Positions 1-64,000 of a DNA stretch of 64,000 bases are shown piece by piece. A program made the position numbers and the translations under genes. The stretch comes from an uncultured Clostridia bacterium. Lineage in GTDB: Bacteria > Bacillota > Clostridia > Christensenellales > Borkfalkiaceae. The stretch is taken from NCBI GenBank assembly GCA_947629095.1, contig CANRCK010000002.1, forward strand, positions 186,001-250,000, given 5' to 3'. The notes beneath the pieces were generated by a model. It did no database searches. It had not been told where the DNA came from and saw only the letters and a program-made list of their open reading frames with translations. Each line of letters opens with the position of its first letter. Position 1 is the stretch's first letter.

Positions 1-287
1 TTCTGCTCCAGAATTTGCCTTAAAATTTCATCGGTCTCTTCCTCGGAAAAAGGGATTATTTTTTCGGCTTTTAAATTTTTTCCGCGCAAAATCTGCTTTA
101 CGCGCGCGTCGCCCGTGCTGCGGAGAAGGGCGTAGTAATAATTCCTTACGCTGCCCTTTGCCCTGCCCGTCTTTTTTGCATAGCCCTCGAACAGCCCCGT
201 GAGGGTCTGCCCCCTCTTTTTGCCCTCGGCAATATACTCCACAAGGCTCTTTGCCTCTTCTTCCGTGTAACCGTTGATTTTATTCAT
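1..287 (-). CDS. Hypothetical protein, N-terminal part (runs off left edge)
   Basis: An open frame starts at ATG 287 after a purine-rich AGGAGGCAG ribosome site and runs off the left edge, giving about 95 residues with no stop. The product is rich in Lys, Arg and Glu and predicted helical. A segment around residues 23-55 (KRGQTLTGLFEGYAKKTGRA, followed by GSVRNYYY) looks like a helix-turn-helix style DNA-binding region, but I do not recognise the family and assign no function. It is divergent from the gene at 360. The missing C-terminus may hold the informative domain. Confidence 0.6.
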   Translation of the reverse strand, partial: MNKINGYTEEEAKSLVEYIAEGKKRGQTLTGLFEGYAKKTGRAKGSVRNYYYALLRSTGDARVKQILRGKNLKAEKIIPFSEEETDEILRQILEQ

Positions 288-359
288 ATCTGCCTCCTGT
301 GGTGCGTATATTGACATATTTTTAAAAAGCTATTCATTAAATAATAAAAAAGGTGGAAA

Positions 360-1280
360 ATGAAGTTTTATTTTGTATCCCGCACGCCCGCCGCGCTCAA
401 ACTGAACGGGGAGTTTGCGGGCAGGCTGGACGGCTTTGAAAGAAGCGTGAATATAAATTTGAAAGACGGGGTGTTTGCCGAAGCGTGCGCCGCGGGCAAG
501 CTGCCCGCAAGCTTTTTTGTGGACGACGCGCTGCTCTCCTCCCCTCCCGATTTTGCAGACGTATATCTTTTGGGCGGCGGCGAAGTTCTCGTTTCGCTGC
601 GCGCCCTCAAAAGCGCGGATATGCGGCTTAAAATAATTTTCCAAACGCGGTTTTGCGGGAATCTGGTAACCGTGTTTTCGCAGGGGGAAATTTATATTGC
701 CGTGGAGGGGCAAAAATACTTTTTCTGCGCGCTCGGGGAAAATTTTTCGGCTGTGGAAGCCGAAGAAAAAAATATTGCGGGATATCCCGTTTTGGCGCTG
801 CGCGGGGGGAACGATATTATTATAATTTCGCACACGGGCGCAAGAATTTTTGCAAACGAGACTACAGAGGCGGAGTTTGGGGAAACGTTGAACGTGCGTA
901 TCCCCCTCAAAACCTGCACAAATGCCGCGGCGGACTGCGTTTACTCCTACGACGGCGAAGAGTTGAAGTTGGTTTCATACAAAATTTGCGAGAACACGCC
1001 CGCGGAAAACTCAATACATATTGCGTTTTTTGAAAATATTTTATACGGCGGAGACTTTAAAAAGTATCTTTCGGCGGAGCTTGAGGAGCATGCGGGGAAT
1101 TTAAAGGAATATCTCGGCAAGTTCACGGAGGTGACCGTGCCTGCGGCGGGATTTTATAAAAACCGCCCCGCGGCGCTTGCCGCGGGGCTGTGCTATCCCA
1201 TAAAAAACAATCTTTTTAACGTGAAGTACTTTGCCGTGGACCTCAAAGACGGCAAAATAGACAATATATATCCATTGTAA
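360..1280 (+). CDS. Hypothetical protein, 306 aa
   Basis: A complete frame starts at ATG 360, 3 nt after AGGTGG (351-356). I recognise no family. There is no signal peptide and no convincing membrane segment; the protein looks soluble and cytosolic, with alternating short beta-rich segments and several Cys residues. Codon use (GC-rich third positions) matches neighbouring housekeeping genes, so it is probably a real lineage-specific gene. It is monocistronic: the 5' neighbour is divergent and the 3' neighbour convergent across a repeat-bearing gap. No catalytic motif is evident, so no function is proposed. Confidence 0.7.
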   Translation: MKFYFVSRTPAALKLNGEFAGRLDGFERSVNINLKDGVFAEACAAGKLPASFFVDDALLSSPPDFADVYLLGGGEVLVSLRALKSADMRLKIIFQTRFCGNLVTVFSQGEIYIAVEGQKYFFCALGENFSAVEAEEKNIAGYPVLALRGGNDIIIISHTGARIFANETTEAEFGETLNVRIPLKTCTNAAADCVYSYDGEELKLVSYKICENTPAENSIHIAFFENILYGGDFKKYLSAELEEHAGNLKEYLGKFTEVTVPAAGFYKNRPAALAAGLCYPIKNNLFNVKYFAVDLKDGKIDNIYPL

Positions 1281-1340
1281 GTGTGTTAAAAAACAGAAAC
1301 TTCACTACGAACCGTAAGGGAAAAAATTAAAAGCTACGGG

Positions 1341-1490
1341 AAACACGGCGTGAGGAAAGCGCCGTGTTCGGGCACCGTGCGTGCGGGACGTATGCGCGCA
1401 CTCTTCTCGCTTCGGCACGCACAGCGCACTGCGCTGTGCTGTGAAATGCCTCGCTCGTCCTTACTAAGGGGAGCCAAGGGGGTGAATTGG
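1341..1490. repeat. Intergenic mosaic repeat, family B copy plus family A remnant
   Basis: The gap 1281-1505 holds a copy of a repeat that starts ACACGGCGTGAGGAAAGCGC and continues through CGGGCACCGTGCGTGCGGG to CTCGCTCGTCC. Near copies lie at about 30935-31055 and 44220-44345. It is followed by GGGGAGCCAAGG, the core of family A. It contains several short inverted repeats, such as the ACACGGCG/CGCCGTGT arms, and no open frame of its own. Confidence 0.75.
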
Positions 1491-1505
1491 TTGCAACCGA
1501 AACTT

Positions 1506-1955
1506 TTATAGATATGACTTCAATTTGGTTTCAAAACTCTCCTCAACCGCAATAAGGTCGCAGAGGAGATTTTTTATTTCCTCGTCCATACAGTGCTCGG
1601 ACTCGGAAAGAGAAGTTTTAAGGCACGTTATCCCCGTAACCGTACCCTTTATCATCATTTCGGCAATATGGCTTGCGGAATTATCGCTTGCTGTGTTCAT
1701 TTTTATGCCCATATTCATCATAGCCTTTTTCATGGCTCCCGGTTCTTTAAGTTCCAGATTGTACTTTTTTGCAAGGCTTGCCGCCTCCCCGCTGATTCTT
1801 TCGTACTCCTCGTGCTCGCGGATAATTTCGTTCCTTATCCCCTCGTCCTCGATTTCGGGAAGTATATCAGAAATAGAAGTTAATGCAAGCTGCGCGTTGC
1901 GGTAGATTTCCGCCAGCACCTCGCTGTCTTTTTTTACGTCTTTGTTATCTTTCAT
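1506..1955 (-). CDS. Hypothetical helical protein, 149 aa
   Basis: The frame starts at ATG 1955 behind a strong GGAGG site (1962-1966 on the complement). The protein is highly charged and helical, without membrane segments. Its spacing of Glu, His and Ser residues (EHEEYERI; SESEHCMDEEI) suggests a four-helix ferritin-like or DUF2383-type bundle, but this is inference from composition only. It stands alone between the unknown 360-1280 gene and rplU and is transcribed away from rplU. No metal-binding motif is clear enough to claim enzyme or storage function. Confidence 0.7.
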   Translation of the reverse strand: MKDNKDVKKDSEVLAEIYRNAQLALTSISDILPEIEDEGIRNEIIREHEEYERISGEAASLAKKYNLELKEPGAMKKAMMNMGIKMNTASDNSASHIAEMMIKGTVTGITCLKTSLSESEHCMDEEIKNLLCDLIAVEESFETKLKSYL

Positions 1956-2049
1956 AAAATTCCTCCGATATGTAATAATTTTACCCTTCCGTCCACGCTA
2001 TTAGTTTGCAAAACGGGTGTAAAAGTATACTAAAACAACAAAAAAATGC

Positions 2050-2078
2050 TTGACTTAAATTTTAAGGTATGATAAATT
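2050..2078 (+). promoter_or_regulatory. Promoter of rplU-rpmA
   Basis: TTGACT (2050-2055), a 17-nt spacer and TAAATT (2073-2078). The preceding TGA (2070-2072) makes an extended -10. It lies about 100 nt upstream of rplU, leaving room for a structured leader. Confidence 0.65.
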
Positions 2079-2087
2079 ATTATCGAG

Positions 2088-2165
2088 CCGCTCGGAACGG
2101 GCTTTTTTAAGTGCGCCCTGCGCCGCCTAATCCTTTGGATATATCGTATCCGGCGAGACTGGTTT
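2088..2165 (+). ncRNA. Candidate ribosomal protein L21 leader
   Basis: The 5' UTR of rplU has stable local structure: AGCC/GGCT arms around 2093-2104, and a hairpin GGATA-TATCG-TATCC at 2137-2151 nested inside CGCC/GGCG (about 2123-2126 with 2151-2155). Firmicutes rplU transcripts commonly carry an autoregulatory L21 leader; position and size fit. I did not match the covariance model, so this is a candidate only. Confidence 0.4.
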
Positions 2166-2179
2166 AGAGGAGGTAAAAT

Positions 2180-2548
2180 ATGTACGCTATTTTTGAGAAC
2201 GGCAGCAAACAGTACAGAGTGAGCGTTGGCGACGTTATAAAGGTTGAAAAGCTCAACGTTGAAGTGGGCAAAACCGTGGAATTCCCCGTTATTTTAACGG
2301 CTGACGAAAAGGGAATTCAGGTCGGCGCCGAAGTTTCGGGCGTTAAAGTTACTGCCGAAGTGGTTTCTCATGGCAAGGCAAAGAAGATTATTGTCTTCAA
2401 GTACAAAGCCAAAAAGAACGAGAGGAAAAAGCAGGGTCACAGACAGCCCTACACCCAGATCAAAATAACGGCTATAGGCGCTACGGCTCCCAAAGCGAAG
2501 ACCGCCAAAGCCGCAAAAGCGGATGCTGCCGAAGCTGCGGCAGAGTAA
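2180..2548 (+). CDS. rplU: 50S ribosomal protein L21
   Basis: L21 binds 23S rRNA in the large ribosomal subunit. The start ([14 protein letters not shown]) and the internal [15 protein letters not shown] segment are diagnostic of the family. The protein is 122 aa, longer than the usual about 103, because of an Ala/Lys-rich C-terminal tail (about residues 105-122), which is a common low-complexity extension. GAGG at 2169-2172 precedes ATG 2180. rpmA follows after 21 bp in the same operon. The prp protease gene often found between these two genes in Firmicutes is absent. Confidence 0.97.
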
Positions 2549-2569
2549 TTTTCAAGGAGGAATAATAAA

Positions 2570-2863
2570 ATGTTATTTTTACGGTTATTCGCCCATAAGA
2601 AAGGTACCGGCTCTTCGCACAACGGCAGAGACAGTAATGCAAAGCGCCTCGGCGTAAAACGCTCGGACGGTCAGGTTGTGCTTGCGGGAAATATCCTTGT
2701 AAGACAGCGCGGTAGCAAATTCAAGCCCGGCAACAACGTGGGCATCGGCAAGGACGACACTTTGTTTGCGCTTTGCGACGGCGTTGTGAGGTTTGAAAGA
2801 GTGGGCAAGGACGGCAAACAGGTTTCTATTTATCCCGTTGCGGAAGAAAAGGTTGCCGAATAA
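2570..2863 (+). CDS. rpmA: 50S ribosomal protein L27 with N-terminal leader
   Basis: L27 reaches the peptidyl transferase centre through its N-terminus. The body ([20 protein letters not shown] onward) is typical. The first eight residues, MLFLRLFA, resemble the Firmicutes leader that Prp removes after a conserved Phe-Ala, exposing the HKKG end. GGAGG at 2556-2560 supports ATG 2570. It is cotranscribed with rplU. No prp lies beside it, so the processing protease must be elsewhere or different. Confidence 0.97.
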
Positions 2864-2872
2864 AAAGCTTTA

Positions 2873-2906
2873 AAGCGAGAGCCTTTTGCGGTTCTCGCTT
2901 GAATTT
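2873..2906 (+). terminator. Intrinsic terminator after rpmA
   Basis: An 11-bp stem (AAGCGAGAGCC with GGTTCTCGCTT, one G-T pair) and a 6-nt loop at 2873-2900, followed by a short T-rich tail (GAATTTT). The tail is weak, so some readthrough into the GNAT gene is plausible. Confidence 0.6.
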
Positions 2907-2927
2907 TATGAAAACGGTAGGAAAATA

Positions 2928-3425
2928 ATGCTTAAAGTTTCACCCCTGCGCGACAGCGCGCTGGAAAATTTTAAAAATCTGTTCACCGATTACTACGCGG
3001 AACTTGGCTGCGACGACGACTGCGAACACCTTGTTTCGGAGTACATTGTTCCCGACCTTTTGGCGGGGCTTATAAAAATCGACGTACTTTCGGAAAACGA
3101 CAAGCTTTCGGGGTTTATTATCTACCAGCAGGACGATATAAACAACGACTGGAATTTTATGGAAGGTTTTGGGGATATCCGCGAAATTTACGTGGTCCCC
3201 TCCCTCCGCCGCACAGGCGCGGGAACGTTGCTTTTATATACCGCCGAAATGCGTCTGAGGGAGAGCGGGGTTAAAAAGAGCTATGCGCTGCCCGCGCTCG
3301 GCTCGGAGCCGTTCTTTGAAGCCTGCGGATATAAAAAAACCGACGGATATAACGCCGAGCTGGACAGCATAGTCTATGTAAAGGAAAATTTGGACAACTC
3401 CTGCGGAAAGCATGTGGCGGGTTGA
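2928..3425 (+). CDS. GNAT-family N-acetyltransferase
   Basis: A 165-aa protein with the GNAT core. REIYVVPSLRRTGAGTLLL (about residues 85-103) is the beta4-loop-alpha3 segment; its R-R-T-G-A-G part forms the pyrophosphate loop for acetyl-CoA. A late beta strand plus FFEACGYKKTDGY matches the usual motif B. The substrate is unknown. The start chosen is ATG 2928, preceded by GGTAGGA; a TTG at 2886 would place the start inside the rpmA terminator and lacks a ribosome site. It sits downstream of rplU-rpmA, possibly receiving readthrough. Confidence 0.85.
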   Translation: MLKVSPLRDSALENFKNLFTDYYAELGCDDDCEHLVSEYIVPDLLAGLIKIDVLSENDKLSGFIIYQQDDINNDWNFMEGFGDIREIYVVPSLRRTGAGTLLLYTAEMRLRESGVKKSYALPALGSEPFFEACGYKKTDGYNAELDSIVYVKENLDNSCGKHVAG

Positions 3426-3435
3426 AATTTGGCAC

Positions 3436-3464
3436 TTTACAAACGGCGAAATATGTAGTATTAT
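3436..3464 (+). promoter_or_regulatory. Promoter of the DUF697-like gene
   Basis: TTTACA (3436-3441), a 17-nt spacer and TATTAT (3459-3464), about 33 nt before ATG 3497. Confidence 0.7.
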
Positions 3465-3496
3465 ATTATTAATCAAAAAACCAAGGAGATACGGCT

Positions 3497-4624
3497 ATGG
3501 CTAAAAATGATAAAAGCAAAGTCGTGGCGCGCGTGGCTGAACAGGCAGACCGCCAGCAGGAAATAAACGCGCGCATAAAGTCCGAAACCGAAAAACAGGC
3601 GGCTGGGGACGGCAAAAAACAGGCGGACTTATCCAAAATGACAATATACGAATACGAGCAGCGTTATTCCAAACGGGAAAACGTGCGCGGCGCACGGCTC
3701 TTTTTGGGGTTTATCGCGGGCGTTGTGGGCGTATTTTTGTTTGTGGTGCTGCTTTTGGTGTTCTTTAAAGTTTACGAAATAAACGAATACGCGGGCTACG
3801 GCGTGGGCGCGGCGTGTATTTTGGTTTACATACTCGTTTTTATTGTGCCCCTTGTAAAGATTTTGCGCACGGGATACTTTGTTACAAACGTAAACGCCTA
3901 CAACGCAAAAAAGGCGCAGCGTCACAATAAAAAACTGCGCAAGGATATTTCCACAAAGATAATAGATTTTACCGCAAAGGTGGACGGCGTGGGCTGGTAT
4001 GATTCCGAAACGGTTGGAAAGCTTGCCATAGCCGTGAATACCAACGACAACGACGGCATAAAGCGCAATCTCACCGCGCTCTATAACGGGTCGGTTAAAA
4101 AGTCCGCAAAGCAAATGATTTTTAAAGCTTCGATGAAGTCGGCAATGTACTCTGCGCTCTCCCAGACTTCAAAAATCGACTCGGCGCTGGTAGTGCTTGT
4201 AAACGTTCAGCTTATAAAGGATTTGGTGTATCTCTACGGATTCCGCCCCTCGGACGCAAAGCTTGCAAAAATATTTGTGAGAGTTATACAGAATGCGCTG
4301 ATAGCCTACGGTCTGGGCGGAATGCAGATAGGAAATTCCGTTGTGCGAACCATGGGCGACGCGGTAAAGGGAATACCCATTCTCGGTTCGGCAATAGCAG
4401 TGCTTGTTGACAGCTCCGTGCAGGGGCTTGCAAACGGTACGCTAACCACGGTTATAGGATATCAGACGCTGAGATTTATGATGAGTGAATACAAGTTGCA
4501 GGATATTCTTGACGGCATAGAGGTTGCGGAAACGCAGGAAGAGTTCCAGGAGGCATGCAAGGAACTTGAAAAGGAACTTAAAAAGGAGCGCAAAGGCGGC
4601 AAAAAGCTTGCCCCCGCCGTTTAA
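3497..4624 (+). CDS. DUF697/YcjF-like inner membrane protein
   Basis: A 375-aa protein. Residues 1-65 are charged and cytosolic; hydrophobic segments at about 67-93 and 99-121 form a membrane hairpin. Residues 205-330 (QLIKDLVYLYGFRPSDAKLA, then repeated Gly-rich amphipathic stretches with GIPILGSAIAVLVD) resemble the DUF697 domain found in YcjF and in proteins partnered with dynamin-like or Era-like GTPases. The C-terminal tail is Lys/Glu-rich and coiled. No GTPase is adjacent. AAGGAG at 3482-3487 supports the start. The family assignment is moderate and the molecular role unknown. Confidence 0.7.
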   Translation: MAKNDKSKVVARVAEQADRQQEINARIKSETEKQAAGDGKKQADLSKMTIYEYEQRYSKRENVRGARLFLGFIAGVVGVFLFVVLLLVFFKVYEINEYAGYGVGAACILVYILVFIVPLVKILRTGYFVTNVNAYNAKKAQRHNKKLRKDISTKIIDFTAKVDGVGWYDSETVGKLAIAVNTNDNDGIKRNLTALYNGSVKKSAKQMIFKASMKSAMYSALSQTSKIDSALVVLVNVQLIKDLVYLYGFRPSDAKLAKIFVRVIQNALIAYGLGGMQIGNSVVRTMGDAVKGIPILGSAIAVLVDSSVQGLANGTLTTVIGYQTLRFMMSEYKLQDILDGIEVAETQEEFQEACKELEKELKKERKGGKKLAPAV

Positions 4625-4680
4625 CCGGCGCGCGTCCCTCTCTCCCGCAAGTGCGGGCAATTTCATCTTAACAAACAACA

Positions 4681-4716
4681 GCGGCGCGCCTTTCGGCGCG
4701 CCGCATTATTTTTTGC
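4681..4716 (+). terminator. Strong intrinsic terminator
   Basis: A perfect 10-bp GC stem GCGGCGCGCC-TTTC-GGCGCGCCGC (4681-4704) followed by ATTATTTTTTG. It closes the 3497-4624 transcript. Confidence 0.9.
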
Positions 4717-4788
4717 ACTTTATGCGAAATATCAATATTTGTTTTATATAAAACACAAAAATCCACGCTTATAAAGATATTTTTGTTT

Positions 4789-4995
4789 TCAAAATTCCGA
4801 AAGCCCCAAAAGATAATCCGCGCTTACGTCAAATATCTTTGCTATCTCGGCAACGGTCTCCAAATTAGGCTCCCCCGTCCCGTTCTCGTATCTCGTATAC
4901 GACTGCTGGCGTATATGCAGCTTGTCCGACAGTTGCTGCTGCGTAAGCCCCGCCGCCTTGCGCAATTCCTTCAATCTCTGTGAAAAAATTTTCAT
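4789..4995 (-). CDS. XRE-family HTH transcriptional regulator
   Basis: A 68-aa single-domain Cro/C1-type repressor. LKELRKAAGLTQQQLSDKLH, then QQSYTRYENG and PNLETVAEIAKIF, give the five-helix fold; the recognition helix is around residues 27-36. It is divergent from the lipoprotein gene at 5094, and the 98 bp between them carry two perfect inverted repeats that overlap the lipoprotein promoter. The likely role is repression of both genes. The start ATG 4995 has only a weak AAGTGA ribosome site. Confidence 0.93.
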   Translation of the reverse strand: MKIFSQRLKELRKAAGLTQQQLSDKLHIRQQSYTRYENGTGEPNLETVAEIAKIFDVSADYLLGLSEF

Positions 4996-5002
4996 ATTTC
5001 AC

Positions 5003-5032
5003 TTGACATTTTACAGCGTACTGCTGTATTAT
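5003..5032 (+). promoter_or_regulatory. Promoter of the lipoprotein gene
   Basis: TTGACA (5003-5008), an 18-nt spacer and TATTAT (5027-5032). Operator 1 fills the spacer and touches the -10. Confidence 0.75.
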
Positions 5033-5058
5033 ATTCTAAAATACAGCATTTTGCTGTA
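5012..5058. promoter_or_regulatory. Pair of palindromic operators
   Basis: Two copies of TACAGC-N5-GCTGTA, at 5012-5028 (spacer GTACT) and 5042-5058 (spacer ATTTT). Their centres are 30 bp apart, about three helical turns. They sit between the XRE regulator and the lipoprotein and are the obvious binding sites for that regulator. Confidence 0.75.
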
Positions 5059-5093
5059 AATACACTATTGTATAAATGTTACAGGAGGCAGAC

Positions 5094-5903
5094 ATGAAAA
5101 AAATTACAACTATACTTTTGGTATCCGCGACGGCGCTTTTAAGCGCGTTCGGGCTTGCTGCATGCGGCGATAAAAACGGTAACCCGACGACAGGGACCGC
5201 CGCGGATTATACGGTTACGGAAAGCGAATGGACGGAAGCCGTTTCCTTAAGATGGAAAAACCTTACATATACCGTAGTGGCGGGCGATGCAAATTCACAG
5301 TTCTCTATCACCTTGCAGATGCTTGAAAACGGCAGTATTCACCAGACTTGCGAGAACATAGGCTGGGGCGAATGTTACTTTATAGTAAACAGCGATAACA
5401 CGGTATCCTCGTATAACCATCATACCGATACGGGAGATACGTGGCAGTATGACCCCGACAGCTACATCGACCTTAAAGCTTATAAATCGGGAAACTACGG
5501 CGACGACGCGGGATTTTTAGCGTATGCCCTTCCTTTATATACCGAATACAGCAGCTTGTACACGTATGACGAAACAAAGCATTGCTATACTCGCACGATG
5601 CCCGTCGTAGGCATGCCTACGCCCGTCGATTGCCAAGTTGAAATAAGTTTTGAAAATAAAAAATTGACAAAACTTGTAGTAAGCAGTTCGGAAGACGAAA
5701 CCGTGGGGGTCACCACCGTTACTTTCTACGATTACGGCTCTACCGTGATAACCCCGCCCGAGCATGCCTTTAACGTTGACGAATGGGAACACGACGGTAC
5801 GGAACATTGGCACCCCTGCATTGCGGAGGGCTGTAAGGACAAATCAGGGACGAAATCCCACGAATACGTAGACGGAACATGTGAGTGCGGCGCGCGACAA
5901 TAA
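5094..5903 (+). CDS. Secreted lipoprotein with C-terminal Cys/His-rich module
   Basis: A 269-aa protein. A signal peptide ends in a lipobox, LAAC, with the lipidated Cys at residue 24. The body is beta-rich and unrecognised. The last about 45 residues carry a W-x-H-D-G-T-E-H-W-H-P-C stretch followed by CKDKSG, H-E-Y-V-D-G-T-C-E-C-G: the Cys/His pattern seen at the end of many gut Firmicutes surface proteins, possibly metal-binding. ATG 5094 is preferred over an ATG at 5076 because AGGAGG lies between them. Expression is probably controlled by the divergent XRE regulator through operators at 5012 and 5042. Confidence 0.88.
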   Translation: MKKITTILLVSATALLSAFGLAACGDKNGNPTTGTAADYTVTESEWTEAVSLRWKNLTYTVVAGDANSQFSITLQMLENGSIHQTCENIGWGECYFIVNSDNTVSSYNHHTDTGDTWQYDPDSYIDLKAYKSGNYGDDAGFLAYALPLYTEYSSLYTYDETKHCYTRTMPVVGMPTPVDCQVEISFENKKLTKLVVSSSEDETVGVTTVTFYDYGSTVITPPEHAFNVDEWEHDGTEHWHPCIAEGCKDKSGTKSHEYVDGTCECGARQ

Positions 5904-5942
5904 AGAGTTTTAATAAATATTATAAGTTGAAAAACGCAAAGA

Positions 5943-5981
5943 CCGCCGCGGTGAAATTCACCGCGGCGGCATATTTTTTTT
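5943..5981. terminator. Bidirectional terminator between lipoprotein and hydA
   Basis: A 13-bp stem CCGCCGCGGTGAA/TTCACCGCGGCGG (5943-5969) followed on the plus strand by a run of T. The complement also has a T-rich tail (GTCTTTGCGTTTTTC), so it can serve both convergent genes. Confidence 0.9.
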
Positions 5982-5989
5982 GTTCAATA

Positions 5990-7705
5990 TCAATATTTGT
6001 TTCTCTGGTGATAGTGGGTGTGCAACAGCTCGTGCGATTTTTCGGAGAGCGGCTTGCCGAAGTACTCCTTGTAGAGAGTATCCACAGCCGAATTCTCGTG
6101 AGAGCAACGGATTTTGTTGTCCTTATCCGCGTTGTACAGCGCCTGCGCGCGTACGGCTTTAAGGTCTATGCTGTTGCGGACTTCGTCGTGGACATAGGGC
6201 TGTCCGCCGCCGTTTATGCAGCCGCCCGGGCACGCCATAACTTCCACAAACGTGTAGTCCTTTTCGCCGCTCTTCACCTGCTCTATAACCTTGCGCGCGT
6301 TGCCCAAGCCGTTGGCTACGGCAACCTTTATTTTGGAGCCGCCTATTTCGTACTCGGCTTCTTTCAGGCCCGCGGTGCCGCGCACTTCCTTGAATTCAAG
6401 GGGCGCGCCCTCGCCGCCGAGGACGTATGCAGCCGTTCTCAAAGCCGCTTCCATAACGCCGCCCGTTGCGCCGAAGATTATGCCCGCGCCGCTCGCTTCG
6501 CCGAAAGGTGCGTCGTAGTCCTCTTCGGGAAGATTTGCAAAGTCGATGTGCGCTTCCTTTATCATTTTGGCAAGTTCGCGGGTGGTTATAGCCGCGTCCG
6601 TATAGTGTCCTATTTCGTCGCGCGTGATTTCGAACTTTTTAGCCGTGCAGGGAATTACCGAAACAACGTACAGATCCTCCGGCTTTATGTTGTGCTTTTG
6701 GCAGTAATATGTTTTGAGAACCGCCGAGAACATCTCCTGCGGGGATTTGCAGGTGGAAATATTGGGAAGAATTTCGGGATAGTAGTGCTCGGCAAACTTA
6801 ACCCAGCCGGGGCAGCAGCTTGTGAACATGGGGAGCTTGCCGCCCTTCATTATTCTTTGGAGAAGCTCGTTTGCCTCCTCCATTATGGTGAGGTCTGCCG
6901 TGAGGTCCATATTGAAGCACTGCACGTCGCCGAGCTGTTTTATGGCAGCAACCATCTTGCCTTCCACGTTGGTGCCAACGGGCAGACCGAACGCTTCGCC
7001 CAAGGTTGCCTTTATTGAAGGCGCGGTGAAGAACACAACGTGCTTTTCGGGGTTGACGATTGCCCCCCATACGTTTGCAACGTCGCTCTTTTCATACAGA
7101 GCGCCGACGGGGCAGGCAACTATGCACTGTCCGCAGTTTACGCAGGACGTGTGTGCCAAAGACGCGTCGAAGGGGGAACCTATTACCTTTGCATAGCCCC
7201 TGTGCTTGGGACCTATCACCCCTATGGTCTGCTTTGCGCAGGCGGCAACGCAGCGGGTGCACATTACGCACTTGGAGTTGTCGCGCACAACCGAGGGAGA
7301 GAGGTCGTCGATGGGCTTTAAGTCGTGGTCGGTGCCGAAGCGGTCCTCTTCTGCGTTATATTCAAGCGCCAGCTTCTGCAATTCGCAGTTCATCGAACGC
7401 ACGCAGCTAAGGCACTTCTTTTTATGGGTGGAGAGAATGAGCTCCACCGTAGTCTTTCTTGATTTTCTTACCTTGGGGGTATTTGTTTTAACTTCCATAC
7501 CCTCGGAAACGGGGTATACGCACGCCGCAACAAGTCCCCTTGCGCCCGTAGCCTCAACGAGGCACATACGGCAGGAGCCTACGCACTGCACGTCCTTTAA
7601 ATAGCACAGGGTGGGTATGCGGATGTTGGCGAGCTTAGCCGCCTCCAGAATTGTGGAACCTTCCGGTACGCTTACCGGTATGCCGTTGATTTTAAGATTT
7701 ACCAT
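5990..7705 (-). CDS. hydA: [FeFe]-hydrogenase catalytic subunit HydA
   Basis: The hydrogen-evolving subunit of a trimeric NAD/ferredoxin-linked (bifurcating type) hydrogenase, 571 aa, cytosolic. Domains in order: an N-terminal [2Fe-2S] ferredoxin fold (CxxxxxxCxxC around residues 34-48), a His-ligated [4Fe-4S] motif (HKKKCLSCVRSMNC), two [4Fe-4S] clusters (CVMCTRCVAAC and CVNCGQCIVACP), then the H-cluster domain with TSCCPGW, PCTAKKFE and EVMACPGGC, and a C-terminal small-subunit-like tail. The residue before PCTAKK is Ile, where the best-studied enzyme has Met. ATG 7705 follows GAGGTGAGG; an upstream GTG at 7714 lies inside that site. It is the last gene of hydC-hydB-hydA. Confidence 0.97.
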   Translation of the reverse strand: MVNLKINGIPVSVPEGSTILEAAKLANIRIPTLCYLKDVQCVGSCRMCLVEATGARGLVAACVYPVSEGMEVKTNTPKVRKSRKTTVELILSTHKKKCLSCVRSMNCELQKLALEYNAEEDRFGTDHDLKPIDDLSPSVVRDNSKCVMCTRCVAACAKQTIGVIGPKHRGYAKVIGSPFDASLAHTSCVNCGQCIVACPVGALYEKSDVANVWGAIVNPEKHVVFFTAPSIKATLGEAFGLPVGTNVEGKMVAAIKQLGDVQCFNMDLTADLTIMEEANELLQRIMKGGKLPMFTSCCPGWVKFAEHYYPEILPNISTCKSPQEMFSAVLKTYYCQKHNIKPEDLYVVSVIPCTAKKFEITRDEIGHYTDAAITTRELAKMIKEAHIDFANLPEEDYDAPFGEASGAGIIFGATGGVMEAALRTAAYVLGGEGAPLEFKEVRGTAGLKEAEYEIGGSKIKVAVANGLGNARKVIEQVKSGEKDYTFVEVMACPGGCINGGGQPYVHDEVRNSIDLKAVRAQALYNADKDNKIRCSHENSAVDTLYKEYFGKPLSEKSHELLHTHYHQRNKY

Positions 7706-7715
7706 ATGCCTCACC

Positions 7716-9608
7716 TCACTTCTTGTAAATTGCGCCGAACTTGCAGTTCGCCATACACTGTCCGCACTTGATGCACTTTGTCGTATCTATTACGTGCGCG
7801 CTCTTTACCGCGCCCGTTATTGCGTTTGCGGGGCAGTTCCTTGCGCACATGGTGCAGCCGCGGCACTTGTCGGGGTCGATATAGTAGCTTAAAAGCGACT
7901 TGCATACCCCTGCTGGACATTTCTTTTCGTTGATATGCGCCTCGTACTCGTCGCCGAAATGCTCCATTGCCGAAAGCACGGGGTTGGGCGCGGACTGACC
8001 CAGAGCGCAGAGCGAAGAGCTCTTCATATGCTCCGCAATCTCCCTGATTTTTACAAGGTCCTCGGGTTCGCCGTTGCCCTCGGTGATTTTGGTGAGAATT
8101 TCCAAAAGTCTCTTTGTGCCCACTCTGCAAGGGGTGCACTTTCCGCAGCTCTCGTCCGCGGTGAATTCCAGATAGAACTTGGCGATATCCACCATACAGG
8201 TGTCCTCGTCCATAACAATGAGTCCGCCGCTGCCCATCATGGAGCCTATGGCAACGAGATTGTCGAAATCCATGCCTATATCGATATATTTTGCGGGGAT
8301 ACAGCCGCCCGAGGGACCGCCCGTCTGCGCGGCTTTGAACTTTTTGCCGTTCGGGATTCCGCCGCCGATTTCATATATTATTGTGCCGAGCGTGGTGCCC
8401 ATGGGAACTTCCACAAGCCCTACGTTCTTTATTTTTCCGCCCACGGCGAAAACCTTTGTGCCCTTGCTCTTTTCGGTGCCGATGGACGAGAACCACTTGC
8501 TGCCCTTCAAAATTATGGGGTTGACCGATGCCCACGTTTCAACGTTGTTCAAAACGGTGGGCTTTTGGAACACGCCGCACTGCGCCGAGAACGGGGGACG
8601 GGGTCTGGGCTCGCCGCGTTTGCCCTCTATGGAAGCCATGAGCGCAGTCTCCTCGCCGCAGACGAACGCGCCCGCGCCCAAACGGAGATGGATATCGAAG
8701 TTGAAGCCCGAACCCAATATGTTTTTGCCGAGGAGACCAAGCTCCCTCGCCTGTTTGATTGCTATGTTTAACCTTTCCACGGCTATGGGATATTCCGCGC
8801 GCACGTAGATATAGCCCTCGTCCGCGCCCACGGCATAGCCCGCGATGGACATTGCTTCAAGCACGGTGTGGGGGTCGCCCTCGAGCACAGACCTATCCAT
8901 GAACGCGCCGGGGTCGCCCTCGTCCGCGTTGCAGCAAACGTATTTTTTATCGCCCTTTGCGTCCCGCGTGAACTGCCATTTAAGCCCCGTGGGGAAGCCT
9001 GCGCCGCCCCTGCCGCGAAGCCCCGAAGCCTTTACTTCGGCAATGACTTCTTCGGGAGTCATCTCCGTCAAAACTTTTGCAAGCGCGGAATAGTCGCCCG
9101 CCGCGATAGCCTCGCGGATGTCCTCCGCCGCTATTACGCCGCAGTTGCGGAGAGCTATCCTCATCTGGTGCTTATAGAAGGGTATTTCCGCAAAGGGAAT
9201 TACCGAGCCGTCCTCGTGGACGGTGTCCTTGTAGAGAAGTTCCTTTACTATGGAACCGCCTTTTACAAGGTGCTTTTCGGCAACCGTCTTTGCGTGTTCG
9301 GGGGTCATCTGGGAATAGAACGCGCCCTCGGGATAAACTATCATTATGGGACCGAGCGCGCAAAGCCCGAAGCAACCCGTTTTTACTATTAAAACGTCGT
9401 CTATGCCCAATTCCTTAAAGCTCTTTTCGAGCTGCTCTATAACCTGCAACGAATGGGAGGACGTGCAGCCCGTGCCGCCGCACACGAGAACCTGCTTTCT
9501 GTAACCCGTGTTTACGGCAAGTTTTTCAGCCTGTTCGCGCACAATGCGGCGAACGTTGATAAGGTCCGCCTTTTCGGCGGCAATTTTACGTAATTCTTCT
9601 ACTGTCAT
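7716..9608 (-). CDS. hydB: Hydrogenase subunit HydB (NuoF-like)
   Basis: A 630-aa flavoprotein subunit that binds NAD(H), FMN and Fe-S clusters and links pyridine nucleotide to HydA. An N-terminal thioredoxin-like [2Fe-2S] domain (CGGTGC, then CFGLC) is followed by the NuoF core (GLRGRGGAGFPTGLKW for FMN/NAD, CNADEGDPGAFMDR) and the SLBB region. The NuoF [4Fe-4S] site is ESCGKCTPCR, and two C-terminal ferredoxin clusters are CRGCTMCARNCP and CIKCGQCMANC. ATG 9608 is preferred over GTG 9617, which overlaps the GAGGTG ribosome site. The stop lies 10 bp before hydA. Confidence 0.96.
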   Translation of the reverse strand: MTVEELRKIAAEKADLINVRRIVREQAEKLAVNTGYRKQVLVCGGTGCTSSHSLQVIEQLEKSFKELGIDDVLIVKTGCFGLCALGPIMIVYPEGAFYSQMTPEHAKTVAEKHLVKGGSIVKELLYKDTVHEDGSVIPFAEIPFYKHQMRIALRNCGVIAAEDIREAIAAGDYSALAKVLTEMTPEEVIAEVKASGLRGRGGAGFPTGLKWQFTRDAKGDKKYVCCNADEGDPGAFMDRSVLEGDPHTVLEAMSIAGYAVGADEGYIYVRAEYPIAVERLNIAIKQARELGLLGKNILGSGFNFDIHLRLGAGAFVCGEETALMASIEGKRGEPRPRPPFSAQCGVFQKPTVLNNVETWASVNPIILKGSKWFSSIGTEKSKGTKVFAVGGKIKNVGLVEVPMGTTLGTIIYEIGGGIPNGKKFKAAQTGGPSGGCIPAKYIDIGMDFDNLVAIGSMMGSGGLIVMDEDTCMVDIAKFYLEFTADESCGKCTPCRVGTKRLLEILTKITEGNGEPEDLVKIREIAEHMKSSSLCALGQSAPNPVLSAMEHFGDEYEAHINEKKCPAGVCKSLLSYYIDPDKCRGCTMCARNCPANAITGAVKSAHVIDTTKCIKCGQCMANCKFGAIYKK

Positions 9609-9618
9609 TCCGTTCACC

Positions 9619-10107
9619 TCAATCTTCGCGGTATTTTGAAAGTATACCCGAAACTTCCTTTGCGGTCAGCCTGCCGTAAACCTCTCCGTCCACTATCATA
9701 ACGGGCGCAAGACCGCACGCGCCCACGCAGCGGCAGCTGTCTATGGAGAAGTTCCTGTCCGGCGTACATTCCCCGCACTTTATGCCAAGTTGCTTTTCAA
9801 CGGCTTCAAGAACTTTATCCGAGCCTTTTACGTAGCATGCGGTTCCGAGGCAAACGCTCACCTTGTGCTTGCCCTTAGGGCTAAGCGAAAACTGCGAATA
9901 AAAAGTTGCAACCCCGTAGACCTCGGCAAGGGACACGTTAAGCCCTTCGGCTATGACCGTCTGGACTTCGAACGGCAGATATCCGTAGATATTCTGCGCC
10001 TCGTGCAGAACGGGCATAAGCGCACCCGCCTCTCCGCGGTGTTCGTCAATACAGCTTTTCAGGGCTGCCATCTGTTCGGGCGTACCCTCAAAGGTTATTT
10101 CTGACAT
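9619..10107 (-). CDS. hydC: Hydrogenase subunit HydC (NuoE-like)
   Basis: A 162-aa thioredoxin-fold [2Fe-2S] subunit. The ligand pattern is CLGTAC and CRCVGAC, with AEVYGVATFYSQF typical of NuoE/HydC. It transfers electrons between HydB and the rest of the complex. ATG 10107 follows AGGAGTG; a longer frame to 10170 has no ribosome site. It is the first gene of the operon, promoter at 10150-10178, and ends 10 bp before hydB. Confidence 0.95.
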   Translation of the reverse strand: MSEITFEGTPEQMAALKSCIDEHRGEAGALMPVLHEAQNIYGYLPFEVQTVIAEGLNVSLAEVYGVATFYSQFSLSPKGKHKVSVCLGTACYVKGSDKVLEAVEKQLGIKCGECTPDRNFSIDSCRCVGACGLAPVMIVDGEVYGRLTAKEVSGILSKYRED

Positions 10108-10149
10108 TGATTCACTCCTATTAAATAATAAATATTTTAATACTGATTC

Positions 10150-10178
10150 ATTATAACAGACAATATACAAAAATACAA
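10150..10178 (-). promoter_or_regulatory. Promoter of hydCBA
   Basis: On the complement, TTGTAT (10178-10173), 17 nt and TATAAT (10155-10150), 43 nt before the hydC start. Confidence 0.6.
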
Positions 10179-10304
10179 AGCAATTTTCATTGGAAAATTC
10201 AAAAATTCCCCCACCTTTTTTTGGGAATTGCGGCAGCCGCGCCCAAGTTTTAAAAGGGCTGTGCCGCCGATAGCCGCGGCGGCGTTAAAATGCCGCAGTA
10301 AAAT

Positions 10305-10335
10305 AAGCGCTGCGGCGCAAATTTTGCGCCGCAGC
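10305..10335 (-). terminator. Terminator of the feo operon
   Basis: Arms GCTGCGGCGCAAA and TTTGCGCCGCAGC (10309-10335). Read on the minus strand the hairpin is followed by TTATTTTA. A second GC palindrome (10262-10283) lies just beyond. The rest of the 10108-10372 gap holds only the hydC promoter. Confidence 0.8.
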
Positions 10336-10372
10336 ACTTTACGTATTAAAACATCGGAGAGTGAAAGTGTGT

Positions 10373-10543
10373 TCAATCTTTTTGCCCGTCTCGCTTTTTG
10401 CAAGCCGCGCAGCCCGGGCAGCAGCCGCATGATGAACAGTCGCAGCCGCCCTTGCGCTTGACTTTGCGCCACACGGCGCAGCCCGCAACGGCGCAGAACG
10501 CCACGGAAATTATCACTATAACGGCAATATCGAAAGGTCCCAT
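10373..10543 (-). CDS. FeoB-associated Cys-rich membrane protein
   Basis: A 56-aa protein. One hydrophobic helix (about residues 5-24) is followed by a Lys/Arg stretch and a Cys-rich tail with pattern C-x-C-x-x-C-x-C-C-x-x-C-x-x-C. This is the family of tiny proteins encoded directly after feoB in Firmicutes. It begins one base after the feoB stop and has GAAGGAA upstream. It probably helps iron transfer or FeoB assembly at the membrane; its mechanism is not known. It is too short for ordinary ORF thresholds but clearly part of the operon. Confidence 0.88.
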   Translation of the reverse strand: MGPFDIAVIVIISVAFCAVAGCAVWRKVKRKGGCDCSSCGCCPGCAACKKRDGQKD

Positions 10544-10544
10544 A

Positions 10545-12944
10545 TCATTCCTTCTTTTTGCGCCTGAATATTGCGCATATATCGAATTTTTTGAGATTTC
10601 TGAGGACTATCAGAGCAGTGACCGCAGCGGCAACCGCAAGCCAGATGAAGCAGGTCCACCACCAGCTACCTATGGTATAGAACGCGCACGCAGCAATATA
10701 ACTTGTGCATATCCAGAACAGCAGAGTCCACTTGAATTTGCCCTCGGGCAATTCCGCACGCGCCGTTGCGCACGCCGCAAAGCAGGGGATTGTGGTCATA
10801 TTGAAGATTATAAATGCGATTATCCCGGGAATGGTTATTCCGGTGCCGGCAATCATTGCCGTTGCCGCTTCCACGGCGCCCTCTTCGGCTTCCCAATCAA
10901 TATACTGCCCCGCAACTATCGCCGCAAGCGCGCCGAAGGTTGCTATTACGTTTTCCTTTGCAACAAGACCCGTGAGCGCCGCAGCCGCAAACACCCAGCC
11001 GAAAGCCGTAAGCTGCGAGCCGAAGCCGAGAGGTGTGAACAGAGGCTGTATCAGCATGCCTATGCCGCCCAGAATAGACTCGTTGGCGCGGAGATTTACA
11101 AGCCCTTCAACAAGCAGTTCGCCCGATTCGGGATCGATGAAATATGAGAAGTATGCGGGGTTTTGCGCAACGAGCTGTTGCTGTGCGGGCGTGAGATTTA
11201 CGCCGTTTACCAAATCTTCCACGTCCTGCAGCAAAAACTCCCAATTCCAGCTGAAGGACTGCAATATCCATATTATTACAGTGGATGCAAATATGATTGT
11301 GAACGCCTTTTTTACGAAGTGCTTTGTTTTATCCCACAGGTGGAGCATGAGGTTTTTGAACCCCGGCACGTGGTATGCGGGAAGCTCCATTATGAAGGGA
11401 GGAGTTTCTCCCCGCTGCGTGGTGTTGCGCATGAGCAACACGGCTAAGATGGCTATGCACACGCCCGAAACGTACATTGCAAAGGTTATTGCGTCCACAT
11501 TGCCCACGCCGAACACGGCAAGCAAGCCGCCCGCCATTGCGGTGAGTATGGGGAGCTTTGCCCCGCACGAGAAGAAGGGTATTACGCGTATTGTAGCCGT
11601 GCGTTCCTTGTCGTCTGCAAGCGTCCTTGTGTTTATGGTTGCGGGAAGGGAACAGCCGAAGCCCATTATCATGGGCATAAACGCCCTGCCCGAAAGCCCG
11701 AACCTACGGAAGATTCTGTCCAACACAAAGGCAATCCTTGCCATGTAGCCCGTGTCCTCCAGAATGGAGAAGAACAAAAACAGGCAAAGTATCTGGGGCA
11801 AAAAGCCCAAAACCGCAAATATACCGCCCAAAACCGCGTCGCAGACCAAACTGTCAGCCCACGCCGCACCCCCGCAGACCTCGATCAGCATTGAGAAGCC
11901 GAGGGTTATATTATCGGTTATAAGAGAAAGAATATTCGTGAGTATTACGCCCGGCGAGAACACCGCGCCGTCGTATATAAGCCCCAGCGCCATTGCTCCG
12001 CCCTCGGAAAGCCCCAGATCGTCCAGCGCGGGAAGGGGATTGCCCGCCGCGTTTGCTATGGAGCCTATAAACAAGAGGTCCTCCGAAAACGTAAGGTGGA
12101 ATATTGCGAACAGTATTACGAGAAAGATGGGGATTGCCCAAACCCTGTGCGTTAAAACCTTGTCTATTTTATCGGATTTCGTGAGCGTTTCGCCACCCGA
12201 CTTCACCTTTGCAGGGGCTAAATTTGCGGATATGTATTTATATCTTTCGTCGGCGATAACCGCCTCCATATCCGCCCCGCCGACAGCCTTTGCAAGAGCT
12301 TCCTTGGCGCCCTTTTTTAAAAGCTCCAGCTCGTCGCTCTCCAAAAGCTTTACGGCGTGGAACAGGGGCGAGGACTGTCCGTCCTCCTCGTAAAATGCCT
12401 GCGCCGCGGCGATTTCGCTGCCGAGCGCCCCCTGCAAAACGGTTGTACCCTTCCTCTGCGCGGGCATTGCAATTGCCCTGTCCATCAGCTGCTTTATGCC
12501 CGTGCCGCGCAGCGCGGAAATTTCAACCACGGGCACGCCCAAAGCCTTTTCAAGCTTTTTTGCGTCCACCCTGTCGCCGGCTTTTTCAACCGCGTCCATC
12601 ATGTTCAGGGCTATGATAACGGGAACGTCCATCTCGAGAATCTGCGTAGTAAGATATAAATTCCTCTCGAGATTGGTTGCGTCAACTATATTTATTATGC
12701 CCGCGGGCTTTTCGTCGAGTATATAATTGCGCGAAATAACTTCCTCGGGCGTGTAGGGGGAGAGCGAATATATTCCCGGCAGGTCTACTATTGCCACCTG
12801 TTCAGAGCCGCCCTTATAAATTCCCTCTCTTTTATCGACCGTTACTCCGGGCCAGTTGCCAACGTGCGCCGTTGCGCCCGTAAGGGCGTTGAAAAGGGTT
12901 GTTTTGCCGCAGTTGGGATTGCCCGCCAATGCAAAATTTTTCAT
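10545..12944 (-). CDS. feoB: Ferrous iron transport protein B
   Basis: A 799-aa inner-membrane Fe(II) transporter with an N-terminal G domain: G1 GNPNCGKT (8-15), G3 DLPG (54-57), G4 NMMD (114-117). A helical GDI-like region and then two Gate/Nucleoside-recognition membrane blocks follow (for example FFSCGAKLPI and the FGCSLPATINTRTL loop). A hydrophilic insertion of about 60 residues (WNWEFLLQDVEDLVNGV onward) lies between late helices. ATG 12944 overlaps the feoA stop as ATGA, with GGAGGT 8 nt upstream, so the two are translationally coupled. Confidence 0.97.
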   Translation of the reverse strand: MKNFALAGNPNCGKTTLFNALTGATAHVGNWPGVTVDKREGIYKGGSEQVAIVDLPGIYSLSPYTPEEVISRNYILDEKPAGIINIVDATNLERNLYLTTQILEMDVPVIIALNMMDAVEKAGDRVDAKKLEKALGVPVVEISALRGTGIKQLMDRAIAMPAQRKGTTVLQGALGSEIAAAQAFYEEDGQSSPLFHAVKLLESDELELLKKGAKEALAKAVGGADMEAVIADERYKYISANLAPAKVKSGGETLTKSDKIDKVLTHRVWAIPIFLVILFAIFHLTFSEDLLFIGSIANAAGNPLPALDDLGLSEGGAMALGLIYDGAVFSPGVILTNILSLITDNITLGFSMLIEVCGGAAWADSLVCDAVLGGIFAVLGFLPQILCLFLFFSILEDTGYMARIAFVLDRIFRRFGLSGRAFMPMIMGFGCSLPATINTRTLADDKERTATIRVIPFFSCGAKLPILTAMAGGLLAVFGVGNVDAITFAMYVSGVCIAILAVLLMRNTTQRGETPPFIMELPAYHVPGFKNLMLHLWDKTKHFVKKAFTIIFASTVIIWILQSFSWNWEFLLQDVEDLVNGVNLTPAQQQLVAQNPAYFSYFIDPESGELLVEGLVNLRANESILGGIGMLIQPLFTPLGFGSQLTAFGWVFAAAALTGLVAKENVIATFGALAAIVAGQYIDWEAEEGAVEAATAMIAGTGITIPGIIAFIIFNMTTIPCFAACATARAELPEGKFKWTLLFWICTSYIAACAFYTIGSWWWTCFIWLAVAAAVTALIVLRNLKKFDICAIFRRKKKE

Positions 12945-13174
12945 TTGAGTTCCACCTCCACGCATGCGGCTTCAACCTTACGGAGAGTAAGCTCGTAGCC
13001 GCGGATAGTGATTTCGATGGGGTCCCCGAGGGGCGCCTTTTTGCGCATTGTAAGCTCGGCGCCGGGCGTGACCCCCATGTCAAAGAGCCTGCGGCGGATT
13101 TTTCCCTCGCCCGTAACGCTCTTTATTTTTCCGCCTTCGCCAACGGAAAAATCGCTCAATAACTTTGTTGCCAT
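12941..13174 (-). CDS. feoA: Ferrous iron transport protein A (second copy)
   Basis: A 77-aa SH3-like protein that modulates FeoB at the cytosolic face. The pattern IRRRLFDMGVTPGAELTMRK and PIEITIRGYELTLRK are FeoA signatures. Its stop overlaps the feoB start by four bases. Codon and base composition match feoB. Another, more diverged feoA lies 61 bp upstream. Confidence 0.94.
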   Translation of the reverse strand: MATKLLSDFSVGEGGKIKSVTGEGKIRRRLFDMGVTPGAELTMRKKAPLGDPIEITIRGYELTLRKVEAACVEVELK

Positions 13175-13235
13175 AAATCCTCCGGTACAAAATCTTAACC
13201 GCAGTTAATGTTTTTGGGCGAAAAATTAAGCGGCT

Positions 13236-13448
13236 TTAAGCCACCATAATTTTCCCAGCAAGGGTTCTGTCCAGGCAAAGCCTGCCCTCTTTTACGATAA
13301 CTATCACATTGCCGCCGGTAGAGGAAACGAGGGTTATTTTGCTGCCCTCGCAGATGCCCAGCTCGTGGAGATGTTTTTTTAATTTTTCTTCCGCCGCTAC
13401 TTTTCTTACAAGCAGTTCCCGACCTGCGGGAGCAATGGCAATCGGCAT
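13236..13448 (-). CDS. FeoA-domain protein (first copy)
   Basis: A 70-aa FeoA paralogue. LKKHLHELGICEGSKITLVS and GGNVIVIVKEGRLCLDRTLA follow the SH3-like FeoA pattern. ATG 13448 has GAGGTG at the right distance; the GTG at 13457 lies inside that site. It is the first gene of the feo operon, behind a near-consensus promoter. Tandem feoA genes are common in Clostridia; whether both bind the same FeoB is not visible from sequence. Confidence 0.9.
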   Translation of the reverse strand: MPIAIAPAGRELLVRKVAAEEKLKKHLHELGICEGSKITLVSSTGGNVIVIVKEGRLCLDRTLAGKIMVA

Positions 13449-13492
13449 AAAAATCACCTCAAAAACTTAATTACGGTTTATTTTCACTATCC

Positions 13493-13520
13493 ATTATAGC
13501 GCGCATTTTAAATTTGTCAA
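13493..13520 (-). promoter_or_regulatory. Promoter of the feo operon
   Basis: On the complement: TTGACA (13520-13515), 16 nt, TATAAT (13498-13493). I see no clear Fur-type 19-bp palindrome over it. Confidence 0.8.
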
Positions 13521-13630
13521 CAAAAAAATAACCAAGGTTCAGTTTTTTTTGAAAAATTTTTATTTTTCGTTGTTTTGTGAAGAAATTACAAATACCCTTG
13601 CTATTCCCAAAAGGAAAAACGGCTCCATAC

Positions 13631-13660
13631 AAAAAAGGGCAGCCGTTAACAGCGCCCTAT
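13631..13660 (-). terminator. Terminator of the toxin-antitoxin-chaperone cassette
   Basis: Imperfect hairpin GGGCAGCC-GTTAAC-AGCGCCC (13638-13658). On the minus strand it is followed by TTTTTTG. Confidence 0.6.
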
Positions 13661-13679
13661 GTTTTTGTGGATTTTTAGC

Positions 13680-14102
13680 TTATTGATTTGCCTGCTCCTG
13701 TTCCGATTGTTTTAACCATTGTTCAACGTTTATAACAGGCAAAACGTAGGGCGGAACATTGACGTTGGCTGTGACTGTGGCAATCAACGACCGCAAAAAA
13801 GGAAATAGTATTGCCACAGTATTTATTTTCATCACGTCCGGACACGTTGTTTCCCATTGATTACTTTCAAAAATACCCCTTATGGACAATTCAAAATCAA
13901 ATGGAGTCGTTAAATCCTCGGCGCTGCTTATGGCAAAAGTAAGAACCACCTCGGCTTGATTTTCATCGATTTTATTGATTTGTCGAGTCAATTGGGGATT
14001 TACTTCAATGGTTCTGTTTTCGTTATAACAATAGTTCAAATTTAAAGCAAAGTTCAATTTCAACACATCGTAACGGATTAATTTAAGTATACTTTCAACC
14101 AT
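13680..14102 (-). CDS. SecB-like chaperone of a toxin-antitoxin-chaperone system
   Basis: A 140-aa protein. Its C-terminal half contains ILFPFLRSLIATVT followed by NVPPYVLPVINVEQW, the signature segment of SecB-fold chaperones (ILFPYxRELI, then PPLxLxPxNF). SecB is not generally part of the Sec pathway in Clostridia; solitary SecB-like proteins next to a toxin-antitoxin pair act as chaperones that stabilise the antitoxin. ATG 14102 overlaps the antitoxin stop; GGAGGG lies 13 nt upstream. AT-rich composition differs from the flanking feo and mnmA genes, suggesting transfer. Confidence 0.8.
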   Translation of the reverse strand: MVESILKLIRYDVLKLNFALNLNYCYNENRTIEVNPQLTRQINKIDENQAEVVLTFAISSAEDLTTPFDFELSIRGIFESNQWETTCPDVMKINTVAILFPFLRSLIATVTANVNVPPYVLPVINVEQWLKQSEQEQANQ

Positions 14103-14679
14103 AATTTTCAATCTCCCTCCACATATAATTGTAATACGGCGACGTGTTATGCAAAGTTACGGATTTCAATATTTTTGCATTTTCAGGCAGCTGCAATAGG
14201 TCAATATTACTTTTATCGAGATATTCTTTAACTTGCCTTTTCTCTCTTGTTGTTAATAAAGATTCATTTTTGTTAAACGCTATTTTAACGTTCTTTTTAT
14301 CTTTCATAAAACAAATAAGCAAATTGTGTGCCGAATCCTGGGGCGCACCGCTTTCATACCGCGTTATTGTTTTTTCTCCAAACCCAAGTAAACGCGAGAA
14401 AGCGGATTGTGAAATTCCGATGGTTTCCCTTATCTCCTTGATTTGTTCCGGCAATAAAAAATGCTTCTGTGCACGATATTCATTAAAAACAATCTTTTCA
14501 TTTTTCTTTTCAAGTTCTTCATCCCAAACAGCCTGCCCGCATTTGCAACAATAGCGTGTTTCGATTACTGCCTTAACCTGCGTATCTTTTACAGTAAATA
14601 TTTTTTCTTCTTGTTTTATTTTTGTTTCGTTCTCTTCATTGCATTCATCACAATAATATTTTATAAATAAATTGCTCAT
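14095..14679 (-). CDS. MqsA-family antitoxin with C-terminal extension
   Basis: A 194-aa DNA-binding antitoxin. An N-terminal zinc-binding region has Cys10, Cys13, Cys44 and Cys47 (CDEC and CKC). The central XRE-type HTH (about 76-115; EIRETIGISQSAFSRLLGFG, TRYESG) is typical of MqsA. A C-terminal tail (about 150-194) ends in an aromatic-rich stretch, PYYNYMWREIENYG, where chaperone-addicted antitoxins carry their chaperone-binding (ChAD) segment. AAGGAGAGG supports ATG 14679. The gene lies between toxin and chaperone. Confidence 0.85.
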   Translation of the reverse strand: MSNLFIKYYCDECNEENETKIKQEEKIFTVKDTQVKAVIETRYCCKCGQAVWDEELEKKNEKIVFNEYRAQKHFLLPEQIKEIRETIGISQSAFSRLLGFGEKTITRYESGAPQDSAHNLLICFMKDKKNVKIAFNKNESLLTTREKRQVKEYLDKSNIDLLQLPENAKILKSVTLHNTSPYYNYMWREIENYG

Positions 14680-14750
14680 TTCCTCTCCTTTCCGTCTTCC
14701 GCCATGCGTTACTGTTCGTTTCTTTACTTAATCCTAATTCGGTTTTACCA

Positions 14751-15050
14751 CTATATTTCATCTATATGACAGCTTATTGCCCTTATCGGTTTAACATATT
14801 TTATTTTGATATAAAAAACTTCACCATATGCTTTCTTTTTAAAAATCCATATATTCCCCGGCGAACCGTCATAATCCGCCTCCGGACCTCGCTCGTAATC
14901 CTGTACTTGTAAAGATTTAATTATGTCTTTTTGCTCATCTACCGTAATCCCCAAGCGGTATCGGGTAGCGGCGTTCTTATCGCGATTGGCAATTATTATG
15001 CACGATGTTTTTATTAAATCTATTACTTCATCCAGCGTTTCAGTTGCCAT
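14751..15050 (-). CDS. MqsR-like toxin (putative mRNA interferase)
   Basis: A 99-aa basic protein with the RelE/MqsR fold pattern seen in Firmicutes relatives: ATRYRLGITVDEQKDII, then IKSLQVQDYERGPEADYDG, GNIWIFKK and VFYIKIKYV. MqsR toxins cleave mRNA, usually at GCN sites. ATG 15050 follows AAGGGGG; an ATG at 15080 lacks a site. Toxin-first order matches mqsRA. Promoter at 15095-15123. Family assignment rests on motif spacing rather than an alignment; HigB-like toxins are the main alternative. Confidence 0.72.
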   Translation of the reverse strand: MATETLDEVIDLIKTSCIIIANRDKNAATRYRLGITVDEQKDIIKSLQVQDYERGPEADYDGSPGNIWIFKKKAYGEVFYIKIKYVKPIRAISCHIDEI

Positions 15051-15094
15051 CGCCGTCCCCCTTGTTCTTTTTGGTATCATAAGATACTAATTTA

Positions 15095-15123
15095 ATTATA
15101 TGCCGTGACTTGCAAACTGTCAA
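15095..15123 (-). promoter_or_regulatory. Consensus promoter of the toxin-antitoxin-chaperone cassette
   Basis: On the complement: TTGACA (15123-15118), exactly 17 nt, TATAAT (15100-15095). A perfect consensus promoter is expected for an autorepressed operon. Confidence 0.8.
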
Positions 15124-15274
15124 CTGATTTTTTGGATTTTTTAATTTTTATTACTGACCGCAAAAATATAGATATGTAAATTATTTATACCGCGCCACAC
15201 TTTTATTTAAACTTTTTATTCAAAATTCAATAAAAGAAATACTGAAACTTATATCTAATAAACGTTATTATTTT

Positions 15275-15317
15275 TATAAAACCTAAAGTGAGTCCGGTAC
15301 AATACCGAACTCACTTT
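15275..15317 (-). terminator. Terminator of the TerB-like gene
   Basis: Hairpin with arms AAAGTGAGTCCGGTA and TACCGAACTCACTTT (one mismatch, 15285-15317), followed on the minus strand by TAGGTTTTATAAA. The rest of the 15124-15345 gap is AT-rich with nothing else identifiable. Confidence 0.75.
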
Positions 15318-15345
15318 AAACTTAATCACGTTTCCCTGCACGGGG

Positions 15346-15801
15346 TTAAGCCATGCACAGTTGCTTTATGTAGCGCTTTTCTTTAAGCGATACTTTTCCG
15401 TCCACCGAAGTAACCAAGAGGCAGAGCATAACTATGTCCGCGGCAAGCTCTTCGTTTGCCATTGCCAGAACGGAGAGCAGCTCGCCCGTGTAGCCCTTTA
15501 TCAATTTTTGCACATCGCGGGAAACTTTTATGGTGTTCTTTATCCCCGCAAGGTCGCAGGCTTCCCCGAACGCCTCTTCAAGCGACGGATAAATATTGAG
15601 ATAGTCCTTTTCGCTTACGGAGCCGTCCGCAACTACAGAACCCACTATGAACGCCGCCAATGTTTCAACAGGGTCGGTCCCCTCTATGCCGAGGGCGTGC
15701 AGACCCGCCACAACCGACAGGGCTTTATCGGCAATAAGCACTCCCCTCTCCGCAGGGGTCAGCTTTTCAACTTCGTTGCAAAGTTTTTGAAATTCAAACA
15801 T
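15346..15801 (-). CDS. TerB-like domain protein
   Basis: A 151-aa cytosolic helical protein. Two similar helical halves each contain an Asp-Gly turn (VVADGSVSEKDY, about 63-74; VTSVDGKVSLKEKRYI near the C-terminus), the acidic metal-binding pattern of TerB-like proteins. TerB proteins bind divalent cations and occur in stress-response contexts; the role of this solitary copy is unknown. ATG 15801 follows AAGGAGAG. Confidence 0.75.
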   Translation of the reverse strand: MFEFQKLCNEVEKLTPAERGVLIADKALSVVAGLHALGIEGTDPVETLAAFIVGSVVADGSVSEKDYLNIYPSLEEAFGEACDLAGIKNTIKVSRDVQKLIKGYTGELLSVLAMANEELAADIVMLCLLVTSVDGKVSLKEKRYIKQLCMA

Positions 15802-15920
15802 ATAACTCTCCTTTATCCTCAACGGCTTTGCGCCGTTTTTTTATTATGGATATTATACTACACGTTGTATAATAACACAAGCATAAAACGCGCCGCGGGG
15901 GCGGATTTTGCCGCAAAAAA

Positions 15921-15945
15921 AGAACAGGTTGTTTTAACCTGCTCT
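15921..15945 (-). terminator. Terminator after tRNA-Arg
   Basis: Stem AGAACAGGTT/AACCTGCTCT with a 5-nt loop. T runs lie on both sides, so it works in either direction; it lies just 3' of the tRNA. Confidence 0.8.
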
Positions 15946-15949
15946 TTTT

Positions 15950-16026
15950 TGGTCTACCTGCGCGGATTCGAACCGCGGGTCTCCAGAGTCGGAGTCTGAC
16001 GTGTTATCCAGCTGCACTACAGGTAG
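15950..16026 (-). tRNA. tRNA-Arg (anticodon CCG)
   Basis: A 77-nt cloverleaf on the complement. The acceptor arms are CTACCTG and CAGGTAG, with discriminator A and an encoded CCA (15952-15950). The anticodon stem TCAGA/TCTGG encloses the loop CTCCGAC, anticodon CCG (reads CGG). The T arm is CGCGG-TTCGAAT-CCGCG. It lies between the TerB-like gene and the DUF4250 gene and is read on the same strand. Confidence 0.95.
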
Positions 16027-16033
16027 TTTTGGT

Positions 16034-16210
16034 TTATTTGAACGCGTTTTGCGATTTATCGTAAAAATATCCCGCGGCGTTCAGGCGCGATTCTATCTCC
16101 TCCCCGTCAATCCCCTCTTCCTCGCACAGTTCGGCAAAAGAGGAATAGCCGTCGCGCAGGGCGGTGTTAATCACGGAAAGAAGAATAAAGTTGTCCGCGG
16201 GCAATTCCAT
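16034..16210 (-). CDS. DUF4250 family protein
   Basis: A 58-aa cytosolic protein; MELPADNFILLSVINTALRD, then LCEEEGIDGEEIESRL and AAGYFYD, match the DUF4250 pattern of Clostridia. Function unknown. The start is ATG 16210: there is no ribosome site, but a TATAAT -10 element ends exactly 6 nt upstream, so the mRNA should begin at or within a base of the ATG (leaderless). It ends just before the tRNA-Arg gene and may be cotranscribed with it. Confidence 0.85.
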   Translation of the reverse strand: MELPADNFILLSVINTALRDGYSSFAELCEEEGIDGEEIESRLNAAGYFYDKSQNAFK

Positions 16211-16216
16211 AAGTAG

Positions 16217-16267
16217 ATTATAACACAAAATAAAATATTTGCAAACGATATTGCAATATGTTATAAT
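16217..16267. promoter_or_regulatory. Divergent promoters sharing one palindromic -35
   Basis: TTGCAA at 16239-16244 is its own reverse complement. Leftward it gives TTGCAA-16-TATAAT (16222-16217) for the DUF4250 gene; rightward TTGCAA-17-TATAAT (16262-16267) for mnmA. Confidence 0.75.
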
Positions 16268-16286
16268 CATTTAAAAGGAGAAAAAT

Positions 16287-17363
16287 ATGTCGGCAAAAAC
16301 TGTTGTAGTGGGAATGAGCGGGGGCGTGGATTCCTCGGTTGCCGCCTATCTTTTAAAAGAGCAGGGCTACAACGTAGTAGGGCTTTTTATGATGAACTGG
16401 GAGGAGACGGACCCTTCGGGCGCGTGCACGGCGGACGGTGACTTTGCCGACGTTGCCCGCGTTTGCTCCGCCCTTAAAATTCCCTATTACAGCGTTAATT
16501 TTGCAAAGGAATACCGCGAGCGCGTGTTTAAATACTTCCTTGAAGAGTACGCCGCGGGCAGAACGCCCAATCCCGACGTTTTGTGCAACCGCGAGATAAA
16601 ATTCGGACCGTTTTTGAAGTACGCGCTGAATATGGGCGCGGACTTTATTGCCACGGGTCACTACTGCAAAATCGAACACGTTCCGGGCAAAACGCGCCTG
16701 TTAAAGGCAAAGGACGCCTCCAAGGACCAGACATATTTTTTGAACCAGGTGCGCGAGGAGCAGCTTGAAAGAGTTTTGTTCCCCCTTGCCGATATGGACA
16801 AGTCCGAAGTGCGACAAATTGCCGAAAAACTCAATATGTCCACGGCAAAAAAGAAGGATTCCACGGGAATATGTTTTATAGGCGAGCGAAATTTCCGCAA
16901 ATTTTTGCAGGGATATCTGCCCGCGCAGCCGGGGAAAATAGTTACGCTGGGCGGCGAAGCCGTGGGCGAGCATATCGGGCTTATGTACTACACCTTAGGG
17001 CAGCGCAAGGGGCTTGATTTGGGCGGAAAGCACGGCGAAGAGGGCAGGTGGTTTGTTGCGCGGAAGGACGTTGAAAATAATATTTTATATGTTTCCCACG
17101 GCGACGAAAGCCCCCTTTATTCCCGCGCGTGCAGGGTGAAAAATTTGAATTGGATAGGCTACGAGCCGCAAAAAACGCAGTTTGTAAACGCAAAATTCCG
17201 CTACCGCCAGCCCGAACAGGAAGTTACCGTTACTTTGGAAAACGGCGGGGCGCTTGTGGAGTTTGAAGCGCCGCAGCGCGCCGTGACCGAGGGGCAGTAC
17301 GCTGTGTTTTACGACGACGTTGCATGCCTCGGCGGCGGCGTTATTACAGAGGTTATATACTGA
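16287..17363 (+). CDS. mnmA: tRNA-specific 2-thiouridylase MnmA
   Basis: A 358-aa cytosolic enzyme that thiolates U34 of Lys, Glu and Gln tRNAs using ATP and persulfide sulfur. The PP-loop SGGVDSS (11-17) binds ATP. Catalytic Cys100 lies in NPDVLCNREIKF and Cys196 in TGICFIGER; both are intact. The TLGQRKGL segment and C-terminal beta-barrel are standard. AAGGAG precedes ATG 16287. It is transcribed alone from a promoter that shares its -35 with the divergent DUF4250 gene. Confidence 0.98.
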   Translation: MSAKTVVVGMSGGVDSSVAAYLLKEQGYNVVGLFMMNWEETDPSGACTADGDFADVARVCSALKIPYYSVNFAKEYRERVFKYFLEEYAAGRTPNPDVLCNREIKFGPFLKYALNMGADFIATGHYCKIEHVPGKTRLLKAKDASKDQTYFLNQVREEQLERVLFPLADMDKSEVRQIAEKLNMSTAKKKDSTGICFIGERNFRKFLQGYLPAQPGKIVTLGGEAVGEHIGLMYYTLGQRKGLDLGGKHGEEGRWFVARKDVENNILYVSHGDESPLYSRACRVKNLNWIGYEPQKTQFVNAKFRYRQPEQEVTVTLENGGALVEFEAPQRAVTEGQYAVFYDDVACLGGGVITEVIY

Positions 17364-17398
17364 TTAAATTTCCGCAAAATATTTATTTTTAAAGTTGA

Positions 17399-17440
17399 GC
17401 GGCGGGCGCGAATTTTCGCGCCCGCCGCCTGTATTTTTTA
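17399..17440. terminator. Terminator with a repeated GCGGCGGGCGCGAA stem
   Basis: Stem GCGGCGGGCGCGAA/TTCGCGCCCGCCGC (17399-17428) and a T tract on the plus strand. The same left arm recurs at 35481 and 51138. It serves mnmA and the convergent surface-protein gene. Confidence 0.9.
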
Positions 17441-17465
17441 TTTGGTTTAGTTAACCGCAAGTCGG

Positions 17466-19583
17466 TTATCTCAAAACGGGATACAGACCCTCGGCAAAAT
17501 TGAGGTTGGAAAGATCCCAAACGGACTCGCTCCACCCGAGCATCTCCACATAGAATGTGTTTTTGTCGTTTAAATACTCCTCGGTTACCATCATTCCGCC
17601 CGAAGCCTTTACGGTGTACGCGCGGTAGCAAGACGTTTGTTTCCCCTCACCCGTGTTTGTTGCTATGGCGTCAATACATTCTACGTCTGAAGAACCGCTT
17701 ACGCTGACGCTGCTTGTAAATAAACAGTATTCCACAGTCCCACTGTTTACCCCTGCAATACCGCCAAGGTGGGTTTTCCCGGTTCTGTTTTTCTTAGAAA
17801 CATTAATCGTGGACATAACAAGGCATTTGCCGACCGTGCCGGTGTTTTCGCCTGCAATACCGCCCACGTTTATATCTGCGATACTATTATAATTTATCCC
17901 ACTAGTTATTTTTGAAGAAACTTCCCCGACAACTTCGCAATCCAAAATATTGCCCTCGCTTTTGCCGGCTATCATTCCAAAATATGACTTATATCCTTCA
18001 TCAACCTTATCGGTAAAGCTTACGGTTGCGTTGCAATAAACCTGTTTCACGGTGCCCTTGTTGTAGGCGCACACAAGTCCGATATAGCGCTCGACTTTGT
18101 TGGAATTAGTAGCATTTAAAGTCGCGTTTTCGAATCTGACATTTGCGATTGTGCCCTCGTTCACGGCAAAAAGTCCGTAGTAGTTGACGGCGGCGTCCGC
18201 ATAAAGTGAGAAATTGGAAATGGTGTGACCTTCGCCTATAAATTCGCCCTTGAACGGGTTGCTTTCCGAACCGAATGTGCGCAGTTCGGCGTTTTTGCAG
18301 TCTATGTCGTCGGTCAAAATATATTTGCCGCTCATATCCGTAATGTTCTGGAGCTGCATTATGTCCTTGATTTTGGTGTAGTCCTTGTAGGGGTCGTCAT
18401 ACTCCCACTTGCCGTAAATATCCACATCGGCGTGCAGCACAAAGGGAAATTCCACCTTTTGCGTATAATTTTCATTAAAATACCAATCGATAAAAGTGTA
18501 ATTTTCAACCTCGGGCACGGTGAAATTCCGATACTCCGTACCACCCTTTGCCTTTATAGGGTCGGGCGTTAGCGCAACGTTGGTGTGGAAAGTTATGGTG
18601 TACTCCGCCTCCTTCCACAGCGCATACACAACTATGTTGCCCGAAAGTTGCAGAGGATACTGCACGGGCTCGGCGTAGTCTTGGTCTGTATACCAGCCCA
18701 CAAAGTCATAATCGGTCTTTGTGGGGTCGGGGAGCTTTTCTATCTGCTCGTCCGCATAGTACTCGACCGCGTCCATATGGTCGCCGCCTGCCGTATCGAA
18801 TGTGACCTTATACTTTGCAACCGCTTTCCAGCGTGCGGTGAGGGTCACGTCCCTTGTTACGGGCGTTACTGTAGTAAATTGCCCGTCGTTTACGGTGTCA
18901 CCCGTAAACCAACCCAAAAACGTGTAATTGTCGCGCGTGGGTATGGGCAAATCGAGCACGTCGCCGTAGTTTACCGTTATTTCTTCCTGCACGTCCTGCG
19001 GCAGCTCGCCGCCGTTTACATTATATTTTACGGTGTGCGTTTCATTGGCGTGCGGGGCGTCGTCGCCCTTTTCACCCTTTTCGCCTTGGGGTCCCTGTGC
19101 GCCTGTTTCGCCTTTCTCGCCTTGGGGTCCCTGCGCGCCCGTTTCACCTTTCTCGCCTTGGGGACCCTGTGCGCCTGTTTCGCCCTTTTCGCCTTGGGGA
19201 CCCTGCGCGCCGGTTTCCCCTTTTTCGCCTTGGGGACCCTGTGCGCCTGTTTCCCCTTTTTCACCTTGGGGACCCTGCGCGCCGGTTTCCCCTTTTTCGC
19301 CTTGGGGACCCTGTGCGCCTGTTTCCCCTTTCTCGCCTTGGGGTCCTTGTGCGCCCGTTTCGCCCTTTTCGCCTTGGGGACCTTGTGCACCAGTTTCACC
19401 CTTTTCTCCTTGGGGTCCCTGCGCGCCTGTTTCGCCCTTTTCGCCTTGTATACCTTGTATGCCTTGAATTCCCTGCTCGCCCTGAGGTCCGCGCTCACCC
19501 TGCACGGAGCATGCGGCGGCAAAGACCATTGCAATTGCAAGCATAAAAATCATAACATAAAAAATCGGTTTGAATCTTTTCAT
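17466..19583 (-). CDS. Collagen-like repeat surface lipoprotein with InlB-type and GLUG-like repeats
   Basis: A 705-aa secreted lipoprotein. The signal peptide ends at Cys25 (FAAAC). Residues about 29-175 are Gly-X-Y collagen-like repeats, including ten units of GEKGETGAQGPQ encoded by near-identical 36-bp DNA repeats (19084-19443). Three InlB/Flg_new-type repeats follow (about 180-390; Y-T-F-L-G-W-F and F-V-G-W-Y cores). Then come GLUG-like beta-helix segments (VGGIAGENTGTV, LGGIAGVNSGTV) to the C-terminus. It is probably a surface adhesin or structural fibre. It is divergent from an XRE regulator; unit number may vary by slippage. Confidence 0.9.
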   Translation of the reverse strand: MKRFKPIFYVMIFMLAIAMVFAAACSVQGERGPQGEQGIQGIQGIQGEKGETGAQGPQGEKGETGAQGPQGEKGETGAQGPQGEKGETGAQGPQGEKGETGAQGPQGEKGETGAQGPQGEKGETGAQGPQGEKGETGAQGPQGEKGETGAQGPQGEKGETGAQGPQGEKGEKGDDAPHANETHTVKYNVNGGELPQDVQEEITVNYGDVLDLPIPTRDNYTFLGWFTGDTVNDGQFTTVTPVTRDVTLTARWKAVAKYKVTFDTAGGDHMDAVEYYADEQIEKLPDPTKTDYDFVGWYTDQDYAEPVQYPLQLSGNIVVYALWKEAEYTITFHTNVALTPDPIKAKGGTEYRNFTVPEVENYTFIDWYFNENYTQKVEFPFVLHADVDIYGKWEYDDPYKDYTKIKDIMQLQNITDMSGKYILTDDIDCKNAELRTFGSESNPFKGEFIGEGHTISNFSLYADAAVNYYGLFAVNEGTIANVRFENATLNATNSNKVERYIGLVCAYNKGTVKQVYCNATVSFTDKVDEGYKSYFGMIAGKSEGNILDCEVVGEVSSKITSGINYNSIADINVGGIAGENTGTVGKCLVMSTINVSKKNRTGKTHLGGIAGVNSGTVEYCLFTSSVSVSGSSDVECIDAIATNTGEGKQTSCYRAYTVKASGGMMVTEEYLNDKNTFYVEMLGWSESVWDLSNLNFAEGLYPVLR

Positions 19584-19612
19584 TGTTGCTCCTCCTGTGT
19601 ATTTGCGACATA

Positions 19613-19674
19613 ATTATAACGTAAACGCGTGATAAATGTCAACACTTTTATGTAGTAAAAATAACGTAAATACG
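19613..19674. promoter_or_regulatory. Promoter of the collagen-like gene and candidate operator repeats
   Basis: On the complement TTGACA (19642-19637), 18 nt, TATAAT (19618-19613). A direct repeat ATAACGTAAA followed by a two-base gap and CG occurs at 19616-19629 and 19661-19674, 45 bp apart, flanking the intergenic space. It is a candidate binding site for the regulator at 19700. Confidence 0.6.
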
Positions 19675-19699
19675 CCATAAAATGATATTGAGGTGTATT

Positions 19700-19999
19700 A
19701 TGGATGTTATTGCGGAAATAGAGAAATTGAGAAAAGAGAGGGGCTGGACAAAATACAAGCTTGCCGAAGAAGCAATGCTGACCTACTCCACCCTTTCGGC
19801 AATGTATATAAGAAACACTCCGCCCAAATTGGATATTCTGGAGATGATATGCACGGCGTTCGGCTTGACGCTTGCGCAGTTTTTTGCGGACGGGAACGAA
19901 GGGGAATTTTTATCCGAGGACGAAAAGGAACTTTTGCACAGTTACAGGAGGCTGACGGACGAGAAGAAAAAAGCCGTAAATGTTTTGATTAATAAATGA
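19700..19999 (+). CDS. XRE-family HTH regulator
   Basis: A 99-aa protein: HTH at about residues 5-60 (LRKERGWTKYKLAEEAMLTY, STLSAMYIRN, DILEMICTAFGLTLAQFF), then a short acidic C-terminal helix (EDEKELLHSYRRLTDEKKKA), a common arrangement in Firmicutes. ATG 19700 has GAGGTG upstream; the longer frame from 19682 does not. It is divergent from the collagen-like surface protein and probably regulates it and itself. Confidence 0.9.
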   Translation: MDVIAEIEKLRKERGWTKYKLAEEAMLTYSTLSAMYIRNTPPKLDILEMICTAFGLTLAQFFADGNEGEFLSEDEKELLHSYRRLTDEKKKAVNVLINK

Positions 20000-20002
20000 A
20001 AG

Positions 20003-20042
20003 AGGCGCGGAAGCGGCAAAAAGCCGCTTCCGCGCCTGTTTT
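20003..20042. terminator. Bidirectional terminator
   Basis: A 15-bp stem AGGCGCGGAAGCGGC/GCCGCTTCCGCGCCT (20003-20037) with T-rich flank GTTTTATAT between convergent genes. Confidence 0.9.
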
Positions 20043-20057
20043 ATATGAACAAAAATT

Positions 20058-21119
20058 TTAAAAGCCCTTTATGATATCGCCGTTCAGCTTTTTGCAAAGC
20101 TCCAGCCCGAGTTTTACGTTGGATTCAACGTCCTCCAAAGCGGCATAGCAGTGGAAGGTGTGGATATACCTCACGGGAACGCCAGCAACTATTACGGGCG
20201 TGCCGCCGTTTGCAAAAACTATATACGCTCCGTTATTTCCGCCGCCCGTGCGCACAGCCATCTGCACTTTTACGCCGCACTCCTCCGCCGTCTTTTCCGA
20301 AAACGCCACAAAGCGCGGGGTGCAAATCACGGTGCTGTCCATATGCCGTATCATAACCCCGCCGCGGAGCCTGTCCTGCACGAGGTAGTCTGGGGTGAAC
20401 GTGTCGTCCGCGGGGCAGCCCTCAAAGCATATGGCCGCGGAAGGCTTTATGTTTGCCATAACCGCCTTTATGCCGCGCAGCCCAACCTCCTCCTGTGAGG
20501 AGATTACGCCAACGACGTCGATATTTATATCTTCGTGCTGCAATAATCTTAAAATTTCAAGAACGGTAGCCACGCCCAGCCTGTCGTCGAACGCCTTGCC
20601 GTACAAAAGACCCGTTCCGGCGTTATATTCAAAGGGCGCCAAGGGCACGACGGGCGCGCCGACCTTTATGCCGAGGGCAGCAACTTCTTTGGCGGAGGTT
20701 GCGCCGACGTCTATGGAAAGTTCGGCGTAGGTAACGCCGGACATGCGCTGGGCTTCGGTCATAAAATGCGGCGGAGTTGCCGAAATTACGCCCGGTATAT
20801 AGCCATTTTCTGTGTAGATTTGCACGCGGGAGGAGGGCAGGGACTTTTCGTTCCACGTGCCCAGATTCACAAAGCGGAGAGTGCCGTCCGGCTTGATGGC
20901 GTGGACCATAAAGCCGACCTCGTCGGCGTGGGCGTCAAGCATCAAAAGCGGGCGGTTACCCCTGTTGTATTTGGGGAAAATATAGAGATTGCGCATTGAA
21001 TCTTCTTCAAAAGTTGCAAAATCCCTTGCGTATTCCCGCGCAATTTCAACCACTTCGTCCTCGAACCCGCTTACGCCGCGGGCGTTGCTCAATTTTTCAA
21101 TAAGTTGTAAAAACTCCAT
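20058..21119 (-). CDS. M42-family metallo-aminopeptidase
   Basis: A 353-aa cytosolic peptidase of the PepA/FrvX type, which forms dodecameric cages and trims peptides. Metal and catalytic motifs: LDAHADEVGF (His and Asp), AFDDRLG (bridging Asp), SSQEEVGLRG (catalytic Glu pair), and a late His (VRYIHTFHCYAALEDVES). HADE replaces the commoner HMDE. It follows rsmI by 15 bp and is probably cotranscribed with it. Confidence 0.92.
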   Translation of the reverse strand: MEFLQLIEKLSNARGVSGFEDEVVEIAREYARDFATFEEDSMRNLYIFPKYNRGNRPLLMLDAHADEVGFMVHAIKPDGTLRFVNLGTWNEKSLPSSRVQIYTENGYIPGVISATPPHFMTEAQRMSGVTYAELSIDVGATSAKEVAALGIKVGAPVVPLAPFEYNAGTGLLYGKAFDDRLGVATVLEILRLLQHEDINIDVVGVISSQEEVGLRGIKAVMANIKPSAAICFEGCPADDTFTPDYLVQDRLRGGVMIRHMDSTVICTPRFVAFSEKTAEECGVKVQMAVRTGGGNNGAYIVFANGGTPVIVAGVPVRYIHTFHCYAALEDVESNVKLGLELCKKLNGDIIKGF

Positions 21120-21134
21120 ATATATTGCCTCTTT

Positions 21135-21950
21135 TTATAAGTCTATAGAAAATTTATACATTTCGGACTTGGGGATTCCCCTGTCCTTTGCAGCCTGCTT
21201 TACTGCCTCTTTTTTATCCATACCGAGGTTTATATAGTGCAATATGTGCTCTCTTTCGGAGAGGGCGTTGAGTTCGTTGGGGACATTCTGCGCACCCTCC
21301 ACCAGCACCACGAATTCGCCGCGGCTCTCCCCCTTAAAACCATCGGCAAGATTGAAATATACCGCCTCTTCGTGGATTTTTGTTATTTCGCGCACGGCGC
21401 ACGCCCGTCTTTGGTCGAAAACCGAATACATGTCTGCAATATCCCTTTCCAAATCCTGCGGGGCAACGTGAAAAATAAGCGTGCAGGGCAGGTTTTTATA
21501 GGCAGTTAACAGCTCCTTTCTTTCACTCTGTTTTTCGGGCAAAAAGCCCAAAAACGCAAAACGGTCCGCGGGAAACGCCGAAAGAATGAGCGCGGAGAGC
21601 GCGGCGTTTGCGCCGGGGATAACGGTGTAGCCCACACCCGCCTCCTTTAAGGCGGCGCAGACGACATTGCCCGGGTCGGAGATCACGGGCATGCCTGCGT
21701 CGGAAATTACGCACACCTTCTTTCCTTCCGCGGCGGCGGATATTATTTTTTGGGCTGCTTCGCGCTCGTTGAATTTGTGGCAGGCGAAAAGGGGCTTTTT
21801 TATCTGATAGGCGTTCAACAGCTTTATGGAATGGCGCGTATCTTCGCAAAAGATTACGTCGGTACTTTGCAACGCTTCAATAGCGCGCAAAGATATGTCC
21901 TTTAAGTTGCCTATGGGTGTTGAAACGAAATATACATTAACTGTGTCCAT
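21135..21950 (-). CDS. rsmI: 16S rRNA (cytidine-1402-2'-O)-methyltransferase
   Basis: A 271-aa SAM-dependent tetrapyrrole-methylase-fold enzyme that modifies 16S rRNA C1402 in the P site. Signatures: STPIGNLKDISLRA, FCEDTRHS, SDAGMPVISDPG, VIPGANAALSALILS and a C-terminal helical module. ATG 21950 is chosen, with a GTG at 21962 possible; neither has a strong ribosome site. In Bacillus rsmI follows trmN6-like yabB; here about 350 bp of repeats separate the two. Confidence 0.95.
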   Translation of the reverse strand: MDTVNVYFVSTPIGNLKDISLRAIEALQSTDVIFCEDTRHSIKLLNAYQIKKPLFACHKFNEREAAQKIISAAAEGKKVCVISDAGMPVISDPGNVVCAALKEAGVGYTVIPGANAALSALILSAFPADRFAFLGFLPEKQSERKELLTAYKNLPCTLIFHVAPQDLERDIADMYSVFDQRRACAVREITKIHEEAVYFNLADGFKGESRGEFVVLVEGAQNVPNELNALSEREHILHYINLGMDKKEAVKQAAKDRGIPKSEMYKFSIDL

Positions 21951-21985
21951 TGAAGTACTCACTATTTTAAACGGCGCCCTTCCCC

Positions 21986-22300
21986 TCCTGTCATTCTGAG
22001 GCGTCGGCCGAGGCTTCCACTCCTGTCATTCTGAGGCGTCAGCCGAAGAATCTGTTGAACTCTCTCCTGTCATTCTGAGGCGTCGGCCGAAGAATCTGTT
22101 GTGAAGAAACTTTTTGACAATCCCCTCAGTCACCTGCGGTGACAGCTCCCCCTACTACGGGGAGCCAAGGGGTTGGGGGCAATTACGGAGTTATGCGGTG
22201 GGTAGAAGCAAGTTATGCAAGGAAAGCGAGCACCGACGAAAGGAGTGTACACAGACGTACACGACTGAGGCGGCGCGGAGCTTGACACAGCAGAACGCCG
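21986..22300. repeat. Intergenic mosaic of repeat families A and C
   Basis: Three tandem partial copies of CTGTCATTCTGAGGCGTC are followed by family A (GAAGAATCTGTTG, GACAATCCCCTCAGTCACC, GGTGACAGCTCC, GGGGAGCCAAGG), then family C pieces (TTACGGAGTTATGCGGTGGG, GTACACAGACGTACAC). It fills the gap between trmN6 and rsmI and nearly touches the trmN6 stop. Confidence 0.85.
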
Positions 22301-22301
22301 C

Positions 22302-22988
22302 TTATACACGCCGCTCGGTAGCATTTATAATGGTGGGCAACACCTCCACCCCCTCCTTCCCCCCCTTAACCGCTTCCACCATAACGAGATAGGGCTTTGC
22401 GCCTGACCTGCCGCAAACAAACTGCATACGCTTGGGTTCAAGATTTTTGCTTTTTAAAAGATATATCAGCTCGGCAGTGCGGTCGGCGCGGTTTAAAAGG
22501 GCTACGCGCCCCCCGAACTTAAGCTTTTTGCCGGCGGATTCAACAATTTGGGGAAGGGTGATTGTTATTTCCTTGCGGCACACGGCTTTTTTATAGTCGT
22601 CGTTTTCAAAACCGCCGCGCTCATAGGGCGGATTGCAGAGTATGAGAGAGAATTTATCGTTATATTCCCGCGGGATATCCTGCACTTTGGTGCAAACCAC
22701 GGTGCAGTCAAAGCCGTTGAGCTGAGCAGTCCTTTGAGACATTTCCGCAAGCTCGGGCTGCATTTCAAAGAGGGTGAGGGACTTGATTATAGGGTTTAAG
22801 CACAAAAAATGAAAGCCCACCACCCCGCTGCCGGAGCAAAAATCGGCAACCGCGTCCCCCGCCTTTGCCCGCGCAAACCGAGACAGGAGAATGCTGTCCG
22901 AGGTGAACCGGTAGAGGGAGACGTTTTGTATTATCTTTTTATCCCCGAAAAACTCTTCGAGGACTTCGCCAGGATTTAAATTTACCAT
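22302..22988 (-). CDS. tRNA1(Val) (adenine-37-N6)-methyltransferase-like protein
   Basis: A 228-aa SAM-dependent methyltransferase of the YabB/TrmN6 group. VADFCSGSGVVGFHFL (motif I), EMQPELAEMSQRTAQLNGF (motif II) and ILCNPPYERGG (NPPY catalytic motif) are clear. It lies in the Bacillus-like order ricT...yabB-rsmI. The start is uncertain: ATG 22988 lacks a ribosome site; TTG 23033 and a GTG four codons later are alternatives. The last residues run into the repeat block, so the C-terminus may have been altered by it. Confidence 0.88.
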   Translation of the reverse strand: MVNLNPGEVLEEFFGDKKIIQNVSLYRFTSDSILLSRFARAKAGDAVADFCSGSGVVGFHFLCLNPIIKSLTLFEMQPELAEMSQRTAQLNGFDCTVVCTKVQDIPREYNDKFSLILCNPPYERGGFENDDYKKAVCRKEITITLPQIVESAGKKLKFGGRVALLNRADRTAELIYLLKSKNLEPKRMQFVCGRSGAKPYLVMVEAVKGGKEGVEVLPTIINATERRV

Positions 22989-23093
22989 AACATATGATTT
23001 GCGGCTTGAATTTGCCGCCACTCTTTCCGGCAAAAAAAGAAAGACGAAGCTACGCCCTTAAAACGGCGCACTCCGCCTTTCCCTTTTTTTAAC

Positions 23094-23267
23094 TTATTCC
23101 GCAGGATGGATAGCGCCCGTGGGGCAACCATCTTCGCACGCACCGCAGTCGATGCAAACGTCGGGGTTTACAACATACTTGTCGGGACCTTCCGAGATTG
23201 CTTCTACGGGGCAGGTAGCTGCGCAAGCACCGCAGCTTACGCATTCGTCAGATATTACGTGAGCCAT
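23094..23267 (-). CDS. 2[4Fe-4S] ferredoxin
   Basis: A 57-aa clostridial-type ferredoxin. Two CxxCxxCxxxCP motifs, CVSCGACAATCP and CIDCGACEDGCP, ligate two [4Fe-4S] clusters. It is the likely electron carrier for the hydrogenase and other oxidoreductases. GGAGG precedes ATG 23267. It has its own promoter at 23312-23340. It is inserted between ricT and trmN6 where yabA lies in Bacillus. Confidence 0.96.
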   Translation of the reverse strand: MAHVISDECVSCGACAATCPVEAISEGPDKYVVNPDVCIDCGACEDGCPTGAIHPAE

Positions 23268-23311
23268 AATTTTCCTCCATGTTTTATACGTTTTTATACG
23301 TTGTTAGGGGT

Positions 23312-23340
23312 ATTATATCACACAAATTTTTAACTGTAAA
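23312..23340 (-). promoter_or_regulatory. Ferredoxin promoter
   Basis: On the complement TTTACA (23340-23335), 17 nt, TATAAT (23317-23312). The leader carries a tandem ACGTATAAA repeat (about 23283-23301). Confidence 0.75.
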
Positions 23341-23383
23341 GAGAAAAAGTAAAATTTTTTTATTTTACCAAAGTCCCAAAAAA

Positions 23384-24256
23384 TCAGTCCAGAATATCCT
23401 TTAAGTCGGCGGGAACTTCCTCTTCCTTTTCGGGCTTTGCGGAAGGTTTGAACTTTATTGCGCCAACGGGGTAGTCGTGATAGGTGAAAATATCCTTTTC
23501 CCTGTCGTCTATGCGCACGCGCACTTCCATTTTGAGCATATTGACGTTTACTACCGTGCCCTTGCCCTCGGGCGTAGTGACTTCGGCGCCTATTTTGGGC
23601 ATCTTTTTGCAGGCGTCGGCGTAGTAGTCGTTTTCAAACGCAAGGCAGCACATAAGCCTTCCGCACAGCCCCGATATTTTGCCGGGATTGAGCGAAAGCC
23701 CCTGGTTTTTTGCCATTTTTATGGATACTTTTTTAAAGTCCGGCACGCAGCTTGCACAGCAGCATTCCCTGCCGCAGGGGGCAAGCCCGCCTATCATCTT
23801 TATTTCGTCGCGAATACCCACCTGCCTCAGCTCTATACGCATTTTGAACACCTGCGAAAGCTCCTTTACAAGTTCGCGGAAGTCAACGCGCTGGGGCGCG
23901 GAATAATAGAATATAGCCTTAGCGCCGTCGAAAGTGAATTCACAGTCTATAAGCTTCATTTCCAGACCGTGCTTTTCTATTTTTTCGGCTACTATTTTTA
24001 AAGCCCCGTCCTTCTTTTCAAGGTTTTTGCGGTGAGTTTCCCTGTCCTTTGGTGTGGCTATCCGCATTATGGGTTTAAGCGGGGAAACGAGCTTTTCCTC
24101 GGGCACTTCGGCAAAGGGGATTACCACCGTGGCGTACTCAACGCCGCGCGCGGTTTCCACTATCACGCCCATGCCTTCCTTATATCTCTCCTTCCCGGGC
24201 GCAAAATAATAAACCTTTCCGCCGTCCTTAAAGGTCACGCCTGTAATTTTAGCCAT
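23384..24256 (-). CDS. ricT: PSP1-domain protein RicT (YaaT)
   Basis: A 290-aa protein of the PSP1/YaaT family. In Bacillus RicT joins RicA and RicF in the Y-complex, which binds [4Fe-4S] clusters and steers RNase Y-dependent RNA maturation and development. The Cys-rich centre is conserved (CGRECCCASC and GLCGRLMCC). The C-terminal tail is charged. It overlaps the end of holB by 22 bp, indicating cotranscription with tmk-holB. Confidence 0.94.
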   Translation of the reverse strand: MAKITGVTFKDGGKVYYFAPGKERYKEGMGVIVETARGVEYATVVIPFAEVPEEKLVSPLKPIMRIATPKDRETHRKNLEKKDGALKIVAEKIEKHGLEMKLIDCEFTFDGAKAIFYYSAPQRVDFRELVKELSQVFKMRIELRQVGIRDEIKMIGGLAPCGRECCCASCVPDFKKVSIKMAKNQGLSLNPGKISGLCGRLMCCLAFENDYYADACKKMPKIGAEVTTPEGKGTVVNVNMLKMEVRVRIDDREKDIFTYHDYPVGAIKFKPSAKPEKEEEVPADLKDILD

Positions 24257-25143
24257 CTGTCGTTCTCCTTTACGACCCTTAACATAAAGTCGTATAACAA
24301 GCCCTGAAAAAACGCGTTGAATTTAAGATCCCTGTTTGCGCGCGATATTTCCTCAAGGGCAAATAAAATAGTATGTTTTTGCAGTACCGTGTTGAGTTTT
24401 CCGCCCTCGGTGAGCGCAAAAAAGTATACGTTCTGCATTTCGGAGAGAAGTTCCTTTTTATACTTTGTATCTCCGTATTTTGCGGCAAGCCGCGAAATGT
24501 TGCACACTTCCGTGTTGAAGCATATCTCACGCGCGGCTTCGCGTATCTCCCTGAACCAGCCGCCGGAAACCATATTTTCGGCAACTCCCAAAACGCCGTT
24601 ACAGCTCCTTGCCGCGGCGGCGTTTTCGCCGTTCTCCCCTTTGCGGTTGAGCGCGGATAAAATTTCGTCAGCCGAAAAGGGAGGAATTTCAAGGAGCTTT
24701 ACGCGGGAGCGAACCGTATCAAGAACGGGCGCAAGAGTTGTTACGCCAAGCAAAAAATGGACGCCCTGAAGCGGCTCTTCCAAAGTTTTTAACAGCTTGT
24801 TCTGCACGAGCGCGCTTGCCGAGTCGAAATCGGTGATTATATATAGCTTTTTATCCCCTTCCACGGGTTTAAGCGTGCAGTCCTCGATTATTTCGGAAAC
24901 GCCGTCCGCGGAAATTTTTCCGCCTGCGGCGGGATAGACTGTAAGATCGGTGTAGCTTTCGTTGAGAATTCTCGACAAAAGCGTGCCCGAAGCGCCGAAA
25001 AACTCGGCGGCAAAAATTTTGAGCGCCGCGCGGAGATTCTTGGCGTCGGCAAAGTGCAGCAAATAGGAATGGGACAGCTTGTTCTGCGCCCTGTCCGCCG
25101 CAAAGATTTTGTATGCCGTTGTGCCCTTTATAAGTTTTTCCAC
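24235..25143 (-). CDS. holB: DNA polymerase III subunit delta'
   Basis: A 302-aa clamp-loader subunit. The AAA+ fold is recognisable (NKLSHSYLLHFADAKNLRAA, IITDFDSASALVQNKLLKTLEEP, SRVKLLEIPPF) but has no Walker A P-loop, as expected for delta'. The SRC arginine-finger motif reads SRV. GTG 25143 is one base after the tmk stop. The N-terminal zinc module of gamma/delta' is not evident. The context tmk-holB-ricT matches Bacillus. Confidence 0.9.
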   Translation of the reverse strand: MEKLIKGTTAYKIFAADRAQNKLSHSYLLHFADAKNLRAALKIFAAEFFGASGTLLSRILNESYTDLTVYPAAGGKISADGVSEIIEDCTLKPVEGDKKLYIITDFDSASALVQNKLLKTLEEPLQGVHFLLGVTTLAPVLDTVRSRVKLLEIPPFSADEILSALNRKGENGENAAAARSCNGVLGVAENMVSGGWFREIREAAREICFNTEVCNISRLAAKYGDTKYKKELLSEMQNVYFFALTEGGKLNTVLQKHTILFALEEISRANRDLKFNAFFQGLLYDFMLRVVKENDRWLKLQA

Positions 25144-25144
25144 G

Positions 25145-25765
25145 TTACTTGATTATATTTCTCGATTTAAGCAGATTTTTTATATTTTCCGCCGTCTGCC
25201 ACTTGTCGCCGGAGCAGTCCACGGGGCAGAAACGGGGGTATTTTTGAAGTTGTTTATAGCCCTCGTACACCTTTTGGTGAAAGGCAAGCCCCTGTTTTTC
25301 CATTCTGTCGGAATCGTCGGCGCCGTGCTTTCTTGCAAAGGCGTCCTTGGGGACGATATCCAAAAAAACGGTGAGGTCTGGGGTGTATTTTTCAAGTGCA
25401 AATGCGTTTATATTCTTTATAAATTGCTCCCCCAGACCGCGCGCATAGCCCTGATAGGCAAACGATGAATCCACAAACCTGTCGCACACAACTAGCTTCC
25501 CCGCGGCAAGGGCAGGCTCTATGACCTCTTTTATGTGCTGCACGCGGGAAGCGGCGTAGAGCAACGCTTCGCACTCGTCGCACATGGAGGTGTATTTTCC
25601 GTTTAGAATAATTCTCCTTATGTCTTCGGAGATTTCGCTGCCGCCCGGCTCCCGCGAGGTTATAAAATCCACGCCCGCGCTCTTTAAATATTCGCTAAGA
25701 AGCTTGAGCTGCGTGCTCTTGCCGGAGCCTTCGCAGCCCTCGAAAGTTATAAACTTCCCCCTCAC
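25145..25765 (-). CDS. tmk: Thymidylate kinase
   Basis: A 206-aa enzyme that phosphorylates dTMP to dTDP. P-loop FEGCEGSGKST (residues 7-17), the DR-x motif VCDRFVDSSFAYQG and a LID region are present. GTG 25765 overlaps the upstream cad stop (GTGA) and follows AAGGTGG, so translation is coupled. A much longer upstream frame to 25939 lies inside cad and is not used. The operon is cad-tmk-holB-ricT. Confidence 0.96.
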   Translation of the reverse strand: MRGKFITFEGCEGSGKSTQLKLLSEYLKSAGVDFITSREPGGSEISEDIRRIILNGKYTSMCDECEALLYAASRVQHIKEVIEPALAAGKLVVCDRFVDSSFAYQGYARGLGEQFIKNINAFALEKYTPDLTVFLDIVPKDAFARKHGADDSDRMEKQGLAFHQKVYEGYKQLQKYPRFCPVDCSGDKWQTAENIKNLLKSRNIIK

Positions 25766-27099
25766 TTTGCCACCACCTTTATTTTGCCGTTCCGCAAACC
25801 GTAAGTTTTTCCGCCGGACAGGGCGCGGACAGCCGCGTCCGTTATCATTTCCCCCGCAACGCATACGGGAATGCAGGGGGGCATAAGCCCGAAGTTCTGC
25901 GCGCACATTCTGCCCACGGCTCTTTCCGGCTCCACCCACTCGGCGGGCTTTTTAAATGCATACAGGAAGCTGTAAGACCGTGCCATGGGGGGCACGACCG
26001 GGCGCGGACGGTAAGTGCCCGCAAGCTTTTTGTTGGAGAGCAGGGGCTTTATTATTTTGCCAATCCTCTTTATATCCCCCGCTTCCACCGCGGGCGAAAT
26101 GTAAAATAGCACATATCTGCCGTCGGAAAATTCGCAATATATGTTGCGTTTTTCAAGCTGCGCCGAGACTTCGTCCGCCGAAACGTTGTATGGCGCGCAG
26201 TCCACGGCGATTTTTGCCCAGTCGCCCGAGGGATACACCTTTATTCCCTTGTGCCCCCTCAATGAGAGCGCGGCTTCCGCAGCCTTTTCATAGGCTGAGG
26301 GATTGTTTGCCAAATATTTTACGCCGTACTCCACCGAAGCCATTATAGGATAGCTCGGCGACGTGGTGCAAAAAACCGAAAGCCCCTCTTCGGCGTCCGC
26401 AAAGAGTTCGGAGTCGTTTATGTTGAGAATAGCGCCCTGCGTGAGCGTGCACAGGGTTTTGTGCGCGCCGTCCACCCAGATATCGGCAAACTTGCCCGCA
26501 TAGCCCTCCCTTTCGGGGGCAAACGCAAGGTGCGCGCCGTGCGCGCCGTCTACCATAAGTATCTTCTTATATTTCTTTAAAATACACGCATAGTCGCCGA
26601 GAGGCGCCAAATTGCCGTAGTAATCGGGGGAAGTAACAATCAGCCCCGCCACCGTTGCGTCGTTTTCGGCAATATATTCCACCGTTTCGGGCGGAGGGGG
26701 AAGCATTATTCCGTCCTTTGTTTCGCCCTGAACTATTATCGGCTCCAGCTCCAGCACGCGGCAGGCGTTCCATACGCTCTGATGGCTGTTGCGGGGAACT
26801 ATTACCTTGCTGCCGCGCTTTGACGCGGCGTACAACATTGCAAAAACGCCCAGCGAGGAGCCGCCCGTCAAAATGCAGGAGCGCGCAGCCCCCAATATTG
26901 AGGCGATATCCCGCTGTGCGGCGGCTATCACCCCCGAAGGGTTTGCAAGGTTATCGGAATAGGGGAGCTCGGTTACGTCCATATCGGCGACGGGAAAGAG
27001 CTTTTTAAAATCCGCCTTAGCCTTGTGCCCGGGCATATGGAAGGACTTTTCCGCCCCGGAGTATTTTTTAAGTTGATTGTAAATTAAATAATCATACAT
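25762..27099 (-). CDS. Orn/Lys/Arg decarboxylase family PLP enzyme (YaaO-like)
   Basis: A 445-aa fold-type I PLP enzyme of the short YaaO/SpeA group. SFHMPGHK at the N-terminus, VDGAHGAHLAF (Asp that contacts PLP), and WVDGAHKTLCTLTQGA containing the Schiff-base Lys are diagnostic. The substrate (Arg, Lys or Orn) cannot be read from sequence. Bacillus yaaO also lies immediately upstream of tmk. It lacks the wing domain of the large inducible decarboxylases. Confidence 0.92.
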   Translation of the reverse strand: MYDYLIYNQLKKYSGAEKSFHMPGHKAKADFKKLFPVADMDVTELPYSDNLANPSGVIAAAQRDIASILGAARSCILTGGSSLGVFAMLYAASKRGSKVIVPRNSHQSVWNACRVLELEPIIVQGETKDGIMLPPPPETVEYIAENDATVAGLIVTSPDYYGNLAPLGDYACILKKYKKILMVDGAHGAHLAFAPEREGYAGKFADIWVDGAHKTLCTLTQGAILNINDSELFADAEEGLSVFCTTSPSYPIMASVEYGVKYLANNPSAYEKAAEAALSLRGHKGIKVYPSGDWAKIAVDCAPYNVSADEVSAQLEKRNIYCEFSDGRYVLFYISPAVEAGDIKRIGKIIKPLLSNKKLAGTYRPRPVVPPMARSYSFLYAFKKPAEWVEPERAVGRMCAQNFGLMPPCIPVCVAGEMITDAAVRALSGGKTYGLRNGKIKVVAK

Positions 27100-27124
27100 A
27101 AGTTAACGCTTCAACTACGATACA

Positions 27125-27444
27125 GTTGTGAAGAAACTTTTTGACAATCCCATCATGTCAAGGGGATGCCCTTACGGAGCCAGCGGTGGGTAGAAGCGAG
27201 CAATTACGGAGTTATCAAGCGGTTAGAAACGAGCAAGACTTGCAGTTTCGGAGTCAGCGGTGGGTAGAAGCAAACAATTACGGAGTTATCAAGCGGTTAG
27301 AAACGAGCAGAGCGAGGCGCCTGCGGATTTTGCGACAGGAGCGTACACAGAAGTACGTGTCGTACCGAAGGCGCTAGCCTTACTGAGCAAAAACGCAAAG
27401 GCAACAAAGCTATGCGAAGTTTATAATCCGCTTGAAGCGGGAGC
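27125..27444. repeat. Family C repeat mosaic abutting the lysS stop
   Basis: Tandem TTACGGAGTTATCAAGCGG / TTAGAAACGAGCA segments are followed by GCGAGGCGCCTGCGGATTTT, a GTACACAGAAGTACGTG palindrome and GCAAAGGCAACAAAGC, ending at CTTGAAGCGGGAGCT one base from the lysS stop. A nearly identical block lies at 31080-31296. This copy has about 24 extra bases (27360-27383). No gene is present. Confidence 0.85.
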
Positions 27445-27445
27445 T

Positions 27446-28963
27446 CTATTTTTTGGGTTTCATTGTGGGGAACAACAACACATCCCTTATAGTAGGGCTG
27501 TCCGTAAGCAACATAACGAGCCTGTCTACGCCGAAGCCCAAGCCGCCCGTGGGGGGCAAGCCGTATTCGAGCGCAGTTATAAACTCTTCGTCAATCTGCG
27601 CGTTGCAACCCGGCTCCTGTTTTTTCTTTTCCTCTACCTGTTTTATGAATCTCTGCTTTTGGTCTATGGGGTCGTTGAGTTCCGAAAAGGCGTTGCCGAA
27701 TTCGTGCCCGCAGATGAAATACTCGAACCGCTGCGTGAACGCCGGGTCGTCCTCCTTGCGCTTTGCAAGCGGGGAGTTTTCAACGGGATAGTCGTATATA
27801 AAGGTGGGCTGGACGAGATTATCCTCAACAAACGCTTCGAAAAGGGCTATGAGCACGTGACCTTTTGTGGCTTCCGCGCCCTCCTTTACTTCAACGTGCA
27901 AGGCTTTTGCACATTCGCGCGCTTCTTCGTCCGAATTCCAAAGATCGTAGTCTGCCCCGCAGTATTTTTTTACGGCTTCCTTCATAGTAAGCCTTGCAAA
28001 AGGCGAACCGAAATCTATTTCGGCGCCCTGATAGGTTATTTTATCGGTTCCGCAGACGTTTTTGGCAACCGTTCTGTACATATCCTCCACAAGCTGCATC
28101 ATGTCGAAGTAATCGGCGTAGGACTGATACACCTCTATTGTGGTGAACTCGGGGTTGTGGAATGCGTCCATTCCCTCGTTGCGGAAAATTCTGCCCACCT
28201 CGTACACGCGCTCCAAGCCGCCGACTATGCAGCGTTTGAGATAAAGCTCGGTTTCGATTCTGAGATACATATCTATGTCGAGGGCATTGTGGCGGGTTTT
28301 GAAGGGACGCGCCGCCGCGCCTATCTCGAGGGTGGTCAAAACGGGGGTGTCAACCTCCAAAAAGCCCCTGCCGTCCAAAAAGGCGCGAAGCTCCTTTATT
28401 ATTTGAGAACGCTTTATAAAGGCGTTTTTTACTTCGGGATTAACAATGAGGTCCAAATCGCGCTGGCGGTAGCGGGTGTCGGGGTCCTTTAACCCGTGCT
28501 GCTTTTCGGGCAGGGGCAAAAGGCACTTTGTGAGCATCTCTATATGGCTGCAATGTACGGAAATTTCACCCGTCTGCGTTTTGAAAACGTAGCCCTTTAC
28601 GCCTATTATATCGCCTATGTCGTAGTCCTTTTTAAAGGACGCATAGTCCTCCTCGCCCACGTCGTCGCGCTTGACATAGATCTGGATTTGCCCCGCGCCG
28701 TCCTGTATGTGGGAAAAGGACGCCTTGCCCATTATCCTGCGGGACATGAGCCTGCCCGCAAGCGACACTTTCTTGCCCTCAAGCTCCGCAAAATTGTTTA
28801 TGATTTCCGCGGAACGGCAGGTGACGCCGTACTTTACCTTTGCAAAGGGATTTTTACCCTCCGAAGCAAGCTTTTGAAGTTTTTCACGGCGGATCTGCGC
28901 CTGTTCGGCCAGAGCTTCCGTCTCCTCCGCTTCCGTGAGCGGCTTATTGTTTATATCTGCCAT
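27446..28963 (-). CDS. lysS: Lysyl-tRNA synthetase (class II)
   Basis: A 505-aa cytosolic enzyme charging tRNA-Lys. It has an N-terminal OB-fold anticodon-binding domain (VSLAGRLMSRRIMGKASFSH) and the class II catalytic core: motif 2 YEVGRIFRNEGMDAFHNPEF and motif 3 GLGFGVDRLVMLLTD. It starts at ATG 28963, 2 nt after the greA stop; the ribosome site AAGGCGA is inside the greA end. greA-lysS is a common Firmicutes pair. Its stop abuts a family C repeat. Confidence 0.97.
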   Translation of the reverse strand: MADINNKPLTEAEETEALAEQAQIRREKLQKLASEGKNPFAKVKYGVTCRSAEIINNFAELEGKKVSLAGRLMSRRIMGKASFSHIQDGAGQIQIYVKRDDVGEEDYASFKKDYDIGDIIGVKGYVFKTQTGEISVHCSHIEMLTKCLLPLPEKQHGLKDPDTRYRQRDLDLIVNPEVKNAFIKRSQIIKELRAFLDGRGFLEVDTPVLTTLEIGAAARPFKTRHNALDIDMYLRIETELYLKRCIVGGLERVYEVGRIFRNEGMDAFHNPEFTTIEVYQSYADYFDMMQLVEDMYRTVAKNVCGTDKITYQGAEIDFGSPFARLTMKEAVKKYCGADYDLWNSDEEARECAKALHVEVKEGAEATKGHVLIALFEAFVEDNLVQPTFIYDYPVENSPLAKRKEDDPAFTQRFEYFICGHEFGNAFSELNDPIDQKQRFIKQVEEKKKQEPGCNAQIDEEFITALEYGLPPTGGLGFGVDRLVMLLTDSPTIRDVLLFPTMKPKK

Positions 28964-28965
28964 AA

Positions 28966-29436
28966 TTATTTTATCGCCTTGATTATAAGTGTATACGCGC
29001 TGCCGTCGGGGCACTTTACTTCCACGCTGTCGCCCGCCCTCTTTCTTAAAAGCGCCGCGCCCACGGGGGACTCCACGGAGATTTTGTTGTTCATAACGTC
29101 AACTTCGGTTACGGACGTTATGGTGTAAACGTCCTCCTCGCCCAAATCCTCGTCATACACGGTTACAACGCTGCCGAGATGAACGTAGCTTGTGTCGGTT
29201 ACTTCTTCACGGACGTCCGCGTTCTTTATTTTGTATTCGATTTCGGCAATCTTGCCCTCGTTGGAGCGCTGTTCCTCGCGCGCGGCATCGTACTCGGCGT
29301 TTTCGGAAAGGTCGCCGTGGCTTCTTGCCTCGGCAATGCGCTCGATTATCTCCGGTCTCTTCACTTTTACGAGGTAGTCCAGCTCCTTTTTAAGGTCCTC
29401 GTAATTCTTTTGGGTCATAACGATCTGTTCTGACAT
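28966..29436 (-). CDS. greA: Transcription elongation factor GreA
   Basis: A 156-aa factor that rescues backtracked RNA polymerase by stimulating transcript cleavage. The N-terminal coiled coil carries the acidic tip (ARSHGDLSENAEYDAAREEQ contains the conserved D and E); the C-terminal FKBP-like domain has GxxVTVYDEDLGEEDVYTI and SPVGAALLRKRAGD. AGGTAATAAA precedes ATG 29436. It is cotranscribed with lysS. Confidence 0.97.
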   Translation of the reverse strand: MSEQIVMTQKNYEDLKKELDYLVKVKRPEIIERIAEARSHGDLSENAEYDAAREEQRSNEGKIAEIEYKIKNADVREEVTDTSYVHLGSVVTVYDEDLGEEDVYTITSVTEVDVMNNKISVESPVGAALLRKRAGDSVEVKCPDGSAYTLIIKAIK

Positions 29437-29460
29437 TTTATTACCTCTGAAACGAAATAT

Positions 29461-29493
29461 ATAAACAAAAGTGATTCCGCCTTACGGAATCAC
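29461..29493 (-). terminator. Terminator of the aminotransferase gene
   Basis: Stem GTGATTCCG/CGGAATCAC (29471-29493), minus-strand tail TTTTGTTTAT. Confidence 0.75.
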
Positions 29494-29564
29494 GCTCTTG
29501 TCGCAACATTATTATATAGTTTGCCGCCGCATTTGTCAACAATAAGAGCCGCCCCGCCCGAATT

Positions 29565-30746
29565 TTAAGGCTTTTTAACTTTTATCGAGTTCAAAAATTC
29601 CTCTATGCGGGACACGGCGTCGTTCAGCTGTGCCATGGACGCGGCATAGCTGCACCTGATGAAGTTCTTGCCCGCCGCGCCGAACGCGCTGCCCGGCACC
29701 ACGGCAACTTTTTGGGCGGACAGCAGTTCGTTTGCAAATTCTTCGCCGTCCATTCCCGTGCCTTCAACCGAGGCAAATATATAGAACGCGCCCTTGGGCT
29801 TAAAGCATTTCAACCCCAAGCCGTTGAGGGAGTCCGCAAGGAACTTGCCGCGCTTTTCATACTCGTCGCGCATCTCCGAAACGGTGGAAAACCCGTCCTC
29901 GAAGCCCTCCTTTAAGGCGGTGACCGCCGCGCGCTGGCTCATATTCGGGGCGCAGAGAATTGTGTATTGGTGGATTTTGAACATTGCCTCGTCCACATCC
30001 TGGGGGGCGCACACGAACCCCACGCGCCAGCCCGTCATTGCAAACGCCTTGGAAAATCCGCCAACGTAAACCGTTCTTTCAGCCATTCCGGGAAGAGAGG
30101 CTATGGAAAAATGCCTGCCCGTGTAGGTCAGCTCGGCATAAATTTCGTCGGAAATAACGAGAAGGTCGTGCTTTTTTATAACGGGCGCTATGGCTTCAAG
30201 CTGTTCTTTTGTCATAACGGCGCCCGTGGGGTTGTTGGGATAGGGCAGAACGAGCGCCTTTGTGCGGGGCGTTATTGCTCTTTCCAGAATTTCCGGAGTG
30301 AGAATAAAATCGTTTTCCGCAGAGCATTTTACGGGAACGGGGGTGCCGCCCGAAAGTATTACCGCGGGGGAATAGCTCACATAGGAAGGCTCCGGCACGA
30401 GAATTTCGTCGCCCGGTTCGCACGTGGCGCGGAAAGCAAGATCTATAGCTTCGCTTGCGCCAACCGTTATAATTGTGCGCTCGGGGGGATATTCAACCGA
30501 AAACCGCTCCTTTAAATAGCGGCACACAAGCTCCCTGAGCTCCGAAAGCCCGCGGTTGCCGGTGTATTGGGTGTACCCGAGGCGGATATAGCGCACCGCG
30601 GCGTCGCGGACGTTCCACGGCGTTACGAAGTCGGGTTCGCCAACGCCGAGGGATATGGCGCCGTCCATCTTTTGGACTATATCAAAAAATTTTCTTATGC
30701 CGCTCGGCTGTAATGACTCCGCACGGCTGTTTACAAATTTTCTCAT
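29565..30746 (-). CDS. Class I/II pyridoxal-phosphate aminotransferase
   Basis: A 393-aa cytosolic aminotransferase of the AspC/PatA-like group. SLGVGEPDFVTP (substrate loop), TVGASEAIDLAFRA (PLP phosphate), YPNNPTGAVM, ISDEIYAEL (Asp) and GGFSKAFAMTGWRVGF (PLP Lys) are all present. The amino donor is unknown. It lies downstream of an Lrp/AsnC regulator on the same strand but is separated from it by 550 bp of repeats. Such pairs often share amino-acid control. Confidence 0.93.
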   Translation of the reverse strand: MRKFVNSRAESLQPSGIRKFFDIVQKMDGAISLGVGEPDFVTPWNVRDAAVRYIRLGYTQYTGNRGLSELRELVCRYLKERFSVEYPPERTIITVGASEAIDLAFRATCEPGDEILVPEPSYVSYSPAVILSGGTPVPVKCSAENDFILTPEILERAITPRTKALVLPYPNNPTGAVMTKEQLEAIAPVIKKHDLLVISDEIYAELTYTGRHFSIASLPGMAERTVYVGGFSKAFAMTGWRVGFVCAPQDVDEAMFKIHQYTILCAPNMSQRAAVTALKEGFEDGFSTVSEMRDEYEKRGKFLADSLNGLGLKCFKPKGAFYIFASVEGTGMDGEEFANELLSAQKVAVVPGSAFGAAGKNFIRCSYAASMAQLNDAVSRIEEFLNSIKVKKP

Positions 30747-30777
30747 TGATGTGTTACCTGTTTTAAATGCCTCCCCT

Positions 30778-31296
30778 TGTCATTCTGAGGAGACGAAGCC
30801 TCCCCCCTTGTCATTCTGAGGCGTCGGTCGAAGAATCTGTTGCGAAGAAACTTTTTGACAATCCCCTCAGTCACCTGCGGTGACAGCTCCCCTTGCTAAG
30901 GGGAGCCAAGGAAGTGGGTTGAGACAGCTTTCTCACACGGCGCAAGAAAAACGCCGTATTCGGGCACCGTGCGCGCGGGACGTATGCGCGCACTCTTCTC
31001 GCTTCGGCACGCACATCACACTGTGCTGTGCTATGAAACTCCTCGCTCGTCCTACTAAGGGAGCCAAGGGGTTGGGTTGTTATTACGAAGTTATCAAGCG
31101 GTTAGAGCAAGACTTGCAGTTACGGAGTTATGCGGTGGGTAGAAGCGAGCAATTACGGAGTTATCAAGCGGTTAGAAACGAGCAGAGCGAGGCGCCTGCG
31201 GATTTTGCGACAGGAGCGTACACAGAAGTACGTGACTGAGCAAAAACGCAAAGGCAACAAAGCTATGCGAAGTTTATAATCCGCTTGAAGCGGGAG
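30778..31296. repeat. Long mosaic of repeat families A, B and C
   Basis: In order: TCATTCTGAGG units, family A (to GGGGAGCCAAGG, about 30905), family B (ACGGCGCAAGAAAAACGCCG to CTCGCTCGTCC, about 30937-31053), another GGGAGCCAAGG, then family C (TTACGAAGTTATCAAGCGG to CTTGAAGCGGGAGCT) ending at the stop of the Lrp gene. All three families appear head to tail here, with no gene. Confidence 0.85.
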
Positions 31297-31788
31297 CTAA
31301 GCCTGAATGCTCAACCTCGCCCCCCCAACTTCTCCCATCATCCTCGCCCCTTCAACCTTATATTTTTTGAGAATGAAGTGCGTGGCGGTGGAAATTACGG
31401 TGTCGTAGGTGGATATTTTTTCGGATACGAAGCGCGCAACGGCTTTAAGGGAATTTCCGCGGACTATAACCGCCAAATCGTAGCCGCCGCTCATAAGATA
31501 TAAATTTTGAACTTCCTCGTGCCCGGCAATTTCGCTGGCTATCTTGTCGAAGCCGTGACCCCTCTGCGGGGTGACTTTTACTTCTATGAGCGCTTCAACC
31601 GCCTCTTCTTCAAGCTCTTCGGCGTTGATTATGGCGGTATATTTTACTATTATCCCGCTCTCTTCAAGCGCGCGGACGCGCTCCTTTGCCTCGTCCTCGG
31701 TTATGCCTATCGCCGCAGCCACCTTTTTGGGGGTCAGGCGCGAATCCTGTTGCAATAACTCCAAAATGTCTCTGTCTGTTTTGGTCAT
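31297..31788 (-). CDS. Lrp/AsnC-family transcriptional regulator
   Basis: A 163-aa regulator: N-terminal winged HTH (ILELLQQDSRLTPKKVAAAI, about residues 8-50) and C-terminal RAM/AsnC effector domain (GFDKIASEIAGHEEVQNLYL, SGGYDLAVIVRG). It binds amino acids and assembles into octamers in the family. AAGGAG supports ATG 31788. The promoter is TTGACA-17-TAAAAT (31873-31845). The likely target is the adjacent aminotransferase. Confidence 0.93.
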   Translation of the reverse strand: MTKTDRDILELLQQDSRLTPKKVAAAIGITEDEAKERVRALEESGIIVKYTAIINAEELEEEAVEALIEVKVTPQRGHGFDKIASEIAGHEEVQNLYLMSGGYDLAVIVRGNSLKAVARFVSEKISTYDTVISTATHFILKKYKVEGARMMGEVGGARLSIQA

Positions 31789-31844
31789 AATAATACTCCT
31801 TGGCGGCGCTATTCAAGCGTTGTTTTAAGGTTAATATTTTAAAT

Positions 31845-31873
31845 ATTTTAACTTTTTTAAAATAACTTGTCAA
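31845..31873 (-). promoter_or_regulatory. Promoter of the Lrp/AsnC gene
   Basis: On the complement TTGACA (31873-31868), 17 nt, TAAAAT (31850-31845). Confidence 0.65.
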
Positions 31874-31889
31874 TATATTTCAAAAACGT

Positions 31890-31918
31890 TTGCGTGCGGC
31901 GGGGCAATTTAATATAAT
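31890..31918 (+). promoter_or_regulatory. Promoter of a leaderless gene
   Basis: TTGCGT (31890-31895), 17 nt, TATAAT (31913-31918), ending 6 nt before ATG 31925. Confidence 0.7.
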
Positions 31919-31924
31919 TTGAAT

Positions 31925-32185
31925 ATGTTCAGAATTTGGGCTAAGGTAATAAAGGACGGAAAAATAGTAAAACAGCTGACCTACGAGCAGACGGAAAAAT
32001 TTACCTACTCGCGGTTTTTTTGCTATCTTTCGGATATTTGCGAAGGGCTTGACATTGCCACGCCCATACTTTTAAAAACGCATATATTCAACTATGCAAA
32101 GTTCAACACGGTGCGATTTTTGCCGCGGGATTTTGCCGAAACGCCGGACTTTGACAAGCTGGTTCTCGATAATATCGTTATATGA
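31925..32185 (+). CDS. Small conserved-looking hypothetical protein, 86 aa, leaderless
   Basis: MFRIWAKVIKDGKIVKQLTY at the N-terminus resembles an uncharacterised Firmicutes family of about 85-90 residues; no function is known to me. It is soluble, with conserved-looking Trp and acidic residues and no membrane helix. There is no ribosome site before ATG 31925; a TATAAT ends 6 nt upstream, so translation is probably leaderless. It is followed by a strong terminator, so it is monocistronic. Confidence 0.72.
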   Translation: MFRIWAKVIKDGKIVKQLTYEQTEKFTYSRFFCYLSDICEGLDIATPILLKTHIFNYAKFNTVRFLPRDFAETPDFDKLVLDNIVI

Positions 32186-32189
32186 CTTT

Positions 32190-32223
32190 GCGCCGCCGGA
32201 AATTCCGGCGGCGCCCTTTTTTT
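32190..32223 (+). terminator. Intrinsic terminator
   Basis: Stem GCGCCGCCGGAA/TTCCGGCGGCGC (32190-32214) followed by CCTTTTTTT. Confidence 0.92.
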
Positions 32224-32259
32224 AGTATATAAAAACAGGATATATCCCATACTTTTTTT

Positions 32260-32469
32260 ATGAGATTTTCCTGCAATCTATGCATTCTGATACTGTGCGC
32301 GCTTTCCGTCTGCGGGGGCGTTTACGCGTTTTCCGGGTTTAACCTGCTGCTGTTTTTATGTTTTTACAGCACCGTTATATACAGGAGCGCCCTTGCAATA
32401 GGTTTGGTTGCGGGATTGTTTTCCCTATACGCCCTTTTTGTTTTCCGCCCGTTCCGCGGTCTGAAATAG
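32260..32469 (+). CDS. Small membrane protein, 69 aa (tentative)
   Basis: A short frame with two hydrophobic stretches (about residues 8-25 and 28-62, Cys- and Leu-rich) and a basic C-terminus. No family is recognised and no ribosome site precedes ATG 32260. A CATACT sequence ends 6 nt upstream, the same spacing as the leaderless genes, but without a good -35. It may be a real small membrane protein or chance. Confidence 0.35.
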   Translation: MRFSCNLCILILCALSVCGGVYAFSGFNLLLFLCFYSTVIYRSALAIGLVAGLFSLYALFVFRPFRGLK

Positions 32470-32519
32470 GGAGATTCCCGCTTGATTTGTTGAAACGTCC
32501 GTTACGCCGTCGGGCGGCG

Positions 32520-33395
32520 TTACGGCGCCGAGACGGATTGATACATCACCCAAAAGCCGGGACCGTGTTGAGTTTTTACCTCTAAATACTCGCACAGCCC
32601 GCGCATGCTTGCGGGCGGGGAATCGGGAGAAGAGGCGGGTATTCCGTAGCAGAGATATTTTGGCTTATCGTCCCTGTAAATTACTCCAAATACGTAAAAC
32701 ACGCCTTCGCCATAGTTTATTTCAACCCATTTCGACCCCTCAACCGCGCTGCACAGTTCCTTTGCCTGCGGATATTTTGAAAGTATATTCTCTATTTCGT
32801 CCTTCATTTTTTCGTAGAAGGAGTCTCCCTCTTTGCAAGGCTCAGGGTCCTCTTCATTTTTACAAGGTGCAGACCCGTTTTCTTCTTTTTCCGCACTTTG
32901 GCATACAGGCTCACCGCCTTCATCAGTTTGGGTGTATTCATAGTAATTCTCCGCGGCAATAGCCTCGTCCTCATATCCCGAAACGGGCGCCGCTTTAACT
33001 TCCTTTTCCCCGGGGGATGGGACTGTTACATTTTCCGCGCGCTCGATCTCCTTTTTTATTGCGGGCACAACGCTTTCGAAATTTCCGCACACAGCCGAAG
33101 CCAAAAGTTTTACTTCGCCGTTTACATAGTACACCGCCGCGGCAAAGCCTTTGGAGGTGTCCACTTCCGAAAAACCCTCAAACAGACCGTTTTCCACAAT
33201 CTGCGTTTTTTCGCCGTTTGAAATTGCGGCAACGTACCTGCCCTCGGTGAGCGGCGCAAAATTTATAAGGCTTACCTCAACGCGCAGCTGCGAGGCGTAT
33301 CTTTCGGCTTTTACAAGCCCCGAAAGCTTTCCGCCGTCCGCAGAAAATCCCCCGCGGACGCCCTTTAACACGGCAATATTTTTTGTGTATCCCAT
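32520..33395 (-). CDS. Conserved hypothetical two-domain protein, 291 aa
   Basis: An N-terminal beta-rich domain (about 1-115; KLSGLVKAERYASQLRVEVS, GRYVAAIS) is joined by an acidic, low-complexity linker (about 120-195) to a C-terminal domain. The latter includes GSKWVEINYGEGVFYVFGVI, PKYLCYGIP and GPGFWVMYQ. The C-terminal pattern resembles an uncharacterised clostridial domain (DUF7922-like, by memory). No signal peptide. Function unknown. AAAGG lies upstream of ATG 33395. Confidence 0.7.
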   Translation of the reverse strand: MGYTKNIAVLKGVRGGFSADGGKLSGLVKAERYASQLRVEVSLINFAPLTEGRYVAAISNGEKTQIVENGLFEGFSEVDTSKGFAAAVYYVNGEVKLLASAVCGNFESVVPAIKKEIERAENVTVPSPGEKEVKAAPVSGYEDEAIAAENYYEYTQTDEGGEPVCQSAEKEENGSAPCKNEEDPEPCKEGDSFYEKMKDEIENILSKYPQAKELCSAVEGSKWVEINYGEGVFYVFGVIYRDDKPKYLCYGIPASSPDSPPASMRGLCEYLEVKTQHGPGFWVMYQSVSAP

Positions 33396-33543
33396 AGCAC
33401 GAACCTTTTGGGCGACAGTTTTTCCGCCCGATAATATAATATATTGTGTAACACACGCTTATTTTGAAAAATAATGTAAAAATACATAATTTTTTGGACT
33501 TTTTTTTCACATAAATTTTACCTTTGTACTTTATTGTTTCCGT

Positions 33544-33572
33544 TTGCAATTTTTGCAAATTTTAATTATAAT
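33544..33572 (+). promoter_or_regulatory. Promoter of pckG
   Basis: TTGCAA (33544-33549), 17 nt, TATAAT (33567-33572). A second TTGCAA lies at 33553. Confidence 0.75.
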
Positions 33573-33615
33573 GGTATTTGGAAAAGATTTTGATTTTAAG
33601 GAGCATTAACAAAAA

Positions 33616-35427
33616 ATGGCACCGACAAAAAATAAAAAGGTTCTTGATTTCGTGGCGGAGAGCGCGGAGCTTGCCCAGCCCGACGAAATAGTTTGGATTG
33701 ACGGCAGCGAAGAGCAGATTTCCGCTCTCAAAGAAAAAGCCGTTAAAAGCGGGGAGCTTATAAAGCTGAATCCCGTGCTTCTGCCCGATTGCTATCTTCA
33801 CCGCACAAAGGTGAACGACGTTGCGCGCGTGGAGGACAGAACGTTTATTTGTACCAAAAACAGAGAGGACGCAGGTCCCGTAAACTACTGGATGGACCCC
33901 AAGCAGGCATACGAGCTTACCCACGAGATTGCCCGCGGAAGAATGAAGGGTAAAACAATGTACGTTATCCCCTATTCCATGGGCGTGGTGGGAAGCGACT
34001 TTTCGAAAATCGGCATAGAGGTTACCGATTCCATCTACGTGGTTCTGAACATGAATATAATGACGAGGGTCGGCAAAAACTGCCTTGCGGCGCTCGGAAA
34101 GGACGGCGACTTTATTAAAGGCTTCCATGCAAGCTGCGATATAGACGCCGAAAAGAGATACATTATGCACTTCCCCGAGGACAACGCCATAATTTCGGTG
34201 AACTCGGCTTACGGCGGCAACGTGCTTCTGGGCAAAAAATGCTTTGCCCTGCGCATTGCTTCCTGGCTTGGCAAAAACGAAGGCTGGATGGCGGAGCATA
34301 TGCTGATTTTGGGCGTAACCTTCCCCAACGGCGACAAAAAATACGTTGCGGCGGCTTTCCCCTCGGCTTGCGGAAAAACAAACCTTGCAATGCTTATTCC
34401 CCCCAAACATTATCTTGAAAAAGGATATAAAATCGAGTGCGTGGGCGACGATATCGCGTGGATACGCGTGGGCGAGGACGGCAGGCTTTGGGCGGCAAAT
34501 CCCGAAAACGGGTTCTTCGGCGTGGCGCCCGGAACGAACGAACACTCCAATTATAACGCTTTGGAATCCACAAAGCGCGGCACTATTTTCACAAACGTTG
34601 CGCTGAATACCGACGACATGACCGTTTGGTGGGAAGGCTTGACAAAAGAGCTCCCCGAACACGTTATCGACTGGACGGGAAAGCCTTGGGATCCCAAAAA
34701 GTTTGACAAAAAGGATAAATCCACCTGCGCGGCGCACCCCAACAGCCGTTTTACCGCGCCTGCGGTAAACTGCCCCTGCGTTTCCCCCGAGTTCAATTCC
34801 AAGACGGGCGTTCCCCTCTCGGCTATAATCTTCGGCGGCAGAAGAGCTTCCACCACTCCCCTCGTATACCAATCCCGCGACTGGAACCACGGCGTGTTCA
34901 TAGGCTCGGCAATGTCCTCCGAAACCACCGCTGCGGCAACGGGCGCAACGGGCGTTTTGCGGCACGACCCCATGGCTATGAAGCCCTTTGCGGGATATCA
35001 TATGGGCGACTACTTTGCGCATTGGATAGAGATGGGCAAAAAAGTTAAAAATCCCCCCAAGATATTCAACGTAAACTGGTTCCGCCAGGACGAAAAGGGC
35101 AACTTTATGTGGCCCGGCTTCGGCGACAATATGCGCGTTCTCGAGTGGATTTTAAAGCGCTGCGACGGAACCGTGGACGCCGAAGAGACGGCTATTGGCT
35201 ACGTGCCCTACGCACAGGATATAGATATTTCCGAGTTGGACTACGAGATTGAAAAGGGGAAAAAGTTCGGTATTTCCGACCTTGAAGCCATTTTAACCGT
35301 CGACAAGCAGAAGTGGGCAAAGGAAGCCGAAGAAATTGAGGGATACTACAAGGGCACCATTAAAGACAGAATTCCCCAAGAGCTTTGGGACTGCCTTGAA
35401 ACTTTAAAGAAAAATTGCAAGAATTAA
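33616..35427 (+). CDS. pckG: Phosphoenolpyruvate carboxykinase (GTP)
   Basis: A 603-aa cytosolic enzyme interconverting oxaloacetate and PEP with GTP/GDP. FPSACGKTNLAM (P-loop with the hyper-reactive Cys of GTP-type enzymes), VGDDIAWIR (metal Asp) and NCPCVSPE with FGGRRASTTPLV are intact. Full length matches the family. In fermenting Clostridia it often works anaplerotically. AAGGAG precedes ATG 33616. It is flanked by its own promoter and terminator. The 486-codon open frame on the opposite strand is a shadow. Confidence 0.98.
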   Translation: MAPTKNKKVLDFVAESAELAQPDEIVWIDGSEEQISALKEKAVKSGELIKLNPVLLPDCYLHRTKVNDVARVEDRTFICTKNREDAGPVNYWMDPKQAYELTHEIARGRMKGKTMYVIPYSMGVVGSDFSKIGIEVTDSIYVVLNMNIMTRVGKNCLAALGKDGDFIKGFHASCDIDAEKRYIMHFPEDNAIISVNSAYGGNVLLGKKCFALRIASWLGKNEGWMAEHMLILGVTFPNGDKKYVAAAFPSACGKTNLAMLIPPKHYLEKGYKIECVGDDIAWIRVGEDGRLWAANPENGFFGVAPGTNEHSNYNALESTKRGTIFTNVALNTDDMTVWWEGLTKELPEHVIDWTGKPWDPKKFDKKDKSTCAAHPNSRFTAPAVNCPCVSPEFNSKTGVPLSAIIFGGRRASTTPLVYQSRDWNHGVFIGSAMSSETTAAATGATGVLRHDPMAMKPFAGYHMGDYFAHWIEMGKKVKNPPKIFNVNWFRQDEKGNFMWPGFGDNMRVLEWILKRCDGTVDAEETAIGYVPYAQDIDISELDYEIEKGKKFGISDLEAILTVDKQKWAKEAEEIEGYYKGTIKDRIPQELWDCLETLKKNCKN

Positions 35428-35439
35428 TAGAAGTAAAAA

Positions 35440-35472
35440 AACGGACATTCGACGATGTCCGTTTTTTTTGTG
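35440..35472 (+). terminator. Terminator of pckG
   Basis: Stem AACGGACAT/ATGTCCGTT (35440-35462) followed by a run of T. Confidence 0.92.
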
Positions 35473-35480
35473 AAAGGAAG

Positions 35481-35518
35481 GCGGCGGGCGCGAAAACTTT
35501 CGCGCCCGCCGCTTTTAT
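35481..35518 (-). terminator. Repeated-stem terminator of the zinc-ribbon gene
   Basis: Stem GCGGCGGGCGCGAAA/TTTCGCGCCCGCCGC (35481-35512), the second copy of the stem at 17399. T-rich on the plus side as well. Confidence 0.85.
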
Positions 35519-36988
35519 TTATAATGTTTTATCGAACTTTTTGACGTTCGAATAATGCAACACAGTCAAAGCAATTTCCGCCGCGAACGCGAGAACGCTC
35601 AACACCACGCAAGCTATGACTGCAGGATACTCAATCATGTCTGACAACTGCTCTCCCGTTTCCCCGTAATAATCGCAATATCCGTTTATCGCAACAATTA
35701 TGAATATCATATTGAGAATTTCAATTACGGCAAAGGATATTGCCAAAGCCAATCCGCGCGGCTTGGCGCCGGAGACGTTTTTCACCTCGGACAGGCTATT
35801 TGCAGACCAAAGCGCGCCCACAATCAGCCCTGCGGCGGTCGCCACATATGAAAGGCAAGTGAATACGGTGGAAATGTTTACGGCTGTTGCCTGTTTCGAA
35901 GAAAAATCGGCGAACAGCAAAGGTTTAATTACAGACAATATATACATGGCAGAAAAACTTGCATTACTATTTGCGCTGTCTGGAATTTGAATAGTAATCA
36001 CCGCACCCGCCGATAAAAAGAGTACTACAAGCACTAAAATTATCTTGACTACATTGATTACAAATGGCGGTATGTTACTCGGAGAAAACGCCTCCTTTCC
36101 CCTTGCCGCCACGGCGCAGCCTATGCTGCACAACGCAAGCACTCCGCCGACGATTATTCCTGCCATTGTCGCGCCGCTTAAATACATTTCTCCCTTTATT
36201 CCCAAGGCTCCAGACGCTTCGCCATATGCGTTGGCGTTATAAAGGGCAAGAAGGGAAAGCGCGCCCGCAAGATATACGGCATAGGTAATTATCGCAAGTT
36301 TGATTCCCCCGTTGTCCTCGCCCGAAGTGAGTTTTTTTGCACATTTCACGATTGCGGTTATACCGACAGACAGGACGGCCAAAAATAATACCGCCGAAAT
36401 TACAGTGCCGAATACGGCAGGAAGATATGACAAAGTTTTATATGCTTTGTAATTTGTTTCAAGCTCGAAAACCGACGGCGTCAACGCGCTTAGCGATTGT
36501 TTCAAATCTTTATATACTTCACCGAAAAAATAATATGTATAATAATTTTTTGAGATGTTGACGTTAGACGAGGCGTTGGCGGTAGAGGCAACCAACGCGT
36601 TTTCACGAAGTCCCACTAAAAATACGAATATGGTGGTGAATATTGCGAGCGCAAAACCGAACGCGACGGAGATTATTCCCATCACCTTTTTATAGGTTGA
36701 ACCCGTTTTTTCAACATTTTCGGCCCTGCCGCCGTTGTCCTCCTGTATCACGCTGCCGTTTTTTGCGTTTTCAGCCGCAACGCCGCCGACATCGTTGCCG
36801 TTATCCGCCGCCCCTGTCTGCCATTGAACATCTGCTTTTAAATCGGCGCCGCAATAGATACAGAACCGTGCGCCGTCGGCAACTTCGGCGCCGCACACGG
36901 GGCAGTGGTCGTCCAACAGCCTTTTTCCGCATTTTTTGCAATACAGCGCTTCCGGCAAATTACTTTCGCCGCAATTTTTGCAAATCAT
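35519..36988 (-). CDS. Zinc-ribbon multi-pass membrane protein
   Basis: A 489-aa protein. Two or three N-terminal zinc ribbons (CKNCGESNLPEALYCKKCGK, CPVCGAEVADGARFCIYCG) are followed by a polar linker and about seven to nine hydrophobic segments from residue about 110 to the C-terminus. Such proteins are common in gut Clostridia and are uncharacterised. ATG 36988 follows AAGGAG; the extra 14 codons upstream lack a site. Divergent from an XRE regulator at 37094, with a palindrome in between that probably controls it. Confidence 0.82.
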   Translation of the reverse strand: MICKNCGESNLPEALYCKKCGKRLLDDHCPVCGAEVADGARFCIYCGADLKADVQWQTGAADNGNDVGGVAAENAKNGSVIQEDNGGRAENVEKTGSTYKKVMGIISVAFGFALAIFTTIFVFLVGLRENALVASTANASSNVNISKNYYTYYFFGEVYKDLKQSLSALTPSVFELETNYKAYKTLSYLPAVFGTVISAVLFLAVLSVGITAIVKCAKKLTSGEDNGGIKLAIITYAVYLAGALSLLALYNANAYGEASGALGIKGEMYLSGATMAGIIVGGVLALCSIGCAVAARGKEAFSPSNIPPFVINVVKIILVLVVLFLSAGAVITIQIPDSANSNASFSAMYILSVIKPLLFADFSSKQATAVNISTVFTCLSYVATAAGLIVGALWSANSLSEVKNVSGAKPRGLALAISFAVIEILNMIFIIVAINGYCDYYGETGEQLSDMIEYPAVIACVVLSVLAFAAEIALTVLHYSNVKKFDKTL

Positions 36989-37036
36989 TTCATTCTCCTT
37001 TGTAAAATTATTCGCCTTATAAGCACACATTATTAT

Positions 37037-37083
37037 ATAGATAATAATTGTCTATGTCAATAATTTAAGATATTTATTGTCTA
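37037..37083. promoter_or_regulatory. Candidate operator for the third XRE regulator
   Basis: Imperfect palindrome ATAGATAATAATTGTCTAT (37037-37055; ATAGAyAAT-N-ATTrTCTAT). A second half-site, ATTGTCTA, lies at 37076-37083. The arrangement resembles the paired operators at 5012 and 5042. Confidence 0.5.
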
Positions 37084-37093
37084 AAATATATTT

Positions 37094-37303
37094 ATGGAAA
37101 TAATTTTTGCCGAAAGGTTGAAAGCGTTGCGGTTGGAAAAAAACATGACGCAGGCGCAATTAGCCAAAGCGCTCAACACAACTCAACGCAAGATTTCCTA
37201 TTGGGAGTCAAAAAAGATAGAGCCTGATTTATCGGCAATTATGAAGTTGTGCGATTATTTTTCGATATCGTCCGATTTTTTGCTTGGAAGAACGGATTAT
37301 TAA
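37094..37303 (+). CDS. XRE-family HTH regulator
   Basis: A 69-aa Cro/C1-type protein: LKALRLEKNMTQAQLAKALN, TTQRKISYWES, PDLSAIMKLCDYF and SSDFLLGRTDY form the five-helix domain. It is close in architecture to the 4789-4995 regulator. No ribosome site is visible; TAAAAT ends 6 nt before ATG 37094, hinting at leaderless translation, but the -35 is poor. Divergent from the zinc-ribbon membrane protein. Confidence 0.92.
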   Translation: MEIIFAERLKALRLEKNMTQAQLAKALNTTQRKISYWESKKIEPDLSAIMKLCDYFSISSDFLLGRTDY

Positions 37304-37307
37304 AAGT

Positions 37308-37345
37308 AGCCGCAGCGCGAACAATTCGCGCTGCGGCTAAAATTT
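37308..37345. terminator. Bidirectional terminator
   Basis: Stem AGCCGCAGCGCGAA/TTCGCGCTGCGGCT (37308-37338) between the regulator and queT. Confidence 0.85.
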
Positions 37346-37357
37346 TACATATGTAGA

Positions 37358-37897
37358 TTATTTTTTGGCTAACGCCCGAACGCCGCGCTTTTGCAGGTTT
37401 GCCAAAGCGATATATACGGGAATGCCCAAGCCGTACACCCAAACGGCTTCGGTTGCGGCAAGCGAGCCGAAGTTTATCCAATAGGCGACGGTTGACGTGT
37501 AGCCGCTTGTGTCGCCGCAGAGAAACACTATTATAACTGGGATAAGAAATGCGTTTACGAGCACGGGGAAAATTCCGCCGAGAGCCATACGCGCCGCGTG
37601 GTTCCTTATAAAATAGCCCGCCATGTAGGTGAGCACTGCGGCAATGAGAGTTGCCGCGCCGCCGATGGGGACGTCGTAAATAATAAACGGCGACATTAAG
37701 TTTGCAAGCATACAGCCTATCCACAGTGCGGGCACAGCCTCGGCATAAAAGAGGGGAAGGATAGTGAGCGCCTCCGCGGGGCGTATCTGCACTATGCCGT
37801 TATAGGCGATTGCGCCGAACGCGTAGGTCAAAGCCACGTACAGCGCGGCTATTATCCCCGCGCGGCACAGGCGTTTGGTTGTGAAAAAGTTTTTCAT
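37358..37897 (-). CDS. queT: QueT-family queuosine-precursor transporter (ECF S component)
   Basis: A 179-aa membrane protein with about five to six helices. FTTKRLCRAGIIAALYVALT, IQIRPAEAL-like (VQIRPAEALTILPLF), GCMLANL and VPIGGAATLIAA are the QueT signature. It captures a queuosine precursor and works with an ECF energy module encoded elsewhere. ATG 37897 has no ribosome site, and a terminator-like hairpin ends about 20 nt upstream, suggesting control by attenuation. Confidence 0.9.
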   Translation of the reverse strand: MKNFFTTKRLCRAGIIAALYVALTYAFGAIAYNGIVQIRPAEALTILPLFYAEAVPALWIGCMLANLMSPFIIYDVPIGGAATLIAAVLTYMAGYFIRNHAARMALGGIFPVLVNAFLIPVIIVFLCGDTSGYTSTVAYWINFGSLAATEAVWVYGLGIPVYIALANLQKRGVRALAKK

Positions 37898-37915
37898 ATT
37901 CTGTTTTTACGTTGG

Positions 37916-37978
37916 AAAAAATTAAAACGGACGATTAAAACCGTCCGTTTCGCCAACGCTACTCCTCGGTTTTTTTAA
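37916..37978 (-). promoter_or_regulatory. Putative attenuator in the queT leader
   Basis: On the minus strand, stem AAACGGACG/CGTCCGTTT (37950-37925) followed by TTAATTTTTT is a textbook terminator. Upstream AAAAACCG (37974-37967) can pair with CGGTTTT (37943-37937) in the left arm and loop, forming an exclusive antiterminator. The only alternative is that it ends the jag transcript. No known riboswitch consensus was recognised. Confidence 0.5.
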
Positions 37979-38063
37979 CGATGTGTTTTGCCGAAAACCA
38001 TCAAAATTAATTTGCACGAAAAATCACAGGCGCGCAAATGCCCGAGATTTTTGTGAACTCCTA

Positions 38064-38906
38064 TTACTCGCCTTTGTTTCCGCTATTCCCCAAAAACGTC
38101 CCGAAAATTATTTCTTTTTTGGCGCGCTTTTCGCCGGACTCGGGGTTCCCGCCACGTCCTCCGCGCCTGTCTCCGCGGTTCTTTCCGCCGCGGTCGCGTC
38201 TGTCTCCGCGGGGAGGTCTGCCGTAACGCTCTTCCCTTGCCCCGTGGCGCCTGTTTTCACCGTAGCGCAAGCCGCGGTCGTTGGGCTTGGCGTTGTCGGG
38301 GATAACCACAACGTGCCTTACAGGTTCCTTGCCCTCGGACGAGGTTTTTACGTGTTCGCTGTCAACAAGTGCGGAGTGGATTATCCGTCTTTCGTAGGGA
38401 TTCATGGGCTCCAGAATCATCTTTCTGCCCTTTTCAATGGCTTTCTGTTCAACCTTATGGGCAAGCGCAACCAAAGTTTCCTCGCGCTGGCTGCGGTAAT
38501 TTTCACAGTCGACCACCACTTTTATATACTTTTCCCTGCCGATGTTTGCAACGGCGCCCGCCATGCACTGGATTGCGTCCAGAACGTCGCCGTGCTTGCC
38601 TATAACTTTGGCGCTCGACTCCGTTTTAATGTCGATTTTGATGCTTTCTTCCTCGGAGACAACTTCGCAGTCGCCCTCTACGCCGAGGATTTTGAAGAGC
38701 CCCTTTATGAACTCCGCCGCGCGCGCGCCGTCCGACCTCTTTTCAACAGCCTTGATTTTCCATTTTGTGGAACCGAACAGCTTCTTTTTACCCTCTTCGA
38801 GCACGGTTATTTCAACGTCCGTGCTGGGGAGAGCGAGTTCCATGAGCGCGTTGTTAACCGCCTCTTCGTACGTTTTGCCATAAAATACGTTTGCTTCTTC
38901 TTCCAT
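38064..38906 (-). CDS. jag: RNA-binding protein KhpB (Jag/EloR)
   Basis: A 280-aa cytosolic protein: N-terminal Jag domain (FYGKTYEEAVNNALMELA), KH domain (SAKVIGKHGDVLDAIQ) and R3H domain (MNPYERRIIHSAL), then an Arg/Gly-rich tail (about 215-265) atypical of the shortest homologues and likely to add RNA affinity. It partners with KhpA in other Firmicutes and affects cell elongation. It follows yidC by 1 bp in the rpmH-rnpA-yidD-yidC-jag operon. Confidence 0.96.
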   Translation of the reverse strand: MEEEANVFYGKTYEEAVNNALMELALPSTDVEITVLEEGKKKLFGSTKWKIKAVEKRSDGARAAEFIKGLFKILGVEGDCEVVSEEESIKIDIKTESSAKVIGKHGDVLDAIQCMAGAVANIGREKYIKVVVDCENYRSQREETLVALAHKVEQKAIEKGRKMILEPMNPYERRIIHSALVDSEHVKTSSEGKEPVRHVVVIPDNAKPNDRGLRYGENRRHGAREERYGRPPRGDRRDRGGKNRGDRRGGRGGNPESGEKRAKKEIIFGTFLGNSGNKGE

Positions 38907-38907
38907 T

Positions 38908-40251
38908 TTACTTTAACCTCTTTCTGCCGGCACGCCCGCGCAGCTTTTCTATTTCCTTCTTGTCGCTGTCCTTTTCAAAGCGTACCGAAACTGCTTTATT
39001 TATAATCAGTGTGGAAATGAGGCTGTACACGGTGTTTACTATCATGTAGATGGAGAATGCCGCGCTGTAGAAGAATGAGAATATACCGAAAATTATGGGC
39101 ATCATTACCATCATCATCTTGTTTGTAGCCGCCGCTTGTCCGTCCACCGAGCTAAGTTCGTTTGCCGCCTTTTGCGAGCGCATTGTTATGAACTGTTGCA
39201 GGAACATAAAGCCTATTGCCAACACTATTAAAACGAAATATCCGTTATATGTGCTCTTTTGTTTGGAGAGATTGAAAGTTACTTCGTTATAACTCTCCTC
39301 GTAGTTTGTGTCTATGGACCCCGCCGCACGCTGTATGGTGGAGCGGAAGTTGGAAAAATCGGGAACCTCTTTGTTGAGCATAGAGTCGGGATACCACACG
39401 TTGCCTATCCACAAGAGGGAAGTTTTGGGTTTGTTCTTTATATAGTAATTTGCCGCCGCCTCTCTTGCGCCGAGTCTCACAAAGTCCGAAACGAACAAGT
39501 TCTTTTGCTCCTCGGAAAGCTCCGCCCAATCGTCGGGCAGGGCGGGGACATCCTCTTCGGAAGCTTGTGCGTATGCCGTATAAAAGGATGCAAACTTGTC
39601 GTAATCCACATAGTAGCCGTAGATATCCACTTCGTTCCCTTCGGCGTCCAAAAGCTTGCCGTTTTCCCCCGCGAAGGGCTTGTACGGCTTGGGATTGTTC
39701 AAGCCGTCCTCCACGGCGGCAATGAGAAAGTATCCGTCGCCGTTTTCGCCGTCCTCCGTTTGAACGTACTCGTACACGGCTTTGGAATAGCTCTTTGTCA
39801 TCTCGTTGTACGCGGTGAGGTTTGCGTATTGGGAATACTGTGAAAACGCCGAGAACACTACCATGAATATTACGAGCGAAACTATTGAGGGAAGGCATGC
39901 GCCGAGGGGGTTATAGCCGTTTTCCTTTTGCAGCTCCAGCACCTTTTGGCTGTACATATTTTTATCGTTGGCGTACTGCTTTTGCAGTTTTTCCATCTCC
40001 GGGCGCATACTCTCCATCAAAAGCGACTGCTTTTTCATCTTTACTCTCGAATAGATATCGAGGGGAAGCACTATGGTTTTGAGCATGAGCGTAAAGATTA
40101 TAACGCCCACCGCTATAGCGCCGGGGAAGTCGGATACGAGATTGAATATCCAGCTTATTACAAAGCCTATCCAGTTGAGGTCCACCGTGCCTATGCCGTC
40201 GACCGCAACCTGAATCAGCTCCGAACTTGTAAGTAAATTTGCTAAACCCAT
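38908..40251 (-). CDS. yidC: Membrane protein insertase YidC with large extracellular insertion
   Basis: A 447-aa YidC/Oxa1 insertase. Core helices lie at about 45-65, 112-137, 335-357, 380-400 and 403-420; the groove Arg is in LDIYSRVKMKK. A hydrophilic segment of about 140 residues (about 140-277; Asp/Glu/Tyr-rich) is inserted after the second core helix, before the conserved LLWIGNVWYPDS. Typical Gram-positive YidC proteins are 250-300 residues. The C-terminus is basic, for ribosome binding. ATG 40251 lies just after the yidD stop. Confidence 0.95.
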   Translation of the reverse strand: MGLANLLTSSELIQVAVDGIGTVDLNWIGFVISWIFNLVSDFPGAIAVGVIIFTLMLKTIVLPLDIYSRVKMKKQSLLMESMRPEMEKLQKQYANDKNMYSQKVLELQKENGYNPLGACLPSIVSLVIFMVVFSAFSQYSQYANLTAYNEMTKSYSKAVYEYVQTEDGENGDGYFLIAAVEDGLNNPKPYKPFAGENGKLLDAEGNEVDIYGYYVDYDKFASFYTAYAQASEEDVPALPDDWAELSEEQKNLFVSDFVRLGAREAAANYYIKNKPKTSLLWIGNVWYPDSMLNKEVPDFSNFRSTIQRAAGSIDTNYEESYNEVTFNLSKQKSTYNGYFVLIVLAIGFMFLQQFITMRSQKAANELSSVDGQAAATNKMMMVMMPIIFGIFSFFYSAAFSIYMIVNTVYSLISTLIINKAVSVRFEKDSDKKEIEKLRGRAGRKRLK

Positions 40252-40255
40252 CTTA

Positions 40256-40543
40256 TTAAAGTACCCACTTGTATTTGAAAACTCTCTCGGGAGGGGGATC
40301 GTAACCTCCCTTTGAAAGGGGATTGCAGCGGAGGATCCTCCACATTCCCAAAAATATCCCCGCAAAAAGCCCGCGGTTGTTTATTGCCTGCTTGGCGTAC
40401 TCCGAACACGTGGGAGTGTACAGGCAAGTGTGGCGGGAGAGGCGCTTCTGGTAGAATACGATTGCCCGCATGGCGCCTGCTCTCAAAAAAGGCTTAAAAA
40501 CTTTTTTTCTTAAAAATTTGCAGAACTTAGTTATTTTCCGCAT
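40256..40543 (-). CDS. yidD: Membrane protein insertion efficiency factor YidD
   Basis: A 95-aa protein that aids YidC-dependent insertion. [28 protein letters not shown] and [17 protein letters not shown] are the family signature, including the three conserved Cys. It has an amphipathic N-terminus with a basic stretch. It overlaps the end of rnpA by 13 bp. Confidence 0.96.
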
Positions 40544-40860
40544 CCGCCGTTTACCTTTTTAAAGCACAGCAGCATACTCTTTTCAAAGGCTCCGTAGGAA
40601 TATTCCTCCGCAACGTGCGGCAGTATTACCACCGCCCAGTTTTTTGTTAAAAGGTGAGAATTTTTTGAAAATACCTCGCGCAGAAGCCTCTTTATGCGGT
40701 TCCTTACCACAGCCTTGCCGTGCTTTTTGGAGAGGGCTATACCCATTTTCATATCCCCGGAGGGAAATAAAATCAACGAGAGAGCGGGGGAACGTACTTT
40801 TATCCCCCTCTTGAAAATCTTGGTAAATTCCTGATTTTTTTTTATTCTTAGATAATTCAA
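40531..40860 (-). CDS. rnpA: Ribonuclease P protein component
   Basis: A 109-aa basic protein subunit of RNase P, for tRNA 5' maturation. [16 protein letters not shown] at the start and the RNR motif in [13 protein letters not shown] are diagnostic. It starts at TTG 40860, 1 nt after the rpmH stop codon; no better start is available. It overlaps yidD at the 3' end. Confidence 0.95.
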
Positions 40861-40861
40861 C

Positions 40862-40996
40862 TTACGCCGTGAGCTTTTTTCTGCCCTTGTTTCTTCTTCT
40901 CTTCAGAACCTTTCTTCCTGCCGTAGACGCCATTCTCTTTCTGAAGCCGTGTACCTTGCTTCTGGTTCTCTTTTTGGGCTGATAAGTCCTTTTCAT
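40862..40996 (-). CDS. rpmH: 50S ribosomal protein L34
   Basis: A 44-aa ribosomal protein: [20 protein letters not shown], then [15 protein letters not shown] and GRKKLTA, full length for the family. The start ATG 40996 is preceded by AAGGAGC. Promoter at 41097-41126. A longer overlapping frame in another phase is a shadow. First gene of the origin-proximal operon. Confidence 0.98.
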
Positions 40997-41096
40997 ATCT
41001 TGCTCCTTTTATGTTATTTATGGCTTCGCCGCTTTTTTCGGTCGCGGCGGTCTTATTCAGTGTGTCGAGCGGCGTTTTAAACGGACGCCACGTTGC

Positions 41097-41126
41097 ATTA
41101 TACCTTGAAAATCGCCCCAAAGTCAA
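41097..41126 (-). promoter_or_regulatory. Promoter of the rpmH operon
   Basis: On the complement TTGACT (41126-41121), 18 nt, TATAAT (41102-41097). The -35 overlaps the dnaN stop codon. Confidence 0.75.
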
Positions 41127-42229
41127 GCGTTATTTGACGTGCGGACGGGCAAAATAAGATATAAAGCGCTTTTATCGGTTACATTCGTGCAGGTGAAGGG
41201 CTGTACCTGGTTGTTGAAAGAGAGCAAAATCTGCTCCTCCTCCAAGGCGTTAACCGCCTCTATTATGAACTTGGAGTTCATTGCTATTTTAACGTCCTTG
41301 CCCTCTATGTGCGCCTTTACCGGCTCCTGTACGTTGCCTATTTCGGACGACGAGGAAATTTCCACCGTTTCGCCCGAAATATCGAAGGTTATTAGGCTGT
41401 TTTTATCACCTCTCACCAGAATTGCGGCGCGCTCTATGGATTCTTTGAGCTTTTCCTTGTTCACCGTAACTTCGGTTATAAACGTGCGGGGGATTATGTT
41501 TTCCTTCTTTATAAAGTCTCCGCCGTAAAGCCTTGATGTGAGCACGGTGTTCTCCGACGAGACGAGTATCATTCCCCTCTGCACAAAAATTTCGGTCTCT
41601 TCCGAAGTATCGGGAATCATCTTTTCTATTTCGTTTAAGGTTCTCGCGGGGCAGACTATCTCCATGTTTCCCGTAGCCGAAACAACCTTGCCGGAAACGG
41701 TGGCAAGCCTGAATCCGTCCAGCGACGTTACGGCGATATCGTCGCCGTTTATAACAAACTGGCAGCCCTTTAAAATGGGGCGGGAATCGTCCGCAGCGCA
41801 GCAGAACGATGTGGCGTTTATAAATTTTTTGAGGTCGGCAGTCTTTAATTTAAAGCTGTTTTCCTTAATTTCCGTGTCGATTACGGGGAAATCGTCGGCG
41901 GAAACTATCTGCATGCTCGTCTGGCTGTCCGAGTATACTATGTCCATCTTTCTGTCCTCAACCGAGAGCATTATCTGGACATCCTCGAGCTTTTTGATGA
42001 AATCGGAAAAATACTTTCCGGGAACGCACACGTCCCCTTCCTCGTAAATTTCCGCTGGAATACTCTTTATAATGGCTATTTCGCCGTCCGTTGCGGAGAG
42101 AGTGAGCCTATCGTTTTTTGCAGAGAGTTTTACGCACTCCAAAATGGGCACGGTAGTTTTTGCGGAACACGCCTTTACTACCTTTAAAACAGCTTCCGAC
42201 AAATTTATACCTTCACATACACACTTCAT
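41123..42229 (-). CDS. dnaN: DNA polymerase III beta sliding clamp
   Basis: A 368-aa clamp made of three similar domains, which forms a ring on DNA. LSEAVLKVVKACSAKTTVPILECV, FIKKLEDVQIMLSVEDRKMD, RPILKGCQFVI and the C-terminal LILPVRTSN are family segments. Unlike the usual arrangement, dnaA is not beside it. AGGAAC lies upstream of ATG 42229. Its 5' side is the origin-like region. Confidence 0.97.
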   Translation of the reverse strand: MKCVCEGINLSEAVLKVVKACSAKTTVPILECVKLSAKNDRLTLSATDGEIAIIKSIPAEIYEEGDVCVPGKYFSDFIKKLEDVQIMLSVEDRKMDIVYSDSQTSMQIVSADDFPVIDTEIKENSFKLKTADLKKFINATSFCCAADDSRPILKGCQFVINGDDIAVTSLDGFRLATVSGKVVSATGNMEIVCPARTLNEIEKMIPDTSEETEIFVQRGMILVSSENTVLTSRLYGGDFIKKENIIPRTFITEVTVNKEKLKESIERAAILVRGDKNSLITFDISGETVEISSSSEIGNVQEPVKAHIEGKDVKIAMNSKFIIEAVNALEEEQILLSFNNQVQPFTCTNVTDKSALYLILPVRTSNNA

Positions 42230-42620
42230 ATTGTTCCTCTTTTATTTGCGGCTGCATTAAGCCTTTCTATGTTTATTTTTTATTTAATTAAAAGAATTAA
42301 TAGGTATAAGTATTATTAGTTGGCGGTGGAAAAGTTTATATCTTTACGCGCCCGCGCAAAACTTAAATATATAATATCAAAATCTTAATAAAAAAGCAAA
42401 CGATTAGGCGCAAAACTGTCAACAATTTAACTTAAATTTTTGTGGAGAAATAGGTTGAACGTTTGTGGAAAGGTGCAAGGATTTTTTTAAGGACTGAAAA
42501 AAATTTGACCGCGGCAGGCAAGGCTAGGGGCGGGAAAAGGGGGTTTTTAAAGATTTCAACCGTTTTTTGTGGATTGTGGATAAAATAAAGGTTGAAATTG
42601 AGGAAATCTTTTGCTATACT
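42230..42620. other. Candidate replication origin: DnaA-box cluster and AT-rich element
   Basis: This gap lies at the main strand switch. It contains an AT-rich stretch (about 42266-42320) and four same-orientation DnaA boxes: TGTGGAGAA at 42441, TGTGGAAAG at 42464, TGTGGATTG at 42568 and perfect TGTGGATAA at 42575-42583. The rsmG promoter TTGAAA-17-TATACT (42592-42620) follows. Confidence 0.65.
42592..42620 (+). promoter_or_regulatory. Promoter of rsmG (leaderless)
   Basis: TTGAAA (42592-42597), 17 nt, TATACT (42615-42620), ending 6 nt before ATG 42627. Confidence 0.75.
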
Positions 42621-42626
42621 TGGGAT

Positions 42627-43307
42627 ATGGACGTTGAACGCCTTAAAACCCTCGTTTCGGTAGAATACGGGCAAAAATTCTCCGCCTTTGCGGAGCTTTT
42701 GAAAGCATATAATAAAATGTACAATCTTACCTCCGTTCTTGACGACGAAGGCGTTTTTTATAAGCATTTTTTGGACAGCGTAGTGGGAGAAGAGTACTTT
42801 TTTTACGGAGCAAACGTTGCGGAAATAGGCTCGGGGGCGGGATTTCCTTCGGTGCCCCTTAAAATAATTAGGGATGACTTGAAGTTTACGCTGATAGAAA
42901 GCACGGGTAAAAAGTGCAATTTTTTGAACGCCGTTGTGGATAAACTCTCCTTAAACGGTGTAAAAGTGCTCAATATCCGGGCGGAGAACGGGGCAAAGCA
43001 ATTGGAATACAGGCAGAGATACGACGTTTGCTGCGCCCGTGCCGTTGCCCGGCTGAATACCCTTGCAGAGTACTGCCTGCCCTACGTTAAGGTGGGCGGA
43101 AGGTTTGTTTCCTATAAGGGAGACTGCGATGGCGAGATTGAAGACGCGAAGAGAGCTATAAAAATTCTCGGCGGGGAAATAGAAAAGGTTGACCGCTTCG
43201 AGCTGGAGAACTGCGGCAGGCGCACGCTTGTAATAATAAAAAAGACGGCTCCCACTCCCTCTAAATATCCGCGCGGCAACGGAAAGGAGAGAAAGAACCC
43301 TCTATGA
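42627..43307 (+). CDS. rsmG: 16S rRNA (guanine-527-N7)-methyltransferase
   Basis: A 226-aa SAM-dependent methyltransferase (GidB). YNKMYNLTSV, VAEIGSGAGFPSVPLKI (motif I), LIESTGKKCNFL and CCARAVARLNTL are standard. ATG 42627 replaces the longer frame from 42567, which would include the promoter. There is no ribosome site and the -10 ends 6 nt upstream, so the mRNA is probably leaderless. The stop overlaps the next gene (ATGA). Confidence 0.95.
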   Translation: MDVERLKTLVSVEYGQKFSAFAELLKAYNKMYNLTSVLDDEGVFYKHFLDSVVGEEYFFYGANVAEIGSGAGFPSVPLKIIRDDLKFTLIESTGKKCNFLNAVVDKLSLNGVKVLNIRAENGAKQLEYRQRYDVCCARAVARLNTLAEYCLPYVKVGGRFVSYKGDCDGEIEDAKRAIKILGGEIEKVDRFELENCGRRTLVIIKKTAPTPSKYPRGNGKERKNPL

Positions 43308-43750
43308 AAACTTGCTGCTTTACCGGTCATAGGATTTTAACCGATTTGGACGCGGCTCTTTTGGACCGTGTGGTGACAGACCTGATAAAAAACGGATGCG
43401 GAAGGTTTTTGTGCGGAATGGCAAAGGGATTTGACATAGCCGCCGCCGAGAGCGTGATTGCCCTTAAAAAAGTTTATCCGAACGTTGAACTCATAGCCTG
43501 CGTTCCCTGCGGGGAACAGTCTTTTAACTATTCCTCCTCCGACAGGTGGAGATACAACAGGATAATATCCTTTTGCTCGGAAGTTATAACTCTTTCCGAA
43601 AGCTATTACAACGGCTGTATGCACGTGCGCGACAGGTTTATGGTGGACAACTCAGACGTGGTTTTAAGCTATCTGCGCGAAAAGTCGGGAGGAACGTTTT
43701 ACACTGTGAAGTACGCGGAAAGCTCGGGGAAAAAGGTTATTAAACTGTGA
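43304..43750 (+). CDS. DUF1273/YpsA-like SLOG-domain protein
   Basis: A 148-aa protein. TCCFTGHRIL, FLCGMAKGFDIAAAESVIAL and VIACVP-like ELIACVPCGEQ are the SLOG-fold nucleotide-binding pattern of YpsA/DUF1273; the C-terminal DNSDVVLSYLREKSGGTFYT completes it. YpsA affects cell division in Bacillus; no mechanism is established. It is translationally coupled to rsmG (ATGA overlap). Confidence 0.9.
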   Translation: MKTCCFTGHRILTDLDAALLDRVVTDLIKNGCGRFLCGMAKGFDIAAAESVIALKKVYPNVELIACVPCGEQSFNYSSSDRWRYNRIISFCSEVITLSESYYNGCMHVRDRFMVDNSDVVLSYLREKSGGTFYTVKYAESSGKKVIKL

Positions 43751-43879
43751 TTCAGACGGTTAAATGTATTGTGCGTTTAATGGCATATAGTACGGGGGGA
43801 ATTGCGGTTTTTGGACGATTTTTAAAATTATTTTTACGATTCTGATTTTTGAAACGACGGGCAATATTATGGAACGAAT

Positions 43880-43920
43880 GCAGCGGCAGGCGCAAAAAAT
43901 GCGCCTGCCGCTGCGTATTT
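43880..43920 (+). terminator. Terminator-like hairpin downstream of rsmG-ypsA
   Basis: Perfect 15-bp stem GCAGCGGCAGGCGCA/TGCGCCTGCCGCTGC (43880-43914) and GTATTTTG. It is flanked by related GGCATATA...GCGGGGG sequences at 43788 and 43938. Confidence 0.75.
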
Positions 43921-44094
43921 TGTTCAAAGTATTCATTGGCATATATTGCGGGGGCAATCGTAACGCTTGAGCGGCGCGCCGCCGCTGCCCGATATTTTAA
44001 TATTATCGCTTTACGAACGGTAGCGCTATTCAAAAATGCGCACATTTTTATTATTTGAGTTTGCGCCCCTTTTGCAATTGGCTGGAAGCGTCCC

Positions 44095-44560
44095 TCTTTG
44101 TTGTTCTTGGAGCTAACCGAAGAATCCGCCGCGAAGTAATTTTTAATAATCCCCTTAGTCTCGCTTTGCGCGACAGCTCCTCTTGCCAAGGGGAGCCAAG
44201 TGGGGAGTAACGGCGACAGCTTTCTCACACGGCGCAAGGGAAACGCCGTGTTCGGGCACCGTGCGCGCCTTGCACTTTGCGCGCACTCATCGCTTCGGCA
44301 CGCATAGCGCACTATGCTGTTTGGAAAAGTTTGCGCTTGTCCTTACAAAGGGGCGCTAAGTCAGCCCTTCTTGTCCTTCTGAGGCGACAGCCGAAGAATC
44401 TGTTGCGTAGCAATTTTTAATAATCCCCTCAGTCTCGCGTTGCTCGGCTCCCTCACTTTGTGAAAGAACTGGCTGTAACCACCCTTTCACCTTGGCTCCC
44501 CCACGTTGTGGGGGAGCTGGCTGCGTAGCAGACTGAGGGGCAAACTGACCTTCTGGGCGG
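44095..44560. repeat. Mosaic of repeat families A and B
   Basis: Within the 43751-44647 gap: family A with CCGAAGAATC and GGGGAGCCAAG (about 44107-44205), family B (ACACGGCGCAAGGG to GTTTGCGCTTGTCC, about 44229-44343), then a self-contained element 44425-44540 whose ends are inverted (CCCCTCAGTC...GACTGAGGGG). No gene is seen in this 900-bp gap. Confidence 0.8.
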
Positions 44561-44647
44561 CGTGTCGCCGTTACCAAATATCTTTTGCATTTCTTCTTTA
44601 CAAATAATATGAAATGACAATTTGTGTTGTCGTTTGTAAAACTTACG

Positions 44648-45187
44648 CTAAGCCTGCACTGCGGCAGTGAGGAAATCGGCAATTCCATCGGAGATAATTT
44701 CTGACATTTTATGGATAATATTCAGTCTTGTTGCCGAAAACAGCGAATAGTTAAATACCGATCGTTCGGCAACAATTCCCATAATGGAGACGTCGCCCAC
44801 TTTGGAAAGTTTTTTATTTGCTCCGCTTCCCGGTTTTATTGCCCGCTTTGCGATTTTTATAAGACCTATATCCCCCGCAAGCCCCACGGCTGCGTCAACG
44901 GCAATCACGGGACAGCCAGGGTGCGTGAACTTTAAAAAATCGTTCATATATTTTACTTCGTGTGCGGTGATTGGCTTTGCAAGCGTTCCATAAACAAAAA
45001 AATTTCCGCCGGCAAGCTTTTCCTTAAGTTTTGTGCCCGTCACAGGTCCCAAGCTGTCTCCCACGGATAGGTCGCTGCCGATACATAAAATCACCGGCGC
45101 AAACTCTCCCCCGGGCACGCTCTTTTTCAGTGACAGGCAAATGCCGTCAGCCGCAAGCGAATTATATAAATTGAATGAATAGTCCAT
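44648..45187 (-). CDS. yyaC: Spore protease-like protein YyaC
   Basis: A 179-aa protein of the DUF1256/YyaC family, related in fold to the GPR spore protease. VILCIGSDLSVGDSLGPVTG, VYGTLAKPITAHEV, CPVIAVDAAVG and GSGANKKLSKVGDVSIMG are signature segments. It is a marker of endospore formers and lies near soj-spo0J in Bacillus as here. GGAGG precedes ATG 45187. It is the only minus-strand gene between dnaN and parB. Confidence 0.93.
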   Translation of the reverse strand: MDYSFNLYNSLAADGICLSLKKSVPGGEFAPVILCIGSDLSVGDSLGPVTGTKLKEKLAGGNFFVYGTLAKPITAHEVKYMNDFLKFTHPGCPVIAVDAAVGLAGDIGLIKIAKRAIKPGSGANKKLSKVGDVSIMGIVAERSVFNYSLFSATRLNIIHKMSEIISDGIADFLTAAVQA

Positions 45188-45652
45188 AATCGTTCCTCCC
45201 AAAATTTATTGACAGGAACTTTTAAATTTATCCGCAGCACGGCAAAATCCCACGCTATATAATATGAATTAAAACTTAATCTCGTTTAAGCAAAGTTTTG
45301 CGCCTTCAAAAAAGACACTGCGCCATTTGCCTGCAGCGCATTAGTTTTTTGTTTGGCGCGGCGATTATTCAAAGTTTGGAAAAATTGTCAACATTTCTTC
45401 CACAATTCAACAACATTTCCACCGAACAAATTAACTCGATGGGGTAGGTTTTTAAGAATTTTATCCACAAATCTACACAAACTAAGCTAAAATAGTCCTT
45501 AATCCGCTTGGTTTACCTGAAAATTCCGATAATTTATCAGCATTTTGTTAACTTTTACTTATTTTAACGACGCAAAACTTATAAAAAAACAAGGCTAAAC
45601 TTCAAAAAAGTTATCCACAACGTCCACAATCGGCAATTTTACCGCGCTTTTG

Positions 45653-45666
45653 GTTTCACGTGAAAC
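45653..45666. other. parS-like centromere site
   Basis: GTTTCACGTGAAAC is a perfect 14-bp palindrome matching the core of the conserved bacterial parS (TGTTTCACGTGAAACA). Confidence 0.88.
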
Positions 45667-45694
45667 TATTTATGACCAAATAAATTTGGCTGTA

Positions 45695-45710
45695 TGTTTC
45701 ACGTTAAACA
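45695..45710. other. Second parS-like site
   Basis: TGTTTCACGTTAAACA differs from consensus parS at one position; 42 bp from the first site. Confidence 0.75.
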
Positions 45711-45849
45711 TTTTTTCTGCCCAAAACCGTCAGGCGCAAACGAAAAATTTGACCAATTTAGTGTATTTTACGAACAATTAGCCCAAAGTTGACTGCGTGT
45801 AGAGAAAATAAAAATTGTGTGATAAACCGATTTTAGGGCTTATAAATAC

Positions 45850-45878
45850 TTGAAATGCGCGCGAATGTGTGATAGAAT
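45850..45878 (+). promoter_or_regulatory. Promoter of ftsH
   Basis: TTGAAA (45850-45855), 17 nt, TAGAAT (45873-45878). Confidence 0.65.
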
Positions 45879-45926
45879 AAATAATATCTTAATAATAGAC
45901 CAAAATTAAAATAAAGGAGTAGTAAT

Positions 45927-48026
45927 TTGAGCAAAAAAGGCAAAATAGTGATGTGGGCGATTATCCTTGCGCTCATTATCGCTGTAGTGGTTATGATTGT
46001 GATGAATTCATTGCCGCGCGCCATATCGGTCGATTATAGCGTTTTCCGCGAATACGTTGAAAACGCGAAGTATGTTGACGATGAGGGCAATGCGAGAACC
46101 GCCGAAGATGGCACCGCACCGGACGGATACTCAATTGAAGACGGCAAGTGGGTTAAGGTAGATGAAAACGGCAAGAAGGTTGAACTTGTTGCAATTAAGC
46201 GCATACAATTCGACGCGTACCAATATACCGGTACAAGACTGAACGCGGGCGGCAGCTGGGGTCAGCAGTATACCTGCTACGGTCCCTCGGCGTTTTCCTC
46301 CGAGGCGTTGAAGGACGATTCGGTGCTTCAGACTTGGATGGAATACGGCGTTGCGCTGAGTTTTGAAAATCCCAACGCCGGCAACTGGTGGTCTACTGCC
46401 CTTACTGTTGGTTCGCTGGTCATTGTGTGTTTGATATTCTTCTTCCTCATTCGTTCAACGATGGGCGGCAGAGGCGGCATTGCAAGCTTTGCGAAGTCCA
46501 AGGCAAGTGTTACAACAAATATACGCGTGCGCTTTACGGATGTTGCGGGCGCCGAAGAGGAAAAGGTGGAGCTTGCGGAAATTGTAGAATTTTTGCGCCA
46601 GCCTAAAAAGTTCGCCGATTTGGGGGCGCGCGTTCCCAAGGGCGTGTTGCTTGTGGGTCCTCCCGGAACAGGTAAAACGCTGTTTGCAAAAGCCGTTGCA
46701 GGCGAAGCCGGCGTTCCGTTTTTCTCGGTTTCCGGTTCGGACTTCGTTGAAATGTACGTAGGCGTGGGCGCGTCCCGCGTGCGCGACCTATTTGATATGG
46801 CTAAAAAGAACCAGCCCTGCATCATTTTTATCGACGAAATTGACGCAGTGGGTCGTCATCGCGGCGCAGGTCTCGGCGGCGGCAACGACGAGCGTGAACA
46901 GACCCTCAACCAGATACTTGTGGGAATGGACGGCTTTGAGTCCAACGAAGGCGTTATAATAATGGCTGCCACCAACCGTGCGGACATTCTCGACCCCGCT
47001 TTGATGCGTCCCGGCAGGTTTGACAGACAAATTTACGTAAATCTCCCCGACGTGAAGGGAAGGGAGCAGATTTTAAAGGTACACTCCAGAAACAAACCGC
47101 TTGCACCCGACGTGAACTTTAAAACGGTTGCAAGAATGACGGCGGGATTCTCCGGTGCGGACCTTGCAAACCTTTTGAACGAGGCAGCTATATTGGCTGC
47201 GCGTGCAGGCAAAAAATTTATAACCAACTCCGAACTCTATGAGGGCATAAACAAGGTGCTTATGGGTCCCCAGAAGAAGAGCTGGGTTGTGACTGAGAGC
47301 GACAAGCGTATAACAGCCTACCACGAGTCCGGTCACGCTATAATTGCAAAGCTCTGCGAAAACTGCGACCCCGTGCAGGAGGTCACCATAATACCCCGCG
47401 GCAATGCGGCGGGCTATACAATGACCCGCCCCGACAGCGACGATATGCATCTTTCAAAGGCAAAGCTGAACGACTTGATTTGTATGATGCTCGGCGGGCG
47501 CGTTGCCGAAGAAATAGTTATAAAAGATATTACGACAGGCGCTTCCAACGACCTTGAGCGCGTGACCGAAAACGCTAAGCGCATGGTCACCGAATGGGGC
47601 ATGAGCGAAAAGTTGGGGCTTGTAACCTACGGTTCAAATTCCCAAACGGTGTTCCTCGGCAAAGATATGGAAACGCACAACGCATACTCAGAACAGACCG
47701 CAAAAGCCATTGACGACGAGATGCGTACAATTATAGAGACCGCGCATGCGCGCGCAACTAAGCTTCTCACCGAAAACAGAAATATCCTCGACAATATGGC
47801 GCGCGTGTTAATCGAACGCGAAACCATTTATACCGAGGAGGTTGACCTTTTGATGGAGGGCAAGAGCCACCTTGAGGTGATTGCCTATATGGACGAACAC
47901 GACTTCAAAAATAAGGAAAATCCTTTTAAACGCTTTGAGGAGGACGCCGACAAAAAGGAAGAAGCCGAAGCTTCAAAGAACGCCCAAACGGAGTCAGGGG
48001 ATAATCCCAACGCCCCCAAAGATTGA
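45927..48026 (+). CDS. ftsH: ATP-dependent zinc metalloprotease FtsH
   Basis: A 699-aa membrane-anchored AAA+ protease. Transmembrane helices at about 7-27 and 157-176 flank a periplasmic-side domain. Walker A GPPGTGKT (244-251), Walker B FIDEID, second region of homology [19 protein letters not shown] and the zinc site HESGH (466-470) are intact. The C-terminal tail is acidic. It starts at TTG 45927, preceded by AAGGAG. It is upstream of parA with a parS-like site between. Confidence 0.97.
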
Positions 48027-48063
48027 AGCCTTGTAAACAAGTAAAAATACTCAAAGATAAAAA

Positions 48064-48079
48064 TGTTTCTCGTGAAACT
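48064..48079. other. parS-like site before parA
   Basis: TGTTTCTCGTGAAACT matches parS at 14 of 16 positions and lies 12 bp before the parA start, where ParB binding could also affect transcription. Confidence 0.65.
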
Positions 48080-48091
48080 TTCAGGTGAGAT

Positions 48092-48856
48092 ATGGGAAAA
48101 ATAATATCGTTTTCAAATAAAAAGGGCGGCGTGGGCAAAACCACTACCGCCGTGAACATGGCGGCGTACTGTGCCGATATGGGCAAAAAAGTTCTGCTTG
48201 TGGACGTGGATTCGCAGGGGAACGCCACCACGGGACTTGGCTTTTCAAAATCCTCGCTTAAAAAATCGGTATATAACGTTCTTGTGGAGGATGAGCCGGC
48301 TGCGCAGAATATTATGCAGACGCAGGTAAACGGCTTGGACATTTTGCCTGCGAACGTGGACCTTACGGGAGCCGAAGTGGACTTGGTTTATAAACGTTTC
48401 CGCGAAAAAATCCTCAAGGAAGCCCTTGCAAAGGTAAAGGACAGCTACGACTACATATTTATAGATTGTCCGCCCTCTCTGGGGCTTTTGACAATCAACG
48501 CGTGGGTCGCCTCCGACTCGGTTATAATCCCGATGCAAGCGGAGTACTACGCGTTGGAGGGCGTGAGCCAGCTTATGAACACCATAAGTATGGTCAAACA
48601 GCACCTGAACCCCGCGCTGAGGATAGAGGGAGTGGTTATAACCCTCTACGACGGCAGGGCGTTGATTGCAAAGCAGATAACGGTTGAAATCAAAAAGTTT
48701 TTTAAAGAGAAATTATATGAAATTATAGTTCCCCGCAACGTCCGTCTTGCCGAGGCGCCGTCGCACGGTGTGCCTATTATGCTCTACGACCCCAAATGCG
48801 TAGGGGCGCGGGCATATAGGGCGTTGACCGAGGAATTTTTATCGAGGCAGAAATGA
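48092..48856 (+). CDS. parA: Chromosome-partitioning ATPase ParA (Soj)
   Basis: A 254-aa deviant-Walker ATPase. SNKKGGVGKTTTAVNMA (residues 6-22), VDVDSQGNATTGLG, IDCPPSLGLLTINAW and a C-terminal basic surface match Soj. It drives origin segregation with ParB and influences DnaA in Bacillus. AGGTGAG precedes ATG 48092. Its stop overlaps the following unknown gene (ATGA). Confidence 0.97.
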   Translation: MGKIISFSNKKGGVGKTTTAVNMAAYCADMGKKVLLVDVDSQGNATTGLGFSKSSLKKSVYNVLVEDEPAAQNIMQTQVNGLDILPANVDLTGAEVDLVYKRFREKILKEALAKVKDSYDYIFIDCPPSLGLLTINAWVASDSVIIPMQAEYYALEGVSQLMNTISMVKQHLNPALRIEGVVITLYDGRALIAKQITVEIKKFFKEKLYEIIVPRNVRLAEAPSHGVPIMLYDPKCVGARAYRALTEEFLSRQK

Positions 48857-49872
48857 CAAGGGAGCTGAGGCGGCTTCTGGAAGAGAACTGCGTTACGGTT
48901 ACGGTTGAAGCCGGCGGAAAAATTTTCAGAATCGAGCCGGAGATAAGCGTGGTTTTTTCGGACGGGGCGGCTGAATGGAAAGCAACTGCTTTCAATTTGT
49001 TTTCTGAGGGCGATAAGACGGCTTGCAAAAACTTTGAACGGGTTTTAGAAATTTTACGGCAAGGCGGAGAGGAAATTAAAATCGTTTCCGCCGGGGACTT
49101 TGAAACCTATGACGAATACCTTGCGGACGAGCGGTTCAAACATATCGATATGACAGGGCTGCTTGAAAAATATTTGCCGATTGCCGACGAATTTTCGCTG
49201 ACTACGTCGTTTAACAAGTACGACGCGGAACACCCCTACGGAATATATAAAGTGGGGGAGAGCGAAGCTTCGGAAGCCGAAAAGGGAATTGAAGAGTATG
49301 CAAAAAAGTCGGCTTTGTCGGCGTACAAACGGCTTTCGGACGGGCAAAGGAGAGAGCTGCCGCCCTTTGAGAAACTCTACGACGAGGTGAAAGCGGAGTA
49401 CCGCAGCTATGCCGCCGCCCGCGGGAAGTTTATGGAAGAGCACGGCGGAAACGTGTTCTTCGGTGACGAATTTGCAAGGGATAACGCAAAGTATTCAAAG
49501 TATGATGGGCTGCAGCAGATGTACAGCGCGGTTGACTTTGAGGGCACGTGCCTGTATACCCTTGAAATGATGAAGAAAAACACAAAGACGCGCCCAAGCG
49601 ATTGGGAACTCGGCATAGAGTACTACGCTCCGCTGAAAAGCGCGTTAAAAAGAGTGGAGACGGGCTTTGTGTGGCACTGCACGGCTTCGGGACAGCTTTC
49701 AAAAACCCTGTATTTCGAATTAAACGCAGAGAGCATAGGCTGGCTTAAAAAACTTAAAAACGATTACGATATGCGCAGATTGGAGGATTTGGCTTTTTAC
49801 AGGGCGCGCAGGTGTATATTTTCATCGTGCACCCATGAGGAGTTCCATTGCGATTTAAGCGCAGAAAAATAA
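48853..49872 (+). CDS. Unknown protein encoded between parA and parB, 339 aa
   Basis: ATG 48853 overlaps the parA stop codon, so the gene is translationally coupled to parA and lies where parA and parB are normally adjacent. The protein is soluble, acidic and helical with many Glu, Lys and Tyr residues and no signal peptide. It contains a helical region (about 135-215) and a C-terminal WHCTASGQLSKTLYFELN/HEEFHCDL part with Cys and His residues. I recognise no domain. Position suggests a role in partition or origin control, but that is inference from context only. Confidence 0.8.
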   Translation: MTRELRRLLEENCVTVTVEAGGKIFRIEPEISVVFSDGAAEWKATAFNLFSEGDKTACKNFERVLEILRQGGEEIKIVSAGDFETYDEYLADERFKHIDMTGLLEKYLPIADEFSLTTSFNKYDAEHPYGIYKVGESEASEAEKGIEEYAKKSALSAYKRLSDGQRRELPPFEKLYDEVKAEYRSYAAARGKFMEEHGGNVFFGDEFARDNAKYSKYDGLQQMYSAVDFEGTCLYTLEMMKKNTKTRPSDWELGIEYYAPLKSALKRVETGFVWHCTASGQLSKTLYFELNAESIGWLKKLKNDYDMRRLEDLAFYRARRCIFSSCTHEEFHCDLSAEK

Positions 49873-49946
49873 AAATATAAAAATACGGCGCAGGATAATT
49901 TTTGTGGCGCAAAGAAAAATACGGAAAAAATCAGAGAGGTATAATT

Positions 49947-50855
49947 ATGGCAAGAGGACTGGGAAAAGGATTGGATGATTTGATGCAGGAGACGGGCGCA
50001 GCCTACGAGGAGGCGTTCAGACACCACGCGTTTGAGTTTACCGAGGAGGAGCGGAAGAACGCCGAGGAGATGGAGCTTGACAAGATTTTTGCAAACCCCG
50101 ACCAGCCCCGTAAGAATTTTGACGAGCAATCCTTAAAGGAACTCGCCGATTCAATAAAAAAGCACGGCGTAATAATGCCCATCGTCGTGAACGACAACGG
50201 CGACGGGACGTATATGGTCATCGCGGGCGAGAGAAGGTTCCGCGCGTGCAAGCTTGCAAACAAAACCACCATTCCCGTGGTAATAAAAAAGTATTCCGCG
50301 CGCGAAATCAAGGAAATTTCGCTCATCGAAAATTTGCAGCGCGAGGACTTAAACCCCATAGAAGCCGCCACGGCAATGAAGCAGCTGATGGTGGATTATA
50401 AATTGACGCAGGACGAGCTTGCCGAGAGGATAGGCAAGTCCAGACCGGCGGTTGCAAACACTTTAAGGCTTTTGAATCTCTGCCCCGAAGTAATGATGAT
50501 GGTTGCCGAGGGAAGGCTTTCGGCGGGGCACGCAAGGACTATCGTGCCGCTACCCGCTGAGGACCAGCTGGAGTTTGCAAGGGATTCCATAAAGAACCAA
50601 TATTCGGTGCGGGAGCTTGAAAAAAAGGTGCGCGCCTATAATATTCCCCCCGAGGTTTTGGAGGAGAAGAAGAAAAAGAAGCGCGCGCTTGCTTCGGTTG
50701 AGCTGAAACAGCTTGTCGAGCGCATGAGATTTGCGTTCAGAACAAAGGTGAGCCTGATAGGAACGGATACAAAGGGGCGCATTTATATTGATTATTATTC
50801 GCGCGACGATTTGGACCGTATTGCCGAGATACTCGATATCATAGGAAAACAATAA
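49947..50855 (+). CDS. parB: Chromosome-partitioning protein ParB (Spo0J)
   Basis: A 302-aa CTP-dependent clamp that loads at parS. ARGLGKGLDDLM at the N-terminus, the CTP-binding boxes (NPDQPRKNFDEQSLKELA; GERRFRACKLA; SLIENLQREDLNPIEAA), the HTH (TQDELAERIGKSRPAVANTL) and a C-terminal dimer domain are intact. ATG 49947 is preferred over ATG 49902 because AGAGAGG lies before it. parS-like palindromes lie 4.3 kb upstream. Confidence 0.97.
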   Translation: MARGLGKGLDDLMQETGAAYEEAFRHHAFEFTEEERKNAEEMELDKIFANPDQPRKNFDEQSLKELADSIKKHGVIMPIVVNDNGDGTYMVIAGERRFRACKLANKTTIPVVIKKYSAREIKEISLIENLQREDLNPIEAATAMKQLMVDYKLTQDELAERIGKSRPAVANTLRLLNLCPEVMMMVAEGRLSAGHARTIVPLPAEDQLEFARDSIKNQYSVRELEKKVRAYNIPPEVLEEKKKKKRALASVELKQLVERMRFAFRTKVSLIGTDTKGRIYIDYYSRDDLDRIAEILDIIGKQ

Positions 50856-50929
50856 GCGCATCGCTGAACCATAGTATCTTAATTACGGTAGCGCCGGGCT
50901 TATATCAGCGCTTATCAAACGGGAATTGA

Positions 50930-51110
50930 CAATCCCCTCAGTCTCACTTTGCTCGACCGCTCCCCTTGACTCAAGGGGAGCCAAGGGGGTAGGTTCGCAG
51001 CCAGCTTTCTCACACGGCGCAAGGAAAACGCCCCCCTTACTGTCATTCTGAGGGGGGCGCAGCCCGACGAAGAATCTGTTGCGCAGCAACTTTTCGTTTA
51101 AAATGACAAC
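50930..51110. repeat. Family A/B repeat after parB
   Basis: GACAATCCCCTCAGTCTC, GGGGAGCCAAGG, a truncated family B (TTTCTCACACGGCGCAAGG) and TGTCATTCTGAGG with GAAGAATCTGTTGCGCAGC. No gene. Confidence 0.8.
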
Positions 51111-51137
51111 GGTTTAAATTTTCTTATAAAAATATTT

Positions 51138-51174
51138 GCGGCGGGCGCGAAAATCGCGCCCGCCGCATTATTTT
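51138..51174 (+). terminator. Terminator with the GCGGCGGGCGCGA stem
   Basis: Stem GCGGCGGGCGCGA/TCGCGCCCGCCGC (51138-51166) and ATTATTTT; third copy of the stem seen at 17399 and 35481. Confidence 0.85.
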
Positions 51175-51180
51175 AGAAGT

Positions 51181-51328
51181 GCTCAAGCGTTACGCTTGTT
51201 GACGTGCGGGAAGTGTGTGGGGTGTCAACGCAATAAAGAAACTATGCTCAAGCGTAACGCTTGTTGCCGTGCGGCGAGTGTGTGAGGTGCCAATGCAATA
51301 AAGAAATTATGGTCAAGCGTTACGCTTG
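51181..51328. repeat. Tandem 65-bp repeat with phased palindromes
   Basis: The palindrome CAAGCGT-T/A-ACGCTTG occurs at 51184, 51249 and 51314, exactly 65 bp apart. The intervening sequence is also repeated (TTG.CGTGCGG.GAGTGTGTG). The third palindrome ends at the stop codon of the nitrilase-fold gene. Confidence 0.85.
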
Positions 51329-51988
51329 TCAGTAGTCGGTTTTTTCCTCGTTGGAGATGCCGCGGGTACGGGTTGTGACTACGTGATATCTGTTTCTTCC
51401 CGTAATTTCAAAAAGAGTCGCGTCCTGAACGGAAGTCGCAATCGCCCCCGAAACGTCGGCAAAATACGCCGTTCTGCCCGCGCACATTATCACCGGAACC
51501 CCGTACAAATAGGCATACGCCCTTATCAGAAGGGGCGGAATATTGTCTTTTATCTCCTCTAAAATGACCACAACGGCGTTGCAGCCGCACAGAGAAAGCG
51601 CCCCGAACGTATCGGGGAAAAGCAAGTCGTTTTCTATGCACAGCCCTATTTTGCAGCCGTTTACCCTGTAAAACCCAAGACCGACGCCGCTTTTGAATTG
51701 TTCTCCGTCCAGCACGTGGTTCATATCGGAAATTCCGAGTAGTTTTCCGCGGTCGGCAACAGCCACGGACTTTCGCACAAGCCCGCGGCTTATTGTTTTA
51801 CAGCCGCAAATCACTCCGCAGTTATGTTTTTGGGAAAGCCTTGCGGCTTTTTCAAACTTTTCGCTGTCGCCCGTCAGCTCTCTTTCAAAGTCCACTTCGC
51901 CAAGCCCCCCAAACCCGAATACCGCCAAATCGCACTCGGGCAAAGGGTAATTTTCAACCTCATCCATGCATATAACACTGACCACCAT
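51329..51988 (-). CDS. Nitrilase-superfamily protein lacking the catalytic triad
   Basis: A 219-aa protein with the carbon-nitrogen hydrolase layout. NGCKIGLCIENDLLFPDTFG aligns with the usual G-x-x-I-C-Y-D-x-x-F-P-E. In that alignment the nucleophile Cys is Glu, and the general-base Glu (usual F-P-E near residue 25) and the Lys (usual Y-R-K) are not seen. It may be a structural or ligand-binding pseudoenzyme. ATG 51988 lacks a clear ribosome site. Divergent from the M1-like lipoprotein. Confidence 0.65.
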   Translation of the reverse strand: MVVSVICMDEVENYPLPECDLAVFGFGGLGEVDFERELTGDSEKFEKAARLSQKHNCGVICGCKTISRGLVRKSVAVADRGKLLGISDMNHVLDGEQFKSGVGLGFYRVNGCKIGLCIENDLLFPDTFGALSLCGCNAVVVILEEIKDNIPPLLIRAYAYLYGVPVIMCAGRTAYFADVSGAIATSVQDATLFEITGRNRYHVVTTRTRGISNEEKTDY

Positions 51989-52080
51989 ACTCTATATTGT
52001 ATTTTTCCGCGGCAAAATGTGTTAAAAAAGTTTTACGCAAAGCATTTTGAGCATAGAATATTGCAGTTGAGAGGTGTCAA

Positions 52081-53532
52081 GTGAAAAAATTATTATGCAC
52101 GGTTATTATTTTATGTATGCTGGCGGCAATCCCCGCCCTTTCTGCATGCGCCAAAAAGGAGGAGGCGCAGCGCTCATCCTATAATATTTCCGTAAGCTAC
52201 CAAGCCGACGGCACGCTTTCCGGCAGGGAAGAATTTACGTTTTATAATTCCCTGGAAAACGAGCTTTCGGAATTGAAATTCAATCTCTACGGCAACGCAT
52301 TCCGCGAGGGCGCAAGCTATAAGCCCGTGTCCGACAGCTTTAAAGCCCGCGCCTACTACGCCGGGGTGAGCTACGGCAAAATGGAAATTTCCTCCGTTGA
52401 AAATTGTGCAAGCTGGAGCGTTGGCGGAGAGGACGAAAACGTTTTAACCGTCACCTTAAACGAAGCCGTGTATCCCGGGGAGAGCGTGCAGGTGAACGTG
52501 GACTTTTTATTAACTCTCGCCAAAATAAACCACCGCACGGGAATCACAAAAAACACCGTTAACCTCGGCAATTTTTATCCAGTGCTGTGCGCCTACACCC
52601 AAGCCGGGTTTGTGGAGTGCCCCTATTATACCTGCGGCGATCCCTTCGTTTCGGAGTGCGCAGATTACAGCGTTACACTAACCGTTCCCGAAACTTTTTT
52701 TGCAGCGGCAAGCGGCAGGGAGGAAAGCTCCTCGGTTGCCGACGGAAAGCGGAAAACTCAATACGTATTGACAAATGCGCGCGATTTTGCCATAGTTCTT
52801 TCGGAAAATTTCAAGGTTAAAAGCAACACAGTAAACGGCGTGGAAGTGAAGTACTACTGCGTTGGGGAGGACAATGCCGAAGCGGGGCTTAAAGCGGCTT
52901 CGGAGAGCATTGAATATATGTCTCGCACTTTCGGAGACTACATATATCCCACGTATTCCGTTGTGGAAACGGGATTTTGCTACGGCGGAATGGAATACCC
53001 GGGGCTTTCGATGATAGCCGAGGGACAGGAAACGGACGACACGGTGTACACCGTAGTTCACGAGACGGCGCACCAGTGGTGGTATGCCATGGTCGGCAGC
53101 GACCAGCTCACCTGCGGCTGGCAGGACGAGGGACTTGCCGAATACTCCACGCTTATGTTCTTTGAAAACAATCCCGGCTACGGCTACACCCGCACCGCGA
53201 TGGTCGACTCGGCAACCAGGTCATACAGGGCGTTTTTCTCGGTATATAATCAATTAAACGGCAGCGTGGACACAACTATGACGAGGAATCTCGGGGCGTT
53301 TTCGGGTGAGTTCGAGTACACAAACATAGCCTACAACAAGTCGCTCATTATGTTCGATATTTTGAGAAAATCGGTTGGCGACAACAACTTTACAAACTGC
53401 CTTAAAAATTATTACAACACGTACTGCGGCAAGATAGCGCCCGCCGAGGGACTTATATCCTCGTTTACGCCCTGCGGCAAGGATTTGGAGGAAATGTTCT
53501 CCTCGTTCATAGAGGGAAAAATTCTAATATGA
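52081..53532 (+). CDS. M1-like zinc metallopeptidase lipoprotein
   Basis: A 483-aa secreted protein. The signal peptide ends at a lipobox (LSAC, Cys at about 22). The N-terminal beta-sandwich (about 35-240) is followed by the M1-type catalytic domain. The exopeptidase-like motif reads YGGMEYPG and the zinc site VVHETAHQWWYAMVG (HETAH) with DEGLAEY supplying the third ligand. Probably trims peptides at the cell surface. It starts at GTG 52081 after GAGAGG. Confidence 0.9.
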   Translation: MKKLLCTVIILCMLAAIPALSACAKKEEAQRSSYNISVSYQADGTLSGREEFTFYNSLENELSELKFNLYGNAFREGASYKPVSDSFKARAYYAGVSYGKMEISSVENCASWSVGGEDENVLTVTLNEAVYPGESVQVNVDFLLTLAKINHRTGITKNTVNLGNFYPVLCAYTQAGFVECPYYTCGDPFVSECADYSVTLTVPETFFAAASGREESSSVADGKRKTQYVLTNARDFAIVLSENFKVKSNTVNGVEVKYYCVGEDNAEAGLKAASESIEYMSRTFGDYIYPTYSVVETGFCYGGMEYPGLSMIAEGQETDDTVYTVVHETAHQWWYAMVGSDQLTCGWQDEGLAEYSTLMFFENNPGYGYTRTAMVDSATRSYRAFFSVYNQLNGSVDTTMTRNLGAFSGEFEYTNIAYNKSLIMFDILRKSVGDNNFTNCLKNYYNTYCGKIAPAEGLISSFTPCGKDLEEMFSSFIEGKILI

Positions 53533-53609
53533 AGTTGCGCTTTGACTGCCCCGAACACTTGCAAAACCAAACCGAAAGTTATATAATACGATAAACTCCG
53601 TATTAAAAA

Positions 53610-53634
53610 AACACGCGGACGTGTTGAGTTTTTT
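53610..53634 (+). terminator. Terminator of the M1-like gene
   Basis: Stem AACACG-CGGA-CGTGTT (53610-53625) followed by GAGTTTTTT. It contains the CGTGTTGAGTTTTT word. Confidence 0.6.
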
Positions 53635-53651
53635 GCAAAAGAGGGTAAAAA

Positions 53652-53849
53652 ATGCCTATTTTACAGTATAAGTGCACAAGCTGCAATAAAATTTTTGACG
53701 AACTTGTAAAGAACCATTTAGACGAGGTTCTTTGCCCGGTTTGCAAAAAACCGGCGGAAAGGCTTTGGTGCGGCACAATGTATTCGGCAACGGGAAAGTC
53801 GCCCAAAAAGTGCTCAGGCAATTGCTCGGGGTGTTCGGGGTGCGGATAA
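53652..53849 (+). CDS. FmdB-family zinc ribbon protein
   Basis: A 65-aa protein. PILQYKCTSCNKIFDELV and VLCPVCKKPAERLW form the FmdB/CxxC-CxxC zinc ribbon. The C-terminal tail adds a Cys/Gly-rich stretch (CSGNCSGCSGCG). Role uncertain; related proteins are called regulatory without proof. GAGGG precedes ATG 53652. Confidence 0.88.
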   Translation: MPILQYKCTSCNKIFDELVKNHLDEVLCPVCKKPAERLWCGTMYSATGKSPKKCSGNCSGCSGCG

Positions 53850-53948
53850 TCGTTTAAATTTTATAAAAAAATTTCAATATACTATTGATTTTATAAGTTA
53901 AATGATATATAATATACTAAATAGTTCTACTTGTGAGGTAAAAGCTCT

Positions 53949-54626
53949 ATGTATTGGTTAGGCGAACCGACATTAGGTATGTACAATTGGCTGTGGCTTT
54001 TAATAGTCGCAATGCTTGCTACGATTGCCGTGGCATTGATTATTTTGACCGTGCTTAAGATCAAAAGATTGAAGAGTGAGTCCAAAGAGGAAACTCACGA
54101 AACCATTGTGCTGAGAGTCGGCAAGGAAAGCACGGAGATGATGGAGCAGTCTCCCGTAACCGTTAAGGCGGAGACCAAATGCGAGCAACCCGCAAAAGAG
54201 GCAGAGCCCGCGAAAGAACAACCCGCCGAGGAGAAGGCAGAGCCTGTTGCGGTTTCTGAGGATGAAAAAACGGAAGAAAAATCTCAGCCCGAAGAGGTAC
54301 AGACGGAGTCTGCAGCCGCCGAGGCTAAGAGCGAGGAGGAAAAAGTGAAAGATAATCAACCTGCAAAAGCACAACCCACACCTGCAAAAACCCAGCCCGC
54401 GCCCGCAAAGGCGCCCGCTGCAAAGCCTGCAACAAAGACCTATCATATCTCTCTCAGAAAGTCTGACGGAATGTGGCAGGTTAAGGCTGCAAACGCAGAA
54501 AAGGCAATAAAGCTGTTCAATACGCAGGCGGAAGCCATTGAGTATTGCAAGACGCTTGCAGACAACCAGGAAGCGAACATTATGATCCACAAAAAGGACG
54601 GTTCCTTCCGTAAGCTCACGTATTAA
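53949..54626 (+). CDS. Membrane-anchored DUF2188 protein
   Basis: A 225-aa protein: one transmembrane helix (about 13-36), a long Ala/Pro/Glu/Lys-rich linker (about 60-160), and a C-terminal DUF2188 domain (YHISLRKSDGMWQVKAANAE, then IKLFNTQAEAIEYCKTLA, IMIHKKDGSFRKL). The topology suggests the domain is presented away from the membrane on a flexible stalk, probably on the cytosolic side given the basic residues after the helix. Function unknown. GAGG at 53935 supports the start. Confidence 0.82.
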   Translation: MYWLGEPTLGMYNWLWLLIVAMLATIAVALIILTVLKIKRLKSESKEETHETIVLRVGKESTEMMEQSPVTVKAETKCEQPAKEAEPAKEQPAEEKAEPVAVSEDEKTEEKSQPEEVQTESAAAEAKSEEEKVKDNQPAKAQPTPAKTQPAPAKAPAAKPATKTYHISLRKSDGMWQVKAANAEKAIKLFNTQAEAIEYCKTLADNQEANIMIHKKDGSFRKLTY

Positions 54627-54657
54627 AAACTGTACTGAACCTACATAATTATTACGG

Positions 54658-54685
54658 GTCCCGCGAAATTTCGCGGGACTCTTTG
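54658..54685 (+). terminator. Terminator-like hairpin
   Basis: Perfect stem GTCCCGCGAAA/TTTCGCGGGAC (54658-54679), weak T tail. Confidence 0.7.
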
Positions 54686-54751
54686 GTTGACTAACAATAA
54701 AAAAGGGTATAAAATAACTGTTGAAAATTCAAAGGAATCAAGAGGTATAAA

Positions 54752-55852
<1,101 letters not shown>

Positions 55853-55886
55853 AAAACTCAACACGTATTGATATTAAGGTAAAATT

Positions 55887-56831
55887 ATGGACGAAATTTC
55901 CGTCTATCTTTTTCTCGGCTTTTTGGAGTCGGGCAAAACAAAATTCATACAGGAAACCCTTGAAGATCCGCGCATGGATAACGGCGAAAAGACAATGCTG
56001 CTGGTATGCGAGGAGGGCGAGGAGGAGTACGACCCGCACACTTTTAAGGTGCGGAACGTGGTTGTTGTCACTCTTGACGGGGCGGAGGAGCTGACGCTTG
56101 ATAATCTTGAAGAGCTCACCAAAAAACATGCGCCGCAGAGGGTAATAGTGGAGTTCAACGGCACGTGGCTTTTGCAGCAGTTCTTTGACGCCATGCCCGA
56201 AAGCTGGGTGATAAACCAGATGATGACCTTTTTCGACGCGGGCACATTTTTGAATTTCAATAAAAATATGCGGCAGCTCGTATTCGATAAAATCCAGATG
56301 ACGCAGATGGTTGTGTTCAACCGGTTCAAGCCGCAGATGGATAAAACGGAGTTCCACAAAATTGTCCGCGGAATTTCGCGCAGACCGGATATAGTATATG
56401 AATATATCGGCGGAAAAGCCGAGTTCGACGAGATAGAGGACCCCATGCCCTTCGATAAAAACGCCGAAATTATAGAGATTGAGGACAGGGATTTTGCGTG
56501 GTTCTACCGCGATATGGCGGAAAACACGATGGATTACGTGGGTAAACGCGTAAAATTCAAGGGAATGGTTGCGCTCTCCAAAAAGGTGCCAAAGGGATAC
56601 GTGGTTTTGGGCAGGCACATAATGACCTGTTGCGAGGCGGATATCGCCTACGACGGCTTTGCCACAAAAATAGGGGACACGACCTCATTGCAAACGCGAG
56701 ATTGGCTCACGGTCACGGCAAAAATAATATATGAATACAACGCCGTCTACCGCGCAAAGGGACCCGTGCTCCTTGCCGAAAAGGTTGAAAAAGCCGAACA
56801 GCCCGAACAGGTTGTAGTGACGTATTATTAA
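55887..56831 (+). CDS. COG0523-like GTPase fused to a TIGR03943-like domain
   Basis: A 314-aa protein. The N-terminal P-loop reads GFLESGKT (11-18), as in CobW-like GTPases, but CxCC is absent. The C-terminal third (GKRVKFKGMVALSKKVPKGY, VLGRHIMTCCEADIAYDGF, W-L-T-V-T-A-K-I) matches the TIGR03943/DUF1980 domain usually paired with DUF318 permeases. No permease is in the window. AAGGT precedes ATG 55887. It is probably cotranscribed with the preceding GTPase. Confidence 0.82.
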   Translation: MDEISVYLFLGFLESGKTKFIQETLEDPRMDNGEKTMLLVCEEGEEEYDPHTFKVRNVVVVTLDGAEELTLDNLEELTKKHAPQRVIVEFNGTWLLQQFFDAMPESWVINQMMTFFDAGTFLNFNKNMRQLVFDKIQMTQMVVFNRFKPQMDKTEFHKIVRGISRRPDIVYEYIGGKAEFDEIEDPMPFDKNAEIIEIEDRDFAWFYRDMAENTMDYVGKRVKFKGMVALSKKVPKGYVVLGRHIMTCCEADIAYDGFATKIGDTTSLQTRDWLTVTAKIIYEYNAVYRAKGPVLLAEKVEKAEQPEQVVVTYY

Positions 56832-56840
56832 GTTCACAAA

Positions 56841-56870
56841 AACAGACATTCCGCAATGTCTGTTTTTTAT
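56841..56870 (+). terminator. Terminator of the COG0523 pair
   Basis: Stem AACAGACATT/AATGTCTGTT (56841-56864) and a run of T. Confidence 0.92.
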
Positions 56871-56892
56871 TACCAATGTGAATTTTATTTGC

Positions 56893-57120
56893 CCCCTCAG
56901 TCTGCGTTGCAGCCGGCTCCCCCCTTGTTGCCAAGGGGGGAGCCAAGGGAGAAAGTGTGTTGCAGACAGCTCCTTACGCCGTGTGAGAAAACTGTCGCCG
57001 AACCGTTTCCCCTTGGCTCCCCTTAGCAAGGGGAGCTGTCACCGAAGGTGACTGAGGGGATTGTAAAAAAGTTGCTTTGCTGCGGCGATACGCCGCGCAA
57101 GCGACAGTTACTAAACAAAA
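56893..57120. repeat. Complete family A element with inverted ends
   Basis: From CCCCTCAGTC (about 56894) to GACTGAGGGG (57059), about 166 bp; each end is itself a hairpin (GGCTCCCCCCTTG/CAAGGGGGGAGCC; TTGGCTCCCCTTAGCAAGGG). Followed by GATTGTAAAAAAGTTGC. No gene. Confidence 0.85.
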
Positions 57121-57155
57121 TTTAAAAAAATGTTGAATATTGTCCCCGTAAATGC

Positions 57156-57184
57156 TTGACTGCCGGGCGTTTGGTTGCTATACT
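57156..57184 (+). promoter_or_regulatory. Promoter of degV
   Basis: TTGACT (57156-57161), 17 nt, TATACT (57179-57184). Confidence 0.75.
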
Positions 57185-57227
57185 TCAAAATAGTTTCAAG
57201 CCGCGTTGTGCGGCGCGGAGGAAGTAT

Positions 57228-58037
57228 ATGCTTTGGATAATAACAGATTCATCAAGCAACATTTTGCCCGGGGAGTGCCAAAACGTTGAAGTAATGCCTC
57301 TCACAATAATCTTCGGCGAAGAAGAATATCGCGACGGAATAGACATAAAGACGTCTGAATTTTATGAAAAACTCAACACGTCCCGCGAATTTCCGCACAC
57401 TGCGCAGCTGAATTACGGGCAGATCGAGGAAGCGGTTGCGCGCGGGCTATCCCTCGCGGACGAGGTTTTGATTTTGCCGATATCTTCTGCGCTGTCCGGC
57501 TCGTACGAAAGGTGCAGGGAAGTGGCGGAAAAATATAAAAACGTATATGTTTACGACACAAAGTGTACCACCGTAATGCTGAAGATGCTCGTTTTAGAGG
57601 CTATTGAAAACAGGGAGAGGAGCGCGGCGGAGGTAATTGAAAAACTCAACACGTACCGCCCAAAAATAAAGCTCTACGCCGTTCCGAACACTCTTTTATA
57701 TCTTGCAAAGGGCGGTAGAATTCCAAAGGCGGCGGCAATGCTCGGCACGGCGCTTAGAATAAAACCCGTGGTTACAATAAACGAAAGGGGCGAGGTTGCG
57801 CTTTTGTCAAAGCAAATAAGCGCTTCGAGGAGCTTCGCATATATCTGCGAAAGGGTTGATAAAAACAAAATCGACTATTCAAAGCCCGTGTATATGCTGT
57901 ATTCCATGAACGACGGCAACGCGCTGCAGCTTATGGAGAGGCTTGGCGTACAGTATACCGAAAAGTGCAATATATGTCCTGTTATCGGCGCGCACATAGG
58001 TCCCAACGGCGCGGGAATAGTGTATGCGGAAAAGTAA
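57228..58037 (+). CDS. DegV-family fatty-acid-binding protein
   Basis: A 269-aa cytosolic protein. IITDSSSNI, VMPLTIIFGEEEYRDG, LPISSALSGSY, and the C-terminal GAHIGPNGAGIVY are DegV signatures. Homologues such as FakB bind a fatty acid for phosphorylation by FakA; no fakA is in the window. ATG 57228 follows GGAGG; the frame from 57156 includes the promoter. It contains two copies of the AAAAACTCAACACG word. Confidence 0.93.
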   Translation: MLWIITDSSSNILPGECQNVEVMPLTIIFGEEEYRDGIDIKTSEFYEKLNTSREFPHTAQLNYGQIEEAVARGLSLADEVLILPISSALSGSYERCREVAEKYKNVYVYDTKCTTVMLKMLVLEAIENRERSAAEVIEKLNTYRPKIKLYAVPNTLLYLAKGGRIPKAAAMLGTALRIKPVVTINERGEVALLSKQISASRSFAYICERVDKNKIDYSKPVYMLYSMNDGNALQLMERLGVQYTEKCNICPVIGAHIGPNGAGIVYAEK

Positions 58038-58083
58038 GTTCTACCTGCGCTGTCCGGCTTTAAAAACAGCAGAGTCATTCTTG

Positions 58084-58300
58084 CTCCCTCAGTCTGCGTT
58101 GCAGCCGGCTCCCCCCTTGTTGCCAAGGGGGGAGCCAAGAGAGGGGCGTTCCTCACGCCGTGTGAGAAAGCTGTCACCGCAAACCTCACTCCTTGGCTCC
58201 CTTTAGTAAGGGGAGCTGTCACCGAAGGTGACTGAGGGGATTGTAAAAAGTTGCTTTGCAACAGATTCTTCGTCTAACGCCTCAGAATGACAGGAAGGGG
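58084..58300. repeat. Second complete family A element
   Basis: CCCTCAGTCTGCG...GTGACTGAGGGG (58084-58239) with outer flank GATTGTAAAAAGTTGC, AACAGATTCTTCG and CGCCTCAGAATGACAG. Nearly the same layout as 56893-57120. The remainder of the gap to 58396 has a degenerate AAGCGTTAC sequence. Confidence 0.85.
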
Positions 58301-58396
58301 GAGCCGAGTGGATGGAGTACAATAAAACCGCTTGACGAGCGCAAAGGCAAGTCAAGCGGTTAAGTTATTAAGATACTATGCTAAGCGTTACATTTG

Positions 58397-60268
58397 TTAC
58401 ATAAGTGCTCTGCCTTGCGCGGTGCCCACAACGGTGAAGAGCTGTATCTCCTGACCGGTTTTTGCGTCAACGTACACATAGTAATCGTTGTCTCCGTACA
58501 CCCCGTAGAATTCCCAGGCGAGTCTTTCGCCGTTTTCAACGGGTATCAGCGTGAGCCGCGAGGTCTTAATTTCAAGGTTAGTGTTCAGTTTTTCCCTTGC
58601 TTCAGCCTTTGAAAGGCTTGCGGAGGGTATCTCCCTGCCGGTGTGGTTCAAAACATAGCTTATGGCTTCCATTCCCGTAACCATACCCCTCTCTTCGCAC
58701 ACTTTAACCTTTACCATATCGCTGTAAACTATCACGCCGTCGTCCACGTATGCAAAGTTGAGGTTGCACGTCGTTCCGTTCTCGCTCGTCCAAACGGCTT
58801 TCATATTTGCAAACCCGAGATCGGCGAGGAAGTCCTCGGCTATAGCCGTGCACCTTTCCACCGAGAAGTTTTTGTTTGAGCAATCCTTATAGCTGTTGAA
58901 TTCAACCACTTTTCCTCCGAATTTGGAGAGCTGCGCCCACATATCCCCGTCGTCCGTGGAGAGGGTCACGTTATAGCACTGCAGCTGTTGGGCGTTCACT
59001 TCGCCCGTGCAGCTTACGCCCGTCACGCCGTAGTCCGCAAAATATTTTTGGGCAAGTTCTTCGGCTTTTGCGGCGGTTATCTCCTCCGCGCCCTCCAGAT
59101 TCTTTGCGCTCACCTTGTCGGTATTTTCGGCAAAAGGACCGTCGTGGATTTCCGTGGGCACTTCAACGGGGGTGTTCTCTATGTCGCCGAAGGCAACGTA
59201 TATAATTCCGTCCGTCTTTCCGCGCAGCATTTCGAGAATATCGTTTTCTCCCGCCGCCGAGGCAAGCCCGTTTACAGTTTCTTTTAACCGTTTATTCGTC
59301 TCGTACATATAGTTGAGCGTTGCAATCTGGCTTTCGGTAAGCCCCTTGCCGCCCGCAACGGAATAGAGCATTCCCTGCGCGCTGTCGCCCATCTTGTTTA
59401 CGAAGGACGTCATATTCTGCGTGAGCTGCGTTTCGATGGGGAAGCGTTCCAGAATTGTTTCAGCCATTTCGCTTTCAACGGCAATCTCCGAAAGGAGCTT
59501 CACCTGTTCGTTTTTTGTGTTTGCTACGCGGGCTTTTGAAAGATTTGTATCGAGATTATCTATAACGGAATTGAGTTCGTACAAACTTTCCGTGTGTATG
59601 GACGCCATATCTGCCTGCATTCCGCCCGTGTACATCCACCCGAAGGAGAGCATGGTGCCCAGCGCAAGGGTTATTACGCCGAGGCTTATTACCGCGGCAA
59701 GCCAGCCGCCGAAGCCGGGCGCGTGCCTCTTGTCGTTTTTGGCGGCGCGCTTTTCGGCGCGCACTTTAAGACGGTGCTCGCGCTTAGCCTGCCTCTCTGC
59801 CGCAGCCGCTTCGCGTTTGGCAACCTTAGCCTCTATGCGGGCTTGCTTTTCGGCGCGTTTTCTCTCTATGCGCGCCTCTTTAGTCTCATGCTTTAACATT
59901 TCCTTTTTCTCTATGCGCGCTTCCTTTCTTTCGGCGCGTTTTTCTTTTAACGCGGCTATCCTGTCCAGCTTTTTCTGCTTTGCGTCCAGTTTTTTTTCAA
60001 GCCTCTTCTGCTTTTTTTCGGCGCGGAGCTTTGCGCGCTCCAGCTTTTTGTTTTCGCGCGCGTCCTTTTTAGCCGCTCTCTTTTCGTTTACAACCTTTTT
60101 TTCAACCTCTTTTTTGGACTGTTTTGCGGGAACGTGTTGAGTTTTTTTGGCGGTCGTTTCCTTTACGGTCGTTTTAGTGGTGTTTTTCTTCGCCGCGGTT
60201 TTTGCGGGCGTTTTACGCGTAAGTTTTTCCGCCTTTTCGGCGCCGCTTGAAACTTGTTTTTTCTCCAT
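58397..60268 (-). CDS. ypeB: Spore germination protein YpeB with long basic N-terminal extension
   Basis: A 623-aa protein. Residues 1-185 are Lys/Arg/Ala/Glu-rich and coiled; a transmembrane helix at about 190-212 is followed by the YpeB domain and C-terminal PepSY-like repeats (KAEELAQKYFADYGV, VERCTAIAEDFLADLGF). YpeB is needed to localise and stabilise SleB in spores. Homologues are about 450 aa and lack the basic extension. It follows sleB by 10 bp in the spoIIR-sleB-ypeB group. Confidence 0.92.
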   Translation of the reverse strand: MEKKQVSSGAEKAEKLTRKTPAKTAAKKNTTKTTVKETTAKKTQHVPAKQSKKEVEKKVVNEKRAAKKDARENKKLERAKLRAEKKQKRLEKKLDAKQKKLDRIAALKEKRAERKEARIEKKEMLKHETKEARIERKRAEKQARIEAKVAKREAAAAERQAKREHRLKVRAEKRAAKNDKRHAPGFGGWLAAVISLGVITLALGTMLSFGWMYTGGMQADMASIHTESLYELNSVIDNLDTNLSKARVANTKNEQVKLLSEIAVESEMAETILERFPIETQLTQNMTSFVNKMGDSAQGMLYSVAGGKGLTESQIATLNYMYETNKRLKETVNGLASAAGENDILEMLRGKTDGIIYVAFGDIENTPVEVPTEIHDGPFAENTDKVSAKNLEGAEEITAAKAEELAQKYFADYGVTGVSCTGEVNAQQLQCYNVTLSTDDGDMWAQLSKFGGKVVEFNSYKDCSNKNFSVERCTAIAEDFLADLGFANMKAVWTSENGTTCNLNFAYVDDGVIVYSDMVKVKVCEERGMVTGMEAISYVLNHTGREIPSASLSKAEAREKLNTNLEIKTSRLTLIPVENGERLAWEFYGVYGDNDYYVYVDAKTGQEIQLFTVVGTAQGRALM

Positions 60269-60278
60269 ATTCTACCCC

Positions 60279-61019
60279 CTAAATTGCAAATACGTGTTTA
60301 CCGATGGTGGTAACCGTTTCTCTGCCGAAAATCCAGCTGCTCGTAGCCACCGCGGGGTTGTAGTAGTATAGGCAACCGTAGGTGGGGTCCCAGCCGTTGA
60401 TGGCGTCCTGCGCGGCGTTCAAAGCCGTTTTATCGGGCGAAAGGTTTATCTGCCCGTCGGTTACAGCCGTAAACGCGTTTGATTGGTATATAACGCCCGA
60501 AATTGTGTTGGGGAACTTTGAAGAGCGAACGCGGTTCAGTATGACCGCACCCACAGCCACTTGCCCCATATAGCTCTCTCCGCGCGCCTCGGCATAAATA
60601 CATTTTGCCAGAAGATAGGTGTCGGAGCTGGTGTAAGTGGACCCCGAGGAAGAGGAGCCGGAGTTTCCCTGATTTTCGAGAGCCTTTGCCGACTCGTTCA
60701 TTCCCAGCGCCTCGAACGTAGCTTTTCCGGCTATGCCGTCGGGCGTAAGTCCGTTTTTGCGCTGAAAATATTTAACGGCTTCCGTTGTGGCTTTGCCGTA
60801 GATTCCGTCCACGGCGCCGTTATAGTATCCCCATTGTTTTAAACGCCTCTGTAATTCCTTAACTTCGCCGCCGCTTGCACCCTGCTTCAAAACAGCAGTC
60901 TGAACGTAGGGGGGCGCGGCGACTTCATCGCTCGTGTGTCCCATCTGGAACAGGGCGGTGGCGCAGCCCACTGCGGCAACCGCAACGCACGCCACACCCA
61001 TTTTAAGTGCTTTTTTCAT
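60279..61019 (-). CDS. sleB: Spore cortex-lytic enzyme SleB
   Basis: A 246-aa secreted lytic transglycosylase that degrades cortex peptidoglycan at germination. Signal peptide (1-25), peptidoglycan-binding domain (about 45-110; LQRRLKQWGYYNGAVDGIYG), Ser-rich linker, then Hydrolase_2 domain (LLAKCIYAEARGESYMGQVA with the catalytic Glu, AVILNRVRSSKFP, YYYNP). GGAGG precedes ATG 61019. Operon with ypeB. Confidence 0.96.
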   Translation of the reverse strand: MKKALKMGVACVAVAAVGCATALFQMGHTSDEVAAPPYVQTAVLKQGASGGEVKELQRRLKQWGYYNGAVDGIYGKATTEAVKYFQRKNGLTPDGIAGKATFEALGMNESAKALENQGNSGSSSSGSTYTSSDTYLLAKCIYAEARGESYMGQVAVGAVILNRVRSSKFPNTISGVIYQSNAFTAVTDGQINLSPDKTALNAAQDAINGWDPTYGCLYYYNPAVATSSWIFGRETVTTIGKHVFAI

Positions 61020-61066
61020 TTTTCCTCCTTGCCCGCAAACGGCGAGCGTAATAATATGTCAAGCGG

Positions 61067-61594
61067 TCATTTATCAAAAAACTTCCGCACTATGTCAACA
61101 ATAGCCGAGCGGTATTTCACGTTTCCGTTGCCCGATGTAAAGCACAGGGGCGGATACACCACGCACCACCAGTTGTCGCCCGTGCCCGAGCCAAGCTCTA
61201 TTATCAAAGCGTCGTACATTCCCTCTTCAAGGGTCAAATCGCCGTACACCCTCGTGGGGAATTTTTCCTCTTTGAGGCTTGCCCGCGACGAATAATCAAA
61301 GCCCTTTTCCCTGAGCACGCGGTCGCACGTTTTTTCTATTTCGGGCAAGAGGGACCTTATAATTTCCTCCGCCCGCTCCTTAGAGGTGCACTCCGCGGCG
61401 TAAGGGGTAAAAAACTTAACAACCTCGTCTTTTACTTCGTACTTCACCGCCTGGTCGATCTGGCTGTTGGAGTTCGCACGCACGTGGATTCTGAGGTACT
61501 CCGTCTCCGTCTTGGGGGATGAGAGCGCCGTTGCGCAAACTACCGTTGCAATTATTATGAATAATACCGAAAAAACTATACAAAAATTTTTCAT
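61067..61594 (-). CDS. spoIIR: Stage II sporulation protein R
   Basis: A 175-aa secreted forespore signal that triggers SpoIIGA processing of pro-SigmaE. N-terminal signal/anchor (about 4-24), then YLRIHVRANSNSQIDQAVKY, DEVVKFFTP and GDNWWCVVYPPLCF, the SpoIIR signature. ATG 61594 has no strong ribosome site. It lies 47 bp upstream of sleB on the same strand. Confidence 0.95.
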   Translation of the reverse strand: MKNFCIVFSVLFIIIATVVCATALSSPKTETEYLRIHVRANSNSQIDQAVKYEVKDEVVKFFTPYAAECTSKERAEEIIRSLLPEIEKTCDRVLREKGFDYSSRASLKEEKFPTRVYGDLTLEEGMYDALIIELGSGTGDNWWCVVYPPLCFTSGNGNVKYRSAIVDIVRKFFDK

Positions 61595-61721
61595 ACCGCG
61601 GTTATTGCCGCAGGTGAACGGATTTATACATTAACAATTCAAATTTTCAAAAAACACAGCAAAACCGCGGAGGGCGCCGCTTTAAGGCAGTATGCGCATA
61701 AAGCCGTTTTAAATTCCGCTA

Positions 61722-61750
61722 TTGACGTAAAAAGCCCGCCGTGATATTAT
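61722..61750 (+). promoter_or_regulatory. Promoter of comF (leaderless)
   Basis: TTGACG (61722-61727), 17 nt, TATTAT (61745-61750), ending 6 nt before ATG 61757. Confidence 0.75.
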
Positions 61751-61756
61751 ATTGAT

Positions 61757-62488
61757 ATGAAAAAACTCAACACGCTCAGGGAAAAATTCATAAAGAGCGC
61801 TTCAAAAACGTTTTACCCCGGCTATGGGTGCCTTCTGTGCGGGATAGAGGTGTTCGGCGCGCGGTTCTGCGCGGAGTGCTACGCCCGTCTTAAATTCAAC
61901 GACGGCGAAACGTGCCCCGTCTGCGGCAGAAAAACAATGAAAAACGAAATATGTATTGAATGTAAGGCGTATTTGCCCGCCTTTGACAAGGCTGTTTCCG
62001 CCCTCGAGTACGACGGTGCCGCCCCGCAGCTTGTAACTTCCTTCAAGAACAGCCGCCCCTATCTTGCGGACTGGTTTGCGGAGATAATGGCGGCAAAGGC
62101 TGCGCTTCTCCCCGCCGCGGACGGAATAGTTCCCGTTCCGATGACCCGCAAAGCCGAGCGCAGGCGGGGATACAACCAGGCGGGACTGCTTGCCCAAAGG
62201 ATATCCGCAATAAAGGGCATACCGGTGCTTTGGGGCGCCGTTATAAAGGCAGAGGACACAAAAAATCAAAAGGGGCTTACGCGCGCCGAGCGCATAAAAA
62301 ATCTTTCCCGTGCCTTTAAGTCCGATAAAAAAGCCGTCGCGGGCAAAACAATACTCATTGTGGACGACGTGATGACCACCGGCGCAACCTTAAACTGCAT
62401 TACGGAAAGCCTCAAAAAGGCGGGCGCGGCAAAGGTGTTTTGCGTTACGGCGGCTTCGGTCACCTATTCGGTAACCGACCCGCGCTGA
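61757..62488 (+). CDS. comFC: ComF-family phosphoribosyltransferase-like protein
   Basis: A 243-aa protein. An N-terminal Cys-rich zinc finger (CLLCGIEVFGARFCAECYAR, CPVCGRK, CIECKAYLP) precedes the type I PRTase fold: VPVPMTRKAERRRGYNQAGLLA, NQKGLTRAERIKNL and the PRPP loop ILIVDDVMTTGATL. It is needed for natural transformation in several species. No ribosome site; the -10 ends 6 nt before the ATG, so leaderless translation is likely. Confidence 0.93.
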   Translation: MKKLNTLREKFIKSASKTFYPGYGCLLCGIEVFGARFCAECYARLKFNDGETCPVCGRKTMKNEICIECKAYLPAFDKAVSALEYDGAAPQLVTSFKNSRPYLADWFAEIMAAKAALLPAADGIVPVPMTRKAERRRGYNQAGLLAQRISAIKGIPVLWGAVIKAEDTKNQKGLTRAERIKNLSRAFKSDKKAVAGKTILIVDDVMTTGATLNCITESLKKAGAAKVFCVTAASVTYSVTDPR

Positions 62489-62566
62489 CGGCGGGCGCGT
62501 TATCGATAAGATATATAAATAAGGTAACATTTTGTCTTTAAAAATGCCGAAGAGGCGTTTATTTGC

Positions 62567-62595
62567 TTGCACAGAAGTGTAAAATGTGATATAAT
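62567..62595 (+). promoter_or_regulatory. Promoter of the right-edge lipoprotein
   Basis: TTGCAC (62567-62572), 17 nt, TATAAT (62590-62595). Confidence 0.7.
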
Positions 62596-62691
62596 TTGTA
62601 TAATTATACGGCTTTTACAGCCCTCTGTGTGTGAAAATTATGGTTTTTTTATAATTTTATGCGCAAAATATTTTATTAAAAAAGGTGCCAA

Positions 62692-64000
62692 ATGAAAATC
62701 AAAAAAATTGTTATGTCTGTTGTCGGCTCTGTATTGGCTGTTGCAATGGCGTTCGGATTTGCGGCATGCGGTGGCGAAGGCGGCGGAAACGAAAAGACCG
62801 CGCTTACCGCGCCCGAAATATCCCTTACCGATAAAGTTATAAGCTGGACGGCGGTGGAACACGCCACGGGCTATGAAGTTTTTGAAAACAATTCTTCCGT
62901 AGCCACTGTTGAGACGACTACCTACACCATTACCCAAACGGAGACGGGAGAATATGCGTACACCGTGAGAGCGCTCTGCTCCACGGGCGAGTATGAGGCG
63001 AGCGCCCTTTCTAATTCCGTCACGTACGTAGTGGAAGCGTCTATAAAGCCCTCCGCGCCCGTAATATCGATAGACGATACGGGCAAAATAACGTGGGCTG
63101 CTGTGGACGGCGCCGTAAGCTACGATATTTATGAGGATGGAGAAATAATAGGTAATACCGCAGATTCTTATTACACCATAGGCGCAGGCAACCCCGGCGT
63201 ACACAGTTACACTGTAGTGGCTGTGGGGGCAACCGAAAACAGCGAACCTTCCAACGCGGTGGAGTTTGAAGTTTTAATGTCTGTAATCGTTTCGGTGCAA
63301 TTCCCCGAAGATTATCCCGAGACCGCCAAAGTCACCGTTAAAGTCTATGAAGAAGCAACAGAAAAAGAGAGCGCGGAAGTGAGCCGTGAAAAAGATTCCG
63401 TTTACGGTATCGCGCAGTTCAATCTTAAATCGGGCGAATATGTTGCGCAGATCGACGAGGTGGAGAGCGGCTATGTTGCAACCCGCGCTTATATTTCCGC
63501 AACTTCCGCGAACTATATGATTACTATAATAAAATCTACGGCGGATAACACAATCGGCGTCGGCGAAGTGTCCGTAACCGTTACAGATGAAGACGCAGGG
63601 CACAAAACGCTTGTATTTACGGCGGAAAAAGAAGGCAAGTACTCGATTATAGCAGATGAGAACAACGCCTACGAAATTATGCTGAACGACAGATCCTTAG
63701 TCAATTCCTCCGGGCTTAATATAGGTACGTTTTCCGTAAGCGCGGGCGAAACGGTGATTTTTGATTTCTTCGGCGTAACGGGCGAATATAAGTTCACGTT
63801 GCAGGAGGGCGAAGTAAAACAATATTTGGTAATAAGCCCCTACTACGTTTTGGAAGATCAGGATAAACATCCGGAAGTCCATGCGAATATGCTTACGGAG
63901 TCCTGCACGCGTTATTTAAATGTAGAAAAAGCCGACACATATACTTTCTTCTTCCCCATGGCGTCTCTCGGGACGAGAACCGTAAAGCTGACTATCAACA
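62692..64000 (+). CDS. Secreted lipoprotein with fibronectin-III-like repeats (partial)
   Basis: The open frame starts at ATG 62692 after AAAAGGTG and runs off the right edge (at least 436 codons). A signal peptide ends in FAAC (Cys about 26). Two Fn3-like units follow (about 38-120 and 121-200), each with a W-x-A-V-x-x-A-x-x-Y-x-V/I core. Beyond residue 200 the protein is beta-rich with no recognised family. Probably a surface adhesin or glycan-interacting protein; the missing C-terminus would decide. Confidence 0.82.
   Translation, partial: MKIKKIVMSVVGSVLAVAMAFGFAACGGEGGGNEKTALTAPEISLTDKVISWTAVEHATGYEVFENNSSVATVETTTYTITQTETGEYAYTVRALCSTGEYEASALSNSVTYVVEASIKPSAPVISIDDTGKITWAAVDGAVSYDIYEDGEIIGNTADSYYTIGAGNPGVHSYTVVAVGATENSEPSNAVEFEVLMSVIVSVQFPEDYPETAKVTVKVYEEATEKESAEVSREKDSVYGIAQFNLKSGEYVAQIDEVESGYVATRAYISATSANYMITIIKSTADNTIGVGEVSVTVTDEDAGHKTLVFTAEKEGKYSIIADENNAYEIMLNDRSLVNSSGLNIGTFSVSAGETVIFDFFGVTGEYKFTLQEGEVKQYLVISPYYVLEDQDKHPEVHANMLTESCTRYLNVEKADTYTFFFPMASLGTRTVKLTIN

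Follow-up and report, generated by a model that had tools for sequence, protein, structure and literature searches.

A cluster of three close-packed genes in an uncultured Clostridia bacterium raises the question of whether it forms a complete toxin–antitoxin–chaperone (TAC) operon or a toxin–antitoxin pair that chances to adjoin an export chaperone. The window, the whole stretch of DNA analysed, is 64,000 nucleotides (64 kb) long. With a probability of about 0.92, the locus is an MqsR–MqsA–SecB (MqsRAC-type) TAC operon, chromosomally integrated and probably horizontally gained, with a mechanism modelled on that of characterised relatives. Direct support comes from the three families, the operon layout, the gene overlap, the predicted MqsR and SecB folds, the invariant toxin residues and a site that is empty or differently filled in relatives. 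MqsRA–SecB TACs are already known from other bacteria and have been shown experimentally in Vibrio and Escherichia coli; no report was found for this Clostridia lineage. The locus adds, to an operon kind with a validated role in phage defence, a member from an uncultured lineage for which the description as spore-forming is reasonable, given Spo0A_C and SpoIVA_ATPase in the genome. The features of the cassette are as follows.

15123-15095, minus strand: sigma-70-type promoter TTGACA-17-TATAAT, 12/12 (promoter scan)
15074..15087, minus strand: short palindrome GTATC-TTAT-GATAC with 5-bp arms, near the expected transcription start; candidate antitoxin operator (sequence reading)
15050-14751, minus strand: toxin ORF, 99 aa, with ATG at 15050 after AAGGGGGA and a further in-frame ATG at 15080
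14679-14095, minus strand: antitoxin ORF, 194 aa (ORF reading, MqsA-family profile matches)
14102-13680, minus strand: SecB-like chaperone ORF, 140 aa (ORF reading, Pfam SecB, predicted fold)
13631..13658, minus strand: hairpin followed by a U run, 3′ of secB; probable operon terminator (fold z -2.06, 4 of 200 shuffles equally good; missed by the terminator/promoter scan)
15284..15318, no strand assigned: 16-bp inverted repeat upstream of the cassette (fold z about -6 on both strands); probable bidirectional terminator between the cassette and a TerB-like gene

All three ORFs lie on the minus strand, behind the perfect promoter that a sequence-only reading had described. Promoter-like sites are no more numerous in 13400-15400 than in shuffles (5 against 6.8 ± 3.0), so the weight rests on the position of the promoter before the operon; a second 12/12 site, at 13520-13493, is located outside the cassette. 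The 3′ end of the antitoxin gene and the ATG of secB share an 8-nt overlap, ATGGTTGA. The AT-richness remarked on earlier is pronounced: GC content is 36.0% in the cassette coding region and 52.4% both for feoB–feoA and for mnmA, the flanking genes. Equally low GC was found in 13 of 1253 segments of cassette length (step 50, 64 kb), and all 13 overlap the cassette.

The 99-aa protein is attributed to the MqsR-family toxins, with a predicted MqsR fold. It scored 25.3 bits against Pfam MqsR, 0.9 bit short of the cut-off of 26.2; NCBIfam and PADLOC had no matching model, and a single-sequence PDB search produced no credible match. Yet the top Foldseek match of its predicted model (pLDDT 94.6) is E. 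coli MqsR (3hi2_B, E 8e-3), which again came first when the matches were realigned; the toxin family, and not an unrelated non-toxin family, is thus the best structural match, in line with the identity first read from motifs. The near-miss with Pfam and a Foldseek E of only 8e-3 count against the TAC reading, as does the -NYG end of the antitoxin. The toxin also keeps the residues that are invariant across its family. This conservation, the three intact frames and the presence of a promoter and ribosome sites speak against the cassette being a decaying relic with an inactive toxin, an explanation that has very little probability even though the cassette occurs sporadically: in the sample of family genomes, antitoxin matches better than E 1e-8 were found only in its own genome (G000), G036 and G002.

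The antitoxin exceeds the cut-offs of both MqsA profiles (PF15731, 41 against 30 bits; TIGR03830, 93.7 against 61.8). It has cysteines 10/13/44/47, an HTH at about 78-111 and, at the C-terminus, about 40 aa of variable tail with the end -WREIENYG, which upholds its earlier assignment to the MqsA family. The four cysteines are invariant in four aligned TAC antitoxins and lost in a Lactobacillaceae plasmid relative. A Panacea domain (PF13274) is absent from its Pfam matches up to E 1. Ninety residues separate the ITRYESG motif from the C-terminus, and the variable part of this stretch is, by analogy, a putative chaperone-addiction segment (ChAD). The C-terminal extension and its aromatic end, both pointed out before, are present, but aromatic enrichment of TAC tails is mild: F, W and Y make up 12.2% of tails and 9.1% of cores in 13 of 17 dereplicated MqsA–SecB loci (L037, L081, L178 and L181, without the splitting motif, were dropped), and an aromatic tail was rejected as a TAC signature. 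Charged residues show a clearer trend in the same loci, 20.7% in tails against 32.6% in cores. Part of the aromatic spelling may be forced, since the antitoxin's last codons also hold the likely Shine–Dalgarno sequence of secB (GGAGGGAG) and its start codon. The hydrophobic -AA/-VA end of a ClpX degron was not found in the cassette antitoxin. Hydrophobic residues (A, V, I or L) occupy both last positions in 5 of the 17 dereplicated MqsA–SecB loci listed (LAA twice, FAA, FAI and SAV), the cassette not among them; a general C-terminal -AA degron in TACs fails for the MqsA–SecB loci and was discarded.

The 140-aa protein scored 53.7 bits against Pfam SecB (cut-off 26) and contains the motifs from which it had been called SecB. 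Its predicted model matched 23 PDB chains at E ≤ 0.001, of which 19 are SecB or the Mycobacterium tuberculosis SecB-like TAC chaperone (5mtw, with a ChAD peptide), so that the SecB identity stands; the other four belong to two streptococcal proteins labelled ‘unknown function’. The best match in a defence library is PADLOC PD-T4-9_C. None of the seven NCBIfam export-SecB matches came near its cut-off (top 50.8 against 143). This argues, together with the overlap of the antitoxin and chaperone genes, against the view that a two-component MqsRA pair merely chances to adjoin a general SecB export chaperone, its tail being no addiction segment. That explanation, considered improbable, can draw on the report that TAC chaperones tested so far can substitute for E. 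coli SecB (PMC5105189) and on a 1028-aa frame with a SEC-C motif, presumed to be SecA, an argument of little weight because Bacillus subtilis also matches SEC-C. Against it stand, too, the direct succession of MqsA and SecB in the 17 dereplicated loci (SecB adjoins none of the 51 Panacea-fused MqsA among the matches listed) and another SecB in the genome, which belongs to a separate clade. On the other side, this second SecB might substitute for the cassette chaperone, a point against the TAC reading.

The second, lone SecB-like gene (L002 1432-1866, C2:98430-98723) sits, by labels given by eye, between serine-protease-like and RNase E/G-like genes. SecB matches of any kind were found in 206 of 301 genomes of the family (Borkfalkiaceae). 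Of the 52 other genomes of the genus that are listed, 50 have such a match; the list leaves out 75 genomes without one. The statement that canonical SecB is generally missing from Clostridia was therefore too strong, as also follows from published Firmicutes SecBs: 75 among 3813 (PMC4361572), and a survey in which toxin–antitoxin genes accompany 44 of 70 SecB sequences outside the alpha-, beta- and gamma-proteobacteria (PMC4257090). The abundance of lone SecB in the family bears on a question raised in the latter source, the role of solitary SecB in monoderm bacteria. The restriction of TACs mainly to Proteobacteria and Mycobacteria was likewise overstated, homologues of CmdTAC having been published from Gram-positive species (PMC11618068). 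In a SecB tree of 46 rows, several of them long branches of unsure placement, the cassette SecB groups with that of G036 (100/80), the next nearest being Clostridiales and Izemoplasmatales TAC chaperones, and 14 lone family SecBs, including the second one of this genome, form one clade (100/99). An origin of the cassette SecB as a copy of the resident one is unsupported by this tree. The 18 MqsRA-labelled rows (plasmid row included) need six label changes, at least three of them forced by starred branches; chaperone and toxin–antitoxin pair therefore seem to have recombined. Among 30 SecB loci listed, an antitoxin-like ORF adjoins SecB only in the cassette, L018 and, weakly, L029, by a comparison with the cassette antitoxin that would miss other types of toxin–antitoxin. 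In two further genomes of the family, the loci L278 (G088) and L281 (G024) have SecB behind HTH antitoxin genes and small upstream genes that are RelE/HigB-like by eye; judged in this way, the family contains TACs of other types as well.

Relatives of the whole cassette are scattered. The antitoxin query matched 50 of 396 genomes of the order at E ≤ 0.001, many matches being confined to the HTH part, and profile checks of the 30 loci listed found the complete set of toxin, antitoxin and SecB in five genomes: G000 (the cassette; L082), G036, G578, G002 and G536. A class-wide search with TIGR03830 gave 24 of 291 genomes above the cut-off, and a scan of named genomes with an antitoxin alignment gave at least 80 loci; scanning the genome contigs with a single SecB protein recovered no relatives. 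The 17 dereplicated MqsA–SecB loci listed, with a toxin match in 15, include two from named strains, Anaerotalea alkaliphila F-3ap and Faecalispora jeddahensis JCD.

The wider set with a clear MqsA core comprises 98 loci among the matches listed, 76 once dereplicated. These 76 divide into 51 Panacea fusions, 17 antitoxins beside SecB, six with neither and two truncated, while none has both; a toxin match adjoins 44 of the 51 fusions and 15 of the 17 SecB-adjacent antitoxins. Pfam recognised Panacea in seven of ten antitoxins submitted, five clearly and two (L097 and L098) barely above the cut-off, and found none in L080, L081 and L037. In an antitoxin-core tree of 69 rows, the C-terminal state needs seven changes, of which at least four are forced by starred branches. 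The clearest pair consists of L081 1240-1944 (-), with a tail and SecB downstream, and L085 672-1685 (-), with Panacea; the two antitoxins align without gaps over 167 residues at 57% identity and diverge thereafter, at the C-termini, which suggests a direct module swap. Judging by such sequence patterns, Panacea and the SecB-linked tail seem to be trigger modules that can replace one another. It is an even wager that Clostridia and their neighbours combine a fixed MqsR/MqsA base with either of two exchangeable C-terminal triggers, Panacea or a SecB-read addiction tail, Panacea then being the counterpart of the SecB–tail pair, a sensor linked to folding or proteolysis. If so, Panacea function would become directly testable through tail swaps, and two C-terminal modules on one core offer a way to ask how toxin–antitoxin systems gain triggers and what Panacea senses. 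A sensor role for Panacea was put forward, and MqsR:PanA validated, in PMC10440598; no mention of an exchange of Panacea with SecB was found in the literature searched, including the available parts of PMC10440598 and PMC8832971.

Published TACs join HigBA, HicAB or MqsRA to SecB, and V. cholerae MqsRA–SecB is functional in E. coli (PMC5105189). The nearest counterparts of the cassette are MqsRAC of E. coli C496_10 and Vcho-TAC of V. cholerae RC385 (PMC9519451, PMC10783111, PMC5105189), which share with it an MqsR-family toxin, an extended MqsA-family antitoxin and a SecB-like chaperone; the likeness is one of published descriptions, and the cassette differs in its clostridial host, in a toxin of borderline Pfam membership and in being known from sequence alone. 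Rv1955–Rv1956–Rv1957 of M. tuberculosis (HigB1–HigA1–SecB-TA) has the same TAC architecture and chaperone fold (5mtw) but uses HigBA in place of MqsRA. Its antitoxin HigA1 has a hydrophobic ClpX degron, Val-Ala (PMC8165232), and such a degron is reported for CmdA as well; with their -AA/-VA ends, both differ from the cassette antitoxin, which ends in -NYG. CmdTAC (PD-T4-9) has a SecB-like chaperone in common with the cassette; its toxin, however, is an ADP-ribosyltransferase, and CmdA consists of two helices and a disordered tail (PMC11618068). MqsR:PanA, for example in Bacillus fungorum (PMC10440598), shares the MqsR toxin family and the zinc–HTH antitoxin core, but its antitoxin has a fused C-terminal Panacea where the cassette has a tail and a SecB gene. 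ChADs, according to the available text of PMC5105189, have no significant similarity.

By analogy with these characterised relatives, from which toxicity, chaperone dependence and trigger are taken, the zinc domain of MqsA would bind and neutralise the MqsR RNase, and its HTH would repress the operon. The C-terminal tail may make MqsA unstable for as long as this tail is not bound by the SecB-like chaperone, the product of the overlapping gene. Titration of the chaperone, most plausibly by a phage protein or else by unfolded or exported proteins, would then expose the antitoxin to loss by protease, and MqsR would cut mRNA and stop growth, as abortive infection or dormancy.

The position of the cassette bears on its origin. 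It lies in a slot bordered by a tRNA gene and shared with a patchy neighbour.

15950..16026, minus strand: tRNA-Arg (CCG), bordering the variable slot that holds the cassette (tRNA call)
15346..15822, minus strand: TerB-like gene in the same slot (weak Pfam match, E 0.11)

Of 61 genomes of the genus, 8 have a match to the TerB-like gene, counting the genome of the cassette. In G169, of the same genus, feoA follows tRNA-Arg(CCG) after about 240 nt, too short for a cassette, and the slot is empty. Two further genomes of the genus have different contents, labelled by eye: another toxin–antitoxin-like pair, a TerB-like gene and an ABC transporter in G669, and two other ORFs in G184. The slot is therefore variable, and the cassette, now integrated in the chromosome, was probably acquired by horizontal transfer. 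Elsewhere in the window, a 705-aa ORF (17466-19583, minus strand), lipoprotein-like by eye, has a long GEKGETGAQGPQ repeat that, also by eye, is collagen-like.

Relatives on mobile elements concern the role of the operon. A SecB 31% identical to that of the cassette is found on seven plasmid records from Pediococcus, Lactiplantibacillus and Secundilactobacillus. In the three plasmids opened, SecB is preceded by a gene for an HTH protein and by a small gene of hypothetical product; the HTH protein at the antitoxin position of the Pediococcus plasmid (L062 2450-2998, plus strand) is without the zinc-finger cysteines. A DUF3892 gene comes after the operon in all three. The plasmid relatives and the tRNA-side slot, together with the stress-linked TAC of M. 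tuberculosis (PMC5105189), fit a TAC whose main role is the control of stress or persistence, or the stabilisation of a mobile element, and not phage defence, a proposal about role that is compatible with the TAC architecture and has slightly less than an even chance. It has to be set against the protection that E. coli MqsRAC gives against T2, where MqsR toxicity is rescued only by MqsA and MqsC together (PMC9519451, PMC10783111), against the triggering of CmdTAC by a capsid protein, with ClpP required (PMC11618068), and against SecB relatives on 25 IMG/VR viral contigs (SecB alignment scan), most of them behind toxin–antitoxin-like genes. A tblastn search of SecB against 50,697 phage records gave no match at E ≤ 0.01. 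By profiles, one of the 25 viral loci is of the MqsRA type. Read by eye and without dereplication, the antitoxin-position ORF ends in -AA or -VA in 21 of them and otherwise in two (L106, L130), and no such ORF was readable in two (L126, L129). In contigs L107-L124, L127 and L128, a small -AA/-VA protein precedes SecB, many of these loci have a CmdT-like ‘YHGT’ gene (by eye), and several are near contig ends.
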